Assembly (NCBI RefSeq): GCF_001425045.1
Contig: NZ_LMDJ01000023.1
Span: 571,420-635,419, forward strand
Direction of reading: 5' to 3'
From: Massilia sp. Root351
GTDB taxonomy: Bacteria > Pseudomonadota > Gammaproteobacteria > Burkholderiales > Burkholderiaceae_D
DNA: 64,000 nt
The notes under the pieces were generated by a model. The model saw only the letters and a program-made list of their open reading frames with translations. It was not told the origin of the DNA and ran no database searches. Position 1 is the stretch's first letter. Each line of letters begins with the position of its first letter. The position numbers and the translations under genes are program-made. Shown piece after piece: positions 1 through 64,000 of this stretch.

Positions 1-175
1 AGGCCATGCGCAAGGCGCGGCCTTCACCCAGGGCTTGCTCCCAGGCGCCGCCGCGCGCCACCAGCAGCGCGCGGATGGCCGCCACCGTGTCCACACCGGC
101 GGGCAGTTCAAGCATTTCGGTGGAGGTGCCCACCGCTTCGCGCACGCTGGCGAAGAATTTCAGAGTAACGTTCAT
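1..175 (-). CDS. moaD: Molybdopterin synthase sulfur-carrier subunit MoaD (partial, 3' end outside window)
   Basis: The first 58 codons read MNVTLKFFASVREAVG and onward, the start of the small ubiquitin-like MoaD fold (about 80-85 residues). Its C-terminal Gly-Gly, lost beyond the window edge, carries the thiocarboxylate sulfur that MoaE transfers into precursor Z to make molybdopterin. The ATG at 173-175 lies 8 bases after the moeA stop, so the two are surely cotranscribed; moaE would be expected next, outside the window. The identification rests on the N-terminal sequence plus the moeA neighbour. Confidence 0.85.
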   Translation of the reverse strand, partial: MNVTLKFFASVREAVGTSTEMLELPAGVDTVAAIRALLVARGGAWEQALGEGRALRMA

Positions 176-183
176 CTCAACTA

Positions 184-1392
184 TCAAATCAATTCGGAAA
201 ATGGGATAAATCGCACCGTGTCGCCGGGCTGGATGGCCTGGCCGGGAGGGTTGTCGACCAGTCCGTCGCCCCACACCGTGGACGTCAGCACGCCGGAGCT
301 TTGGTTCATGAACAGCTCCAGCCCGCCCTGCTCGTTCAGCCGCGCCCGCAGGAATTCGTTGCGCCTGTCGGCTTTCGGCCAGCTGAAATCGGCGCGCAGC
401 TGGTAGGCCTTCGGCGCCAGCGCTTTCGCATCGCCCACGCCTTGCATGCGCAGGATGAACGGCCGCACAAACAGCAGGAAGGTGACAAAACTCGACACCG
501 GATTGCCGGGCAAGCCGACAAAGAATGCATCCCTCACCTCGCCAAAGGCCAGCGGCTTGCCCGGCTTGACGGCGATCTGCCACATGTTCAGGCGGCCCTC
601 CGCTTCCACCGCAGGCTTGATATGGTCTTCCTCGCCGACGGACACGCCCCCGGAGGTGATGATCAAGTCGTTGCCTTCTGCGGCCTGGCGCAGCACGGAG
701 CGGGTGGCGTCCAGCGAGTCGGGCACGATGCCGAAATCGCTGATTTCGCAGCCCAGGTTTTCCAGCAGCGCGCGCAGGGTGAAGCGGTTGGAGTTGTAGA
801 TGGCTCCAGGCGCCAGCGGCTCTCCGGGCATGGCCAGCTCATCGCCAGTGAAAAACACCGCCACGCGCAGCTTGCGCCGCACCGGCAGTTCGGCCAGGCC
901 GACCGAGGCGGCCAGCCCCAGTTCCTGGCTGCGCAGGCGGGTACCCGCGGGCAGGATCACGCTGCCGTTGCTGATGTCCTCGCCGGCACGGCGTATCCAC
1001 TCGCCGGACTTCGGGGCGTGCCCGATGGTGACGACGTTGCCGGTCAGCTCGCACTGCTCCTGCATCACCACCGCGTCCGCGCCCTCGGGTATCAGGGCGC
1101 CGGTGAAGATGCGCGCCGCCGTGCCGGGCAGCAGCGGCTGGCCGACGTGGCCGGCCGGGATGCGCTGCGACACGGTCAGCGTGGCAGCACCGCTGGCGCA
1201 GTCGGCCGCGCGCACGGCGTAGCCGTCCATCTGGGTGTTGTCGTGCGTGGGCACGTTCATGCCCGAGACCTGCGCCTGCGCCAGCACGCGGCCGTTGGCT
1301 GCCAGCGTGGACAGCGTTTCCACGTCCGCCACCGGGCGCGCGGCGGCCAGCATGAGGTCGAGCGCCTCGCGCACCGGCATCAGAGGTTTCAT
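184..1392 (-). CDS. moeA: Molybdopterin molybdenumtransferase MoeA
   Basis: A 402-residue cytosolic protein of normal MoeA length. MoeA inserts molybdate into adenylylated molybdopterin, the last common step of molybdenum cofactor synthesis. Visible family motifs are the N-terminal MPVREALDLML helix, THDNTQMDGYA, the MPT-binding region around TSGGVSVGEEDH and the GLPGNPVSS loop. I prefer the ATG at 1392 over an in-frame TTG one codon upstream; it lies only 3 bases after the thrC stop, so the order thrC-moeA-moaD is an operon. Confidence 0.93.
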   Translation of the reverse strand: MKPLMPVREALDLMLAAARPVADVETLSTLAANGRVLAQAQVSGMNVPTHDNTQMDGYAVRAADCASGAATLTVSQRIPAGHVGQPLLPGTAARIFTGALIPEGADAVVMQEQCELTGNVVTIGHAPKSGEWIRRAGEDISNGSVILPAGTRLRSQELGLAASVGLAELPVRRKLRVAVFFTGDELAMPGEPLAPGAIYNSNRFTLRALLENLGCEISDFGIVPDSLDATRSVLRQAAEGNDLIITSGGVSVGEEDHIKPAVEAEGRLNMWQIAVKPGKPLAFGEVRDAFFVGLPGNPVSSFVTFLLFVRPFILRMQGVGDAKALAPKAYQLRADFSWPKADRRNEFLRARLNEQGGLELFMNQSSGVLTSTVWGDGLVDNPPGQAIQPGDTVRFIPFSELI

Positions 1393-1395
1393 CAA

Positions 1396-2871
1396 TTACA
1401 GTCCCGTATTGGTGGCGATGTAGTCCTTCATTTTGGCCACGTCGGCCGGCATCACGACGAAACGCTGCTCCAGCGCCTCGATGTTTTCGAAGCCGGCCGG
1501 ACGCTCGGCATCCTCGCCCAGCGCTTCCAGAATGGTTTCGTTGAACTTGGCCGCCAGCGCGGTTTCCAGCACGATCATCGTCACGCCCGGTTCCAGGTTC
1601 TCGCGCGCCACCTTGATGCCGTCGGCGGTGTGGGTGTCGATCACGATGCCGTAGTCGTCGGCCACGTCGCGGATGGTGTCGAGGCGGTCCTTGTGGGTGG
1701 ACTTGCCGGACTTGAAGCCGTACTGGGCCACCTTGGTGAACTCGTCGCCGTCGCTGCCAGGGTAGCCGGACAGGTCGAAGCCGCCGTGGGTTTCCACCTT
1801 CAGGAACAGCGCGCGGGTGCGCTCGGCGTCGCGGCCCACCAGGTCGTAGATGAAGCGCTCGAAGTTGGAAGCTTTCGAGATGTCCATCGACGGGCTGCTG
1901 GTATGGTAAGTCTCGGCGGACTTGCGCACGCGGTACACGCCGGTGCGGAAGAATTCGTCCAGCACGTCGTTTTCATTGGTGGCGGCCACCAGCTTGTCGA
2001 TCGGCAGGCCCATCATGCGGGCGATGTGGCCGGCGCAGATGTTGCCGAAATTGCCCGACGGGACGGTGAAGGACACCTTCTGGTCGTTGCTGGCGGTGGC
2101 GGCCAGGTAGCCGCGGAAGTAGTACACCACCTGGGCCACGACGCGCGCCCAGTTGATGGAGTTGACGGTGCCGATCTTCTGTTTGGCCTTGAAAGGCAGG
2201 TCGTTCGATACGGCCTTCACCATGTCCTGGCAGTCGTCGAACACGCCTTCGACGGCGATATTGAAGATGTTCGGATCTTGCAGGCTGAACATCTGCGCGG
2301 TCTGGAAGGCGCTCATCTTCTTGTGCGGCGACAGCATGAATACGCGGATACCCTTCTTTCCGCGCATGGCGTATTCGGCGGCGCTGCCGGTGTCGCCCGA
2401 GGTGGCGCCGAAGATGTTCAGTTCAGCGTTCTTCTTGGCCAGCGCATATTCAAACAGGTTGCCCAGCAACTGCATGGCCATGTCCTTGAAGGCCAGCGTG
2501 GGGCCGTTCGACAGCGCCTGCAGCACCAGTCTCCTGCCCTTGGATTCTTCCAGCACGCGCAGCGGCGTGATGTCGGCGGGCGATTCGCCCTCGCGCGCGT
2601 TGCGGTACACGTCGGCGGTGTAGGTCTTCGCGGTCAGCGCCTTCAGGTCGGCTTCCGGAATGTCGGTGGCGAACTTCTTCAGGATCTCGAAAGCCAGTTC
2701 GGCATAGGACAGCTTGCGCCAGGCGTCGAGCTCGGCGCCGGTCACTTGCGGGTACTCGGTGGGCAGATACAGGCCGCCGTCCGGCGCGAGGCCGCCCAGC
2801 AGGATATCGGAGAACTGTTGCGGAGACTGCGATGCGGCCGACGCTGCGGCGCGGGTAGACACATATTGCAT
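1396..2871 (-). CDS. thrC: Threonine synthase
   Basis: A 491-residue PLP enzyme (fold type II) converting O-phosphohomoserine to threonine. The typical MQYVSTR start fixes the initiation codon at 2871, although the frame stays open to 2994. The PLP lysine lies in LAFKDMAMQ, followed by the substrate loop GATSGDTGSAAEYA and the phosphate-binding PSGNFGN segment. It is the promoter-proximal gene of thrC-moeA-moaD. Homoserine dehydrogenase (hom), often next to thrC in related bacteria, is not upstream here; that side holds a divergent glycosyltransferase operon. Confidence 0.95.
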   Translation of the reverse strand: MQYVSTRAAASAASQSPQQFSDILLGGLAPDGGLYLPTEYPQVTGAELDAWRKLSYAELAFEILKKFATDIPEADLKALTAKTYTADVYRNAREGESPADITPLRVLEESKGRRLVLQALSNGPTLAFKDMAMQLLGNLFEYALAKKNAELNIFGATSGDTGSAAEYAMRGKKGIRVFMLSPHKKMSAFQTAQMFSLQDPNIFNIAVEGVFDDCQDMVKAVSNDLPFKAKQKIGTVNSINWARVVAQVVYYFRGYLAATASNDQKVSFTVPSGNFGNICAGHIARMMGLPIDKLVAATNENDVLDEFFRTGVYRVRKSAETYHTSSPSMDISKASNFERFIYDLVGRDAERTRALFLKVETHGGFDLSGYPGSDGDEFTKVAQYGFKSGKSTHKDRLDTIRDVADDYGIVIDTHTADGIKVARENLEPGVTMIVLETALAAKFNETILEALGEDAERPAGFENIEALEQRFVVMPADVAKMKDYIATNTGL

Positions 2872-2985
2872 AGATGAGAAAGTCCGGTTGGCGTGCGAAA
2901 TCGAGCGCCTATTATAGTGCGGCTCGGCCTTTGCTGTTATATCGCATTGTTTTATGTATATTTCGAATAAGGGCGCGACAGGTGA

Positions 2986-3013
2986 TTTTACCAAAAAAGC
3001 AATCTGGTATGAT
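2986..3013 (+). promoter_or_regulatory. Candidate sigma-70 promoter of the glycosyltransferase operon
   Basis: TTTTAC (2986-2991) and TATGAT (3008-3013) are separated by 16 bases in an AT-rich stretch 27 bases before the ATG at 3040. The divergent thrC promoter must lie in the same 168-base gap. The -35 box is a poor match, so this is tentative. Confidence 0.35.
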
Positions 3014-3039
3014 TGTCATTTCCGCACTCTCGTACTCCC

Positions 3040-4194
3040 ATGAAACCGCAAAAGATCCTGCTCCTCAGCGTGTCGGCCGGCGCCGGCCACATGCGCGCCG
3101 CCGAGGCGATCCGCGCCCATGCCGGCGACAGCGTGCAAGCCATCCATCTGGACGTGATGGATTACGTCAGCGCCGGCTTCCGCAAGCTCTACACCGACTT
3201 CTACATCACGCTGGTGAACAAGCTGCCCGCGCTGTGGGGCTATCTGTACCAGGCCACGCATGACGCGCCGGCACGCAGTTCCATGCAGCGGCTGCGGCGC
3301 GGCGTGGAGCGGCTCAACACGCGCGCACTGATGAAGGAAATCGGCGCCTTCCAGCCCGACGCCATCATCTGCACCCACTTCCTGCCAGCCGAGCTGCTGT
3401 CGCGCGCCATTGCCAAGGGCGAGCTGCATTGCCCGGTGTGGGTGCAAGTGACCGACTTCGACCTGCACCGGCTGTGGATACAAGACAACATGGCGGGCTA
3501 CTTTGCCGCCAATGACGAGGTGGCGTTCCGCATGCGCGCCGCAGGTGTGCCCGCCGCGCGCGTGCACCAGACGGGCATCCCCATCATGCCGGCATTCGGC
3601 CAGCCGCTGCCGCGCGCGGCCTGCGCGGCAGCGTTCGGGCTGGACCCGGCGCGCCCCACCTTGCTGATGATGGGCGGCGGCGCCGGCCTGGGCAGCCTGC
3701 ACACCGTGGCCGCGCGCCTGCTCGCATTGGAGGGCGACTTCCAGCTGATCGTGCTGGCGGGTAAAAACGCGCAGGCGCTGACGGCCCTGCAGCAGCTGGC
3801 GCTGCGCCATCCGGGCCGGCTGCTGGCGCAAGGCTTCACCAGCCAGGTGGAGCGCCTGATGGCATGCGCGGACCTGGTGATCACCAAACCGGGCGGGCTG
3901 ACCACGTCCGAGTGCCTGGCCATGGGTCTGCCAATGATCGTCAACTCGCCCATCCCCGGCCAGGAGGAACGCAACGCCGACTTCCTGCTCGAGCAAGGTG
4001 TGGCGCTGAAGGCCTTCGATCACGTAACGCTGGAGTACCGCGTGCAACTGCTGCTGCGCGATCCGGCGCGCCTGGCGGAAATGGCCGGGAAGGCGCGCGC
4101 GCTGGGCAGGCCCGACGCGGCCCGCCGGGTGCTGGAGCGCGTACTCGCTCAACCGGAAGCGCCGCGGCAGTTCGCCAGCGCGCGTGCGGCATGA
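3040..4194 (+). CDS. Diacylglycerol glycosyltransferase / MGDG synthase-like (GT28)
   Basis: A 384-residue glycosyltransferase resembling bacterial processive diacylglycerol glucosyltransferases and plant MGDG synthase. Visible are the N-terminal acceptor motif LSVSAGAGHMRAAEAI, the family-specific DVMDY and KLYTDFYI segments, the glycine-rich MMGGGAGLGSL and the donor-binding TKPGGLTTSECLAMGLPMI followed by GQEERNADFLL. It probably adds a sugar from a UDP-sugar to diacylglycerol at the inner face of the cytoplasmic membrane; donor and acceptor cannot be read from sequence. I chose the ATG at 3040 because homology begins there. Its TGA overlaps the next ATG (ATGA), so translation of the downstream phosphatase is coupled. 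Confidence 0.82.
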   Translation: MKPQKILLLSVSAGAGHMRAAEAIRAHAGDSVQAIHLDVMDYVSAGFRKLYTDFYITLVNKLPALWGYLYQATHDAPARSSMQRLRRGVERLNTRALMKEIGAFQPDAIICTHFLPAELLSRAIAKGELHCPVWVQVTDFDLHRLWIQDNMAGYFAANDEVAFRMRAAGVPAARVHQTGIPIMPAFGQPLPRAACAAAFGLDPARPTLLMMGGGAGLGSLHTVAARLLALEGDFQLIVLAGKNAQALTALQQLALRHPGRLLAQGFTSQVERLMACADLVITKPGGLTTSECLAMGLPMIVNSPIPGQEERNADFLLEQGVALKAFDHVTLEYRVQLLLRDPARLAEMAGKARALGRPDAARRVLERVLAQPEAPRQFASARAA

Positions 4195-4805
4195 AGGCGC
4201 CGTCCGCCATGGCCTGCGCCGCGTTGCTTGCAGCCCTCATGACTGCCACCGCAGCAGCGACAGCGACGGCTGCTTCGCCGGCTAAGCCCGCGCAAGTTGA
4301 GGCAGTGACCGCGCGCAACCAGGACTGGGCCACCCTGATCCACGAGCCCGGCAACCTGTACAGCGTGACGCCGACCTTGTTCCGCAGCGCGCTGCTGCGG
4401 CCGGACGACGTCAAGCGGCTGCAGGCCCTGGGCATCAAGACCGTGGTCAGCCTGCGCGCCTTCCACAATGACAAGAAAGTCCTGCGCGGCAGCGGCATCA
4501 AGCCGGTCAGTGTGCCGATCAACACCTGGGACATCAGCGACGGCAAGATCATCCAGGCGCTGCGCGCCATCCGCGCGGCCGAGCAGCACGGGCCGGTGCT
4601 GCTGCACTGCCAGCACGGCGCCGACCGCACCGGCCTGGTGACGGCCATGTACCGCATCCTGTACCAGCAGCGCAGCAAGGAAGACGCGCTGCGGGAAATG
4701 AAGGAAGGCGGCTACGGCTACCATTCGGTCTGGAAAAATATTGAATCGTACCTGCGCAAGGTGGATGTGGAAGCTATCCGCGCAGGCGTGGAAAGGGAAC
4801 TGTGA
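4191..4805 (+). CDS. Exported dual-specificity/tyrosine-type phosphatase
   Basis: A 204-residue protein with an Ala-rich hydrophobic N-terminus (about residues 5-30) that looks like a signal peptide, then a compact cysteine phosphatase domain. The catalytic loop HCQHGADRTG (H139, C140, R146) fits the HCxxGxxR signature of the DSP/PTP superfamily, with Asp117 of the WDISD segment a candidate general acid. Such periplasmic enzymes may act on phosphoprotein, phosphoinositide-like or lipid phosphates; the substrate is unknown. It sits between a lipid glycosyltransferase and a START-like protein, overlapping both by 1-4 bases, which makes a role in lipid metabolism attractive but unproven. Confidence 0.82.
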   Translation: MKAPSAMACAALLAALMTATAAATATAASPAKPAQVEAVTARNQDWATLIHEPGNLYSVTPTLFRSALLRPDDVKRLQALGIKTVVSLRAFHNDKKVLRGSGIKPVSVPINTWDISDGKIIQALRAIRAAEQHGPVLLHCQHGADRTGLVTAMYRILYQQRSKEDALREMKEGGYGYHSVWKNIESYLRKVDVEAIRAGVEREL

Positions 4806-5410
4806 TGACGCGCACCACCCTGCTGGCACTGCCCGCCGCCCTGCTGTGCCTGGGCGCCGGTGCGGCCGAGGCGATCGACCCGGCCAGGCTGTCCGAGAAG
4901 GAAGTCACACTGCACGAAGTGCACTCGAAGGCTGAGCCGAAAGGCAAGGCCTTCGTCGCGGCCACCATCATCGGCGCACCCATGTCCAGGCTGTGCGCCA
5001 TCATCCAGGACTACGCCGCCTATCCGGGCTTCATGCCCAGCGTGTCGCACACGGCCCTGTCCAAGGCAGCCAGCGGCAATCCGCTGGTCGATATGACGCT
5101 CAAGTTGCCACTTGGAAAAGTTAAGAAATACCGCTTGGAAATGACGCCAACAGTCAGCGCGCAGCAGTGCCGGCTGGCGTGGATCATGGCGCCGTCCGCC
5201 GGGTTGAGACCCGAGGAAACCATCGCTGGAACGGACGGCTACTGGCAGCTCTCGCCCGTCGCCGGCGACGGCGCCAGGACCGTGGTGCAGTATTATGTCT
5301 ACACCGATCCCGGTCCCGTACCGCTGGGCGCTGGCTGGATCGTGGACAGCATGAGCAAGGACAGCCTGCCCAAAACGCTGGAAGCGCTGCGCGCCAGGGC
5401 TGCGCGCTAG
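4805..5410 (+). CDS. START/SRPBCC-fold lipid-binding-like protein, exported
   Basis: A 201-residue protein. Residues 1-23 form a signal peptide ending near AAEA. The rest fits the START/polyketide-cyclase (SRPBCC) family: an early FVAATIIGAPMSRLCAIIQD helix-grip segment, a YPGFMPSV loop, central beta strands and a C-terminal amphipathic helix (VDSMSKDSLPKTLEALRARA) that would close a hydrophobic pocket. The ATG at 4805 shares one base with the preceding stop (TGATG). As third gene of the operon, a lipid carrier or sensor role is a reasonable inference; the ligand is unknown. Confidence 0.75.
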   Translation: MTRTTLLALPAALLCLGAGAAEAIDPARLSEKEVTLHEVHSKAEPKGKAFVAATIIGAPMSRLCAIIQDYAAYPGFMPSVSHTALSKAASGNPLVDMTLKLPLGKVKKYRLEMTPTVSAQQCRLAWIMAPSAGLRPEETIAGTDGYWQLSPVAGDGARTVVQYYVYTDPGPVPLGAGWIVDSMSKDSLPKTLEALRARAAR

Positions 5411-5466
5411 GCGCCAGGCAGGCCGGCCCCCTTGCCATCCACGGCGGCGCCCCCACCTGAACCGCT

Positions 5467-9939
<4,473 letters not shown>

Positions 9940-10093
9940 CGCGATCAACCACGCCCGCCAGCCGCTGTGCCCAAACCCCGCGCAGCAGAAGATCGGCAAG
10001 CTTCCCTATGGTCACAACGGTGCCGTCTACCTTCTTGAGCGCGACCGGTTAGGGATCATCCCGAACGTGGAAAACCGGGCGCTGGCGGGAGTC

Positions 10094-10156
10094 AAGTACG
10101 TAAACGTAAGGCCCGGCCAGCACCAGCATTTAATGCTAAAATCCGGCGACGTACTT
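10094..10156. promoter_or_regulatory. Nested inverted repeats upstream of the PEP-CTERM gene
   Basis: AAGTACGT (10094-10101) is the reverse complement of ACGTACTT (10149-10156). Between them lies a second dyad, AGCATT-T-AATGCT (10125-10137). The set ends 28 bases before the ATG at 10185, in an otherwise empty 245-base gap after lhr. It could be a regulator site or an mRNA hairpin; no protein is implied. Confidence 0.35.
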
Positions 10157-10184
10157 TGATGTCATTTTTACATTGGAGGCATTC

Positions 10185-11066
10185 ATGCGTCGTCTGCTGC
10201 TGGCAATTTCCTTTGTGTGCGGACTGGGCAGCGCTCCAGTGTACGCCACGCCCACTCAAACCAGTTTTGCCGCTGACGGCTATTCCGCCACATGGGACTG
10301 CCGCTACCGGTCCGATATGTCGCGCTGCAACCCGGTCAACCCGACGCTGAATGGCAGCACGACGCGCTGGCAGTCGGGTGCCAGCTCCAGCGCTTCGAGC
10401 CCCCGGGGCGAAGCATGGTCGCTGGCCACGGCTGACGCGGGCGCGTATTTGCCTATCCTGAAAACCTATGCCGCCAGCAATGCCGACTATGTGCCGGATG
10501 CGCCGAACGGCGAGACGTCCATGGCCGACGCCAATATTTGGGGCGTGCAAGGCTACCGCTACTCCGGCGCGACGCCGTTCGAGCTGACAGTGAGCGTAAC
10601 GCTCGACTCGCAGTTCTCCCCTGCCGTCGCCGGCGCGGGATACAACCATTCGTTCTTCGCGGTGAGCCTGTTCGACGTTGAAGGCTATGCGTTCGACTAC
10701 AATCAGAATGCGGCGAGCGGCAGCACCTGCCCGATTCTTCGGACGGCAACCGGGCCTGGCTGCGCAAGCTTGCCCGCGATCTTCGCGCGGGACCAGAAGT
10801 TCCTCTACGACACAGGCTCCGTCACCACCACGGTTTCATACCTGCTCAATCCCGGCCAGGCCTTCTATGTCGGCGCCTACCTGGATGCGAACGTATGCTG
10901 TGGCGGCGTGGTGGACTCGTCGCACACGCTGACCATGCGCTTCAACGACGCCACCATGCTGGACAGCTTTGCAGTAACCATGGTGCCCGAGCCGGGCCAA
11001 TGGGCGCTGATGCTCTCCGGCCTGGCGCTGCTTGCCGTTGTCAGCAGGCGGCGTGGTTCACGGTGA
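10185..11066 (+). CDS. PEP-CTERM sorting-domain protein
   Basis: A 293-residue exported protein with a signal peptide (residues 1 to about 21, cleavage after VYA) and a beta-rich, Cys-containing ectodomain of no family I can name. It ends in a classic PEP-CTERM tripartite tail: VPEP, a hydrophobic helix and the basic end RRRGSR. This tail directs exosortase/archaeosortase processing; no exosortase gene is in the window. The ATG at 10185 has a GGAGG box 5 bases upstream and is preferred over a TTG at 10173. The last 26 bases overlap the 3' end of sdaA on the other strand. Confidence 0.85.
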   Translation: MRRLLLAISFVCGLGSAPVYATPTQTSFAADGYSATWDCRYRSDMSRCNPVNPTLNGSTTRWQSGASSSASSPRGEAWSLATADAGAYLPILKTYAASNADYVPDAPNGETSMADANIWGVQGYRYSGATPFELTVSVTLDSQFSPAVAGAGYNHSFFAVSLFDVEGYAFDYNQNAASGSTCPILRTATGPGCASLPAIFARDQKFLYDTGSVTTTVSYLLNPGQAFYVGAYLDANVCCGGVVDSSHTLTMRFNDATMLDSFAVTMVPEPGQWALMLSGLALLAVVSRRRGSR

Positions 11067-12420
11067 CTACGTGGATGGCGAGGCCGCCCAGCGAGGTTTC
11101 CTTGTATTTGACCTGCATGTCGGCGCCGGTCTGGCGCATGGTTTCGATCACGTCGTCCAGGCTGACGAAGTGGGTGCCGTCGCCTTTCAGCGCCAGCGAG
11201 GCGGCGGTGATGGCCTTCACCGCGCCCATGCCGTTGCGCTCGATGCAGGGGATCTGCACCAGCCCGCCGATCGGATCGCAGGTCATGCCGAGGTGGTGTT
11301 CGATGCCGATTTCGGCCGCGTTCTCGATCTGCAGGTTGGTGCCGCCCAGTGCCGCCACCAGGCCGGCCGCGGCCATCGCGCAAGCCACGCCGACTTCGCC
11401 CTGGCAGCCGATTTCGGCGCCCGAAATGGACGCGTTGCGCTTGCACAGCATGCCGATGGCCGCAGCCGTCAGCATGAACTCGCGCACGCCCTTGACCGGA
11501 TCGCTCGGATGGCAGTCTTCCGCGTAGTAGCGCAGCACTGCCGGGATGATGCCCGCCGCGCCATTGGTGGGCGCCGTGACAACGCGGCCGCCGGCGGCGT
11601 TTTCCTCGTTCACCGCCATCGCGTACAAGCTCACCTGGTGCAGCGCGTCGTGCGGCAGCGCGTTGGCGACGTCGCCGCCTCTGGCTTGCAGCCACAGGCC
11701 GGCAGCGCGGCGTTTCACATTCAGGCCGCCCGGCAGCTGGCCGGCGGTTTCCAGCCCGTGCGCGATGCAGTCGCGCATCACGTGCCAGATCCGGTCCACG
11801 CCGGCGTTCAGCTCATCTTCCGAAACGCGCATCAGCTCATTGGCGCGCAGCATTTGCGGGATGGTCAGGCCGGTGCGTTTGCCGTGTTCCAGCAGCTGGG
11901 CCATGGTGTCGAACGGATATGGCAACTCGACCGCTGGCCGGCCGTCGATGCCGCCGGTCTCGCCCTCTTCGCGAATGAAGCCGCCGCCCACCGAGTAGTA
12001 AACTTTGCTCAGCACCGAGCCGTCGGCGCGCTTGAGCGTGAAGCGCATGCCGTTCGGGTGCTCGGGCAGCGTTTCGGCCTTGTGGAACAGCAGGTTCTGC
12101 GCGCGCGTAAACGGCACCGCATGGGTGGCGAGCAGCTTCAGCTCCTTGTTCGCTTCGGCCGCAGCGAGCATGGCGTCCACTTGCGTGGGATCGACATGCT
12201 GCGGCGTCTCGCCCATCAGGCCCAGGATCACCGCCTTGTCGGTGGCGTGGCCGACGCCGGTCAGCGCCAGCGAGCCATACAGGGCAGCTTCCACCTCTAC
12301 CACGTCATCCAGCGGACCGGCGTCGACCAGGAAACGGCGCGCCGCCACCATCGGTCCCACGGTGTGGGAACTGGATGGCCCGATGCCGATTTTAAACAGG
12401 TCGAAAACGCTCATGTCCAT
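11041..12420 (-). CDS. sdaA: L-serine ammonia-lyase (iron-sulfur type)
   Basis: A 459-residue single-chain L-serine dehydratase that deaminates serine to pyruvate. The N-terminal beta domain shows [14 protein letters not shown]; the C-terminal alpha domain has the cysteines expected to hold the [4Fe-4S] cluster ([23 protein letters not shown]) and the TCDPIGG motif. The last residue is Cys; in the well-studied Legionella enzyme a C-terminal Cys plugs the cluster in the resting state, so the same autoinhibition is plausible. It is the last gene of kbl-tdh-sdaA: glycine from the first two steps can become serine elsewhere and be degraded here. Confidence 0.93.
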
Positions 12421-12455
12421 TGGATGTCTCTTTATAGTAGTTAGCGGGTAGCTAT

Positions 12456-13418
12456 TCAGGCGGCCTGGCCCAGGCTGACGTCGATGTTCGCCAGCATGTC
12501 CTTGACCATCTCTTCGGTGCCGACCTTGGCTCGCCAGCCCCAGTCGGCGGTCGCGTGGCAGTCGTCCAGACTGTGCGGCCAGGTATCGGCAATCGCCTGG
12601 CGGCTGTCCGGCTTGTATTCGATCCTGAACCCCGGCACGGAGCGGGTAATCGCCTCGGCCAGCTGCGCGGGATTGAACGACACGCCGGCCACATTATATG
12701 AGGAACGGACTTTAATTTGTGACGCAGGTGCCTCCATCAATTCCACAGTTGCGCGGATGGCGTCGGGCATGTAGATCATCGGCAGCGTGGTCTGCGGGCC
12801 GAGGAAGCACTCGTAGGTCTCGCCGCGCAGCGCCGCGTGGAAAATGGCGATGGCGTAGTCGGTGGTGCCGCCGCCCGGAGGCGACTTGTAGCTGATGATG
12901 CCCGGGTAGCGGATGCTGCGCACGTCCACGCCGTATTTCAGGAAGTAGTACTCGCACAGGCGCTCGCCGGCCAGCTTGCTGATGCCGTAGATGGTGGTCG
13001 GGTCCATGATGGTCAGCTGCGGCGTGTCGTGCGACGGCGTGTTGGGGCCGAAGGCGGCGATCGACGATGGCCAGAACACGCGCAGCGGCTTGCCCTCGGC
13101 GCCGCGCACCCGCGCAACTTCCAGGATGTTGAGCAGGCCGTCCATGTTCAGGGTCCAGGCCTTCAGCGGGGCCGCCTCGCCGGTGGCCGACAGCATGGCC
13201 GCCAGCTGGTACACCTGGGTGATGTTTTCGGAAGCCACCAGGGTTGCCAGTGCGTCCTTGTCCAACACGTTCAGCACCTGGTAGCGCGCTGCGTTGTAGA
13301 CATTTTTGGCGCCGATGTCGGTGGCGATGACGTTTTGGGCGCCATGTTTCTGCGCCAGCGCGTCCACCAGTTCACTGCCGATCTGGCCGTTTGCGCCAAT
13401 TACTAAAATGCGTTCCAT
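12456..13418 (-). CDS. NAD-dependent L-threonine 3-dehydrogenase, short-chain (epimerase-like) type
   Basis: A 320-residue extended SDR protein: Rossmann GANGQIGSEL at residues 8-17, the conserved NMDGLLNILEVA, PSSIAAFGP and the YGISK catalytic Tyr/Lys, then RYPGIIS and GGTTDYAIAIFH segments characteristic of the epimerase-type threonine dehydrogenases found in many bacteria that lack the zinc-dependent Tdh. It would oxidise threonine to 2-amino-3-ketobutyrate, the substrate of the adjacent Kbl, 22 bases upstream in the same operon. That pairing makes the threonine assignment much stronger than the fold alone. Confidence 0.9.
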   Translation of the reverse strand: MERILVIGANGQIGSELVDALAQKHGAQNVIATDIGAKNVYNAARYQVLNVLDKDALATLVASENITQVYQLAAMLSATGEAAPLKAWTLNMDGLLNILEVARVRGAEGKPLRVFWPSSIAAFGPNTPSHDTPQLTIMDPTTIYGISKLAGERLCEYYFLKYGVDVRSIRYPGIISYKSPPGGGTTDYAIAIFHAALRGETYECFLGPQTTLPMIYMPDAIRATVELMEAPASQIKVRSSYNVAGVSFNPAQLAEAITRSVPGFRIEYKPDSRQAIADTWPHSLDDCHATADWGWRAKVGTEEMVKDMLANIDVSLGQAA

Positions 13419-13440
13419 GCTGTGCTTTCTGTTCTCTGAT

Positions 13441-14646
13441 TTAGTTCTTCAGCAAGCCGAGTTCCCGGCCTGCCTGCTCGAATGCTGCCAATACCGTGTC
13501 CAGTTGCGCGCGGGTGTGGGCGGCGGACAGCTGCACACGGACGCGGGCCTGGCCCATCGGTACTACGGGGTAGAAGAAGCCGCTGAGCAAAACGCCCAGC
13601 TCGTACATTCGTGCAGCGAACTTCTGCGCTACGGGCGCTTCGAACAGCATCACCGGCACCACCGGGTGGGTGCCCGGCTTGATGGTGAAGCCGATGCGCT
13701 CGATCTCCTTGCGGAAGTAGGCGGTGTTCTCGTGCAGGCGGTCACGCAGCTCGGTGGAGGCGGACAGGCGCTTGAGCACGGCCAGCGAGGCGCCGGCGAT
13801 CGAGGGCGCCAGGGTATTGGAGAACAGATAAGGGCGCGACTTCTGGCGCAGCGTGTCGATCACTTCCTTGCGGCCGGAGGTGAAGCCGCCCATGGCGCCG
13901 CCCAGGGCCTTGCCCAGGGTGCCGGTGATGATGTCGATCTTGCCCAGCACATTGTGATGCTCGTGGGTGCCGCGCCCGGTCTTGCCCATGAAACCGGAAG
14001 CGTGGCATTCGTCGATCAACACCAGCGCGCCGTATTTCTCGGCCAGCTCCACGATCTTGTCCAGCTGGGCGATGGTGCCGTCCATGGAGAACACGCCGTC
14101 GGTGACGATGATCTTGTTGCGCTTGCCGGCGGCGTCCTGCAGCTGCTTTTCCAGGTCGGCCATGTCGTTGTGGGCGTAGCGGAAGCGCGCGGCCTTGCAC
14201 AGGCGGATGCCGTCAATGATGGAGGCGTGGTTCAGCGCGTCCGAAATGATGGCGTCGTTCTCGTCGAACAGCGGCTCGAACACGCCGCCGTTGGCGTCGA
14301 AGGCGGCTGCGTACAGGATGGTGTCTTCGGTGCCCAGGAAGGCGGAAATGGCCTGTTCCAGTTCCTTGTGCACGGTTTGCGTGCCGCAAATGAAGCGCAC
14401 CGACGACAGGCCGTAGCCGTATTTCTCGGTCGCTTCGATGGAGGCCTGGGCCACCCACTCTTCGCCGGACAGGCCCAGGTAGTTATTGGCGCACATATTG
14501 ATGAGCGTGCGGCCGTCCTGCGCCACCACTTCCGATCCCTGGCGGGAAGCGATCACGCGCTCCGGCTTGTACAGGCCCTGTTCGCGCAGGGTATCCAGAT
14601 TCTGCTGCAGGCCGGTGTAGAAGGCGTTTTTCGCTTGCTCGCTCAT
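13441..14646 (-). CDS. kbl: Glycine C-acetyltransferase (2-amino-3-ketobutyrate CoA ligase)
   Basis: A 401-residue PLP enzyme of the alpha-oxoamine synthase family (fold type I). Recognisable are the CANNYLGLS start of the core, FICGTQTVHKELE, DALNHASIIDG, the DECHASGFMGKTGRG Asp/His pair stacking on PLP and the lysine in TGTLGKALGG. It cleaves 2-amino-3-ketobutyrate with CoA to glycine and acetyl-CoA, completing threonine degradation with the downstream dehydrogenase. It is the first gene of the operon; the ATG at 14646 has an AAGAGGAAG Shine-Dalgarno region just upstream. Confidence 0.96.
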   Translation of the reverse strand: MSEQAKNAFYTGLQQNLDTLREQGLYKPERVIASRQGSEVVAQDGRTLINMCANNYLGLSGEEWVAQASIEATEKYGYGLSSVRFICGTQTVHKELEQAISAFLGTEDTILYAAAFDANGGVFEPLFDENDAIISDALNHASIIDGIRLCKAARFRYAHNDMADLEKQLQDAAGKRNKIIVTDGVFSMDGTIAQLDKIVELAEKYGALVLIDECHASGFMGKTGRGTHEHHNVLGKIDIITGTLGKALGGAMGGFTSGRKEVIDTLRQKSRPYLFSNTLAPSIAGASLAVLKRLSASTELRDRLHENTAYFRKEIERIGFTIKPGTHPVVPVMLFEAPVAQKFAARMYELGVLLSGFFYPVVPMGQARVRVQLSAAHTRAQLDTVLAAFEQAGRELGLLKN

Positions 14647-14689
14647 GATCTTCCTCTTTTGGTGGTGTGGGGTTATGCTGTGGGTTGAG

Positions 14690-14703
14690 TGGAGTTTACT
14701 CCA
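14690..14703. promoter_or_regulatory. Palindrome upstream of kbl, possible operator
   Basis: TGGAGT-TT-ACTCCA is a perfect 6+6 dyad with a 2-base centre, 43 bases before the kbl ATG in the divergent kbl/XRE-cupin gap. It may be a site for the neighbouring regulator; this is inference from position and symmetry. Confidence 0.45.
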
Positions 14704-14737
14704 ATTTTTTCACCGCACTCCTGAAATCCGTTATTTC

Positions 14738-14757
14738 GAACTCAAGTTCAATATAAT
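14738..14757. promoter_or_regulatory. Second palindrome overlapping candidate divergent promoter elements
   Basis: GAACT-CA-AGTTC (14738-14749) is a perfect dyad followed directly by TATAAT (14752-14757). TATAAT is placed to be the -10 box of the regulator gene; on the other strand TATATT overlaps it and could serve kbl. A repressor bound here would block both directions, which fits autoregulation by the XRE-cupin protein. Confidence 0.45.
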
Positions 14758-14810
14758 GGATATTACCGAAGGCCAGTGAACTTTGCAACATATAAAAGAA
14801 TGAAAACCGC

Positions 14811-15386
14811 ATGAGCGCATCCGTCCCAAACAACGCCCCGCCGGAAGTCGGCGCCGCCCTGCAACGCCTGCGCCTGGCGCGCGGGCTGACGCTGGAAGAC
14901 CTGTCGCGCATCGCGGGGGTATCGAAGTCCATGCTGTCGCAGATCGAGCGCGAGAAGGCCAACCCCACTATCGCCATTACGTGGCGGCTGGCCAATGCGC
15001 TGGGCGTGGCCATCGGCGAACTGCTGTCCGAGTCGGGCAAGAGTGTCGAAACGATCAGGGTGCTGGACGCCCACGAGACGCCCACGCTGCCCGGCGCCCA
15101 CGCCGGCTACACGATGCGCATCCTGGGCCCGATGGAACTGGCAGGCAAGTATGAGTGGTACGAACTGACGCTGGCGACCGGCGGGGAACTGGTATCGCAG
15201 GCGCACGACCCAGGCACCACCGAGCACCTGACGGTGCTGCACGGGGCGATGGAACTGGAAGTGGGCGGCAGCAAGAAGAAGGTCAAGATGGGAGGCACCG
15301 CCCGCTACCCGGGCGACCTCGATCATGCCATCCGCAATGCGGGCAAGACCGAGGCCAAGGCGATTCTGGTGGTGATCCACCGCTAA
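14811..15386 (+). CDS. XRE-family transcriptional regulator with cupin sensor domain
   Basis: A 191-residue protein with an N-terminal HTH_3 domain (about residues 14-68: LQRLRLARGLTLEDLSRIAG, then SKSMLSQIEREKANPT) and a C-terminal cupin_2 barrel (about 110-190: HDPGTTEHLTVLHGAMELEVG). This architecture is common for repressors of amino-acid and polyamine catabolism, the cupin binding a small effector. It is transcribed divergently from kbl-tdh-sdaA, with two palindromes in the shared 164-base region, so it is the obvious candidate regulator of threonine/serine breakdown. Confidence 0.88.
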   Translation: MSASVPNNAPPEVGAALQRLRLARGLTLEDLSRIAGVSKSMLSQIEREKANPTIAITWRLANALGVAIGELLSESGKSVETIRVLDAHETPTLPGAHAGYTMRILGPMELAGKYEWYELTLATGGELVSQAHDPGTTEHLTVLHGAMELEVGGSKKKVKMGGTARYPGDLDHAIRNAGKTEAKAILVVIHR

Positions 15387-15435
15387 GCGGCGCCGGGCTG
15401 AGCAGGGCTACACAGGACGCGGCGCCGGGGGCCAT

Positions 15436-16494
15436 TTACAACGGAAAATCGACGGTACGGCGCTCGCGGTGACTGGCTTGGGCTGCCTCGATTACGCGCA
15501 CCACGTTGAGCGCATCCGCCGCCGCCACCGGGACCGGCAGGCCGGCGTTGATCGCCCGCCCCATGCCGGCGTAGTAACTTTCGTAGCTGCCGGCCAGCGT
15601 GGGCAAGCGTTCGGCCACCGGGACGCCGGCGGCCATCACGGTCACCGTGGCGTAGTGAGCGCCTTCGTCGCCGCCCCAGCCCTTGTCACCCGGCCTGGCG
15701 CCATGCTTCAAGGCGGTTTCCTGCCCGTCTATGCCGTATTTTGAGAAGCTGCCTTGCGTGCCGTGTACCTCGTAGCGCGGACCGGGCGCGCACACCTGCA
15801 TGCCGGCACGCAGCACCGCCTTGCAATGGCCGTAGTCCATCGTAAGGTGGAAATAGTCCTCCACCAGCGCGCCCGCGCGCTGCACGGACAGGTCCGCCGT
15901 CACTGCGCGCGGCATGCCAAACAGCTGAAGCGCCTGGTCTATCAGATGGGAGCCCAGGTCCCACAGGATGCCAGCGCCCGGTTGCTGCTCCTCTTTCCAG
16001 CGCGTCTTCACCTGCGGAGCATAACGGTCGAAATGGGCGAAGTAGGAGTGCACCTGTCCCAGCCGGCCGGATTCGATGCAGTTGCGCAGCGTAAGAAAGT
16101 CGTTGTCCCAGCGGCGGTTGTGAAAGGCGCTGAGAAGCAGGCCTTTCCCGTTCGCCAGTGCGACCAGGGCTTCGCCCTGCTCCGACGACACCACGAAGGG
16201 CTTGTCGATCACCACATGCTTGCCGGCTTCCAGCGCGGCGCGCGCCAGCGCATAGTGGCTGGCGTTGGGTGTGGCGACGACGATCAGGCCGATGTGCGGG
16301 TCGGCCAGCATGGCCTGCGGCCCGGCGTCCAGGACCACGCCCGGATAGCTGCGCCGCACCTCGTCCGCGTCGGCGCTGCTGCTGGAAATGCGCGCCAGCC
16401 TCAGGCCCGACGAAGCGGCGGCGGCGATCAGCGGCGCGTGGAACACTTTGCCGGCGAGGCCATATCCGATCAGGCCTACGGAGCATGCTTGCAT
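15436..16494 (-). CDS. Gfo/Idh/MocA-family oxidoreductase
   Basis: A 352-residue NAD(P)-dependent oxidoreductase. The Rossmann motif GLIGYGLAGKVFHAPL is near the N-terminus, followed by VVATPNASHY and the catalytic-lysine motif GKHVVIDKPF, then the LWDLGSHLIDQAL segment that carries the conserved Asp and His of the active site. It resembles the YdgJ/YhhX group. Such enzymes act on sugars, inositols or related polyols, but the substrate cannot be deduced. It is apparently a single gene: the convergent XRE-cupin gene ends 49 bases away and amtB starts a separate unit upstream. Confidence 0.85.
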   Translation of the reverse strand: MQACSVGLIGYGLAGKVFHAPLIAAAASSGLRLARISSSSADADEVRRSYPGVVLDAGPQAMLADPHIGLIVVATPNASHYALARAALEAGKHVVIDKPFVVSSEQGEALVALANGKGLLLSAFHNRRWDNDFLTLRNCIESGRLGQVHSYFAHFDRYAPQVKTRWKEEQQPGAGILWDLGSHLIDQALQLFGMPRAVTADLSVQRAGALVEDYFHLTMDYGHCKAVLRAGMQVCAPGPRYEVHGTQGSFSKYGIDGQETALKHGARPGDKGWGGDEGAHYATVTVMAAGVPVAERLPTLAGSYESYYAGMGRAINAGLPVPVAAADALNVVRVIEAAQASHRERRTVDFPL

Positions 16495-16560
16495 GGCTTG
16501 CCTTTCTGTTCATGTTGATCTATCGCACACCCCGCAACTATAGCCTATCGGAACGGAGGC

Positions 16561-17763
16561 TTACCAGTTCGACTCGCGCTCCGGGGTGGATGTGATGCGG
16601 TGCACCGACAGGTCGGCGCCCTGGAATTCCTGTTCGGGGTCGAGCCGCAGGCCGAGGGTGGCTTTCAGCAGGCCGTAGATGACGTAGCCCGACACACCGG
16701 CGATGGCCACGCCCAGTGCGGTGCCGGTCAGCTGCGAGACGAAGGACACGCCGCCCATGCCGCCCAGCCCCTTCAGGCCGAAGATGCCGGCCGCGATGCC
16801 GCCCCAGGCGCCGCACAGGCCGTGCAGCGGCCACACGCCCAGCACGTCGTCGATCTTCCATTTGTTCTGCGCCAGAGTAAACATCCACACGAACACGGCG
16901 CCGGCGATGCCGCCGGTGACCAGCGCGCCCAGCGGGTGCATCAGGTCGGAGCCGGCGCATACCGCCACCAGCCCGGCCAGCGGGCCGTTGTAGGCGAAGC
17001 CGGGGTCGTTCTTGCCCATCAGGACCGCGACCAGGGTGCCGCCCACCATGGCCATCAACGAATTCACCGCCACCAGGCCGTTCATCTTGTCGAGCGCCTG
17101 CGCGCTCATCACGTTAAAGCCGAACCAGCCCACGGTGAGTATCCATGCGCCCAGGGCCAGGAAGGGGATAGACGACGGCGGATGCGCCGCGATGGCGCCG
17201 TTCTTCATGTAGCGTCCGCGCCGCGCACCCAGCAGCAGCACAGCCGGCAGCGCGATCCAGCCGCCCATGGCGTGCACCACCACCGAACCGGCGAAGTCGT
17301 GGAACTCCGCACCAAAGCTGTGCAGCAGCCATTGCTGGAAGCCGAAGCGCTGGTTCCAGACCATGCCTTCAAAGAAGGGATAGACAAAGCCGACCAGCAG
17401 CGCGGTGGCGATCAGCTGCGGATTGAAGCGCGCCCGTTCGGCGATGCCGCCGGAGATGATGGCAGGAATGGCGGCGGCAAAGGTGAGCAGGAAGAAGAAC
17501 TTCACCAGCTCGTAACCGTTCCTGGCCGCCAGCACCTCGGCGCTGGCGAAGAAGTCCACGCCATAGGCGATGCCGTAGCCGATGAAAAAATAGGCGATGG
17601 TGGACACGGCGAAATCGACCAGAATCTTCACCAGGGCGTTGACCTGGTTCTTCTTGCGCACCGTGCCCAGTTCCAGGAAGGCAAAACCCGCGTGCATTGC
17701 CAAAATCATGATGGCGCCGAGCAGGATAAACAGCGCGTCTGCACCAGAATTGTTACCAGCCAT
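16561..17763 (-). CDS. amtB: Ammonium transporter AmtB
   Basis: A 400-residue Amt/MEP/Rh channel of the inner membrane with eleven expected transmembrane helices. The pore twin histidines are visible at H164 (GSVVVHAMGGW) and H314 (VWPLHGLCGAWGG), as are FFLLTFAAAIPAIISGGIAE and the DDVLGVWPLHG signature. There is no export signal, so it is the short form. The ATG at 17763 has GGGGAG 8 bases upstream; the GTG three codons earlier would overlap that box. Unusually, no glnK precedes it. A sigma-54 promoter and an NtrC-like site upstream indicate induction by nitrogen limitation. Confidence 0.95.
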   Translation of the reverse strand: MAGNNSGADALFILLGAIMILAMHAGFAFLELGTVRKKNQVNALVKILVDFAVSTIAYFFIGYGIAYGVDFFASAEVLAARNGYELVKFFFLLTFAAAIPAIISGGIAERARFNPQLIATALLVGFVYPFFEGMVWNQRFGFQQWLLHSFGAEFHDFAGSVVVHAMGGWIALPAVLLLGARRGRYMKNGAIAAHPPSSIPFLALGAWILTVGWFGFNVMSAQALDKMNGLVAVNSLMAMVGGTLVAVLMGKNDPGFAYNGPLAGLVAVCAGSDLMHPLGALVTGGIAGAVFVWMFTLAQNKWKIDDVLGVWPLHGLCGAWGGIAAGIFGLKGLGGMGGVSFVSQLTGTALGVAIAGVSGYVIYGLLKATLGLRLDPEQEFQGADLSVHRITSTPERESNW

Positions 17764-17814
17764 ACCAGCCACTCCCCAAAAGAATGCAAAGTCAATTAAA
17801 GAATGTTCTTATAA

Positions 17815-17829
17815 GCAAATTTCGTACCA
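17815..17829 (-). promoter_or_regulatory. Sigma-54 (RpoN) promoter of amtB
   Basis: Read on the minus strand, TGGTACGAAATTTGC matches the RpoN consensus TGGCACG-N4-TTGC with one mismatch and exact spacing of the -24 GG and -12 GC. The predicted start is near 17803, leaving a leader of about 40 bases before the amtB ATG. Confidence 0.75.
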
Positions 17830-17917
17830 ATTTGGTGCGAATTGCTAAGCGCTTGATTTGACTGGGTTTGGGCAATGCCAGCGACGCCGCGCGACGGTGC
17901 GTTCGCACCATTGCGGG

Positions 17918-17932
17918 GCGCCAGCTTGGTGC
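17918..17932 (-). promoter_or_regulatory. NtrC-like enhancer site for amtB
   Basis: On the minus strand GCACC-AAGCT-GGCGC fits the NtrC dyad GCACC-N5-GGTGC with one mismatch. Its centre is about 120 bases upstream of the predicted sigma-54 start, the usual enhancer distance. A further GGTGC-GTTC-GCACC hairpin-like dyad lies at 17896-17909. Confidence 0.55.
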
Positions 17933-17940
17933 GCAGATGG

Positions 17941-20424
17941 TCAGATCGGCGCGCCGGGCGGGACGGACGGCATGGCGCGCAGCTTTACGCTGCGCGGGTC
18001 GGCCAGGTAGGCGCGCACCAGGTCGGCAGCCTGCTTGCGGCTGGCCGCCGTGGCGCCCTGCCCCGGATTTTTCGCCAGCCACGCGGCAAACTCGCTCGCC
18101 ACGCCGCGCAACTCGGCCTGCACGCCCGCATGCAGCTTGCCGCCGTCGAGCAAGTTCAGCGTGGCGTCCAGCAGCACCCAGTTGGCGGCTGTCTGCACCG
18201 CCTCGCCCCCCACCACGGACGCCGGGATGGGTTCGCGTTTCCAGGTGCGCTGCAGCAGCAGGTTCAAGGTCTCCGCCGCGCCGGGCTGCTGCGCGTCGCG
18301 CGCGTGCTGCCAGGACAGGCGGTTCAGGCGCGCCGGGTCCAGCAGGAAGCCGGCACTGTGCGCAGCCCCGGCCTCCGCCGCCGACAACGCGTCGAACACA
18401 CTGTCCATGCGGCCCTGGAAGTACTCGCGGCTGCGCTCATAGCCTTGCGCCGGCGGCGTGAGCGCGTCCAGCACCTTGGCCGGCAGCGCCAGGTATTCGG
18501 CGCGCAAGGAGTCGGCCAGCCGGGCCAGCGCCTGGCGCTGGGTCGCAGCGGGAACCGTGCGCACCCCGCCCTTTGCCAGCCCGGCCTTCACGTCGCCGCT
18601 GGTGGCGTATTCAAAGTCGCCGCCACCGATCAGGCGCGCCAGCGCTTCGCCCTGGTAGCGCTGCAGCAGATACACCGGCACCAGGCGCGCTTCCAGTTCG
18701 CCGGCCTGGCGCTCGTCCGGCAGCACGTCGAAGGAAAAGCGCTCCAGCGCGCGGCGGCGCACGGCGGTCAGGTTGTCCCAGGTCTTGATGGAGTCGGGGC
18801 CGAAGTCCCACAGCAGGCCTTGCGGATGGACGGAGCCGGCCGAGCGGGCGTCGCTGTCGCCGCTGTACTCCAGGCCGGCGGCACGCGCTTCGGCGCGCAG
18901 TTTGGCCAGCGCCGCCTGCTCGTCGCCGGGGAACTGGCCGTAGACGTGCTTGACCACGTGGTCGTCCCACGGGCCGAGGCCGGCGCCATAGGCGTCCTGC
19001 AAGTCGATCTCGCCCTGCGCATTGATCTTCAGGACCGGATGGGGATAGTCCATCACCGAGCCGTTGCCGTGGCGGCTGGCGGCAAAGTTGTGGGCGAAGC
19101 CCAGCGTATGGCCAACCTCGTGTGCGGACAGCTGGCGCAGGCGCGCCAGGGCCATGGCTTCGGCCAGTTTCTGTTTGTCCGGGGCGGCGTCCTTGCCGTA
19201 CGGCGCCAGCAGGCTCTCGGCGATCAGGATGTCCTGCCGCACGCGTTGCGAGCCGAGGTTGACGGCGCCGCGAATGATTTCGCCGGTGCGCGGATCGGCC
19301 AGCGCATTGCCATAGGACCAGCCGCGCGTGGCGCGGTGGGTCCAGGTGATGACGTTGTAGCGCACGTCCATGGCGTCCGCACCCTCGGGCAGCAGTTCCA
19401 CGCGGTAGGCATCCTTGAAGCCGGCCTTCTCGAAGGCGCTGGCCCACCAGCGCGCGCCGTCCAGCAAGGCGCTGCGCACCGGCTCAGGTGCGCCACGGTC
19501 GACGTAGAAGACGATGGGCTTGTTCACCGGACTGGGCAGGCCTGCGGCCGCCGCGGCGGCATCGGACTTCTCCAGGCGGTGGCGTACCTGCCAGCGCACG
19601 TCCAGGCTCTTGGCCAGCGGCGTGGCGAAGTCGGAATAGCCGGTGTCGAATCCGCCGGATGCGGGATGGTAGGGGCGCGGCTGGTAGCGTGACACGGCGC
19701 CGGGACCGGTGTCCGGCAGGCGCACCAGGCTGATGTGCTGGCGCATGGACAGGCTGGCCGGGTCGGCCGCCACCTGCTTGACGAAGTCACCCTGGCCCGG
19801 CCCCTGGAAGGTCAGCAATGCTTCAAGCTCCGTATTGTCGGGGAAGCTCCTGGCCAGGTCCGGCAGCACCGCGCTGCGCTTGGGGTCCACGCTGTAGGCG
19901 CCTTGCCTGGCGGCGGCGATGCGGCCCGCCACGCCGTGCTGGTCGGCCAGCAGGAAGCTGGAGAAGTCCACCAGGTGCTTGCCGCCGTCGCTGGCCAGGA
20001 TGTCGCCGGCCCACAGCACGGCGCCGGCGAACGATTCGGCCACCGCAGCGCGCTCGCCGGCGTCGCGCGAGTTGGCCACGAAGCGGGTGTTGTCCTGCAC
20101 AAGGAACAGGCGGGCGCCGTGCTTCTGGAAACGCACCACTTTCACCTCGCCCGGCTGGCCACGGTCCAGGCCCACGTCGTTCGAGCCCAGCGCGTACGGC
20201 AGGGAGCTGACCAGCAGGAAGGGCTGCTCGAGCGCGGCCACGGACAGCAGCACCCTGCCCTTGTCGCTGTCGCGCCAGAGGTCGATGAAGCCGGGCTGCG
20301 CTTGCAGGCCCCTGGTGTGGTCGGAGGCCGTCCCGCGGGGCTCGGCGGCGAGGACGGGCATGGCGCTTAGCAGCGAGGTGGCGAACAGCGTTGCAAGGAG
20401 CGTGGCGGGCTTGGTCATGGGCAT
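17941..20424 (-). CDS. Zinc-dependent metalloprotease (metzincin-like, DUF5117/DUF4953 type)
   Basis: An 827-residue exported protein with a signal peptide (residues 1 to about 26, ending PVLAAE). The zinc site HEVGHTLGFAH (H435, E436, H439, H445) with a following SVMDYP Met-turn marks a metzincin-type protease. The N-terminal region (LVSSLPYALGSNDVGLDRGQ, VRFQKHGARLFLV) is typical of the DUF5117-DUF4953 architecture common in Proteobacteria and Bacteroidetes. It probably degrades protein or peptides in the periplasm or outside the cell. A second in-frame ATG lies two codons in; neither has a strong ribosome site. The adjacent prolyl oligopeptidase is also secreted, suggesting joint peptide use, but a terminator separates them. 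Confidence 0.86.
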   Translation of the reverse strand: MPMTKPATLLATLFATSLLSAMPVLAAEPRGTASDHTRGLQAQPGFIDLWRDSDKGRVLLSVAALEQPFLLVSSLPYALGSNDVGLDRGQPGEVKVVRFQKHGARLFLVQDNTRFVANSRDAGERAAVAESFAGAVLWAGDILASDGGKHLVDFSSFLLADQHGVAGRIAAARQGAYSVDPKRSAVLPDLARSFPDNTELEALLTFQGPGQGDFVKQVAADPASLSMRQHISLVRLPDTGPGAVSRYQPRPYHPASGGFDTGYSDFATPLAKSLDVRWQVRHRLEKSDAAAAAAGLPSPVNKPIVFYVDRGAPEPVRSALLDGARWWASAFEKAGFKDAYRVELLPEGADAMDVRYNVITWTHRATRGWSYGNALADPRTGEIIRGAVNLGSQRVRQDILIAESLLAPYGKDAAPDKQKLAEAMALARLRQLSAHEVGHTLGFAHNFAASRHGNGSVMDYPHPVLKINAQGEIDLQDAYGAGLGPWDDHVVKHVYGQFPGDEQAALAKLRAEARAAGLEYSGDSDARSAGSVHPQGLLWDFGPDSIKTWDNLTAVRRRALERFSFDVLPDERQAGELEARLVPVYLLQRYQGEALARLIGGGDFEYATSGDVKAGLAKGGVRTVPAATQRQALARLADSLRAEYLALPAKVLDALTPPAQGYERSREYFQGRMDSVFDALSAAEAGAAHSAGFLLDPARLNRLSWQHARDAQQPGAAETLNLLLQRTWKREPIPASVVGGEAVQTAANWVLLDATLNLLDGGKLHAGVQAELRGVASEFAAWLAKNPGQGATAASRKQAADLVRAYLADPRSVKLRAMPSVPPGAPI

Positions 20425-20438
20425 GGTCGATGGATGGT

Positions 20439-20460
20439 AAAACGCGCCCCGGAGGGCGCG
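20439..20460 (-). terminator. Rho-independent terminator after the prolyl oligopeptidase gene
   Basis: On the minus strand a perfect 7-bp stem CGCGCCC-TCCG-GGGCGCG is followed by TTTT. It lies about 60 bases after the oligopeptidase stop and before the metalloprotease start, so the two genes are separate units. Confidence 0.7.
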
Positions 20461-20520
20461 TGTGAATTAAAGCCGGGGGCCGGCCGGCAAGGCGGTTGCA
20501 ACCCGCCCTGCCGGGCCGTA

Positions 20521-22692
<2,172 letters not shown>

Positions 22693-22808
22693 AGGAATTA
22701 TTCTCGTCCAATGTTGTTCGGGGAAGGCACGGCTATTGCCACGCCGAAATCGATCATAGCGTGGAATGTGACAAATTTGAAATGTTCCAGAGGGCGCTGC
22801 GGCGCTTT

Positions 22809-25226
22809 TTATTCGGCCAGCGCGGCCGGCACGGCGCCGCTGCCGGCCAGTGCGATCGGCGGCCGCCACTGCTCCAGCCAGCCGGCCAGCTGCCCGGCCG
22901 GCATGGGGCGGCTCATGAAATAACCTTGCCCCTGGTCGCAGCCCATGCGCGCCAGCAGGCGCCACACGGCTTCGGTCTCGATGCCCTCGGCCACCACCCG
23001 CAAGCCCATGTTGTGGCCCAGGTCGATGGTGGAACGCACGATCTTGGTGTCGCCAATGTCGTGCTCCATATTCATGACGAAGGACTTGTCGATCTTCAGC
23101 TCGTCCACCGGCAGCCGTTTCAGGTAGGCCAGCGACGAGTAGCCGGTACCGAAGTCGTCGATGGACAGCTCCAGGCCCATGGCATGCAGGCGCTCCAGCG
23201 TATTTTGCGCACGCACCGGATCGTCCATGATGGCGCTTTCGGTGATCTCCAGGCAAAACGAGCCGGGCCCCAGCTGGTGCTGCGCCAGCAAGTCGGCGAA
23301 CTTCACCGGCAGGTCCTGGTCCATCAGGTCGCGCGTGGACAGGTTGACGGAGATTTTCAGCGCGATGCCCTGCTCGGCCAGCTGGCGGCACAGCACGGCC
23401 GACTGCTCCATCACCCAGCGCGTCAGCACGCGGATGAAGCCGGTCTGCTCGGCGAAGGGAATGAACTGGTCGGGGAACACATTGCCGCGTTCCGGGTGCA
23501 CCCAGCGCACCAGCGCCTCGGCGCCCACCGCCTTGCCGGAATCGAGCAGGATCTTCGGTTGCACGAACAGCCGGAACTCGTTGCGCTCGATGGCGTTGCG
23601 CAGCTCGGTGAGCAGCGACAGGCTTTGCTCGCTGGACTTGTCGAAGCCGGCGTCGTACACCACGGCGCCGTCGTTGCGCTGTTTGGCGGTGTACATGGCC
23701 ACCTCGGCCGCGCTCAGGATGGCCTCGGCGCTGTCGCCGTGCAGCGGATAGCCGGCAATGCCCAAGCCGGCGCCGATGTCGACCATCTGGTCTTCCAGCG
23801 ACAGCGGGGTTTCCAGCGCGGCCAGGATTTCCCGCGCAATCAGCTGCGCCTGTTCCAGCGCGGTATCGGGCAGCAGCACCACGAACTCGTCGCCGCCCAG
23901 GCGCGCCACTTGCGCAGACGTGTTGCGGCGGTTGGCCAGTTGCAGCTGCAGCCGCCCCGCCACCTGGCGCAGCAGCGCGTCGCCGAAGCTGTGGCCCATG
24001 ACGTCGTTGACGTGCTTGAAGCGGTCCAGGTCCATCATCAGCACGAACACCGAGGACTCGCGTTTGCGCGCCTCGGCGAGGGAATCGTTCAGGTGCAGCA
24101 CGAACTGGGCGCGGTTGGGCAGGCCGGTCAGGGTGTCCCAGTATGCCAGGCGGCGGATTTCCTGCTCGCGCTTGGCAATCCCGTCGCGCATGCTGTCGAA
24201 CGCCTGCGCCAGCGCGCCGATTTCGTCCTCGCGCTTGAATTCGATCTGGCCCTTGTAGTCGCCGCGCTCGAGGCGCTTGGCGGTGTCGGCCAGCAGCGTC
24301 AGCGGCTGCGCGATGCGCTTGGCGGTGAAGACGCTGACGGCGGCCGAGATCAGGATGCCGGCAATGGCCAGGCCCAGCAGCCAGCGCTCCAGGCGTGCAT
24401 ACTCGGAAATCGCTTCATCGATGGAGCGCGCCAGCAGCACGGTAACGGCCTGGCCGGCATCCTCGCCGATCAGCAGCTGGCGCACGCTGTAGCGCGCGTC
24501 CTGCACGTCGAGGTCGAACGGGGCGTCCGGGCGCGCCGGCGCGGCGCGCAATTGCTGCACCAGCCCGGAGATGACGGGCACGCCGAACGTGGACGCCACC
24601 GGCAGCAAATTGCCCTGGCGGTCGCGCGTGAGGATGGAGGTGTGCAAGCCGCTTACGCTTTGCATCTCGGCCGCCAGCTGGCCGTCGATCGGGAAGGTCA
24701 TCACGATGTAGCCGATGACGATGGGCGCTTTCACCGGCATCACCACCACCTGGTAGGGATAGCGGTCGACCACGGCAATGCCGTTGGCGCCGTCCGACGC
24801 TTCGGCCTGGTCCAGCATGCTCATGACCAGCTTTTCCAGGCCGGCCGACTGCGCCTCGCTGGTGGTGGCGGTAATCTTGCGCTCGGCCGATACCAGCATG
24901 GAGGCGGTGGCCTTGATGCGGCGCCCGCTGTTGGCCAGCGCCGACTCGATGGTGGCGCGGTCCGATTCGTCGTTGTTGCCGATGGCGGCCACGAAGGCGG
25001 TGTCGCGCGCCAGCAGGCGCGCGCCGAAACGCAGGCTTTGCGCGTTTTGCTCCAGCAGGCGGCGGAACACCTTGGCGCCGTTGTTCAGTTCCACGCCGAT
25101 GGCGGCGCGCGCGTTGCTGTCGATGCCGCCCTGGATCACCAGCAGCCCCACCACCTGCACTGCGACGATCAGCACCAGGAATAAGGTGGCGATGCGGCTT
25201 TCCAGGCTGCGGAATCGGAAGCGCAT
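22809..25226 (-). CDS. Membrane-bound c-di-GMP enzyme: sensor-HAMP-GGDEF-EAL
   Basis: An 805-residue protein. A transmembrane helix (about residues 12-33) is followed by a periplasmic double-CACHE-like sensor to about 280, a second helix (LLGLAIAGILISAAVSVF), a HAMP linker, GGDEF domain (motif GGDEF at 444-448) and EAL domain (EAL at 570-572, with the ITES, DDFGTGYSSL, KIDKSF and EGIET motifs). Both catalytic motifs are intact, so it could make and degrade c-di-GMP, with one activity probably dominant. It starts 8 bases after the cupredoxin-like gene and is cotranscribed with it. Confidence 0.93.
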   Translation of the reverse strand: MRFRFRSLESRIATLFLVLIVAVQVVGLLVIQGGIDSNARAAIGVELNNGAKVFRRLLEQNAQSLRFGARLLARDTAFVAAIGNNDESDRATIESALANSGRRIKATASMLVSAERKITATTSEAQSAGLEKLVMSMLDQAEASDGANGIAVVDRYPYQVVVMPVKAPIVIGYIVMTFPIDGQLAAEMQSVSGLHTSILTRDRQGNLLPVASTFGVPVISGLVQQLRAAPARPDAPFDLDVQDARYSVRQLLIGEDAGQAVTVLLARSIDEAISEYARLERWLLGLAIAGILISAAVSVFTAKRIAQPLTLLADTAKRLERGDYKGQIEFKREDEIGALAQAFDSMRDGIAKREQEIRRLAYWDTLTGLPNRAQFVLHLNDSLAEARKRESSVFVLMMDLDRFKHVNDVMGHSFGDALLRQVAGRLQLQLANRRNTSAQVARLGGDEFVVLLPDTALEQAQLIAREILAALETPLSLEDQMVDIGAGLGIAGYPLHGDSAEAILSAAEVAMYTAKQRNDGAVVYDAGFDKSSEQSLSLLTELRNAIERNEFRLFVQPKILLDSGKAVGAEALVRWVHPERGNVFPDQFIPFAEQTGFIRVLTRWVMEQSAVLCRQLAEQGIALKISVNLSTRDLMDQDLPVKFADLLAQHQLGPGSFCLEITESAIMDDPVRAQNTLERLHAMGLELSIDDFGTGYSSLAYLKRLPVDELKIDKSFVMNMEHDIGDTKIVRSTIDLGHNMGLRVVAEGIETEAVWRLLARMGCDQGQGYFMSRPMPAGQLAGWLEQWRPPIALAGSGAVPAALAE

Positions 25227-25234
25227 GCAGGCTC

Positions 25235-25864
25235 CTACAGCGCGTCGCCGCCGGCGGGCGGCTTCATGGCCAGGCGCAAGCTGGCCGTGCCGTACGCCTC
25301 GCCGGCCTTAATCGCCACCGCCTGCTCGGAAGGCTGGCCGCCGGCCATATTGAAATGCCAGACCTTGAGCACGTACTTGCCGGCCGGCGCGTCCACGCGG
25401 CCCAGGCCGCTGGCGTCGGCCTTGGCGAAGTACGGCGTGTCCACCACCCGCACGTAGGCCACCATCTTGTCGTGGATATTACAGCCCAGCACCACCACAC
25501 CGGGCTTGTCGAAAATCTGCGGCGTGGCCGAGGTGCCCGAGTACAGTTTCTGGTCGAACTTGTGTGCCGGCGAGAAGGAATAGATGTGGTGGCGCACCTT
25601 GTCGTTGTTCGGGAAATCAATGCGGCTGCCGGTCTGCACCACGGTCACCAGCGGCAAGAATTTAAGGCCCTTCTGCTCGATTTCCGCGCCCTTGGCCGGC
25701 TTGGCCTGGCCCTGGCCGGCCTCCGGCTCCAGCCAGGCCACGGCGTCCGGCAGTGGCGCGCCGGCAGTGTCGGCCACGTGCACGGCCAGTCCGGAAGCGC
25801 CGGCGCCGCCCGCCGTGAGGCACAGGGTAGCGGCGGCTGCCATGCGGTGAATCAGTATGCTCAT
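25235..25864 (-). CDS. Exported cupredoxin-like protein (methylamine-utilization-protein type)
   Basis: A 209-residue protein with a signal peptide (residues 1-24). Its central domain resembles the small cupredoxin-like proteins annotated as methylamine utilization protein: a strand SRIDFPNNDKVRHHIYSFS, a His cluster and CNIHDKMVAYV, giving the His, Cys, His and Met that could form a type-1 copper site. A C-terminal segment (VDAPAGKYVLKVWHF) follows. No mau genes are near, so a real link to methylamine is unlikely. It is the first gene of a two-gene operon with a GGDEF-EAL enzyme, which suggests a sensory partner role. The frame is open upstream to 26011, but the signal peptide starts at 25864. 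Confidence 0.75.
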   Translation of the reverse strand: MSILIHRMAAAATLCLTAGGAGASGLAVHVADTAGAPLPDAVAWLEPEAGQGQAKPAKGAEIEQKGLKFLPLVTVVQTGSRIDFPNNDKVRHHIYSFSPAHKFDQKLYSGTSATPQIFDKPGVVVLGCNIHDKMVAYVRVVDTPYFAKADASGLGRVDAPAGKYVLKVWHFNMAGGQPSEQAVAIKAGEAYGTASLRLAMKPPAGGDAL

Positions 25865-26003
25865 CGGGAGAGACGCGGCGCGGAATAGAGGAAAACCTAT
25901 TGTAGCGCCAGCCGCCTGAGGCGTTAAGTAGTTTCCTGAATTCATCACCCTGTCATATTCGATGCCTAATATGGCAGGGTTGCTACTTTCTTGCCTGCCT
26001 ATC

Positions 26004-27806
26004 ATGAACAATGTGGCCTACCTGCGGCCCGCGCCCGACGACGATGCCTTGCTGCGCATGCAACTGAACGACATCATCGAGCGCCGCCAGCTGAGCGCGC
26101 TGCTGCAGCCCATCGCCCGCATGCAGGACGGCGAGATCATCGCCTACGAAGGGCTGATCAGGGGGCCATCCGACAGCCCGCTGCACTCGCCGCTGAACCT
26201 GTTCAAGGCGGCGCGCGCCTGCGGCCGCACGGTGGAGGTGGAGCACCTGTGCCGGCGCGTGGTGCTGGAGCGCTTCGCCGAACTGAAGCTGCCGGGCAAG
26301 CTGTTCCTCAACGTGAGCCCCGAATGCCTGTTGCTGCAACCCGACGGTACGCGCGGCGAAACCTTGCAATACATACACCAGATCGGCATCAACCCGGACC
26401 GCGTGATCATCGAGCTGACGGAGAACCAGCCCACCTACGACTATGAGCTGATGCGCGAAGCGGTGCTGCATTACCGCAACATGGGCTTCCAGATCGCCAT
26501 CGACGACCTGGGCGAGGGCTTCTCCAGCCTGCGCCTGTGGTCCGAACTGCGGCCCGAGTACGTGAAAATCGACATGCACTTCATCCAGGGGATCAACCAG
26601 GACCCGGTGAAGCTGCAGTTCGTGCGCTCGATCCAGGAAATCGCCGACAAGTCGGACACGCTGGTGATCGCCGAAGGCATCGAAACACAGGCCGAACTGC
26701 TGGTGCTGCGCGACATCGGCGTGGCCTACGGCCAGGGCTACCACCTGGGACGGCCGCACAGCGCGCCGGCGCGCGCCCTGCCAGCCGAGGTGGCCAAGGC
26801 GCTGAGCCGCAATGGCGTGGCGGTGTATCCGCAGCGCAGCGGCGAGAAGCAGGCCGCCACCATCGCCAAGCTGCTGCACGAGGTGGCGGCGGTGGCGCCG
26901 TCGCTAAGCAACAACGAAGTCTACGAAATCTTCATGGCCGAGCCCAAGCTGCTGATCATCCCGGTGGTGGACGACGGCGTGCCGCTGGGGCTGATCAGCC
27001 GCTTCGACATGATCGACCACTTCGCGCGGCCCTACCAGCGCGAACTGTACGGCAAAAAATCCTGCCGCCAGTTCATGGACCCCAAGCCGCTGATCGCCGA
27101 CAAGGACACCAGCCTGCAAGACCTGTCCTACCGCATGGTGGAATCGGCCGCGCACCACCTGTTCAACGGCTTCATCATCACCGAGCACGGGCGTTACCTG
27201 GGCATGGGCACCGGCCACGACCTGATGCGCGAGATCACGCAGATGCAGATCCATGCGGCGCGCTACGCCAATCCGCTGACCCAGCTGCCGGGCAATGTGC
27301 CGATCAACGAGCACATCGACCGCCTGCTCGAGAGCGGCACCCGGTTCTGGGTGTGCTACTGCGACCTGGACCACTTCAAGCCCTTCAACGACGTATACGG
27401 CTACCGGCGCGGCGACGACGTGATCCAGATGACGGGGCGCATCCTGAGCAGCCATTGCGACCCGGACCGCGACTTCATCGGCCACATCGGCGGCGACGAT
27501 TTCATGCTGCTGTTCCAGAGCGAAGACTGGGAAGCGCGCTGCCGCGCCATCCTGGCCGATTTCGAGGCCGGCGTGCTGGACTACTACAGCCTGGAAGACC
27601 GCGAGCGCGGCGGCTATATCAGCGAGGACAGGCAAGGCAAGAAAGTGTTCTACTCAATGATGAGCTTGTCACTTGGCACGATACGGGTGGAGCCGCACCA
27701 GTACTATTCGCACCACCAGATCGCCACCCAGGCCTCCGACGCGAAAAAGCAGGCCAAGAAGATCCACGGCAACAGCCTGTTCGTGGACCGCCGCCAACCG
27801 GCTTGA
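26004..27806 (+). CDS. Soluble EAL-CBS-GGDEF protein
   Basis: A 600-residue cytosolic protein with an unusual order: an N-terminal EAL domain (about residues 20-260), a CBS pair (about 270-430) and a C-terminal GGDEF-like domain. The EAL motif reads EGL (E49), but other phosphodiesterase residues appear intact (NVSPE, ELTEN, IDDLGEGFSSL, KIDMHF, EGIET, GQGYHLGRP). The GGDEF motif is GGDDF at 496-500, likely a weak or inactive cyclase. Expected activity is c-di-GMP hydrolysis controlled by ligands of the CBS and GGDDF domains. The ATG at 26004 is preferred over one at 25962; the gene is divergent from the cupredoxin operon. Confidence 0.9.
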   Translation: MNNVAYLRPAPDDDALLRMQLNDIIERRQLSALLQPIARMQDGEIIAYEGLIRGPSDSPLHSPLNLFKAARACGRTVEVEHLCRRVVLERFAELKLPGKLFLNVSPECLLLQPDGTRGETLQYIHQIGINPDRVIIELTENQPTYDYELMREAVLHYRNMGFQIAIDDLGEGFSSLRLWSELRPEYVKIDMHFIQGINQDPVKLQFVRSIQEIADKSDTLVIAEGIETQAELLVLRDIGVAYGQGYHLGRPHSAPARALPAEVAKALSRNGVAVYPQRSGEKQAATIAKLLHEVAAVAPSLSNNEVYEIFMAEPKLLIIPVVDDGVPLGLISRFDMIDHFARPYQRELYGKKSCRQFMDPKPLIADKDTSLQDLSYRMVESAAHHLFNGFIITEHGRYLGMGTGHDLMREITQMQIHAARYANPLTQLPGNVPINEHIDRLLESGTRFWVCYCDLDHFKPFNDVYGYRRGDDVIQMTGRILSSHCDPDRDFIGHIGGDDFMLLFQSEDWEARCRAILADFEAGVLDYYSLEDRERGGYISEDRQGKKVFYSMMSLSLGTIRVEPHQYYSHHQIATQASDAKKQAKKIHGNSLFVDRRQPA

Positions 27807-27813
27807 AGCCGGC

Positions 27814-29214
27814 TCAGGCATCCGCTTGCGGACCGTTTGGGCGCGCGCCCTGGCCGGGGACCGGCAGGAATTGCGCCGCCAGCGCCTGCGCGTCGGCCAG
27901 TTGCGCCTCGCTCAGCCTGGCGCGCATCTGCTCGCGCTGCACGGCGGCGCTGGCGTTGCCGCTGGCGGCCGCCACCGAGATCCACATATAGGCTTGCACC
28001 GGATCGCGCGCCACGCCGCGCCCGCCGTTGTACATGCCGCCCAGGTTGTACTGCGCCAGCGCATGGCCCTGCTCAGCGGCCTGGCGGTAGCAGGCCACGG
28101 CCTCCTCGTCGCTGCGCGCCAAGCCCTGGCCGTTGGCGTACATCACGCCCAGGTTGTTCAGGGCGCTGGCGTCGCCCTGCCCGGCCGCCGCCTGGTACCA
28201 GGCCACGGCGCGCGCCTCGTCCCGTTGCACGCCCTGGCCGTTGGCGTACATGACGGCGGCGTTGAACTGCGCGTTGGCCACGCCCTGCGCGGCGGCCAGG
28301 CAATACCATTCCAGCGCGCGCCCCGCGTCGGCCGCCACGCCGCGCCCCTGCGCATACATGGCGCCCAGGTTGTACTGCGCCAGCGCATGGCCGGACTCGG
28401 CGGCGCGGCGGTACCAGATGAACGCTTCCGGCTCGTCGCGGTCCACGCCGAAGCCGTTGGCCAGCAGCACGCCCAGGTTGAATTGCGCATCGACGTCGTC
28501 CTGCGCGGCGGCGCGCGCCAGCCAGCAGTACGCGCGGCGCTGGTCGGGCGCCACGCCGCGCCCTTCGGCATAGGCCACGCCGACCTGGCGCTGCGCCGCC
28601 GGATGGCCTTGCGCGGCGGCTTGCCGGAACCAGGCCAGCGCGGCCGCGTCGCTGGGCGGCACGCCCTGGCCGCGCCGGTGCATCAGCCCCAGGTTGAGCT
28701 GGGCGCCGGCGTCGCCCTGCAGCGCCGCCTTGCGCAGCCAGGCCAGCGCCAGTGCTTCGTTGCGCGGCGCGCCCAGGCCCAGCAGGTAGGCTTCGCCGGT
28801 CAGCGCCTGCGCGCTGGCCACGCCCTGCTCCGCGGCACGGCTGAACCAGGCCAGCGCATCGGCCTCGCTGTGCGGCACGCCGCGTCCCTTGCGGTACATC
28901 TGGCCCAGGTTCTGCTGGGCCGACGCGTCGCCCTGGTCGGCGGCCTGGCGGAACCAGAACGCGGCTTCCCCGTCGCGGCAAGGCGTGCCGCGCCCGTTGT
29001 AATACATGGCGCCGACGTGGTTCTGGGCGAAGGCCAGGCCTTGCAGCGCGGCCAGCCGCATCCAGACGAAAGCGCGTTCCTCGTCGCGGCGCACGCCCTG
29101 GCCTTTTTTGTACAGCAATGCCAGGTTGAACTGGGCATAGGGATCGCCGCGCGCGGCCGCATCCCGGTACCAGGTGAAAACAGAGGTGTCGGCTGTGGGA
29201 TGGCGGTGGTCCAT
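27814..29214 (-). CDS. Sel1-like repeat (TPR-type) protein
   Basis: A 466-residue protein made almost wholly of about twelve tandem Sel1 repeats of 36 residues, each close to A-WYRQAA-QG-A-AQYNLG-MYANGQGV, with the twelfth degenerate, and a short Pro/Ala-rich tail. No signal peptide or membrane helix is visible, so it should be cytosolic. Sel1 solenoids are protein-protein scaffolds; the partner is unknown. It lies 102 bases after the exonuclease gene on the same strand and may be read with the chaperone-exonuclease pair. Confidence 0.92.
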   Translation of the reverse strand: MDHRHPTADTSVFTWYRDAAARGDPYAQFNLALLYKKGQGVRRDEERAFVWMRLAALQGLAFAQNHVGAMYYNGRGTPCRDGEAAFWFRQAADQGDASAQQNLGQMYRKGRGVPHSEADALAWFSRAAEQGVASAQALTGEAYLLGLGAPRNEALALAWLRKAALQGDAGAQLNLGLMHRRGQGVPPSDAAALAWFRQAAAQGHPAAQRQVGVAYAEGRGVAPDQRRAYCWLARAAAQDDVDAQFNLGVLLANGFGVDRDEPEAFIWYRRAAESGHALAQYNLGAMYAQGRGVAADAGRALEWYCLAAAQGVANAQFNAAVMYANGQGVQRDEARAVAWYQAAAGQGDASALNNLGVMYANGQGLARSDEEAVACYRQAAEQGHALAQYNLGGMYNGGRGVARDPVQAYMWISVAAASGNASAAVQREQMRARLSEAQLADAQALAAQFLPVPGQGARPNGPQADA

Positions 29215-29316
29215 GATGGCCCTTTGCGTCGCGTGTGCCTCAAGCTTAGACAGTCAGGCGGACGCGCGTTTGATCCCGCTCAATCGAAATTGCGAATTGA
29301 TAGCCTTGTGGAAATA

Positions 29317-29955
29317 CTAACGTTGTGCGCCGGCGTCCGCCTGCTTGAGCAGGTAGGCATGCACTTTGGCGGCGGCCAGTTTGTTGACCGACAGCAGCAG
29401 TTCCGGCGCCACGGCGGGCAGGCCGTAAGTGTCGCCCAGGTGGCGGGCAATGTGCAGCAGCACCTGCGCCGCCACTTCCGCGTCGGACTCGGCCCGGTGG
29501 GCCGCGCTCTTGAAGCGGATGCCGAGCTGGCCGGAGAGCTGGCCCAGCTTGTAGCTGCCCAGCGCGGGGAACACCCGGCGCGACAGCTTGAGCGAACACA
29601 CCGTGCCCTGGTGCGCGGGCGCCAGGCCCAGGCGGGCGCTTTCGGCGCGCAGGAATTTCTCGTCGAAACTGGCGTTGTGCGCGGCCAGCGCGTCGGCGCC
29701 GATGAACGCCAACAACGCCGGCACCACTTCGTCCACCGGCGGCGCCGTGTCCACCATGCGCTGCGTAATGCCGGTCAGGCCGGTGATGAAGGACGGAATC
29801 CGCACCCCGCAATTGATCAGCGAGACGTAACGCTCGGTGATGCGGCCGTCCTCGATGCGCAGCGCCGCCACTTCGGTGATGCGGTCGCCCATGTCGGGCG
29901 AGAGCCCGGTGGTCTCGAAGTCGATCATCACGATGGGCTTGCTGTACACCGCCAT
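29317..29955 (-). CDS. DEDDh 3'-5' exonuclease (DnaQ/RNase T superfamily)
   Basis: A 212-residue protein. The DEDDh exonuclease residues are visible: VMIDFETTGLSP (Asp, Glu), AAHNASFDEKFL (Asp) and HRAESDAEVA (His, Asp). The C-terminal 40 residues are not from the common DnaQ family. It could trim DNA or RNA, or act as a stand-alone epsilon-like subunit. The ATG at 29955 shares one base with the stop of the Hsp70-like gene (TGATG), so translation is coupled and the frame upstream of that ATG is not coding. Confidence 0.88.
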   Translation of the reverse strand: MAVYSKPIVMIDFETTGLSPDMGDRITEVAALRIEDGRITERYVSLINCGVRIPSFITGLTGITQRMVDTAPPVDEVVPALLAFIGADALAAHNASFDEKFLRAESARLGLAPAHQGTVCSLKLSRRVFPALGSYKLGQLSGQLGIRFKSAAHRAESDAEVAAQVLLHIARHLGDTYGLPAVAPELLLSVNKLAAAKVHAYLLKQADAGAQR

Positions 29956-31211
29956 CACGCGCCCCCGAACTTGCGCACCGCGTCCAGCGCCAGGCCAGCG
30001 CCGATGCTGCCGAACAGGTCGCCTTCCACCTTGCGCGCCGCCGGCAGCACCGCGCCGATGCGTTCGCGCAGCGACTGCACGCCGCTGGAGCCGCCGGTGA
30101 AGAACACCGTGTCCACCTGCTCCGGCTTGACGCCGGCGTCGGCCAGCATCTTCTGTACGGTTTGCTCGACCGAGCCCACCAGGTGGCCGATGGCGGCATC
30201 GAAGCCGCTGCGGCTCAGGTCCAGCGTGACGGCCGGCGACAGGCGGTCCAGCTCCAGCGCCACCTGCTCGGCGCCGGACAACGCGATCTTGCCCTCCTCC
30301 ACCTTCATCGCCAGCCAGTGGCCGGCGCGCTCGTCGATCAGCTTCTGCAGGCGGCTCAGCTTGTCCTGCTCGCGCGCGTCGCGCACCAGTTCGGACAGCT
30401 GGGTCCACATCTTCTTGGTGTAGGCCAGGTTGATGGTGTGCCAGGTGGCCAGGTTGAAGTAGTAGCTCGACGGCACTTCGCTGTTGTTGTTCAGCTGGCT
30501 GCCATAGCCCAGCAACGGCATCACGGCCGACAGGCTCAGGTATTTATCGAAATCGGTGCCGCCGATGTGCACGCCGCCGGTGGCCAGGATGTCGTCGCGC
30601 CGCTCGGCCTTCCTGGCCAGTTCGGGCGACAGGCGCACCAGCGAAAAGTCCGAAGTGCCGCCGCCGATGTCGGCGATCAGCACCAGCTCTTCGCGCTCGA
30701 TCTGCGACTCGTAGTCGAAGGCGGCGGCGATGGGCTCGAACTGGAAGGCGATGTCCTTGAAGCCCACCGAACGGGCGATCTCGGCCAGCGTGTCCTCGGC
30801 CAGCTGGTCGTTCGCGGCGCTGTCGTCGATGAAGTGCACGGGGCGGCCGAACACGGCCGAGTTGAACTGGCGGCCGGAGGCCAGTTCGGCGCGCTTCTTG
30901 ACTTCGCCGATGAAGTTGGCCAGCAGCATGCGGAACGGCAACGCGCGTCCGCCCACTTCGGTCTGGCCATCGATCAGGCTGGTGCCCAGCAGGCTTTTCA
31001 GCGAGCGCATCAGGCGGCCTTCGTAGCCGGCCAGGTATTCGCCCAGGGCGGCGCGGCCGAAGGTGACTTCCTCGTCCTCGGCGTTATAGAACACCACCGA
31101 AGGCAAGGTGGTTTTGCCGTCCTCGAGGGCCAGCATGGTGGGATGGCCTGGACGCACCCAGCCAACCGTGGAATTGGACGTGCCAAAATCGACTCCGCAA
31201 GCTATGGCCAT
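29955..31211 (-). CDS. Hsp70-family protein, YegD type
   Basis: A 418-residue actin-ATPase-fold protein. The phosphate-1 motif VDFGTSNST, phosphate-2 LIADIGGGTSDFSL and adenosine motif VFFTGGSSGVQSLR are present, but there is no substrate-binding domain of DnaK, matching the shorter YegD group (about 450 residues). It may be a chaperone-like ATPase whose client is unknown. It is the first gene of a coupled pair with a DEDDh exonuclease, an unusual partnership, discussed as a finding. Confidence 0.88.
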   Translation of the reverse strand: MAIACGVDFGTSNSTVGWVRPGHPTMLALEDGKTTLPSVVFYNAEDEEVTFGRAALGEYLAGYEGRLMRSLKSLLGTSLIDGQTEVGGRALPFRMLLANFIGEVKKRAELASGRQFNSAVFGRPVHFIDDSAANDQLAEDTLAEIARSVGFKDIAFQFEPIAAAFDYESQIEREELVLIADIGGGTSDFSLVRLSPELARKAERRDDILATGGVHIGGTDFDKYLSLSAVMPLLGYGSQLNNNSEVPSSYYFNLATWHTINLAYTKKMWTQLSELVRDAREQDKLSRLQKLIDERAGHWLAMKVEEGKIALSGAEQVALELDRLSPAVTLDLSRSGFDAAIGHLVGSVEQTVQKMLADAGVKPEQVDTVFFTGGSSGVQSLRERIGAVLPAARKVEGDLFGSIGAGLALDAVRKFGGA

Positions 31212-31409
31212 GTCTCTCTTCCAGTGTGTTGAAGGGGCGGTAGTCTACCAGAAACGGCCGGGTCCGGCTACCGCCCCGCGGCGTAAGTCTTGCTGCGCCG
31301 AAATAGCGACACTTGCTTGCCAAATCAGTGCAAACTATTGCCACAAGGTAAGATCCTGAGCTATCCTCAAGTCACAACTATAAACATGCAACGGCTGGCC
31401 TACGAGACA

Positions 31410-32510
31410 ATGAGAACCACAAAAGACGCGCCGGCACCCACTATCGCCGAGCACAAGGCCGCCATTCAGCGGGAAAACCGCCGCGTCACCTCCTACGACG
31501 TGGCGCTGGTGGCGGGCGTGTCGCAATCGGCCGTGTCGCGCTGCTTCAAGCCCGGCGCCAGCGTTTCCAAGCATACCTATGCGCGGGTAATGAAAGCGGC
31601 CGACGGCCTCGAGTATATTCCCAACGCGGCGGCGCGCAGCCTGATCACGCGGCGCAGCAATATGGTGGCGGTCATCATCTCCAACGCCGCCAATCTGTTC
31701 TATCCCGAAGCGCTCTCCGAACTCAGCAAACACGTGGCCCGTGGCGGCAAGCGCGTGCTGCTGTTTACGCTGCACAAGGAAAGCGAGCTGGACCTGGTGC
31801 TGAACGACGTCTGGCAATACCAGGTCGACGGCGTGATCGCCGCCGCCACGCTCAGCGAAGCGCAAGTGGCCGAGTTCGAGCGCCGGCGCGTGCCGCTGGT
31901 GATATTCAACCGCAACCTGCGCGGCCAGGCCGCCAATACGGTAGCGTGCGACCAGTACGAAGCGGGGCGCGCGCTGGTTTCGCGGCTGGCGGCGGCGGGG
32001 CACCGCGTGTTCGGCATGATAGACGGCGCGCAGGACAACGCGGTGGCCAGCGAACGCCGGCGCGGGGCCTGCGAGCGCCTGGCCGAACTGGGCTTGCCGG
32101 AGGCCGTCATCGTGCGCGGCAACTTCGACTACGCCAGCGGCAAGCTGGGGCTGCGCGAAATCATCGCCCGCAGCGGCGGCCGGGTGCCAGACGCCGTCAT
32201 CTGCGGCAGTGACGTGATGGCCATCGGCTGCCTGGACTGCGCGCGCCACGAGTTGGGGCTGGCCGTGCCGGCGCAGCTGTCGGTGGCGGGTTTCGATGCG
32301 GTCGAGGCGTCCAACTGGCTCAGCTACAACCTGACCACCTTGCGCCACCCGATGCAGCAAATGACTGCCGCGGCGGCCGAACTGCTCTACAGCCTGATCG
32401 ACAATCCCGGCGGCGCGGCCGAAAAGCGCATGTTCGCGCCCCAGTTCGTCGAAGGCGCCACCGCGCGGCTCGTCGCCCTGCCCCCTGCCGCCGTCTCGCT
32501 CGCGGCCTGA
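31410..32510 (+). CDS. LacI-family transcriptional regulator
   Basis: A 366-residue regulator. The HTH (VTSYDVALVAGVSQSAVSRC) lies unusually far in, at about residues 25-44, after a polar leader; the hinge helix segment NAAARSLITRR and a periplasmic-binding-protein-like sensor (PDAVICGSDVMAIGCLD, SVAGFDAVEASNW) follow. Start choice is uncertain: ATG 31410 is used, ATG 31386 would add eight residues. No sugar operon is adjacent (the neighbour is a convergent membrane gene and a divergent chaperone), so its target is unknown. Confidence 0.88.
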   Translation: MRTTKDAPAPTIAEHKAAIQRENRRVTSYDVALVAGVSQSAVSRCFKPGASVSKHTYARVMKAADGLEYIPNAAARSLITRRSNMVAVIISNAANLFYPEALSELSKHVARGGKRVLLFTLHKESELDLVLNDVWQYQVDGVIAAATLSEAQVAEFERRRVPLVIFNRNLRGQAANTVACDQYEAGRALVSRLAAAGHRVFGMIDGAQDNAVASERRRGACERLAELGLPEAVIVRGNFDYASGKLGLREIIARSGGRVPDAVICGSDVMAIGCLDCARHELGLAVPAQLSVAGFDAVEASNWLSYNLTTLRHPMQQMTAAAAELLYSLIDNPGGAAEKRMFAPQFVEGATARLVALPPAAVSLAA

Positions 32511-32533
32511 AAACGCTGTTCGGCTGCGCCGGC

Positions 32534-33007
32534 CTACTCGTGGCCGCGCCTGGTTGCCAGCGCCACCACGGCGGCGCCTGCCGCCACCACCAGCGCATCT
32601 TCGATCAAGCCGCTGCGGGTTTGTCCGATGCGCGCCATGGCTTGCTTGCGGACGGACAACGTCAAGTAGGCAAGCGGCACGGCGGTTGCGATGGCGACCG
32701 CCGCGCCTGCGCCCTCCCGGCCTTTCGGGGCCAGCGCGGCACCTGCAATTCCGGCGCTCATGACACGCGCAAGCAGCCCCAGGAACACGGTGCGGTCCGG
32801 CGCACTCTTCATCTTGTCGCCGGCCAGTTCGCCCAGCCCCATCGCCAACGCACCGGCCTTGACCACCGGCCGATCGAGGAGGACCAGTTCGCCGCTGGTA
32901 CGGCGGTGCGCCAAGCGCGCTGCAGCGAGAGTCGCCATGGGCGTCATGGAGCGGGCGCTGGCGACAGCGCCCATCAGGGCGGAGGAAAGAAGGCTGGGAA
33001 TCTTCAT
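32534..33007 (-). CDS. DUF4126-family membrane protein
   Basis: A 157-residue small protein with several hydrophobic segments (LLSSALMGAVASARSMTPMA, FLGLLARVMSAGIAGAAL, AGAAVAIATAVPLAYLTLSV and a C-terminal VVAAGAAVVAL) and the GELAGDK motif typical of DUF4126-like proteins. It is probably an inner membrane protein of unknown role. The ATG at 33007 has GGGG 8 bases upstream. It is convergent with the LacI gene. Confidence 0.7.
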   Translation of the reverse strand: MKIPSLLSSALMGAVASARSMTPMATLAAARLAHRRTSGELVLLDRPVVKAGALAMGLGELAGDKMKSAPDRTVFLGLLARVMSAGIAGAALAPKGREGAGAAVAIATAVPLAYLTLSVRKQAMARIGQTRSGLIEDALVVAAGAAVVALATRRGHE

Positions 33008-33129
33008 CGTTGTACCCCTATGCAAGTGGAATGCGAACTTGAGGTTCAACCATACAGGCAATTGCGCATTCCATCTGTTAGATGGAACATATAAACTCTG
33101 GCTTCATGGCGGTTCCAGGAGAATTGACG

Positions 33130-33477
33130 ATGTCCAATCACCCTCTTTTCACGATGCCGTTCGCCAAGGTCTACCCGCTGTATGTCAAGAAGGCGGAACG
33201 GAAGAATCGCACCAAAAAGGAAGTCGATCAGATCATTTGCTGGCTGACGGGCTACGACCAGGCCGGGCTGGAGCGGCAAATCGCACAGCAAGACGATGTT
33301 GCCGCTTTCTTCGCACAAGCGCCCGCCATGCACCCGCACGCCGCACAGATCAAGGGCGTGGTGTGCGGCATACGTGTGGAACTGATCGACGATACGCTGA
33401 TGCGCAACATCCGCTATCTGGACAAGCTGATCGACGAGCTGGCGAAGGGAAAGGCGATGGAAAAGATCCTGCGCTAG
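33130..33477 (+). CDS. DUF2200 domain protein
   Basis: A 115-residue soluble protein matching the DUF2200 family along its length: [34 protein letters not shown], the [14 protein letters not shown]-like loop and the final [18 protein letters not shown] helix. The function is unknown. An AGGAG box 8 bases before the ATG at 33130 fixes the start. It is convergent with the YjbR gene. Confidence 0.88.
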
Positions 33478-33493
33478 CTGCGCCGGCGCCGCG

Positions 33494-33853
33494 CTAGGCG
33501 CCCAGCGCCGCCAGCCGCTTGGGCTTGCTCAGGCTGGACAGCGCCTTGTCGTAGGACCACTGCACCAGCTCGGCCAGGTAGTCTTGCGGGAAGTGCTGGA
33601 CATTGACGATGGTGACCCAGTGGAAGCGGCCCATATAGCGCGCCGGCTTGACGCCGGGCACGCCGGTCAGTTCCAGAAAGCGGTCCGGCGAGGCGCGGAA
33701 GCTGAAGCGCCAGCGCTCAGGGTCGCTGGTCTTGAAATAGGCGAACGACTTTTCGCCCACCGCGTACACCAGGATGTTGCTCGGGGCGCCGTGCAAGGTG
33801 GCCACGGCGCCGGGAAACTGCGCGCAGTGCGCTTTCAGCTGTTCAACATCCAT
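33494..33853 (-). CDS. MmcQ/YjbR family protein
   Basis: A 119-residue protein of the MmcQ/YjbR family (double-wing-like fold, sometimes called DNA-binding): FPGAVATLHGAPSNILVYAVGEKSFAYFK is broken by the family's K(T/S) turn, then WRFSFRASPDRFLELTGVPGV and WVTIVNV. It starts 15 bases after the cphA1 stop, so it may be the last gene of the cphA2-cphA1 transcript; no functional link to cyanophycin is known. Confidence 0.85.
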   Translation of the reverse strand: MDVEQLKAHCAQFPGAVATLHGAPSNILVYAVGEKSFAYFKTSDPERWRFSFRASPDRFLELTGVPGVKPARYMGRFHWVTIVNVQHFPQDYLAELVQWSYDKALSSLSKPKRLAALGA

Positions 33854-33868
33854 TCCGGTGCGGCCGCC

Positions 33869-36439
33869 TTAAGCTTCGGCGACGCGCTTGGCGATATGCG
33901 CCAGCGATTCTTCCACCTGGTCCACCAGCACCAGGCACAGGTCGCCCGGCTGCAGGCGGGCCAGCGCCGTGTCGATGGCGATGAACTCGCCGTTGATCTC
34001 GTCGACGTAGTTGGTGCGCGGCGCGCCGGCCAGGCCCTGGCGCAACAGCGCGACCACTTCGCCGTCGGCGCGGCCGCGCTGGCACTGGTCCTGGTAGAGC
34101 AGCACGTCGTCGAAGGCCTTGCCCAGGATTTCGGTCTGCTGGCGGATGTCTTCGTCGCGGCGGTCGCCGGCGCCGGAGATCACCACCGAACGGCGCTTGG
34201 CCGGCAGCGCGTCCACCGCCTGCACCAGTGCCAGCATGGCATCCGGATTGTGGCCATAGTCGGCGATCACGGTGGCGCCCTTGTACGAGAACATGTTGAA
34301 GCGGCCCGGCGCGTTGTCGCTGTCGTTGGCGAAAGTGGCCAGACCCTTGCGGATCGACTCCCAGTCGATGCCGGCGCCCCATGCCGCCGCCACGGCGGCC
34401 ATCACATTCTCCACCTGGAAACCGATGGCGCCGTTGCGCGTGATCGGCACTTCCGACAGCGCCACCGCTTCGGCGTGCTTGCCTTCGGCGGCGATCAGCT
34501 GGCCGTCTTCGATGTAGACCGTGCGGCGGCCCTGCGCCAGGTGGGTGGCGATGACCGGATGCTCGCGGTCGGCGCCAAAGAAGGTCACCTTGCCTTTGCA
34601 CGACGCCGCCATGCCGGCCACGATGGGGTCCATCGCGTTCAGCACGGCCACGCCGTTCTTGTCCACGTTCTGCACGATGACGCGCTTCAGCACCGCCAGG
34701 TCTTCCACGGTGGTGATGTAGTTCAGGCCCAGGTGGTCGCCGGCGCCAATATTGGTCACCACGGCCACCTTGCAGCGATCGAAAGCCAGGCCTTCGCGCA
34801 GCACCCCGCCACGCGCGGTTTCAAACACGGCCGCGTCCACGTCCGGGTGCTGCAGCACGTTGCGCGCGCTGCGCGGGCCGGAGCAGTCGCCGCTGTCGGT
34901 GCGGCGGCCGTTGATGTAGACGCCGTCGGTATTGGTCATGCCCACGCGCAGGCCGCTGGAAGCCATCAGGTGCGCGATCAGGCGCACGGTGGTGGTCTTG
35001 CCGTTGGTGCCGGTGACTGCCACCACGGGAATGCGGCCGTCGTCGCCCTCGGGGAACATGGCCGAGATGATGGCTTCGCCCACCGGACGGCCCTTGCCGT
35101 AGGAAGGTGTCAGGTGCATGCGCAGGCCCGGCGCGGCGTTCACTTCCACCACCCCGCCGCCTTGCGCTTCGATCGGCTGCAGCACGCTGTCGCACACCAC
35201 GTCCACGCCGCAGATGTCGAGGCCGATCATCTGCGCCGCTTCCACCGCACGCGCCGCCACTTCAGGGTGCACGTCGTCGGTCACGTCGGTGGCCGAACCG
35301 CCGGTAGACAGGTTGGCGTTGTTGCGCAGGATCACGCGCTGGCCTTTCGGCGGCACCGAGTCGGCCTCGTAGCCTTGCAGCGCCAGGCGCGCCAGGGCGA
35401 TGTCATCGAATCGGATCTTGGTCAGCGAGGTGGCGTGGCCGGAGCCGCGGCGCGGGTCCGCGTTCACCAGTTCCACCAGTTCGCGCACCGAGTGCACGCC
35501 GTCGCCGACCACGTGCGGCGGGTCGCGGCGCGCGGCGGCGATCAGCTTGTTGCCGATCACCAGCAGGCGGAAATCGTGGCCTGGCAGGAAGCGCTCGACC
35601 AGGATGTCGTCGCGGAATTCGCGCGCGGCGGCAAAGGCCTTGAAGACCTGCTCGCGGGTGGTGATGTTGACCGTCACGCCCTTGCCCTGGTTACCGTCCT
35701 TCGGCTTGATCACCACCGGCAGGCCGACTTCGTTGGCGGCCTTCCAGGCGTCTTCCTCGTCTTCGGCCGCGCGGCCGTGCGGTACCGGCACGCCGGCCGC
35801 GTCCAGCAGTTTCTTGGTCAGTTCCTTGTCCTGCGCGATGGTCTCGGCGATGGCACCGGTGGAATCCATCTCCGCGGCCTGGATGCGGCGCTGGCGCGAG
35901 CCCCAGCCGAACATCACCATCGAACCCTTGGTCATGCGCTTGAAGGGGATGTTGCGCACCACGGCGGCGTGCACGATGGCGCCGGTGCTCGGCCCCAGGC
36001 GCACGTCCTCGTCCAGGTCGCGCAGCTGCGCCAGCGCGCCGGGCAGGTCGAACGGCGTGTCGTCCAGCGCGGACTTCAGCAGCTGCTCGGCCAGTTCCAC
36101 CGCCAGGCGGCCCACTTCTTCTTCGGTGTACTCCACCACCATCTGGTAGATGCCGGTTTCCAGCGTCGGCGTGGTGCGGCTGAAGGTCACCGGGCAGCCG
36201 GCCTCGGCCTGCAGGGCCAGCGTGGCCAGCTCGAGCACGTGCGCCATCGGAATCGCGTCGTCATGGCCGATCGGCTGCAGCGCAGCGATCCCCGGGAAGC
36301 GCGCGCGCAGGCGTACTTCGAAGCCGGGCAGCTTGTCGATGTTCTCTTCATCTGCCGTGCATTTGACGATGGCTTCGACCGCCGTGTGGTGACTCCAAAG
36401 ATTGGGACCGCGCAGCGCGCGGATGCGAATAACTTCCAT
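33869..36439 (-). CDS. cphA: Cyanophycin synthetase CphA1
   Basis: An 856-residue enzyme of normal CphA1 length. It polymerises aspartate and arginine into multi-L-arginyl-poly-L-aspartate, a nitrogen and carbon store, using ATP. It has the N-terminal RALRGPNLWS domain, an ATP-grasp domain (about 215-470, KPKDGNQGKGVTVN) that activates the Asp chain, and a Mur-ligase-like domain with an intact P-loop (VTGTNGKTTT, K481) for adding Arg. It lies 63 bases after cphA2 on the same strand. Confidence 0.95.
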   Translation of the reverse strand: MEVIRIRALRGPNLWSHHTAVEAIVKCTADEENIDKLPGFEVRLRARFPGIAALQPIGHDDAIPMAHVLELATLALQAEAGCPVTFSRTTPTLETGIYQMVVEYTEEEVGRLAVELAEQLLKSALDDTPFDLPGALAQLRDLDEDVRLGPSTGAIVHAAVVRNIPFKRMTKGSMVMFGWGSRQRRIQAAEMDSTGAIAETIAQDKELTKKLLDAAGVPVPHGRAAEDEEDAWKAANEVGLPVVIKPKDGNQGKGVTVNITTREQVFKAFAAAREFRDDILVERFLPGHDFRLLVIGNKLIAAARRDPPHVVGDGVHSVRELVELVNADPRRGSGHATSLTKIRFDDIALARLALQGYEADSVPPKGQRVILRNNANLSTGGSATDVTDDVHPEVAARAVEAAQMIGLDICGVDVVCDSVLQPIEAQGGGVVEVNAAPGLRMHLTPSYGKGRPVGEAIISAMFPEGDDGRIPVVAVTGTNGKTTTVRLIAHLMASSGLRVGMTNTDGVYINGRRTDSGDCSGPRSARNVLQHPDVDAAVFETARGGVLREGLAFDRCKVAVVTNIGAGDHLGLNYITTVEDLAVLKRVIVQNVDKNGVAVLNAMDPIVAGMAASCKGKVTFFGADREHPVIATHLAQGRRTVYIEDGQLIAAEGKHAEAVALSEVPITRNGAIGFQVENVMAAVAAAWGAGIDWESIRKGLATFANDSDNAPGRFNMFSYKGATVIADYGHNPDAMLALVQAVDALPAKRRSVVISGAGDRRDEDIRQQTEILGKAFDDVLLYQDQCQRGRADGEVVALLRQGLAGAPRTNYVDEINGEFIAIDTALARLQPGDLCLVLVDQVEESLAHIAKRVAEA

Positions 36440-36502
36440 TACCTGTGTCCTGTATGTGAACTGGGTGATCTGCTGATCTGTCTACGTGAGCTGAGTGATG
36501 TT

Positions 36503-38668
36503 TCAGTTGGCCTTGAAAGTGCGCAGCGCGGCGGCGATCAGGCCCGGTTCCAGGCCCAGCGCCCAGCCGGCGGCGATGGCGGCCAGCACGGCTTCCTCGT
36601 TGCCTTTCTGGCTGGCCGGCATGCAGGACAGCGGCAGCATCGCCACTTCATTGGCGCCGGCCGCCAGCACAAAGCCGGTGGCGCGCATGAACACCGCGCG
36701 CTCGCCGTCCTGGCGGTGCTCGACAATGGCTGGCAGCTGCTCGTCCAGGCCGTAGAAAATCACCGCGCCGTCGCACAGCTCGGCCATTTCCACCACTTGC
36801 GGCTCGGCGGCGTTCAGCACCGCGGCGCCGTCCGGCAGCACCACATCGACCTGGGTGCGCAGCACGCCGTACATGTCGTCTTCGTCGCCGATGTAGAACT
36901 CGGACAGGTCGCCGTGGCCGGCCACGTCGGTGACGATGCCCACCGAGCACTTGTCGTAGGCCAGGCCTTCGGTCAGGATCATGCGGCTGCCGTTGTGGAA
37001 CACGGCCGCTTCCACGTTACGGTTGAGCAGCAGGCGCTGGCCCGATTCCCAGGCCGTCAACGGGCCGCGCGGCACCTTGCGGCCGTTCAGGTAAATGCCT
37101 TCTTCGCAGCTCAGGCCGACCGACTTGCCGCTCACTTCGAGCAGCCAGGCGGTCAGGTTGGCGATCAGCACGCTGTGCCGTTCGCCGGCCACGCCCACCA
37201 CCGGGATGCGGCCGGTGTCGTCATGCGCGAACAGCTGGTCGACTATGGCGGCGCCCACCGGGCGCGGCTGGCCGCCTTCGGCCGGCTTCAAATGGGCCAG
37301 CAGGCCCGGGCTGGCGTTCACTTCGATGACGGCGCCGCCCTGCTGGTCCAGCGGGCGCGAAATGTCCTGCGCCACCAGGTCGATGCCGGCGATGTCCAGG
37401 CCGATCACGCGCGCGGCCAGGGTAGCCATGTCGGCGATGTCCGGATGCACCAGATCGGTCACGTCCACCGCCACGTTGCCGTTCGGCTGGATCAGCACCT
37501 TGTGGCCGGCGGCCGGCACCGATTCGTGCGTCATGTTCTGGCGCTTGAGCTCGAGGATGATCTCGGCCGACTCGTGCGGCTTGATCAGGCCCAGCGGCGA
37601 GCCTTCGGTCTCGCCCCGGCGCGGGTCGATATTGATGTGCAGGTCGCACAGCTGCTTGATGGTGTGCTGGCCGTCGCCCGTCACCCACAGCGACTCGCCC
37701 TTGGCGGCCGCAATCAGCTTCTTGCCCACCACCAGCAGGCGGTGCTCGTCGCCGGCAATGAAGCGTTCCACGATCACGCTCTTGCTGCCGCCCTTGCGCG
37801 CGGCCAGCTCGTAGGCCGCGTGCACGTCGGCTTCGGTGGTCAGGTTCAGGGTCACGCCGCGGCCGTGGTTGCCGTCGTAGGGTTTGACCACCACGGGCAG
37901 GCCGATGTCTTCGGCCGCTTCCCACGCCTCTTCGGCGCTGCGTACCAGCTCGCCTTCCGGCACCGGCACGCCGGCCGAGGCCAGCAGGCTCTTGGTCAGG
38001 TCCTTGTCGCTGGCAATGCCTTCGGCAATGGCGCTGGTGGCGTCGGTCTCAGCGGTCCAGATGCGGCGCTGGCGCGCGCCGTGGCCCAGTTGCACCAGGT
38101 TGCCGTCGGTCAGGCGGATCGATGGGATCTTGCGGTCAGTGGCGGCGTCGACGATGTTGGCCGTGCTCGGGCCCAGGCACAGCGACTCGACCATGTCGGT
38201 CAGCTCGGCCACGGTGGCGGCCAGGTCGTACGGCCGGTCTTCGATGGCGGCCATCAGCAGTTCGCGGCCGGCGGCCAGCGCGGCGCGCCCCACCTGTTCC
38301 TGGCGGGTGCGGAAGGCCATCTTGTAGATCACGCCATCCTCGGAGGTCTGGCGCGTCTTGCCGAAGCCGGTGCGCATGCCGGCCAGGTTCTGCAGCTCCA
38401 GCACCACGTGCTCGAGGATGTGGCCGGCATAGGTGCCGTCCCGCAGGCGTTCGTTGAAGCCGCCGCGCTCGCCCACGCCGCAGCGGTGCTCCACCAGGTG
38501 CGGCAGGATGGCCGTCAGGCGCTCGTACAGACCGGGGATTTTGTCAGAGGGGAAATTTTCGAGCTCGCCAATATCCAGCCACGCCTCGATCACCGGGCGG
38601 TAGGTCCAGATATTTGGTCCGCGCAAGTGTGTTACACGGAGAAATTCAATGTCTTTCTTCTTTGTCAT
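36503..38668 (-). CDS. Second cyanophycin synthetase (CphA2/CphA'-like) with degenerate Mur-ligase P-loop
   Basis: A 721-residue homologue of the adjacent CphA1, about 135 residues shorter. The N-terminal (HLRGPNIWTY) and ATP-grasp domains (KPYDGNHGRGVTLN, EVNASPGLLAHLKP) look intact. In the Mur-ligase-like domain the sequence aligned to the CphA1 P-loop is VAGERHSVLI (residues 493-502): glycine, lysine and threonine are lost, Ser499 standing where the lysine would be. The C-terminal ligase lobe is also shortened. Cyanobacterial CphA2 enzymes, which lack one ATP site, use beta-aspartyl-arginine dipeptide; the same may hold here, but this copy may instead assist CphA1. Confidence 0.88.
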   Translation of the reverse strand: MTKKKDIEFLRVTHLRGPNIWTYRPVIEAWLDIGELENFPSDKIPGLYERLTAILPHLVEHRCGVGERGGFNERLRDGTYAGHILEHVVLELQNLAGMRTGFGKTRQTSEDGVIYKMAFRTRQEQVGRAALAAGRELLMAAIEDRPYDLAATVAELTDMVESLCLGPSTANIVDAATDRKIPSIRLTDGNLVQLGHGARQRRIWTAETDATSAIAEGIASDKDLTKSLLASAGVPVPEGELVRSAEEAWEAAEDIGLPVVVKPYDGNHGRGVTLNLTTEADVHAAYELAARKGGSKSVIVERFIAGDEHRLLVVGKKLIAAAKGESLWVTGDGQHTIKQLCDLHINIDPRRGETEGSPLGLIKPHESAEIILELKRQNMTHESVPAAGHKVLIQPNGNVAVDVTDLVHPDIADMATLAARVIGLDIAGIDLVAQDISRPLDQQGGAVIEVNASPGLLAHLKPAEGGQPRPVGAAIVDQLFAHDDTGRIPVVGVAGERHSVLIANLTAWLLEVSGKSVGLSCEEGIYLNGRKVPRGPLTAWESGQRLLLNRNVEAAVFHNGSRMILTEGLAYDKCSVGIVTDVAGHGDLSEFYIGDEDDMYGVLRTQVDVVLPDGAAVLNAAEPQVVEMAELCDGAVIFYGLDEQLPAIVEHRQDGERAVFMRATGFVLAAGANEVAMLPLSCMPASQKGNEEAVLAAIAAGWALGLEPGLIAAALRTFKAN

Positions 38669-38687
38669 GTTTTTGCTCTTGTACCTC

Positions 38688-38705
38688 TTGCGGTATACTC
38701 CGCAA
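38688..38705. promoter_or_regulatory. Inverted repeat upstream of cphA2
   Basis: TTGCGG-TATACT-CCGCAA: 6-bp arms around a TATACT that itself resembles a -10 box, 20-37 bases before the cphA2 ATG, in the divergent region with the ABC transporter gene. Possible operator. Confidence 0.4.
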
Positions 38706-38842
38706 AAGCAGGCCGCACTTGGCGGTCCCCCTCTTTTATTTCGTCAAATGATGAATAACTGACAGAATACCGTAAATCACTGCCTAGCTACGACGCGCTT
38801 ACGACTATCCTGCTTCGCTATTTTCCCACTGTTTCTCTTTCC

Positions 38843-38856
38843 TTGCCAATTGGCAA
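38843..38856. promoter_or_regulatory. 14-base perfect palindrome upstream of the ABC transporter gene
   Basis: TTGCCAATTGGCAA is fully self-complementary and ends 25 bases before the ATG at 38882. In a 213-base divergent region between the cyanophycin synthetase and transporter operons it is a good candidate regulator site. Confidence 0.45.
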
Positions 38857-38881
38857 AGCCCGCACTGGAGTATGTTGCACA

Positions 38882-41164
38882 ATGATAACAAAACAGCTTT
38901 CCCCGGAACTCAGCCATACGGAACTACCAGAAGTATGGCGTGCCGAGGTGCAACTACAACTTTCCTCCGGGGAAAACGTTTCAAGTGCGCTCGAGGTTGA
39001 CCTCGACGCGCGCCTTCATTTTTCCAAGGGCCTCATCCTCGTTACCGAGCGCCGCATTATGGCACGCGCGCCGGGGGAAACGGTATGGCAATCTTGGCCT
39101 TACGAACAGGATTTGACCTTAAAACTGCACGACCATGCGGGCGTCGGCCACCTGGAGTTATTCAACCAACAAGGCCGCCTGGCTAACTGGCGCTTCACGC
39201 TGGGCCAGAACCTGCTGGCCATCCGCCTGGCCGAAAAGTTCGCCGCGCTGCGCGACAGTTTCGTCAGCGGCCAGCCCATCGTACAGGACGAGGAGCACAT
39301 CTGCCCGTCCTGCAAGGCGCCGCTGGAGCCGGACCAGGACGAATGCCCGATCTGCACCAAGGTGGTATACACGCCGCCGTCCACCTGGACCCTGTTCCGC
39401 CTGTGGCGCTTTGCCGCGCCCTACCGCTGGCCGCTGCTGGCCGGCTTCCTGCTCATGCTGCTGAGCACAGCGGCGCACATGATCCCGCCGTATCTGACCA
39501 TGCCGCTGATGGACAACGTGCTGATCCCTTACCAGAACGGCAAGCCGGTCGACACCGGCCTGGTGACCATGTATATGAGCGGCCTGTTCGGTTCAGCGGT
39601 GCTGGCCTGGATCCTGGGCTGGGGCAAGACCTATGTGCTGGCCCTGGTGTCCGAGCGCATCGGCGCCGACCTGCGCACGACTACCTATGAGCACCTGCTG
39701 CGATTGTCGCTGGAATACTTCGGCGGCAAGCGCACCGGCGACCTGATGTCGCGCATCGGCAGCGAATCGGACCGCATCTGCGTGTTCCTGTCGCTGCACC
39801 TGCTAGACTTCGCCTCCGACGTGCTGATGATCATCATGACCGGCGTGATCCTGGTCTCCATCGACCCGTGGCTGGCCGCCATCACCCTGCTGCCGCTGCC
39901 CTTCATCGCCTGGCTGATCCACCTGGTGCGCGACCGCCTGCGCACCGGTTTCGAAAAGATCGACCGCGTGTGGGGCGAAGTGACCAACGTGCTGGCCGAC
40001 ACCATTCCCGGCATCCGCGTGGTGAAAGCCTTCGCCCAGGAATCGCGCGAAGCGGGCCGCTTCCGCACCGCCAACAAGCACAACCTGGCCGTGAACGACA
40101 AGCTCAACAAGGTGTGGTCGCTGTTCTCGCCCACCGTGTCCTTCCTCACCGAGCTGGGCCTGCTGGTGATCTGGGTGTTCGGTATCTACCAGGTGTCGCA
40201 ATCGAACATCACGGTCGGTGTGCTGAGCGCCTTCGTGGCCTACTCCAGCCGCTTCTACGGCCGCCTGGACTCGATGAGCCGCATCGTCTCGGTGACCCAG
40301 AAATCGGCCTCCGCCGCTAAGCGCATCTTCGACATCCTGGACCACGTGTCGTCGGTGCCGGAGCCGGTCAAGCCGGTCAAACTGGGCAAGGTGGAAGGCA
40401 ATATCGCGCTGCGCGACGTCGGTTTCCGCTACGGCAACCGGGCCGTCAACCGCAACATCAGCATCAACATCAAGGCCGGCGAAATGGTGGGCCTGGTGGG
40501 CCACTCCGGCTCCGGCAAGAGCACGCTGGTCAACCTGATCTGCCGCTTCTACGACGTGACCGAGGGCGCCATCCTGCTGGACGGCGTGGACATCCGCGCG
40601 CTGGGCGTATCGGACTACCGCCGCAACATCGGCCTGGTGCTGCAGGAGCCGTTCCTGTTCTTCGGCACCATCGCCGAGAACATCGCCTACGGCAAGCCGG
40701 ACGCCACCCGCGAGCAAATCATTGCCGCCGCGCGCGCCGCCCATGCGCATGAATTCATTCTGCGCCTGGCGCAGGGCTACGACTCCATGGTGGGCGAGCG
40801 CGGCCAGGGCCTGTCCGGCGGCGAGCGCCAGCGCATCTCGATCGCGCGCGCACTGCTGATCGACCCGCCTATCCTGATCCTGGACGAAGCTACCGCCTCG
40901 GTGGACTCGGAAACGGAGAAAGAGATCCAGAAAGCGCTGGACAACCTGGTTACCGGCCGCACCACCATCGCCATCGCGCACCGCCTGTCCACGCTGCAAA
41001 AGGCCGACCGCCTGGTGGTGCTGGACCGTGGCCGCGTGGTCGAGGAAGGCGGCCACGACGAGCTGATGGCCGCCGAAGGCGCCTACTACCGCCTCTATAT
41101 GGCACAGGCGCGCAACGTCGACACCGACCTTGACGACGCCCCCGGAAAACGACATGACGACTGA
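38882..41164 (+). CDS. Cyanophycin-metabolism-associated ABC exporter-type transporter (fused TMD-NBD)
   Basis: A 760-residue half-transporter. An unusual N-terminal cytosolic region (1-165) carries a Cys4 zinc-ribbon-like motif (CPSC 141-144, CPIC 155-158). Six membrane helices follow (about 175-465), then an NBD with GHSGSGKST (K546), LSGGERQR signature, [12 protein letters not shown] and the AHRLSTL H-loop. This type is repeatedly found beside cphA genes with a DUF1854 protein, giving its family name; the substrate is not established. It is divergent from cphA2, and its 3' end overlaps the DUF1854 gene by 11 bases. Confidence 0.9.
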
Positions 41165-41648
41165 TTCCATGACTACGCTGAGCATTCACAACTTCACCCT
41201 GGCGCGCGACTCCTTCGGCCGCCTGAACCTGACCGACGCCGCCGGCGTGCTGCACGAAAACGTGGCGCCGGTACGCGCCTTCCCGATCCAGGCGCCGGAA
41301 CAGGGCATTTCGCTGGTGACCACGGACGGCAAGGAGATCGCCTGGATCGACGCCCTGGCCGACCTCAGCGGCCCCAACGCGGCACTGGTGCGCGAGGAGC
41401 TGCAAGGGCGCGAATTCATGCCCGAAATCGCGCGCATCCTGGCGGTGACCAGCTACGCCACGCCATGCACCTGGACCGTGGACACCAACCGCGGCCAGAC
41501 CGAATTCGTGCTGCGCGGCGAGGAAGACATCCGCCGCATCGGCAGCGATACGCTGCTGGTGTCGGACACCCATGGCATCCACTTCCTGATCCGCAACCAG
41601 TACGAATTGGACAAGCACAGCAAGAAAATCCTGGACCGTTTCCTGTGA
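41154..41648 (+). CDS. Cyanophycin-metabolism-associated DUF1854 protein
   Basis: A 164-residue soluble protein of the DUF1854 family, seen with the preceding ABC transporter in cyanophycin loci. Visible family segments are NLTDAAGVLHENVAPVRAFP, ISLVTTDGKEIAWID, EELQGREFMPEI and the end HFLIRNQYELDKHSKKILDR. There is no signal peptide, so it probably acts at the cytosolic side with the transporter. The ATG at 41154 has GGAAAA upstream and overlaps the transporter gene; a later ATG at 41169 has no ribosome site. Confidence 0.88.
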   Translation: MTTDSMTTLSIHNFTLARDSFGRLNLTDAAGVLHENVAPVRAFPIQAPEQGISLVTTDGKEIAWIDALADLSGPNAALVREELQGREFMPEIARILAVTSYATPCTWTVDTNRGQTEFVLRGEEDIRRIGSDTLLVSDTHGIHFLIRNQYELDKHSKKILDRFL

Positions 41649-41658
41649 CCGCACGCTC

Positions 41659-42105
41659 ATGAAACAAAAATCGCTCTCGGCCGGCGCAGTAGTTCTGCAT
41701 GGCAACGGCGACACCCGCCGCTACCTGCTGATGCGCTGTTTCCAATACTGGGACTTCCCGAAAGGCATGGTGGAGCCGGGCGAGTCGCCCTTCCTCGCTG
41801 CGCAGCGCGAGATTGCTGAAGAAGCAACCCTGACAGACCTGGATTTCCCGTGGGGCGAACAGTTCACCGAAACCGCGCCCTACGGCGACGGCAAGGTGGC
41901 GCGCTACTACCTGGCGGTGAGCGCCACGCGCGACGTGGTGCTGGGCGTGAGCGAAGAACTGGGTTTCCCGGAACACGACGAGTTCCGCTGGGTCGATGTT
42001 GACGAAGCGCGCTCCCTGCTCGGCGCCCGCGTGCGGGCGGTGCTGGAATGGGCGCACCAGCTCAGCGCCACGCCGCCGCAGGCATCCAGCTCTGGAAGTA
42101 GCTGA
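41659..42105 (+). CDS. NUDIX hydrolase
   Basis: A 148-residue NUDIX-fold pyrophosphohydrolase. The NUDIX box begins GMVEPGESPFLAAQ and continues REIAEEATL: the metal-binding REx2EE residues are kept, but the usual Gly after EEx is Thr. Substrates of this group include diadenosine polyphosphates, NDP-sugars and oxidised nucleotides; none can be assigned. It starts 10 bases after the DUF1854 stop and is the third gene of that transcript, which suggests housekeeping of nucleotides by-produced in cyanophycin turnover, a guess only. Confidence 0.85.
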   Translation: MKQKSLSAGAVVLHGNGDTRRYLLMRCFQYWDFPKGMVEPGESPFLAAQREIAEEATLTDLDFPWGEQFTETAPYGDGKVARYYLAVSATRDVVLGVSEELGFPEHDEFRWVDVDEARSLLGARVRAVLEWAHQLSATPPQASSSGSS

Positions 42106-42249
42106 AAAGCAACATCTTTTTCCTCACAGAGTCGCGCCAGTCGCGGCTTTTTGTTTACTTGGCGGCCGCCAGGGGCTAGCATGATAAACATAAGCAACGA
42201 AAGTTGCTACATGTGAAATTTGCAAGACGCCTCAATGCCGGAGACCGCC

Positions 42250-42807
42250 ATGTGCCGCACCCCAACCGCTCGTCAACTATGCCAGCTGCTTGCAGCCGGC
42301 TGGCTGGCTGCGGGCGCGCCGCTGGCTTTTGCCGCCGCCATCGCTGATGGGGGATCTTCCGGCGGCGCGCCTGCAGCAGCCGTCCCGGCCATCGCGTCCG
42401 CTCCGCGCAGCACCCCAGCGTCGCCGACGGCAGCGCAAGCAGCGGCAACGCCAGCGCCTACCGGCCCGTCAGCTGCCTTCGAAGCACTGGATCAAACGGA
42501 ACCGCAGCTGCTGGCAGCCGCCGGCAGCGTCGCACAGGGCTATGTAACGCCAGCCAGTTTCTCCAAGCCGCAGGCCTACGACCACAGCGCCAACCGCCTG
42601 CACCTGCCGCGCCAGGACGCGGACCTCGATTCCCTTGATCCATTCAAAGGCAAAGCTGCCAAGGCGGATGAAGGCATGAATCCGGCCCTGCTCTGGCTTT
42701 CCATACTGGGCCTGGCCACGGCCGCCATCTCCGGCATCCTGCAATACGCGCGCAATCCGATTACGCGCAAACGCAAATACCGCAACTACGACCGCACCAC
42801 GCCGTAG
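42250..42807 (+). CDS. Unknown Ala/Pro-rich exported protein with one C-terminal membrane helix
   Basis: A 185-residue protein I do not recognise. It has a signal-like N-terminus (LAAGWLAAGAPLAFAAA), a low-complexity Ala/Pro/Ser stretch (about 35-85), a short ordered part (SFSKPQAYDHSANRLHLP) and a membrane helix (ALLWLSILGLATAAISGIL) followed by a basic tail. It is probably anchored with the middle part in the periplasm. The ATG at 42250 with GGAG 6 bases upstream is preferred over the ATG at 42235. A TGGCGGCCGCCA palindrome lies at 42160-42171. Confidence 0.6.
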   Translation: MCRTPTARQLCQLLAAGWLAAGAPLAFAAAIADGGSSGGAPAAAVPAIASAPRSTPASPTAAQAAATPAPTGPSAAFEALDQTEPQLLAAAGSVAQGYVTPASFSKPQAYDHSANRLHLPRQDADLDSLDPFKGKAAKADEGMNPALLWLSILGLATAAISGILQYARNPITRKRKYRNYDRTTP

Positions 42808-42816
42808 CCGGGCGTC

Positions 42817-42975
42817 TCACATTCCTTTGAAGCGATGCTGGAAGCGCTGGCTCACCGTCGCTGTGGCGGTTGGCCGCTGCGATGCGTTTCACCGCCACCA
42901 CATGTCTGCGGTGCACCTGCCAAAATCCCGCCTCGTCCAGCGTTTCCGCCAATTCCTTGAGCGGCGTGCGGATTG
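42817..42975 (-). pseudogene. Remnant of a LytTR response-regulator C-terminus
   Basis: On the minus strand from 42975 the frame reads TPLKELAETLDEAGFWQVHR then HVVAVKRIAA, the signature start of a LytTR DNA-binding domain. Shortly after, the reading continues in another frame as VSQRFQHRFKGM and a stop at 42817-42819, the usual LytTR C-terminus. The middle of the domain is deleted and frameshifted, and everything upstream is gone, so this is a dead fragment. Confidence 0.72.
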
Positions 42976-43277
42976 GCGGAATACGAGGCCGGAGAGAACT
43001 ATTCCTTCCTGCAGTTCGTCGGCATGAAGGGCGACGGCATGGCTTCCAAAATCGACCTATCTGCGCTGGGCACCTCCTTGACTGTGCCGGTGTTCCTGGT
43101 GCAAGGCGAAGAAGACCTGCTGACCGTACCGGCCGGCACGCGCCGCTACTACGACGGCATCCGCGCGCCGCAGAAGGACTACGTCAGCATCCCGCGTGTG
43201 GGCACGATCCCAACCAGGCCATGGTGGACAGACAGTTCAAGCTGCTGCAAGAGCGCGTGCGGAAACTGGCACAATAG
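42976..43277 (+). pseudogene. Remnant of an alpha/beta-hydrolase C-terminus, frameshifted
   Basis: The plus strand reads AEYEAGENYSFLQFVGMKG, later VPVFLVQGEEDLLTVP and YYDGIRAPQKDYVSIPR, the C-terminal third of an alpha/beta hydrolase (catalytic Asp in EEDLLT). At about 43197-43206 one base is missing; the homologous reading resumes in the next frame as GHDPNQAMVDRQFKLLQERV (catalytic His in GHD) to a stop at 43277. The N-terminal two thirds with the nucleophile are absent. Confidence 0.75.
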
Positions 43278-43306
43278 GCGCGCCCGGCCAGCTTTACGAG
43301 CTCGAC

Positions 43307-45412
43307 CTACCAGCTGCGTTCAAGCCCCGCGCGCAGCGTCGGAGAGACGTCGGTCCGTGTCAGCAAGCGCTGGACACCGCCGGGAATGTCGGCGCTGGCC
43401 CAATCCGTCGTGTCCTTACGCATCAGGTTCTCCGCACCCAGCCGCACCCGGGTTGCGCTGTCCAATTCCCACACCGCGTACAAATCCAGCTTGCGCACAC
43501 TGCCAACCGACGACGCCTCCACCAGCGACACCTGGGTACGCGCCCCGCGCTGATAGTTCAGGTCCGCGCCGGCCTTCAGTCCCGGCCGCACCTGCCAGTC
43601 CAACCCGGCGTTTGCGCTCAGCGGCGCCTGGCGGTCCAGCCGGTTGTCCGGCCCCGTCACGCTCTCCACGCGCGACCAGTTGCGGGCCAGGTTCGCCCGC
43701 AGCGACCAGCCGGCCGACAAAGCCGCCTTCGCCTCCAGCGCCAGGCCATGCGCAACCGCCCGTCCCTGGTTCGACGGCGTCCGCACCCAGCGGGTGCTGT
43801 CCTTGAACAGCAGCGGCAGCGTGACGTCGCTGATCCTGCGCGCATAGGCGCTGGCGCTGACCATGCCGTCCTTGCCGAAATAGTGGTCGTAGCCCGCGTC
43901 CAGACCCCACGCCAGTTCCGGCCGCAGGGCCGGGTTGCCCTGTGTGTCCGGGTTGGTGGCGCTATTATTGTTGTCGGCCGTATAGCGGCGCGGAATCAGG
44001 TCCACCATGGTCGGCGCCTTGAAGGTGCGGGCCAGTCCAAGGCGCACTTGCCGTTCGGGCGACAGCTTGACCATCCCCTGCAGCACTGGGCTCAGCACCG
44101 GCGAGCGCTGCGCGATGGAACCAGCCTCGCGCTGCCTCACCGACGTCTCCAACGCCTCCCAGCGCACGCCCGCCGACAGCGACCAGCCGCCGGCCAACTC
44201 CCACTCATCCTGCGCGAACACGGCCAGGCGGGTGATCAGGCCTCGGTAACGCTCATCGTATGCCTGCGCGGTGGTGTGGTCCTGCTCCTCCCGGCTCTGC
44301 GTGCGCCGTGTCCGGCCAGTGTCCCAGCCCACCGCAAGCGCATGGCCGCCGCCCAGCGGCCGCTGGTACTTGCCGCTGAAGGTCAGGCCTGCCTCGCCGA
44401 TATCAGCGTGCACCACTTTCTGGTCCGGCGAGCGAATCCCGCCTGCCAGCGAATGAAACTCGAAGTCCGAGCTGCGCGGATTGGCCAGCAATCCCACCTT
44501 GACCTCCATGCGCGCGCCCTGCTCCAACACGCGTTGCCAGGTCAGATCGCTGCGCAGCAGAACGCCTCGCAAATCCACATGGCGGCCGTTGTCGGGAAAC
44601 TGCGTCGGCGCGCCAGCTAGCACCGTCTCATGCGACTCCACGCCGATGCTGCGTTCATACAGGTTCACAAAGGTTTGCGACGCCAGCGTGTCCGTACCCC
44701 GGTTCCAGGTGAGGCGCGGCGCCACGCTGGCCGTCCGCGCCACATTGAAGTTCAGTTGTGGGCTCACTCGCGACAGCGACGGGGCGCCGCTCGGCCCATC
44801 CTGCGCGGCCACCGTTTCGTACTCCACGCGCCAGTCCGGCGCCGACACCCTGCTGGCCGTGGCGGCAACCGAGTAGCTGTAGCCTTCGCCCTTGTCCGAC
44901 GCCTGCCATGCCAGGCTGGGTGAAAGGGCTCCCGCCAGCGCATCCACTCCCAGCTTGGCCTCCTGCCGCGCACGCGGCGCGCTCTTGCGCAGAATGATGT
45001 TGACGGTACCCGCAATGGCTTGCGTGCCCAGTTCAACCGACGCGCTGCGCAGGATTTCCACCTTCTCGACCAACTCCGGCGCCAGGCTCTCGATATTGAA
45101 TCCGGGCGGCACCGCAACGCCGTTCAGCAGGATTTGCGTATAACCATTGCCCAAGCCACGCATGCGGATCTCGCTGCTTCTGCCGGCGCCGCCCTCGCCG
45201 ATCGTGATGCCCGGCACGCGCTTTAGCACGTCGGCCAGCGTGCGGTCCCCTTGGCGCTGTAACTCCTGCGCTCCAATGACGATGGCCGCCGCAGTCTGCT
45301 CGCGGCGCTGATCCAGCTTCGCACCGGTCACTTCGACCTTTTGCATCTCTTGCGCCCCGACGGCAGCCGGAAATGCCACAACAACGGCCAATGCACAGAC
45401 GTGTAATTTCAT
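43307..45412 (-). CDS. TonB-dependent outer membrane receptor of the BlaI operon
   Basis: A 701-residue protein with a signal peptide (1-20), plug domain (about 25-150: VEVTGAKLDQRREQTAAAIV, IRMRGLGNGYTQILLNGVAV, VEILRSASVELGTQAIAGTV) and a 22-strand barrel ending in the aromatic residue W. TonB receptors import siderophores, vitamin B12, metals or glycans; no TonB box or ligand motif tells which. A GAGGAG box lies just before the ATG at 45412. It follows the M56-M23 gene after a 70-base gap holding a strong hairpin and probably belongs to the BlaI-controlled operon. Confidence 0.9.
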   Translation of the reverse strand: MKLHVCALAVVVAFPAAVGAQEMQKVEVTGAKLDQRREQTAAAIVIGAQELQRQGDRTLADVLKRVPGITIGEGGAGRSSEIRMRGLGNGYTQILLNGVAVPPGFNIESLAPELVEKVEILRSASVELGTQAIAGTVNIILRKSAPRARQEAKLGVDALAGALSPSLAWQASDKGEGYSYSVAATASRVSAPDWRVEYETVAAQDGPSGAPSLSRVSPQLNFNVARTASVAPRLTWNRGTDTLASQTFVNLYERSIGVESHETVLAGAPTQFPDNGRHVDLRGVLLRSDLTWQRVLEQGARMEVKVGLLANPRSSDFEFHSLAGGIRSPDQKVVHADIGEAGLTFSGKYQRPLGGGHALAVGWDTGRTRRTQSREEQDHTTAQAYDERYRGLITRLAVFAQDEWELAGGWSLSAGVRWEALETSVRQREAGSIAQRSPVLSPVLQGMVKLSPERQVRLGLARTFKAPTMVDLIPRRYTADNNNSATNPDTQGNPALRPELAWGLDAGYDHYFGKDGMVSASAYARRISDVTLPLLFKDSTRWVRTPSNQGRAVAHGLALEAKAALSAGWSLRANLARNWSRVESVTGPDNRLDRQAPLSANAGLDWQVRPGLKAGADLNYQRGARTQVSLVEASSVGSVRKLDLYAVWELDSATRVRLGAENLMRKDTTDWASADIPGGVQRLLTRTDVSPTLRAGLERSW

Positions 45413-45437
45413 GGTTCTCCTCGAATGGATGGACGTG

Positions 45438-45467
45438 CGAAGTCCTGCCACGCAGGCACGGACTTCG
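45438..45467 (-). other. Strong intercistronic hairpin between the M56-M23 and TonB receptor genes
   Basis: CGAAGTCC (45438-45445) pairs with GGACTTCG (45460-45467), and inside them TGCC (45446-45449) pairs with GGCA (45455-45458) around a 5-base loop, with one bulged base. No T-run follows on either strand, so it is not a classic terminator; it may protect or process the mRNA, or lower receptor expression. Confidence 0.6.
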
Positions 45468-45482
45468 TTAAAGCAAAGGGGA

Positions 45483-47075
45483 TTAGTTGGCCAGTGCGGC
45501 CGAACGCGCACGAAGCGCGGATGGGAATGCGTTGCGATCCAGGTCGGCGATCAGTTGCGCAGGGTCGATATGCTCGCCGTTCCGCAGCACCTCAAGATGC
45601 AAATGCGGTCCGGTGACGCGCCCGGTGGCGCCGGACAAGCCGATCGCCTGCCCCTCTGCCACGCTCTCGCCGACACGCACAGAGCGCCGGTCCAGATGCG
45701 CGTACATCGAACGCAAGCCCTCGCCATGGTCGATCACAATGACCTGGCCGTATTTGGGCTGCCCGTCATACATGGCAGTGGACTCCACCACTTTGCCGGC
45801 AGCAGGCGCCAGCACGGGCGTACCGCGCCTGGCGGCGAAGTCTACCCCATGGTGGAAGGCGCTGCTCGAAGCCAGCGGCTTGCTGCGCGCCCCATAGAAG
45901 CTGCTGACACGCGCCGCCTCGAGTGGCGCGCGCCACGACGGCACAGACGGAACTGCAACGCTGGCCGCAGCCGGCACACGCTGCACGTCGCCGGCGCGCC
46001 AGGCAAACGCGGGCTGGAGCAGCACGCTGGCAGCCAGCAGCGCCAACGCTGCGCCACCCAGCAAAAGCTTGCCGGCCGCGCCCAGCACCCTGGCCCCGCC
46101 TCCTCGTATCAGCTTGATCCTGTCCGCCAGCGCCGCTACGCCAGCGCCGCCGAATGCGGTCGCCGGGTACCCGCCCGCCATCATCCCCTGCTGCAATTTA
46201 AGCTGCGCCACCAGCGCCGCCGCATAGCTGTGCCGCTGCTGCTCCGGGCGCCCAGCCAGCACCTGCTGATCGCAGGCCAGTTCCTGTGCCCAACTCATTT
46301 TCGACCGCATCAGCCCAACCGCTGGATTGAACCAGAACAGCGTCTGCAACAGGAGACTCGCATGCAGCCAGACGTGATCGCGCCGGCGCCAATGGGTAAG
46401 CTCATGCGCCACGATCAGCTGCTGTTGCTGCGCGTCGAACTGCGCCAGGTGGCAAGGGAGCAGCAGGCGCGGCGCCAGCAAGCCAACCAGCATGGGAGAC
46501 ACCGGCACCGGCGTTTCCAGCACAGGCGGGCCGCGGTACGGCGACACCTCGGCGAAACCCTGATGCGTTTTCAGCGCCGCGCCGCTCACGCGGTCCGCCG
46601 TGCGCAATACCGCGCGCAGCGCCTGTTGCGCGCGCACCCAGCGTCTCACCGCGTACAGCAAACCGGCGCAATAGCACGCCAGCCATGCCTGCGACAACAG
46701 CGAGAGCCAACGGGACGCAGCCATGGTCGGCGCTGCGTCCAGGTCGGCGTCGCCTGCGGCGCCGTCCAGAACACCCCAGGGCCAGCCATCCGGCGGCGTC
46801 AGCGTGCCCGGTATTGGCGACGCCTGCTCCGGTCCACTCGGCGCGGCGCGCGACAATTCGATGGCAGGCACCACACTCAGCGTCGCAGTGCGCGGCGCCA
46901 GCGCCAGCGCGAACGTCACCGCCACAACCAACTGCGCCGCCAGCCACACCGCGCGCTGGGCCGCGATCCCCGGCCACACACGCTCGGCCAGCTTCAACAG
47001 CGCCCACGCAAGGGCGCCCGCCGCCAGGCACGTGGCGCTGGCCAGCAAAAACAGGAATGGGGAAAATGCCGGCAT
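45483..47075 (-). CDS. M56 (BlaR1/MecR1-type) antirepressor peptidase fused to an M23 (LytM) domain
   Basis: A 530-residue membrane protein. N-terminal helices frame an M56 metalloprotease with HELTH (224-228) and the ELACDQ motif (E265), as in BlaR1/MecR1. A final helix (about 340-358) leads outward to an M23 peptidase domain (about 395-505) with its zinc residues HHGVD (H408, D412) and HLH (H491, H493) present. BlaR1 instead has a penicillin-binding sensor there. The M56 part would cleave or trigger cleavage of the BlaI repressor encoded 2 bases upstream; the M23 part may bind or cut cell-wall peptide. Some TonB- or M23-linked BlaR-like proteins are known, so novelty needs a database check. 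Confidence 0.88.
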   Translation of the reverse strand: MPAFSPFLFLLASATCLAAGALAWALLKLAERVWPGIAAQRAVWLAAQLVVAVTFALALAPRTATLSVVPAIELSRAAPSGPEQASPIPGTLTPPDGWPWGVLDGAAGDADLDAAPTMAASRWLSLLSQAWLACYCAGLLYAVRRWVRAQQALRAVLRTADRVSGAALKTHQGFAEVSPYRGPPVLETPVPVSPMLVGLLAPRLLLPCHLAQFDAQQQQLIVAHELTHWRRRDHVWLHASLLLQTLFWFNPAVGLMRSKMSWAQELACDQQVLAGRPEQQRHSYAAALVAQLKLQQGMMAGGYPATAFGGAGVAALADRIKLIRGGGARVLGAAGKLLLGGAALALLAASVLLQPAFAWRAGDVQRVPAAASVAVPSVPSWRAPLEAARVSSFYGARSKPLASSSAFHHGVDFAARRGTPVLAPAAGKVVESTAMYDGQPKYGQVIVIDHGEGLRSMYAHLDRRSVRVGESVAEGQAIGLSGATGRVTGPHLHLEVLRNGEHIDPAQLIADLDRNAFPSALRARSAALAN

Positions 47076-47077
47076 GC

Positions 47078-47452
47078 TCAGTCCTTCCCGGCAGGCCAGT
47101 CTTGCAGCAGTTGATCCAGCGCAGCGAGCTCTTGCTGGTCAACCAGTTTGCTGCCCGTGAACATATTGACCGGCAGCGGCGCGTCCATTTCCATCACGCG
47201 CTTGCCGAAGTCGTGCGCGAAAGCGGCCAGCGTGGCCACCTTTTCCACTGCGGCCGAATACACGTTCACACCGTGCACCGCTTGCAGCGACACCATTTGC
47301 TTCTCCAGCATCCGGTCCAGCGTCTTGCGGGTGGACGAGTACGACCACTCCAGCTCTTCCACAACCCGCTCATGGATCTCGCGCGCGCTGAGCGGCTGTT
47401 CCTTCCACAAGCACTTCAACAAACTCAATTCCGTTACCGATGGCGTAGACAT
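47078..47452 (-). CDS. BlaI/MecI/CopY-family repressor
   Basis: A 124-residue winged-helix repressor: TELSLLKCLWKEQPLSAREI then VVEELEWSYSSTRKTLDRML, the family DNA-binding helices, and a C-terminal dimerisation helix ending in LDQLLQDWP. BlaI proteins bind dyads over their own promoter until an M56 sensor triggers their cleavage. The next gene is such a sensor, and two dyads overlap the promoter just upstream. It is the first gene of the operon blaI-M56/M23-TonB receptor. Confidence 0.92.
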   Translation of the reverse strand: MSTPSVTELSLLKCLWKEQPLSAREIHERVVEELEWSYSSTRKTLDRMLEKQMVSLQAVHGVNVYSAAVEKVATLAAFAHDFGKRVMEMDAPLPVNMFTGSKLVDQQELAALDQLLQDWPAGKD

Positions 47453-47480
47453 GGATCGCCCCTATGTGACTAGAGACGCC

Positions 47481-47509
47481 ATCATACGACAGCTGTCGCA
47501 CTCCTGCAA
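47481..47509 (-). promoter_or_regulatory. Sigma-70 promoter of the BlaI operon
   Basis: On the minus strand TTGCAG (47504-47509) and TATGAT (47481-47486) are separated by exactly 17 bases, with a predicted start near 47474, some 22 bases before the blaI ATG. Operator 1 fills the spacer. Confidence 0.75.
47485..47500. promoter_or_regulatory. BlaI operator 1 (proximal)
   Basis: TACGACA-GC-TGTCGCA, a near-perfect 7+7 dyad lying in the -35/-10 spacer. The half-site TGTCGCA differs from the classic BlaI/MecI TGTAGTA but keeps its spacing and symmetry. Confidence 0.75.
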
Positions 47510-47517
47510 TTACTTTG

Positions 47518-47533
47518 TGCGACAACTGTCGCA
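47518..47533. promoter_or_regulatory. BlaI operator 2 (distal)
   Basis: TGCGACA-AC-TGTCGCA, a perfect 7+7 dyad just upstream of the -35 box. Its centre is 33 bases (about three helical turns) from that of operator 1, so two dimers could bind the same DNA face. Confidence 0.75.
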
Positions 47534-47551
47534 AACCCGGCTCCGGCTGCT

Positions 47552-47749
47552 TTAACGGTTCTGCTTTCCGCCGCCGGATGAGCTGCCCGAGCCACCGGAC
47601 TGCTTGCTGCCCGACGAGCTGGCGTTGTCATTCTTGTGGCTTTGACGGCCAGCCTCCACATGCTGCTCGTGCGTGCCGCCCTGCGTGCCGGCGCGCGAGC
47701 CGCTGGATTTACCGCCGCGTTTTTTGTCGTCCTTGGATTGGTTCGGCAT
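47552..47749 (-). CDS. Small hydrophilic stress-type protein, KGG-like
   Basis: A 65-residue, Gly/Ser/Lys-rich disordered peptide (MPNQSKDDKKRGGKSS, later GTHEQHVEAGRQSHKND). The GG-EHV-AGR-S-K pattern recalls the KGG/YciG family of general stress proteins, in weakened form, with a Ser/Gly tail. GGAG with good spacing precedes the ATG at 47749. It sits next to a hemerythrin gene, a neighbourhood typical of stress genes in this group. Confidence 0.6.
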   Translation of the reverse strand: MPNQSKDDKKRGGKSSGSRAGTQGGTHEQHVEAGRQSHKNDNASSSGSKQSGGSGSSSGGGKQNR

Positions 47750-47986
47750 GATGCTTTCTCCTGTCAAGTTGATAGCTACCGGCACCATGCCGGTATGTGC
47801 GCATGATGCATGCCACGATTTCCGCGAAACATCGGAGCGCAGGCAACAAGCGCGTAGGACTGAACTGAGTTCCGGAAGAACATAAAAGCGTTGTGACGAT
47901 TAGGTGAACTAGCGCACCGAGCCAAGTGCGGTGCGGCATCAGACTGGCCCCTGCTCTGTTCACACCAACAGCCTGAGGAGGCCACC

Positions 47987-48487
47987 ATGCGTACCGAAAA
48001 AAACCCATCCAAAGCCATGCCCAAAGCGATGCCCACCAAATCCGGCGACACTGACGCGATCAGCCTGCTGATGGCCGACCATGAAAACGTCAAGGACATG
48101 TTCGAGCAATTTGAAAGCATGACCGACCGGGCCGTGGTCAGCAAGAAGAAGCTGGCTGACGAAATCTGCAGCGAACTGACCAAGCATACCCAGGTGGAAG
48201 AAGAGATCTTCTACCCGGCCGTGCGCGCCGCCGGCAAGGAGTTTGAAGATCTGATCGACGAGGCCGTTGTGGAGCACGGCTCCGCCAAGCAGCTCATCGC
48301 CGACATCGAGGCCATGGACCCCGGCGACGACCTGTACGACGCCAAAGTGAAAGTGCTGTCGGAAATGATTGAACACCACGTGCAGGAAGAGGAAGGCGAA
48401 CTGTTCCCGAAAGTGCGTAAGGCCAAGCTGGACTTGGTTGAACTCGGCCAGCAGATGGCCGAACGCAAGGACCAAATATCGGGATAA
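47987..48487 (+). CDS. Hemerythrin domain protein
   Basis: A 166-residue cytosolic four-helix protein with the hemerythrin/HHE iron ligands in order: ADHENVKDMFE, HTQVEEEIFYPAV, VVEHGSAKQLI and EHHVQEEEGELFPKV. It may bind a di-iron centre for oxygen or nitric oxide handling. The start at 47987 is preceded by a strong GAGGAGG. The first 20 residues are Lys/Pro-rich and probably disordered. The 237-base gap upstream holds the divergent promoters with the stress peptide and a GAACT-G-AGTTC dyad at 47862-47872. Confidence 0.92.
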   Translation: MRTEKNPSKAMPKAMPTKSGDTDAISLLMADHENVKDMFEQFESMTDRAVVSKKKLADEICSELTKHTQVEEEIFYPAVRAAGKEFEDLIDEAVVEHGSAKQLIADIEAMDPGDDLYDAKVKVLSEMIEHHVQEEEGELFPKVRKAKLDLVELGQQMAERKDQISG

Positions 48488-48580
48488 CTCTGCAAGCGTG
48501 GCGCCCAGGTCACCAAACGGCACAGCGAAAGGAATAAACTAGCATTCCCTAAGCTGGCCGCGGTGACGCATGAGGCGAAC

Positions 48581-48742
48581 ATGGAACGGTTCAAAGAAGG
48601 CGATCTCGTGCAATTGCGCGGCGGCGGCCCGGAGATGCTGGTCGTCGGCGCGTATGAAGGACTGCAATGCGGCGACGAAGCCGTGGTGGGCATATTCTGC
48701 GTCTGGGACTGCGAACATCAGCTAAGCGAAAGGGTGTTCGTC
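48581..48742 (+). pseudogene. DUF2158-like small protein, 3' end lost to an IS remnant
   Basis: MERFKEGDLVQLRGGGPEML starts a DUF2158 (YodC-like) protein, continuing to FCVWDCEHQLSERVF. After about 48739 the plus strand is the antisense of transposase sequence, so the natural last 10-15 residues are missing; the frame stays open through IS sequence to 49009. The protein may still be made as a fusion, but its natural C-terminus is gone. Confidence 0.6.
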
Positions 48743-49249
48743 CTGGCTACCAAGGTAGCCAGGGTGGGCCGTTTCAATTTCGCCGTGGGCGGCATCGTCG
48801 TCCTGCTTTCGTTCAAGCGCGATAACTTGGGCTTCGGTCAGAACGTCGCCCGTCTCCGCAACATGGCGCTCCAGCGCCGCCAAGCGCTTCTTAAACGACT
48901 CCAGATCACGTCGCAGCCATACCGACCGGACACCGGATGGAGAGATGAATATGCCACGCTTGCGCAGCTCGTTGGAGGCGCGCACCTGCCCGAAGGCCGG
49001 CTGCTCTAGGCAGAAGGCTACAACGGCGCTCTCCGTGGCTTCTTCCACTCGGTTCTTAAGGTTGGGTTTCTTGCGGTTGGCATCAATCAGAGCATCGACG
49101 CCGCCGGCCTCGACGGCTGATTGATAGCGGTAAAACGTGTCTCGCGAAAATCCCATTACCTTGCAGGCACGGGACACGTTGCCCAACTCGGTCGCTAAAT
49201 TTAGCAAGCCGACCTTGTGTTTGATGACGCTTTGAGGAACACTGCTCAT
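48722..49249 (-). pseudogene. IS481-family transposase, N-terminal part
   Basis: A 175-residue fragment: KHKVGLLNLATELGNVSRAC and GFSRDTFYRYQSAVEAGGVD (the HTH region), KNRVEEATE, ASNELRKRGIFISPSGVRSVW, ending HPGYLGSQD, where the DDE catalytic core would begin. After about residue 170 (near 48740) the sequence leaves the family and stops at once. The catalytic core is missing, so it cannot transpose. Confidence 0.88.
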
Positions 49250-49363
49250 GGGGTTACTCCTTGGCGCTTTCGCGCTGGTTTAATAAAGATTCGCACCTCT
49301 ATCAAACCGGGTAACCCCACCCTTGGCAAGGCCTTACTGTCAGATCAGATTGGAACTACTACA
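48740..49363 (-). mobile_element. IS481-family remnant, 5' end with terminal repeat
   Basis: Contains the N-terminal transposase half plus its upstream end. Read inward from 49363 the end is TGTAGTAGTTCCAATCTGAT followed by CTGACAG, the imperfect counterpart of the end at 50179. The inner end near 48740 is a breakpoint within the transposase gene. Confidence 0.7.
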
Positions 49364-49454
49364 AATAAGTGGATTTTCCGGTCCGGTTCAGTCACCAGCT
49401 TTTGCGCAAATCGCACAGATTAGCACTCACAGGCTAGGCTATACTGTATCCCAT

Positions 49455-49847
49455 ATGAAACTCCTCCTCATCGTCCTCGGCTGCATCTTCCTCGCGCTTG
49501 CGGTACTGGGGGTGTTCCTGCCCTTGCTGCCGACCACGCCGTTCCTGCTGCTGGCCTCTGCCTGTTTCGCGCGCAGTTCGGAGCGTTTGCACACTTGGCT
49601 GCGCAACCATGGCGCGCTGGGGCGTTATTTGACGGACTTCGAGGATGGGCGTGGCATACCCTTGCGCGGCAAGGTGCTGGCGCTGGGGCTGATGTGGCCG
49701 TCGATGGTGTATTCGATGTACCGCGTCCCCTACACGGGGCTGAAAGTGATGTTGTTCTTCATTGCCTGCGGCGTCACGATCTACCTGCTGAGACTGCCGA
49801 CCACGGCATCGACCAAGGCCGTGGCGGCTAGCCCTGCGGAACGCTGA
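49455..49847 (+). CDS. DUF454-family (YbaN-like) inner membrane protein
   Basis: A 130-residue small membrane protein with the family start LGCIFLALAVLGVFLPLLPT then TPFLLLASACFARSSERLHT, the conserved HWLxxH-type segment (HTWLRNHGALG) and two more hydrophobic helices (LALGLMWPSMVYSMY, KVMLFFIACGVTIYLL). The function is unknown. It is an intact gene enclosed between two IS481 remnants, so it may have been moved or inverted with them. Confidence 0.88.
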   Translation: MKLLLIVLGCIFLALAVLGVFLPLLPTTPFLLLASACFARSSERLHTWLRNHGALGRYLTDFEDGRGIPLRGKVLALGLMWPSMVYSMYRVPYTGLKVMLFFIACGVTIYLLRLPTTASTKAVAASPAER

Positions 49848-49909
49848 TCGAACCGGGACGTGGATAGCGGCGGCGCTCGTAGCGAATGATGTCGAGTTCG
49901 TCCGGGGCG
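49828..49909 (-). pseudogene. Possible C-terminal tail of an unknown minus-strand gene
   Basis: Just before the second IS remnant the minus strand reads PDELDIIRYERRRYPRPGSI then SVPQG and stop, a sequence that looks coding (mixed charged residues, regular codon use). It overlaps the last bases of the DUF454 gene. I cannot name the family. It may be the stump of a gene cut by the IS. Confidence 0.3.
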
Positions 49910-50179
49910 ATTCTGCAGGAGTTCTACCAAGTCGCGTTCCGGCGCAAGATCTACCGGAGCATCGAAGAGCTCCAGTCAGACCTTGATGACTGGATCGCCT
50001 ACTACAACAACGAGCGCACGCACCAAGGCAAGATGTGCTGCGGGCGCACTCCGATGCAAACGCTAGTTGACGGAAAGGAGGCATGGCGCGATAAAATCAC
50101 CACACTGAACAGCTGAATTTGACCTGACAGTCGCAGGCTTCAAACCGGGTAACTGTCAGATCAAGTCGCGACCACTACA
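49910..50179 (+). mobile_element. IS481-family remnant, C-terminal transposase part and 3' end
   Basis: From 49910 the plus strand reads ILQEFYQVAFRRKIYRSIEE, then LDDWIAYYNNERTHQGKMCC and GRTPMQTL to a stop at 50114-50116: the C-terminal end of the same transposase family as the fragment at 48722-49249. Downstream the terminal repeat AACTGTCAGATCAAGTCG then GACCACTACA ends at 50179. The roughly 95 residues between the two transposase parts, including most of the DDE core, are absent from the window. Confidence 0.75.
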
Positions 50180-50215
50180 ACTTATTACCTGAAATATCCA
50201 CTTATTACCTGAAAT
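50180..50215 (+). repeat. Tandem 16-base direct repeat beside the IS end
   Basis: ACTTATTACCTGAAAT occurs at 50180-50195 and 50200-50215, period 20, and a decayed third unit follows (GAAATTACAGG, GAAATTACATGG). The 225 bases between the transposase stop (50116) and the Imm26 gene (50342) otherwise hold only the IS end and AT-rich sequence with no gene I can support. Confidence 0.7.
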
Positions 50216-50341
50216 TACAGGAAATTACATGGAATTAATGTTCTCAGCCGTCGTTCGAAATCGAATACGGCCGAGTCCTTGTCTAAATACTGGAACTGCT
50301 CATTGTCGAGCCAGCGATTGACATCATCGCACGCTGATTCG

Positions 50342-50809
50342 TCAGATTCCCAGCTGCCGCTTTATAGCTGCGACATACTTGTTCTCTCGCCCGGCCAAGG
50401 AGTCTTCAAGGCGTTCCTCGACATGAAAGGAAAACCATGTCGAAAGCACCTCCAAATGACGACAAGTTTCAATATCGGCAGGAGCCTCTTGCCCTGCCGA
50501 ATAGATGTAGCACTCTGTGGAGCCGATGGGCTTATGAAGATACTTTCCAGGCTCAGAAAATTCCCCCTCTGGCACTTCCTGACCAATATGCAACCACCCG
50601 CCCGTTTCGGGTGCGTCTTGAGCCACGGGCACTCGGAATGCCAGTTGAATATCCTGCGCCCTCACTGGCATCGCAGGTTCATTCACACGTTGGTTAAAGA
50701 ATGCAAAATCCCGCCCAACACAAACAAGACCATAGGCAAATCCACCAGACTTTAAGGGGACAGCGTAAAGATCGCCTACTTCAAAAGCTTTTTTCTTTCT
50801 CTTACTCAT
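50342..50809 (-). CDS. Imm26-like immunity protein
   Basis: A 155-residue soluble protein starting with a Lys-rich leader then FEVGDLYAVPLKSGGFAYGL, the pattern of the Imm26 family (GD-F-IPL-GG-YGYG). It begins 3 bases after the stop of an RHS toxin fragment, the standard toxin-immunity order, and should neutralise the toxin tip in the cytosol. The base composition is lower in GC than the neighbours, as usual for polymorphic-toxin immunity genes. Confidence 0.75.
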   Translation of the reverse strand: MSKRKKKAFEVGDLYAVPLKSGGFAYGLVCVGRDFAFFNQRVNEPAMPVRAQDIQLAFRVPVAQDAPETGGWLHIGQEVPEGEFSEPGKYLHKPIGSTECYIYSAGQEAPADIETCRHLEVLSTWFSFHVEERLEDSLAGRENKYVAAIKRQLGI

Positions 50810-50812
50810 ATA

Positions 50813-52417
50813 TTACGGCCCTAACCGAGGTCTATTCGGGGAGTTATCTATCAATGGTCCAAATGCTGAGATTGCAGCCCCAATGTAAATCGGTCTCAGT
50901 GGATTAAAGTCAGCTACCCCATTAATCATATTTCTAGCAGAACCACCTACGCTTTTCGCGCCCCCATAAAAGTCAATAAGCTGCTGTTCACGTCCACGAA
51001 TTGGAACCTTTGACTCAGACCAGCGATCAACTACCGGTGGACCGAAGCCTTCCTTATTCAAGTGATCTTGCTGTCGGCCACGCTGGGTAGCAAGCTCCTG
51101 CGGCTCACCCACTCCACTTGTCCTGCCAGAATAGACCTGAATTTCACCAGTCACCGGATCCACCCGAGTACGCGTATAGGTGACGTAAATGTATCTGTCT
51201 TCCGCACGCGCTTCGCTTCCACTAATCGTAGCGGTGGCAATCAACGCGGCTGCACCACCAAGACCAGCAGTGGCCCCGGCAAGCGCTTCGCCGCCGCCAA
51301 CGCCACCAGGAACTGCAACACCGCCAGCACCTGCCATTTGCAATCTACCAGCAACAGCAGTTGCGCCCGCAGCCGCAGCTGCTGCAGTATTTGGCGATCC
51401 CAGTCGCACGGTTGGTGGCAGCCCACCAACCCGCGAACCGAAGTAGCCTGAAACTGTCGCAATCGCTGCGAGTTCACCTGCCTTGGCACCATCGAAAATC
51501 ACAGTGGAAATTCCGTAGCGGAAAGACCCCAGGCTAAAGCCAGACTTGGTTTTATCCGACTCCCCTTCGACGACGACCTGAGGCGGTGCTGGGGTCTCCT
51601 CACCCTCTGCAGCAAAGCCAGTTGGGTCCACCAGGTTAGTAGGATTGTTCAGCACATAGCTATAGCGATTGTAGTTCTGGCCATTGCTTGGATCGGCAAT
51701 AAGCAGATCTCCCGACAGGAACTGGGCTACAAAGGGATCATACACGCGTCCGTTCATGTGGACCAAATCGAGTTGGTCGAGCATCTCATGGCCGGTATAG
51801 CCCTTGTTGTCCACCTCACCACTGACAGAGTCTGGCGTGGCTTGGTTAGTCAGCATTCGGCGCTTGCCCCACGCATCGTAAGCGAGCTTCTCCGCCAGCG
51901 TCCCATCAAGGCGAGTCATCGCTACCACACTGCCAAGTCGGTCCGTATGCGTCCAATAGAGTTTGGTCTGTGCAGCCTGTTCGATCTCCACACCGACACC
52001 GAACGGCCAGTAAGTCTTTACCGTGGTCGACAACTTACCGTCTAGCGTCACAGTTTCAACTTCCTGCGCCCCTGCATAGATGACCGTTGTGCCATCACTT
52101 CGGCTCTGTACTGTTCGCTGATGCTCACTCCCGTAAACGAATGCACTTGACTTCCCGTTTCGTTTAATCGTCTTGGGCATGTCGAAGCTAGTCCATGTGA
52201 CCTCATACCCGTTACCAGTGGTGCGGTTGCCGTTGAGGTCGTAGCTGAATTCGCCTGGTACGCCAGGTATGCTCTTCACCGCATGTGGCTGGATCACACC
52301 GGCCCCCGGCTGGGGATAGACGTAATCACCGGTGCCAACACCGCTTTTGCTCTTGATACGTCCGTCCGCAAAGTACTTGAAGCTCTGCAAGTCATTCCCA
52401 ATCTTGCTTGATTCCAA
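50813..52417 (-). CDS. RHS core C-terminus with GIY-YIG-like toxin tip (5'-truncated, orphan)
   Basis: A 534-residue reading from a TTG at 52417; the frame stays open with RHS-like sequence (YWDNELNEGFTEYFTYD) to about 52546 but has no ATG, so the gene has lost its 5' end. Residues 1-268 are YD/RHS repeats ending in the core boundary RVYDPFVAQFLSGDLLIADP and NPTNLVDPTGF. A Gly/Ala-rich linker (about 305-400) leads to the variable tip (408-534): YVTYTR, VYSGRTSG (428-435), GREQQLIDFYG (E477) and NMING (496-500), an order like GIY-YIG nucleases. The tip would cut nucleic acid. Confidence 0.75.
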   Translation of the reverse strand: MESSKIGNDLQSFKYFADGRIKSKSGVGTGDYVYPQPGAGVIQPHAVKSIPGVPGEFSYDLNGNRTTGNGYEVTWTSFDMPKTIKRNGKSSAFVYGSEHQRTVQSRSDGTTVIYAGAQEVETVTLDGKLSTTVKTYWPFGVGVEIEQAAQTKLYWTHTDRLGSVVAMTRLDGTLAEKLAYDAWGKRRMLTNQATPDSVSGEVDNKGYTGHEMLDQLDLVHMNGRVYDPFVAQFLSGDLLIADPSNGQNYNRYSYVLNNPTNLVDPTGFAAEGEETPAPPQVVVEGESDKTKSGFSLGSFRYGISTVIFDGAKAGELAAIATVSGYFGSRVGGLPPTVRLGSPNTAAAAAAGATAVAGRLQMAGAGGVAVPGGVGGGEALAGATAGLGGAAALIATATISGSEARAEDRYIYVTYTRTRVDPVTGEIQVYSGRTSGVGEPQELATQRGRQQDHLNKEGFGPPVVDRWSESKVPIRGREQQLIDFYGGAKSVGGSARNMINGVADFNPLRPIYIGAAISAFGPLIDNSPNRPRLGP

Positions 52418-52507
52418 GCGATTTAAGCTGTCGTAAGTGAAGTATTCGGTGAACCCTTCATTAAGCTCGTTATCCCAGTACTGGGTTCGTTCCTTTACGT
52501 TGCCAAC

Positions 52508-53074
52508 ACGTGGATCGCGGACGTGCTTGCAGGTGAGCCAGCGGTTTCAGCCCGCATGGCCGGCGCCGACTGGCGCTACTTGCGCTTTCCGTTCCTGAGC
52601 GCCGGCGGTGAGCGCCAGCCGGCGGCACTGGAATACTTGTACGGACGTGGCTACCAGGTGGCCGACGTCAGCTTCTCCTTCAGCGACTGGGTCTACACAG
52701 ACGCCTACGCCCGCTGCGTTGCGCAGGAAGACGCAGCGGCGATCCAGGCCATGAAGACCGAATACCTGGCCGGCGTAGATAGCGCTATCGTCCGGATGAA
52801 GGAGGATTCTCAGCGAGTATTCGGCCGCGTGATCCCCCAAGTGCTGCTGACACACTTGGGCGGCTGGAGCGCCGTCACGCTGCCGGACGTCATGGCCAGG
52901 CTGAACGCAGCCGGGGCGCGCTATGTCACCCTGAAGGAAGCGCAGACCGACCCGGCATACGCCGTGCCAGGCGACGGCTCGGTCATTTCCCGCATTGCCA
53001 ACCTGAAGGGCATCAAGCTGCCAAGCGCCAAGCCAGCCGCCCCGCCCCTGGACGTCGGCAAGCTGTGCCGATAG
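52508..53074 (+). pseudogene. 5'-truncated polysaccharide deacetylase
   Basis: The plus strand reads TWIADVLAGEPAVSARMAG, DWRYLRFPFLSAGGE, VADVSFSFSDWVYTDAYARC, VLLTHLGGWSAV and a C-terminal tail to the stop at 53074: the second half of a NodB-type polysaccharide deacetylase. The catalytic Asp and zinc His-His residues of the N-terminal half are gone. An internal ATG at 52556 could restart translation but would not restore the active site. Confidence 0.75.
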
Positions 53075-53083
53075 CGGATTTGC

Positions 53084-53104
53084 GCGGATGAAATAGTCAT
53101 CCGC
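53084..53104 (+). other. Hairpin after the deacetylase remnant
   Basis: GCGGATGA-AATAG-TCATCCGC, a perfect 8-bp stem with a 5-base loop, 10 bases after the stop codon. No T-run follows; it may still end or stabilise a transcript. Confidence 0.5.
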
Positions 53105-53177
53105 ATGAGCAGTTGCGGCGGCGGGGCCACGCATCTGCCATGCTAATATTTCAGCGCCTTCACTTACCGGCCTCTCC

Positions 53178-56003
53178 ATGCTGACACTGAAATCCAAACT
53201 GGCCCCTCTGCTGTGCGGCATGTTGCTGGGCGCACCATTCTCTCACGCCGCCAGTGTCCGCCTGGCCGGTCCCGAGGGCGTGGCCGACGTGCTGGCCGAA
53301 GACAACGCCACCATGAATCTGGCCGCCGGCCTGCTGCGGCGCGACCTGCAATCGGTCAGCGGCAAAGTTCCGCGTAGCCTGGCACCCAGCCGTCTGGACG
53401 ACTGCACGCGGGTCTGCGTGGTAATAGGCCGCCATGACAGCCCACTTCTGCGCGAGCTCGCCCAGCGCGAGCACCTGGACTTCTCAGCCCTGAAGGGCGA
53501 GTGGGAACGCTATATCCGCATCAGCCAGCCCTCGCGCACCAAGCCGGGCACACAGTTGCTGGTCATCGCGGGTTCGGATGCGCGCGGCGCTGTGTACGGC
53601 ACGGTGGATTTGAGCCGCGAACTTGGCGTGTCGGCCTGGGAGTGGTGGGCGGATGTGAAACCCGCGCAGCGCCCCGTGGCCGAAGTGCGGGCCGGGCGCA
53701 TTGTCTCCGACCGGCCCTCGGTACAGTACCGGGGCGTGTTCCTGAACGACGAGGACTGGGGCTTGCAGCCCTGGGCCGCCAGGACATATGACCCAAGCGG
53801 TGACATTGGCCCGGCTGCCTATGCCCGCATCTACGAGCTGCTGTGGCGCCTGAAGGCCAATCTGATCTGGCCGGCGATGCACGATTCCACCAAGCCGTTC
53901 TACCAGATGCCGGGCAATGCGCAGACGGCGCACGACTACGCGATCGTTGTTGGCACTTCGCACGCGGAGCCGATGATGCGCAACAACGTGCGCGAGTGGA
54001 AAAAGAGCGACGGCGCCTTCAATTTCTTCACCAACCGCGATGCCCTCGCGCACTACTGGCAGCAACGTGTGGATGACGTGAAGGCGTACGAGAATTTCTA
54101 TTCCATGGGCATCCGTGGTGTGCACGATTCGGCCATGGAAGGAGCGAGCACGCTGGAGGAGGCACGCGGCGGCGTGGCGGCCGTCATCGACATGCAGCGC
54201 AACATGCTGTCCAAGGCGCTGACGCAGCCATTGCCGCAAATCCCTCAGGCGCTCACTTTGTACAAGGAAGTGCTGGACATATACAACAGCGGCCTGAAGG
54301 TGCCGGACGACATGACGCTGGTCTGGCCGGATGATAACTACGGCTATCTGCACCAGCTCAGCACGCCGGCCGAAGCCACCCGCAGCGGCGGCGCCGGACT
54401 GTACTATCACATCTCTTATTGGGGCCGGCCGCACGACTATCTGTGGCTGGGCACCACGCACCCCGGCCTGATCCGCGACCAGCTGCAGCGCGCCGCCAGC
54501 ACAGGCGCCGCCAGGGTCTGGGTGGTAAACGTGGGCGACATCAAGCCAGGGGAGTATCTCACGCAATACTTCCTTGACCTGGCGTTCGACCGGCGCCTGC
54601 TGGAACGTGGCGCCAAAGTACACATGCAGGATTGGTTCGGCGGACAGTTCGGCGCCGCGCAGGCTCCTGCCATCGCGTCCATCATGCAGGACTTCTACGA
54701 CCTGGCATGGGAGCGCCGCCCGGAATTCATGGGGTTCAGCCAGACCGAGCCCACTACTCCCACGCGCCAGAGCGACTATCTGCAGTCGGGCGGCGAGGAG
54801 GCCGAGCAGCGGTTGGCGCGCTATCAGGCGCTGGTGTTGCGTGCGCAAGCCGTGGGTGCGGCGTTGCCCCAGTCCAGTCAGGAAGCTTACTTCCAGCTGG
54901 TGCTGTACCCGGTGCGCTCTAGCGCCAACCTGAATGCGCGGATTCTCAAGCTGGACCTGGCGGCGCAGTACGCGCGCATGGGCCGGCCGGCTGCGCAGTT
55001 ATATGCGCGCCAGGCGGAAGCGGCGCAGGCGGCGATCGTGGCCGACACGGCGCGCTACAACGCCCTTGGCGGCGGCAAGTGGCGCGGAATGATGGACGCC
55101 GCGCCGCGCCGCCTGCCGGTATTTGACGCGCCCGCGTTTCCGGCGTATGGGCCAGCCGGCCGCAGCGGCTGCGCGCTCGCCTATCCGACGCCGCTGTCGG
55201 CACAAGGCGGCACACTGGCCTTTACGCGTGGACGGGCCGAGACCAAGACCATCACCCTGGTCCAGTACGGCGCGCAGCCGCAGCCATGGTCTGCGGTCTC
55301 CGTGCCTGACGGGATGAGCCTGTCGGCAAGCAAGGGAGCGCTCAATGAGGCCAACGGCTACGAACAGCGGGTCGATGTGCGCTACGACGGTGGCGGCGGC
55401 AAAGTTTCGGCGCTGCGCTTCACCTGCGGCGATGCGCACTTGCAGGCAAAGCTGCAATGGGCGTCCGGCGCCGCAGACGGCGTGGCGACGGAGCACGAAC
55501 GCATCATCACGCTGCCCGCCGCAACAGGCGCGGTCACTGCCGGCTGGTCGGCAATCGATCTGGGCAGCTTCGGCTCCAGTATGCGTTCAGACCTGGACAT
55601 GCCTACGCGCGAGCTGGCAGCGGCTGCCGCCGGCGCCGTACCCACCCTGCTCTACCGCTTCCACAGCCACACCAAGGGCGCGGCGCAACTCAAAGTCGTC
55701 GCCGTGCCGGTGCATCCGCTCACCTCGGCCAATAAGCTGCGCATCGCCCTCAGCCTGGATAGCCAGCCCCCCGCCGCGCTGGACTTCACCACCCACGGCC
55801 GCAGCGACGAGTGGAAGAACAACGTGCTGACCAACACTGCGGTGCGCACCATCCAATTGGGCGACTTGCCGCCCGGCGCCCACACGCTGACTGTCCACGC
55901 CCTGGACCCCGGCTTCATCCTGGACCGCATCGAAATCGTCTTCGACGGCGCGCCCAGGTATTACGGCAAACCTGCACCCGCCGCTATGCGGACCACTCCC
56001 TGA
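53178..56003 (+). CDS. GH115 family glycosyl hydrolase (xylan alpha-1,2-glucuronidase type)
   Basis: A 941-residue exported enzyme with a signal peptide (residues 1-24, ending SHAA). The GH115 catalytic core is recognised by YRGVFLNDEDWGLQPWAA, the LLWRLKANLIWPAMHD barrel strand, GTSHAEPMMRN and LVWPDDNYGYLHQLS, followed by a C-terminal beta domain. The family removes (4-O-methyl)glucuronic acid from xylan. It sits 18 bases before a GH2 gene on the same strand, forming a polysaccharide operon. Confidence 0.92.
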   Translation: MLTLKSKLAPLLCGMLLGAPFSHAASVRLAGPEGVADVLAEDNATMNLAAGLLRRDLQSVSGKVPRSLAPSRLDDCTRVCVVIGRHDSPLLRELAQREHLDFSALKGEWERYIRISQPSRTKPGTQLLVIAGSDARGAVYGTVDLSRELGVSAWEWWADVKPAQRPVAEVRAGRIVSDRPSVQYRGVFLNDEDWGLQPWAARTYDPSGDIGPAAYARIYELLWRLKANLIWPAMHDSTKPFYQMPGNAQTAHDYAIVVGTSHAEPMMRNNVREWKKSDGAFNFFTNRDALAHYWQQRVDDVKAYENFYSMGIRGVHDSAMEGASTLEEARGGVAAVIDMQRNMLSKALTQPLPQIPQALTLYKEVLDIYNSGLKVPDDMTLVWPDDNYGYLHQLSTPAEATRSGGAGLYYHISYWGRPHDYLWLGTTHPGLIRDQLQRAASTGAARVWVVNVGDIKPGEYLTQYFLDLAFDRRLLERGAKVHMQDWFGGQFGAAQAPAIASIMQDFYDLAWERRPEFMGFSQTEPTTPTRQSDYLQSGGEEAEQRLARYQALVLRAQAVGAALPQSSQEAYFQLVLYPVRSSANLNARILKLDLAAQYARMGRPAAQLYARQAEAAQAAIVADTARYNALGGGKWRGMMDAAPRRLPVFDAPAFPAYGPAGRSGCALAYPTPLSAQGGTLAFTRGRAETKTITLVQYGAQPQPWSAVSVPDGMSLSASKGALNEANGYEQRVDVRYDGGGGKVSALRFTCGDAHLQAKLQWASGAADGVATEHERIITLPAATGAVTAGWSAIDLGSFGSSMRSDLDMPTRELAAAAAGAVPTLLYRFHSHTKGAAQLKVVAVPVHPLTSANKLRIALSLDSQPPAALDFTTHGRSDEWKNNVLTNTAVRTIQLGDLPPGAHTLTVHALDPGFILDRIEIVFDGAPRYYGKPAPAAMRTTP

Positions 56004-56021
56004 AACCCTATCCGCCCCACC

Positions 56022-58997
56022 ATGAAACCACGCCCTACGCCGCTCCATAGCCTGCCCCTGCTCCGCCTGGCCGCCGCCCTGACCGCCGCCGGCCTGATGC
56101 TGCCCGCCCACGCCGAACGCCAGACCTACAATTTCAACCCCGGCTGGCGCCTGGCGGTGGCCGATCCGGCGGACGCCGCCCAGCAAGCGTTCGACGACAG
56201 CGCGTGGCAGGCCGTCACCCTGCCGCGTGCATGGAACGAGGACGACGCTTTCAGCAAGGACATTGTGGACCACACCACCGGCGTTGCCTGGTACCGCAAG
56301 CACTTCACCCTGCCCGCCACCGCCGCAGGCCAGAAGGTCTTCCTGGAGTTCGAGGGCGCGCGCCAGGCGGCAGAGGTGTACGTGAACGGCAAGCGTATGG
56401 GCCTGCACGAGAACGGCATCAACGCCTTCGGCTTCGACATCACCCCGGCGCTCCAGGCCGGCGACAACGTGGTGGCGGTACGCACCGACAACAGCTGGGA
56501 CTACCGCGAGAAAGCCACCAACCAGCGCTACCAGTGGTCCGACAGGAATTTCAACGCGAACTATGGCGGCTTGCCGAAGAACGTGCGGCTGCACGTGACG
56601 GACAAGCTGTACCAGACCTTGCCGCTGTATTCCACGCTGGGCACCACCGGGGTCTACGTCTACGCGCGCGAGTTCGACATTCCAGGCCGCCGCGCCACCA
56701 TCGCCGCCGAGTCCGAGGTGCGCAACGAGTATCCAGAGGCGCGCAGCTTCATTTACGAGGTCCGCATCAAGGACCGCGACGGCAAGCAGGTGGCGCAGTT
56801 CGCCTCGCCGGCCCAGACCGTGGCGCCAGGAGCGACCGCCATGGTCAAGGCCAGCGCCGCAGTCCAGGGCCTGAACTTCTGGAGCTGGGGCTACGGCTAT
56901 CTGTACGACGTGGTGACCACCCTGAAAGTGGACGGCAAGGCGGTCGACAGCGTGACCACCCGCACCGGCTTCCGCAAGACCGAGTTCGGCAACGGCATGG
57001 TCAAGCTGAACGACCGCGTGATCCAGATGAAGGGCTATGCCCAGCGCACCTCCAACGAATGGCCCGCCGTCGGCATGTCGGTGCCGGCCTGGCTGAGCGA
57101 CTACAGCAACGGCCTGGCCGTGGCCAGCAACGCCAACCTGATACGCTGGATGCACATCTCGCCGTGGAAGCAGGACACCGAGTCGCTGGACCGCGTGGGC
57201 ATGATGCAGGCCATGCCGCCGGGCGACTCGGAGGCGGACGTGACCGGCCGCCGCTGGGAACAGCGCATCGAGGCCATGCGCGACTCCATCGTCTACAACC
57301 GCAACAACCCGTCCATTGTGTTCTACGAGAGCGGCAACCGTGGCGTCAGCGAAGCGCATATGCGGGAAATGAAGGCCCTGCGCGACCGGTTCGATCCGCA
57401 CGGCGGGCGCGCCTCGGGCAGCCGCGAAATGCTCAGCACCAGGCTGCAGCAGGTGGCCGAGTATGGCGGCGAAATGCTCTACATTAACAAGAGCGCACGC
57501 ATCCCGATGTGGGCCATGGAGTATTCGCGCGATGAAGGCGCCCGCATCTACTGGGACGAGTTCAGCGCACCCTTCCACAAGAACGGCGACGGCCCGCCGC
57601 ACAAGGGCCAGCCTGCGCCCACCTACAACCACAACCAGGACTCGCACGCCATCGAGAACGTGAAGCGCTGGTATGACTACTGGGAGCAGCGGCCGGGCAC
57701 CGGCACGCGCGTGTCGAGCGGCGGCGTGAACATCATCTTCTCCGACTCCAACACCCACCATCGCGGCGCCAACAATTACCGCCGCAGCGGCGAGGTGGAC
57801 GCCATGCGCATTCCCAAGGACGGCTTCTACGCGCACCAGGTGATGTGGGACGGCTGGGTGGACGTGGAGAAACCGCGCGCCCACCTCATCGGCCACTGGA
57901 ACTACGCTCCGGGCACGGTCAAGCCGGTGACCGTGGTCTCCAGCGCCGAGCGCGTGGAGCTGTTCCTCAACGGTAAAAAGCTGGGCCAGGCGCGGCAGAG
58001 CGAGCGCTTCCTGTTCACCTTCGACGGTGTGGCCTGGCAGCCGGGCCAGCTGAAGGCGGTCGGCTACGACGCCAAGGGCAAGGCGATCTGCGAGTCCGTG
58101 CTGGCCACGGCCGGCGCACCCGCCAGGCTGCGCCTGACGTCCATCGCCTCGCCCAAAGGCCTGCAGGCCGACGGCGCCGACCTGGCGCTGGTGCAGGTGG
58201 ACGTGGTGGACGCCAAGGGCCGGCGCAATCCGGTGGCGCTGAACACCGTCGAGTTCGAGCTGCAGGGGCCGGCGGAATGGCGCGGCGGCATTGCGCAGGG
58301 TCCGGGCAACCTTATCCTGTCGCGCACCTTGCCGGTGGAAGGCGGCGTGAATCGCGTGCTGCTGCGCAGCGCTACGCAGGCCGGCAAGATCGTGCTGCGC
58401 GCCAAATCCCCGGGGCTGGCTGCGGCCGAGCTGACGCTGGTGTCGAAGCCGGTGCAGGTGAAGGACGGCCTGTCGGTACAATTCCCCGCGGATGGCTTGC
58501 CGCTGAACTTGCAGCGCGGCCCGACCCCGGCCACGCCGTCCTTCCAGGTGTCGCGCGTGCCGGTGGCAGTGGCCTCAGTCGAGGCGGCCAGCAATGCGGC
58601 GGACGGGGGCCTTGCGGTGGACGACGACGAAACCACCAAGTGGTCCAGCATGCCGGGCGAAGGCAGCATTACCTTCAAGCTGGCGCGCACGGCCAAGCTC
58701 AGCGAAGTGGTGCTGAAACTGGCCGGCTGGCGCGAGCGCAGCTATCCGCTCCAAGTCGAAGTGGATGGCAAGCAGGTCTACGATGGCTTGACTCCCAAAG
58801 GACTGGGCTATGTGACGCTGCCGCTGGCGGCCAACAGTGGGCAAACGGTGCGCATCGCCCTGAACGGCGTGGCCGACGAGAGCAATGCCATCAAGCTGAC
58901 AGAGGTGGCGAACCAGGCGATCGCGGATACAGGTGCGAACCAGACGCCGAAAGGCGTGCTGTCCATCGTGGAGGCGGAGTTCTACGAACGGCCGTAG
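56022..58997 (+). CDS. GH2-family glycosyl hydrolase with C-terminal discoidin-like domain
   Basis: A 991-residue exported enzyme (signal peptide 1-32). GH2 sugar-binding domain (about 40-210: FNPGWRLAV, LPRAWNEDDAF, VAWYRKHFTLP), an Ig-like domain, TIM barrel (about 315-620), further Ig-like repeats and a carbohydrate-binding F5/8-type end (about 850-950, ASNAADGGLAVDDDETTKWS). Nucleophile candidate E500 is in MWAMEYSRDE. The acid/base position, normally GNE, reads ESGNR (E436 to R440). Substrate could be a beta-galactoside, -mannoside or -glucuronide; pairing with GH115 suggests hemicellulose. Confidence 0.9.
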   Translation: MKPRPTPLHSLPLLRLAAALTAAGLMLPAHAERQTYNFNPGWRLAVADPADAAQQAFDDSAWQAVTLPRAWNEDDAFSKDIVDHTTGVAWYRKHFTLPATAAGQKVFLEFEGARQAAEVYVNGKRMGLHENGINAFGFDITPALQAGDNVVAVRTDNSWDYREKATNQRYQWSDRNFNANYGGLPKNVRLHVTDKLYQTLPLYSTLGTTGVYVYAREFDIPGRRATIAAESEVRNEYPEARSFIYEVRIKDRDGKQVAQFASPAQTVAPGATAMVKASAAVQGLNFWSWGYGYLYDVVTTLKVDGKAVDSVTTRTGFRKTEFGNGMVKLNDRVIQMKGYAQRTSNEWPAVGMSVPAWLSDYSNGLAVASNANLIRWMHISPWKQDTESLDRVGMMQAMPPGDSEADVTGRRWEQRIEAMRDSIVYNRNNPSIVFYESGNRGVSEAHMREMKALRDRFDPHGGRASGSREMLSTRLQQVAEYGGEMLYINKSARIPMWAMEYSRDEGARIYWDEFSAPFHKNGDGPPHKGQPAPTYNHNQDSHAIENVKRWYDYWEQRPGTGTRVSSGGVNIIFSDSNTHHRGANNYRRSGEVDAMRIPKDGFYAHQVMWDGWVDVEKPRAHLIGHWNYAPGTVKPVTVVSSAERVELFLNGKKLGQARQSERFLFTFDGVAWQPGQLKAVGYDAKGKAICESVLATAGAPARLRLTSIASPKGLQADGADLALVQVDVVDAKGRRNPVALNTVEFELQGPAEWRGGIAQGPGNLILSRTLPVEGGVNRVLLRSATQAGKIVLRAKSPGLAAAELTLVSKPVQVKDGLSVQFPADGLPLNLQRGPTPATPSFQVSRVPVAVASVEAASNAADGGLAVDDDETTKWSSMPGEGSITFKLARTAKLSEVVLKLAGWRERSYPLQVEVDGKQVYDGLTPKGLGYVTLPLAANSGQTVRIALNGVADESNAIKLTEVANQAIADTGANQTPKGVLSIVEAEFYERP

Positions 58998-59060
58998 CGG
59001 ATTGCGCCGCAATGCGAGGCCCGCAGGACGGATTAGTGCGGAGCACGCAGCCCGCGAGCG

Positions 59061-59765
59061 TCAAGGATTCGGCAGCATGAAGCTCGGATACTGGAGCTTT
59101 AGCTGCTCGATTTCCGACAGCGTGCCGGACAGGTGCTGGCGCACGCACCGCTGCGCCGCATCCGGGTCGCCGGCGCCGATGGCGCGCGCAATCGCGCTGT
59201 GCTCTTCCAGGATCGATTGCGCCTTGCCGTTCAGCGGCAGGTGCAGCCGGCGCAACCGGTCCAGGTTGCCACTGCTGCTACGCATCACGGTCCACAGCTG
59301 TTCCAGCTGCGCCGCTTCATAGAGCCGCTGGTGAAAGGCCAGATCGACGCGCGTGAAGTTTTTCAAGTCGCCCGTTTCCAGGCAGGCGCGCTGCTGCTCC
59401 ACCAGCTGCACCAGGGTCCGTTCAAGAGCGGGATCGGGCTTCTCGGCCAGCATCCGCACCATCTCCAGCTCCACCGACAGGCGCAGGAAATGCGCTTGCC
59501 GCGCCGACGCCAGGTCCACGCTGCGCACGCGCGTAATGTGCTGTGGGAAGATGTCCACCAGCCCTTCATCTCCAAGGCGCGTCAAGGCGTCGCGGATCGG
59601 CGTGGCGGAAAGATTGAAGTAACGGGTCAGCTCGTTGCGGGGCAGCACCGCCCCCGGCTCCAGCGCCAACGTGACGATCAGCTCACGCAAATGTTCAAAC
59701 ACTTGCACCGTGGCGTTCCTCGACCGGTCCAGCTGAAAAATCCCCGGAATTGCTACAGTTTCCAT
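59061..59765 (-). CDS. GntR-family regulator with FCD domain
   Basis: A 234-residue regulator with an N-terminal winged helix (VQVFEHLRELIVTLALEPGA, LSATPIRDALTRLGDEGLVD) and an all-helical FCD domain holding metal/ligand residues (DLAFHQRLYEAA, EEHSAIARAIGAGD). FCD regulators often answer to sugar acids such as glucuronate or to amino acids. Placed between the GH115-GH2 operon and a TonB receptor, it is a good candidate regulator of this locus. It is convergent with the GH2 gene, with a short ATTGCG-C-CGCAAT dyad between them (59001-59013). Confidence 0.9.
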   Translation of the reverse strand: METVAIPGIFQLDRSRNATVQVFEHLRELIVTLALEPGAVLPRNELTRYFNLSATPIRDALTRLGDEGLVDIFPQHITRVRSVDLASARQAHFLRLSVELEMVRMLAEKPDPALERTLVQLVEQQRACLETGDLKNFTRVDLAFHQRLYEAAQLEQLWTVMRSSSGNLDRLRRLHLPLNGKAQSILEEHSAIARAIGAGDPDAAQRCVRQHLSGTLSEIEQLKLQYPSFMLPNP

Positions 59766-59773
59766 AGTGCCGC

Positions 59774-59814
59774 GCGTGCTGGTCTAAAGCTTGGATATTA
59801 GCATATCAGCACGC
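59774..59814. promoter_or_regulatory. Nested dyads upstream of the gntR-type gene
   Basis: GCGTGCTG (59774-59781) and CAGCACGC (59807-59814) are reverse complements enclosing GATAT-TAGC-ATATC (59794-59807). They fill the 61-base gap between the TonB receptor stop and the regulator start; either an operator for autoregulation or a hairpin ending receptor mRNA. Confidence 0.4.
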
Positions 59815-59826
59815 TGCGGCGCAGTG

Positions 59827-62151
59827 TCAGAAGCCCGGTCCGCCCCCCTCGCCGCGCGGCGGACCGCCCGCGCCCGGCCCCTGGCGCGGGCCCTGGAACT
59901 GTTGTTCGCCGCGCGACTCGGCGCCGCCTCCTGCACCGCCAATGCGGTACGACAGGCCGACGTAGAACACTCGCCCGTCAAAGCGCCGTATCGTGCTTTC
60001 CTTCAGCAGCGGCGTATCGATGACGGTGGCCATCTTGTTCTTGTCGAGCACGTCGGTCACGTTCATGACCAGGTTGAGCTGCGGGGTCAGCGCGCGGCGC
60101 AGGCTCAGGTTCAGCGTGCGGTTCGGCTCGCGGTAGCCCTGGCCGGTCAGCATCTTGCCCTGCATCTGCAGCATGGCCTGCAACTGCGTGGCGCTGTCGA
60201 ACTGGTAGTTCAAGCGCGCACGGCCGCTCAGCGACGTGGCGTTGCGGGTGATGTCGGCGCCGCTCAGGTCGCGCGAGGTCAGCTCGCTGCGCGCCAGGTT
60301 GCCGCTGGTGTTCAAGGTCAGCGACGGGGTCAGCTTGCCGCTCACGGTGAACTCCAGGCCGCTGGAATGGCTGGCGCCGCCGTTTTCGCGCGTGGTCAGC
60401 AGCACGGTCGGGCTGATGAAGGTGCTGCGCTCGACGATGGTGTCGGTCTCGTCGCGGTAATAGGCCCGCAGATTGGTCTCCAGCGTGCCGAACCTGGTTT
60501 CATAGCCGACCTCGAAGGAATCGGTCTTGGCCGGGTTCAGCATCGGGTTGCCGGATGAAACGTTGAACTCATCGCGGTACACCACGTAGGGATTCAGGTC
60601 GTTGGCCATCGGACGGCGGATGCGGTGCGCGTAGCTGAAGCGCATATTGGCCGTGTCGCTCACTTTATAGGTGGCGAAGAAGCTGGGAATGTAGTTGATG
60701 TAGCTGTTCTTCGCCTCGATACCGCTGGTGATCTGTTCGATATCCATGTCGGTATGCTCGGCGCGCAGGCCGGCCAGCGCGCCCCAGCGTTCGTTCAGCC
60801 GCATCTGGTAGGAACCGTACAGCGCAATCGTGGTTTCGTCCAGGTTGAAGCGGTTGGTGCGCGAAGGATTCACCGTTTCCGCCAGGGTGGCGGTGTTGAT
60901 GTCCGCGAACAGCGTATCGAAGCTGCTCTTGGTGTTGGCCACCTTGTAGCCCAGCTTGGCCGTGCCGCCGGCGATATTGCGCTCATAGTCCCCGGTCAGG
61001 TCGACCACGCGGTTGCTGGTATCGCTGGACAGCCGGCTGCGGTCGGCCGGCGCGTTGAACGGACGCACAGTGTAGGCGTTGCTGTAGTCGGTGTCGCTGT
61101 CGTTGTCGGACGACGACACGCGCAGATCCGTCTTCATGCTTTCGCCGGGCGCCTCGCCCTTGTGGTCCCAGCGCGCGCCCCAGCTGTAGCTCTTGCTGTC
61201 GCCCTGGCGCTGCGTAGTGCGCAGGTAGTCGCTGACGGTGGCCGTGCCGTTGCCGGTCACGTTGCCGGTCATATAATGCTCGCTGGACTTCTGGTCGTTG
61301 CCGCGTGCAGTGTAGTTGGCGCTGGCGGTCAGCGTGTCCTTCGCGCCGAGGTTATAACTGACGGTACCGTTCAGGCCGACCGAGTCGTTCAATCCCTTGC
61401 TGGTGGAATTCTGCGTGCTGTGCTCGACGGCACCGGTGGCGCGGTTGATCCGGTCGCGCACGGTGGCGCCGGTGGAATCGCGGCCGTCGTGGCGCACGTT
61501 GATGCCGCCCTGGTAGCCCCAGGCGCCCTCGTTGTAGCTGCCGGACACGGCGCTGTTGTAGCGCCCGTCCTTGCCGGCGTTGGCGTTGACGGTGGCAAAG
61601 CCGCCCGGTTTGCGGTTGCGGCGCATCACCAGGTTCAGGATGGGACCGCCGCCGCCTTCGTTGCCGAACTGCGCGCCGGGATTGTTGATCACCTCGACCG
61701 ACTCGATATCGTCGGCCGCCATCGCGTTCAGGGTGGCGCCACGGTTATCGCCCTGCATCATGGCCGACGGCTTGCCGTCCACCAGGATCTGCACATTGCT
61801 GCTGCCGCGCAGGGTGACGGAACCGTCCGGGTCGACCGCGACCGACGGCACGCTGTTCAGCGCATCGGCCGCCGTGCCGTTGGTGCTGCTGACGTCGGAC
61901 TTCACGTCGTACACCTGGCGGTCGATGCGGTTGGTGGGGCGCTCGGCAGCCACCGTCACCGACGGCAGCGGCGCGCCGGTTTCCGTGGATTTCTCCAGCG
62001 GTTTCGGTTCTTTCTTGGGCGGAGCGCCCTTCACCACCACTTCGGGCGTGGCGGCAGGCTGGGATGGAGGCGCGGATTGCGCCAGGGCGGCGCTATCGGG
62101 ATACAGCACGGCGCCGCCGGCTACGCAGCATGTCAGGAGAATTTTTTGCAT
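59827..62151 (-). CDS. TonB-dependent receptor (outer membrane beta-barrel family type)
   Basis: A 774-residue protein with a signal peptide (1-24), a Pro/Lys-rich stretch (about 28-65), plug domain (about 66-180: VTVAAERPTNRIDRQVYDV, LRGSSNVQILVDGKPSAMM, IESVEVINNPGAQF) and a barrel. The VYDV-ADAL-VPSV-GSV-LRG-VQVLVDG pattern is that of the receptor group often annotated as outer membrane beta-barrel family protein. The C-terminus ends in a Gly/Pro/Arg-rich tail (GPRQGPGAGGPPRG) then GF, an unusual end for a barrel. Likely takes up oligosaccharide or peptide; the nearby xylan genes favour the former. Confidence 0.9.
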   Translation of the reverse strand: MQKILLTCCVAGGAVLYPDSAALAQSAPPSQPAATPEVVVKGAPPKKEPKPLEKSTETGAPLPSVTVAAERPTNRIDRQVYDVKSDVSSTNGTAADALNSVPSVAVDPDGSVTLRGSSNVQILVDGKPSAMMQGDNRGATLNAMAADDIESVEVINNPGAQFGNEGGGGPILNLVMRRNRKPGGFATVNANAGKDGRYNSAVSGSYNEGAWGYQGGINVRHDGRDSTGATVRDRINRATGAVEHSTQNSTSKGLNDSVGLNGTVSYNLGAKDTLTASANYTARGNDQKSSEHYMTGNVTGNGTATVSDYLRTTQRQGDSKSYSWGARWDHKGEAPGESMKTDLRVSSSDNDSDTDYSNAYTVRPFNAPADRSRLSSDTSNRVVDLTGDYERNIAGGTAKLGYKVANTKSSFDTLFADINTATLAETVNPSRTNRFNLDETTIALYGSYQMRLNERWGALAGLRAEHTDMDIEQITSGIEAKNSYINYIPSFFATYKVSDTANMRFSYAHRIRRPMANDLNPYVVYRDEFNVSSGNPMLNPAKTDSFEVGYETRFGTLETNLRAYYRDETDTIVERSTFISPTVLLTTRENGGASHSSGLEFTVSGKLTPSLTLNTSGNLARSELTSRDLSGADITRNATSLSGRARLNYQFDSATQLQAMLQMQGKMLTGQGYREPNRTLNLSLRRALTPQLNLVMNVTDVLDKNKMATVIDTPLLKESTIRRFDGRVFYVGLSYRIGGAGGGAESRGEQQFQGPRQGPGAGGPPRGEGGGPGF

Positions 62152-62267
62152 TGGACAAGGTGTTTGATGGATGTCCGCATTCTATCCGCGCGCAGCGATT
62201 CAAACTATTGTCATTACGTAATTTTACATAGGCTAAACTTTACAGCAACATTTGCCGTTAAGGAGGC

Positions 62268-63773
62268 ATGACCTCCATCTCCACACTCTCAAACTGGCAG
62301 CCGCTCACCCCGCGCCTGCCCGCCGCGGGCGCGCCAAAAGCCGCTGCCACGGAAAACAAGTGGCCGGCGCCGTCCGCCATCGTCAACCTCAGTCCCGCCA
62401 GCATGGCCGCCGCCAAGCAAAGCGAAGCCGAAGAAGCGGCGCTGCCGCCCTCCACCGCCGCCCGCTTCAAAGGCCTGGGCGCGGCCATGCTGAGCCATTT
62501 CCGCACCGGCGCCGCCGTGCCGGTGGAGCAGGCCAAGCTGCCGGAAGCCGTGGACAACAAGTTCACGCTCAGCATTACCACCCGCAGCGGCGTCAAGGTT
62601 GACCTCAGCCTGGCCAGCCTGGATGACGGCATGGCCCTGCAAGTGAGCGCCAGCGCGGAGCTGAACGAGGACGAGCGCAATGCGCTGTCCAGCCTGGCCG
62701 CCGGCTTCCAGAACGCCATCGACGGCATGGCCATAAACGAGCCGCAGGTGCGCCTGGGCGCCCTGGCCCAGTTTGACAGCAAGTTCCTGCAGTCGGTGGA
62801 GTTCCACGCCGCCGTGAAGCAGTACACCGAGCCGCCCAGCACGCAGACGCTGGATTTCGTGGCCGATGGCAAGCAACGCAAGGTCAGCATCGGCGGCGCG
62901 TCCGGCTCGGCCGAGGTGAGCGTCGACACCAGCAAGATCGAGAGCCTGGGTACCAAGGAACAGCAGGCGAAGGCGATTGCAAGCTACTTGAAACAGTTCG
63001 ACCAGGCGGCCGCGCGCGGCCGGGGCGATGCCGGGCTGATGACCATGTTCAAGGACGCGTTTTCCGACATGAGCCGCACCGCCACCCGCGAGGCGCCGCG
63101 CGATAACGGCCTGTCGCTGCCGGACAAGTGGACCCTGGCGCCGGAAGACCACGCGGTGCTGACCGGGCTGGCCGACTTCAGCGCCTCCGTCACCCAGTCG
63201 CCGAAGTGGCCCAACCCTCTGCGGCTCAGCGAAAAGGACAGTTTCGCCTACGAAGTGTCGCAAAACACCCGCACCGAAGGCGCGCGGCGCGACGACCGCG
63301 CCATTTCGCAGACCCAGCAGGCGCGGTTGACCGCCCAGTTCCATGAGCCGCCCAAGAAAGGTGGCGTCCTGAACCTGGACGTCACGCCGCAGTCGCAGAA
63401 TTACACCTACCACCTGATCGACGACAGCGCCAGCAGCAAGGTCGAACTGGGCTACAAGGAAGGCAAGCTGTTCAAGGCCACGCTCCAGCAGAGCGCCAGC
63501 CAGTCCGAGCAGGTGCTGAAGTACGTGATGGGCAAGCAGACCTCCAACCAGACCATCCCTTCCGACTACAGTGTGGAGCGCGACCTGATGGCGTCGCTGG
63601 CGCCGTACCAGCCGGGCAAGTCGGACCGCAGCGACGAGCAGACCGGCGCGGCCAAGGTAGAACGGCGCGCGCAAAGCCTGTCAGCGCTGCGCGACACGGT
63701 CTTCCTGCTCGGCACACCGAGCGAGCTGGCCGCGCGCGCGGCAGAATACCGCCCGCTTGACTCAGGCCATTGA
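62268..63773 (+). CDS. Unknown 501-residue soluble protein
   Basis: I do not recognise a family. It has no signal peptide or membrane helix; an Ala/Pro/Ser-rich disordered N-terminus (1-65) precedes a region of alternating strands (KFTLSITTRSGVKVDLSLAS, ALQVSASAELNEDERNALSS), a helical part and a C-terminal beta segment (VLNLDVTPQSQNYTYHLIDD). The style (SGVKVDLSLAS, MALQVSASAEL) recalls proteins of flagellar or surface systems, but that is only an impression. AAGGAGG ends just one base before the ATG at 62268, an unusually short spacing with no better start nearby. Confidence 0.7.
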   Translation: MTSISTLSNWQPLTPRLPAAGAPKAAATENKWPAPSAIVNLSPASMAAAKQSEAEEAALPPSTAARFKGLGAAMLSHFRTGAAVPVEQAKLPEAVDNKFTLSITTRSGVKVDLSLASLDDGMALQVSASAELNEDERNALSSLAAGFQNAIDGMAINEPQVRLGALAQFDSKFLQSVEFHAAVKQYTEPPSTQTLDFVADGKQRKVSIGGASGSAEVSVDTSKIESLGTKEQQAKAIASYLKQFDQAAARGRGDAGLMTMFKDAFSDMSRTATREAPRDNGLSLPDKWTLAPEDHAVLTGLADFSASVTQSPKWPNPLRLSEKDSFAYEVSQNTRTEGARRDDRAISQTQQARLTAQFHEPPKKGGVLNLDVTPQSQNYTYHLIDDSASSKVELGYKEGKLFKATLQQSASQSEQVLKYVMGKQTSNQTIPSDYSVERDLMASLAPYQPGKSDRSDEQTGAAKVERRAQSLSALRDTVFLLGTPSELAARAAEYRPLDSGH

Positions 63774-63961
63774 CGCCCATTGAAAGCGGCAGCATGGTCC
63801 CTCCATGTCGGTCACAGTGCTGACGTTTGCCATCATCAACGCTCCGCAAAAGGCTGCGCCATAGCCGCCCCCCTGCGCCGGCAAACGCCGGGTAGCCCGC
63901 AGGCAGCCGGGCTGCCGGCGAAGAACCGCTCAGCAGCGGGATCGTGTAACATGCTTGTCCC

Positions 63962-64000
63962 ATGAAGACAATCGCAGTCATCGGTGGCGGCATTACCGGC
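63962..64000 (+). CDS. FAD/NAD(P)-binding oxidoreductase (partial, 5' end only)
   Basis: The first 13 codons read MKTIAVIGGGITG, a Rossmann dinucleotide-binding beta-alpha start (GxGxxG) as in D-amino-acid dehydrogenase or other FAD-dependent oxidoreductases. The rest lies beyond the window. The 188-base gap before it holds a GGCAGC-CGG-GCTGCC hairpin (63902-63916) and no other gene I can support. Confidence 0.65.
   Translation, partial: MKTIAVIGGGITG

Follow-up and report, generated by a model that had tools for sequence, protein, structure and literature searches.

The BlaR1/BlaI pair is taught as a detector of beta-lactams, and the operators of the Staphylococcus Bla and Mec systems are built around the core ACANNTGT. 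In sections of a published account of BlaR1 (PMC9834060), self-cleavage is placed at Ser283-Phe284 and cleavage of BlaI at Asn101-Phe102, Arg294 and Asp246 form an interchain pair, and the ligand and an extracellular loop compete within the sensor. According to passages of another report (PMC3305447), BlaI and MecI bind a peptidoglycan dipeptide, and there is therefore a precedent for wall fragments as signals in this regulator family. Additionally, excerpts of PMC5967600 describe LRA-13-type loci with BlaR1-like neighbours in the Oxalobacteraceae. With regard to the M23 peptidases, parts of a 2022 review (PMC9662197) state that, among database hits, <1% have a further catalytic domain such as M56 beside M23, and that M56 has not been shown to act in cleaving the wall; since the M56 and M23 combination is mentioned there, the architecture itself is not new. 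No description of an M56-M23-TonB operon was found among the open-access papers examined, with subscription journals lying mostly outside the search. Here, we present an analysis of such an operon and set it against these known systems.

The operon lies in a 64,000-nucleotide stretch of DNA from Massilia sp. Root351 (the window, meaning the whole stretch that was analysed), within a genome of 7.2 Mb. Three genes stand in a row on the minus strand from 47452 to 43307: a BlaI-family repressor of 124 aa (47078-47452; PF03965, E 1.1e-18), an M56-M23 fusion of 530 aa in a single open frame (45483-47075), recognised by its Pfam domains, key residues and a structure model, and a TonB-dependent outer-membrane receptor of 701 aa (43307-45412) with a Plug domain (PF07715) and a barrel (PF00593). 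The end of the repressor gene and the start of the fusion are 2 nt apart, and 70 nt separate the end of the fusion from the ATG of the receptor at 45412. A preliminary description, made from the letters alone, had placed a BlaI repressor directly upstream of the fusion and a TonB receptor behind it, and both assignments are upheld by these domain matches.

Both halves of the fusion are matched by Pfam far above the respective cut-offs, with Peptidase_M56 at residues 10-293 (E 1.3e-33, 116.9 bits, cut-off 31) and Peptidase_M23 (PF01551) at residues 407-505 (E 1.9e-32, 111.7 bits, cut-off 28.7). The zinc-protease residues of the M56 half are all there (H224, E225, H228, E265 and D269; HExxH...ExxxD in PF05569), as are the zinc and catalytic residues of the M23 domain (H408, D412, H460, H491 and H493; HxxxD and HxH plus the catalytic His). 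The penicillin-binding, class-D-like PF00905 was not found in the window fusion by Pfam, and PF01551 stands at that place. The M23 domain falls below every NCBIfam cut-off among the matches listed, and 'M23/M56 family metallopeptidase' is a product name in NCBI use. Among named organisms, Pseudoduganella aquatica has the closest counterpart of the fusion (76% identity), from which the host is judged to belong to the Oxalobacteraceae.

In the structure model of the fusion (16 sequences, mean pLDDT 78.9; model numbering is protein numbering minus one), helices 5-32, 40-58, 114-158 and 332-356 fit the four predicted membrane helices, and residues 8-316 superpose on BlaR1 of S. aureus (8ext) with Z 18.4 over 240 residues at 3.2 Å (VIA-align). 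Residues 376-510 align to LytM/M23 domains, with Z 21.2 for EnvC and 20.7 for ShyA. Ten-residue blocks in this part mostly reach pLDDT 84-95, with dips to 66-78, and the blocks 401-410 and 481-490, which flank the M23 zinc site, average 66 and 68. The preliminary description had read a single frame joining an M56 protease to an M23 domain with intact zinc residues, arranged as in BlaR1 with another input domain in place; the Pfam matches, the five residues and the superposition on BlaR1 agree with this, and the modelled M23 region takes the LytM/M23 fold, with pLDDT dipping beside the zinc site. By analogy with BlaR1, the M56 protease would be cytosolic and the M23 domain periplasmic. The domain shares its fold and zinc motif with the M23 enzymes ShyA, MepM, Pgp3 and LytM, and its fold only with the LytM domain of EnvC; unlike all of these, it is fused behind a signalling protease.

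A survey of the neighbours of M56-M23 fusions returned a conserved unit in the host family. The fusion was found in 18 of 145 sampled family genomes, the window's own included, which is a lower bound with at most ten candidates scored per genome. At the 17 other family loci, a related TonB receptor lies downstream in 17/17, and BlaI lies upstream in 16/17, the one locus without it being cut off by a contig end. Four further named Oxalobacteraceae loci that were counted have both BlaI and the TonB receptor. Outside the trio, gene order and gene lengths vary among several locus groups. BlaI, fusion and receptor are thus a conserved unit in the host family. A quick tree of 22 rows, which holds only the four operon-unlinked receptors with a fetched locus, unites the family's operon-linked receptors in a single clade (SH-aLRT 95), and subgroups of this clade reappear in the M56 tree; TonB receptors up to 44% identical to the window receptor exist outside the operon. 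The M23 domain in place of a penicillin-binding one, together with this joint inheritance of sensor, repressor, DNA switch and transporter, suggests a circuit that monitors the wall rather than an antibiotic.

Beyond the 145-genome sample, 16 further fusions come from the Oxalobacteraceae and from well outside, and the named hosts include Pseudoduganella, Duganella, Janthinobacterium, Rugamonas, Aliikangiella, Rheinheimera, Pseudoalteromonas, Agaribacterium, Ponticaulis, Hyphomonas and Labilibaculum. BlaI lies upstream in all 12 of the 12 non-family fusions (11 by BLAST, L089 by Pfam), and both domains exceed their Pfam cut-offs in 10/10 of those scanned (10 of the 12). Surveys of the order and the class found the fusion in at least 2 of 300 and at least 3 of 369 genomes, own genome included; these counts are lower bounds because only up to four and up to three candidates, respectively, were scored per genome. 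L078 was left out, being taken as the same genome as L046. A Parvularculaceae MAG (L088:1364-4124(+)) has BlaI followed by M56 and M23 in different frames around unread bases; an assembly gap may have split a fusion here, and the locus was left out of the counts.

The marks of a BlaR1-type mechanism recur across this set, which for residue counts consists of the window, the 17 family loci and the 16 others. A profile of ten M56 halves retrieves BlaR1 by sequence (E 1.5e-23). F308, the putative phenylalanine of the autocleavage loop, is present in 31/34 of these M23-type proteins (missing in L084, L094 and L132) and in 9/9 OXA-type proteins, which carry a class-D-like input domain; in the profile alignment, read by hand, it lies two residues off Phe284 of BlaR1 and not on it. 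R319 is kept in 34/34 M23-type and 9/9 OXA-type proteins and falls on Arg294 of BlaR1 in the hand-read profile alignment. In the repressor, Phe98 falls on Phe102 of MecI/BlaI, the P1' position of the known cleavage site (1sd6, 1okr, 1sd4), and is invariant in 13/13 aligned BlaIs; this alignment used a profile of the 13 sequences, a single BlaI having matched only a DNA-binding domain. Four helices, M56 zinc site, an input domain C-terminal of the last helix and an adjacent BlaI with Phe at the cleavage position are features shared with BlaR1/MecR1 and BlaI/MecI of S. aureus and B. licheniformis, and F308 marks a candidate counterpart of their Phe loop. Unlike in those systems, the input domain is M23 and not penicillin-binding, and the predicted output is a TonB receptor and not a beta-lactamase or PBP2a.

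The likeness extends to the DNA, since the operators here are palindromes with the ACANNTGT core as well. Upstream of the -35 element, the BlaI-type operator TGCGACAACTGTCGCA (47518-47533), a 7+7 palindrome, has its core at 47520-47531 with 0 mismatches; it is the sole exact match to TGYGACANNTGTCRCA in the genome, and its position is kept in part of the compared loci. A second operator, TACGACAGCTGTCGCA (47485-47500), lies 33 bp from the first, and its core falls exactly in the 17-base spacer of the proposed minus-strand promoter TTGCAG-17-TATGAT (47481-47509). This promoter is a reading of the sequence, and a similar layout is conserved: in an alignment of 17 upstream regions, judged by eye, TTG is invariant and is followed by a 17-18-base spacer with TGYGACANNTGTCGCA or a near variant and by a hexamer resembling a -10 element, which reads TATGAT in the window and CATAAT or something close to it at many other loci. 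A consensus promoter scan of the operon listed none, the first hexamer of the proposed promoter fitting at 3/6 positions, and a terminator scan of the operon gave two terminator-like sites against 3.2 in shuffles.

Among 32 M23-type blaI promoters, 29 carry an operator scoring at least 13/14 positions, the weak ones (<13/14) being L075, L087 and L094; the count is without L050, where the contig stops before blaI, and without L089. A second copy (>=13/14) lies 33-34 bp off in 14/32. As background, when 5000 stretches of 200 bp were drawn at random from the window, 20 scored 13 or more, and overlap with the real site may account for some of them. Operator carriers include L081, L083-L085, L128 and L132, which going by their names we take to be Gammaproteobacteria, as well as L074 (another order of the host's class) and L086 (an alphaproteobacterium). 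BlaI would bind at these conserved sites. With up to two mismatches, the operator core matches five places in the window against 11.2 in shuffles, and therefore only the two exact sites were used; with up to three mismatches, the reversed control gives more genome sites (570) than the pattern (440), and such looser sites were left unused as well.

We consider it rather probable that the operon is a self-regulated circuit of the BlaR1 type, with a peptidoglycan-derived input and an output through the receptor operon. The two promoter operators and their conservation, both observed, suggest that BlaI represses its own gene, the fusion and the TonB receptor. The fusion would act as a four-helix membrane receptor whose cytosolic M56 protease stays inactive until a change of state in the periplasmic M23 domain; by analogy with BlaR1, and in line with the conserved residues, the active protease would then cut BlaI beside the invariant Phe and derepress the operon. 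The M23 domain is a putative receptor for peptidoglycan stem peptides or cross-links, and could respond either to free muropeptides or to a local change in cross-linking. Probably, as with beta-lactams in BlaR1, ligand binding would displace the loop that joins helices 2 and 3. The preliminary description had likewise proposed wall fragments, wall stress or an M23 substrate as the input instead of beta-lactams; this remains a hypothesis, strengthened by the conserved operon, operator and promoter and by the contrast with the sister system described below. The output, through which the cell might adjust its envelope or import wall-derived material via the TonB receptor, is the weakest step. The link to the wall comes from the M23 domain, which belongs to a family of peptidoglycan peptidases, from a fourth operon gene in G067 whose M23 product nests among the fused M23 domains, and from the M23, PF00144 and deacetylase genes that flank some fusions elsewhere. 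Since a BlaR1-type protease, its repressor and its type of operator are here combined with a peptidoglycan-peptidase domain and stand beside a different gene, the operon allows a direct test of wall sensing by BlaI/M56, and the question of the cargo of one TonB receptor clade gains a defined search for an inducer.

The host genome also contains a second BlaI-M56 pair (G000:C33, about 111250-115440; L001 / L054), whose BlaI and M56 are 72% and 45% identical to their window counterparts and whose M56 protein ends in a class-D beta-lactamase-like domain (PF00905). Divergent from this pair is a gene for a PF00905 + PF00144 protein, as in the LRA-13-type bifunctional beta-lactamases. Such class C-class D loci, to the extent that sections of PMC5967600 cover them, belong to the same bacterial family and share the sister BlaI/M56 and the same operator; they differ from the window operon in their class-D-like input domain, in the beta-lactamase homologues near most of them and in showing no relative of the window receptor at E 1e-10. 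In the M56 tree, the M23-type and OXA-type proteins of the Oxalobacteraceae group together with the long-branched L089 (support 85/94, not starred), with 22 of 42 inner branches open and the bootstrap not settled; the tree is compatible with a swap of input domains on one chassis, in either direction. Taken together, the comparisons indicate that the input domain and the neighbour gene differ together, while protease, repressor and operator are common to both systems. Having both versions side by side in a single genome amounts to a domain swap made by nature, in which the opening of M56 by an input domain can be studied.

The common operator leads to a prediction of cross-talk between antibiotic and wall-state signals, and the operon could be a beta-lactam response after all, in which the M23 domain reports wall damage by beta-lactams and the sister BlaI acts on the same operator, so that cross-talk would make the TonB operon answer to beta-lactams too. 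We regard this as unlikely, despite the shared operator. One consensus fits the operators of both systems (9/10 OXA-type promoters reach at least 13/14), both BlaIs of the host genome have the identical DNA-binding segment WSYSSTRKTL, and, of the six genome sites with at most one mismatch (three for the reversed control), the three intergenic ones all lie at these two operons; PF00144 genes also stand beside the M23-type sensor at three non-family loci (L081, L084 and L132). Against it, the M23 domain, by what is known of its family, has no serine acylation site, and the neighbouring genes separate the two types. At 11/15 OXA-type loci (L177, L178, L179, L181, L182, L183, L186, L054 and L055, more weakly L187 and L188), the fetched stretch contains a homologue of the sister's two beta-lactamase domains, whereas the same two references match nothing at 22/22 M23-type family loci, the window included. 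Conversely, the receptor is kept at 17/17 M23-type family loci and no relative of it was detected at any of the 15 OXA-type loci (E 1e-10); upstream of the OXA-type L079, left out of the M23-type rows as such, lies a remote TonB-type gene (28% over 119 aa). The remaining three of the six genome sites fall inside predicted genes, and a wide regulon was rejected on the genome-wide counts. As a separate observation, the class-D-type sensors read STFN in 8/10 (L001, L022, L023, L024, L027, L055, L072 and L079) and STFK in L025 and L026; in the STFN sensors the lysine of SxxK is replaced, and the acylation chemistry may differ.

The state of the two active sites bears on whether the M23 domain is instead a working, membrane-tethered endopeptidase, with M56/BlaI only tuning its amount and any sensing by M23 incidental. 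All five M23 residues are present in 28/34 fusions, and the fold is that of active enzymes. Six fusions, however, have lost one key residue: H408 is replaced by Q in L049 and by S in L051 and L052, and H460 by Q in L086, L089 and L094, while H224, E225, H228, E265 and D269 of M56 are invariant in 34/34. The M56 site is thus under stricter conservation than the M23 active site, and hydrolysis cannot be the general signal, since these six fusions lack a zinc-site or catalytic residue. Moreover, the M23 domain sits exactly where BlaR1-type receptors have their sensor, and the sister chassis carries a beta-lactamase-like domain there. We hold the endopeptidase explanation to be quite improbable. 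The Hyphomonas fusion (L094:5533-7398(+)) has an extra C-terminal stretch resembling TonB_C (E 0.00018, 22.3 bits, cut-off 24.6).

Outside the host family, the genes that flank the fusion differ from lineage to lineage. A TonB receptor gene is found at L074, a polysaccharide deacetylase gene at L075, a PF00756 esterase gene at L083 and L128, PF00144 genes at L084 and L132 and, divergently, at L081, and M23 genes at L085 and L087; at L081, L086, L089 and L094 the fusion is followed by no called gene in the same direction. Several of these products can, judging by their annotation, act on the envelope. Because the flanking genes vary, with none in four distant loci, the link between receptor and M23 sensing is not a general one. 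The idea of the preliminary description that the system answers by making an outer membrane receptor therefore fits the host family and L074, and does not carry over to the other lineages, where M23, PF00144, esterase or deacetylase genes, or none, stand in its place. The same survey weighs on a further explanation, in which a metal or a protein partner provides the input (zinc supply read through the M23 zinc site, or another wall hydrolase or an activator bound by the domain) and the TonB receptor imports the metal or a siderophore. TonB receptors, as a family, commonly carry metal complexes, and EnvC, whose LytM domain was solved bound to the amidase AmiB, is among the best structural neighbours; yet the annotated flanking genes elsewhere are mostly wall or ester hydrolases, with no metal uptake gene among those scanned, and EnvC-type domains are not known to have the zinc ligands that are present in the window M23 domain. 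This explanation, too, seems to us to have little likelihood. Chance or a mis-joined frame is ruled out, as the fusion recurs in many genomes within and beyond the host family.

Returning to the circuit with a peptidoglycan-derived input, a broader version of it, less probable, is put forward here tentatively. BlaI/M56 would be a general envelope chassis with swappable receptors, and the two copies in the Oxalobacteraceae, one with a beta-lactamase-like and one with an M23 receptor, would merge antibiotic and wall signals on one operator. The M23 domain, which in some lineages has lost an active-site residue, would have turned from cutting peptidoglycan to sensing its peptides, and wall fragments would be imported by the TonB receptor.

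Stand-alone relatives of the sensor domain were also encountered. In G067, the operon continues with a fourth gene for an M23 protein (L039:5494-6258(-)), which on visual inspection resembles a secreted protein, and the host genome encodes a stand-alone relative of this protein at another site (L053:7256-8329(-), G000:C1). Both genes lie near recG; the distance is about 0.5 kb in the host genome, while in G067 it is about 5 kb and spans the operon, and the RecG proteins of the two genomes are 82% identical. In the M23 tree, the two stand-alone proteins nest among the fused M23 domains of the family with modest support, the tree having 136 columns only and the nesting resting on groups at 84/81 and, more widely, 87/90. 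A sensor that resembles a neighbouring enzyme, as in G067, echoes BlaR1, which induces a beta-lactamase related to its own sensor. Elsewhere in the window, a long open reading frame on the minus strand (50813-52417) has a translation that, by eye, looks like an RHS-repeat core followed by a variable C-terminus.
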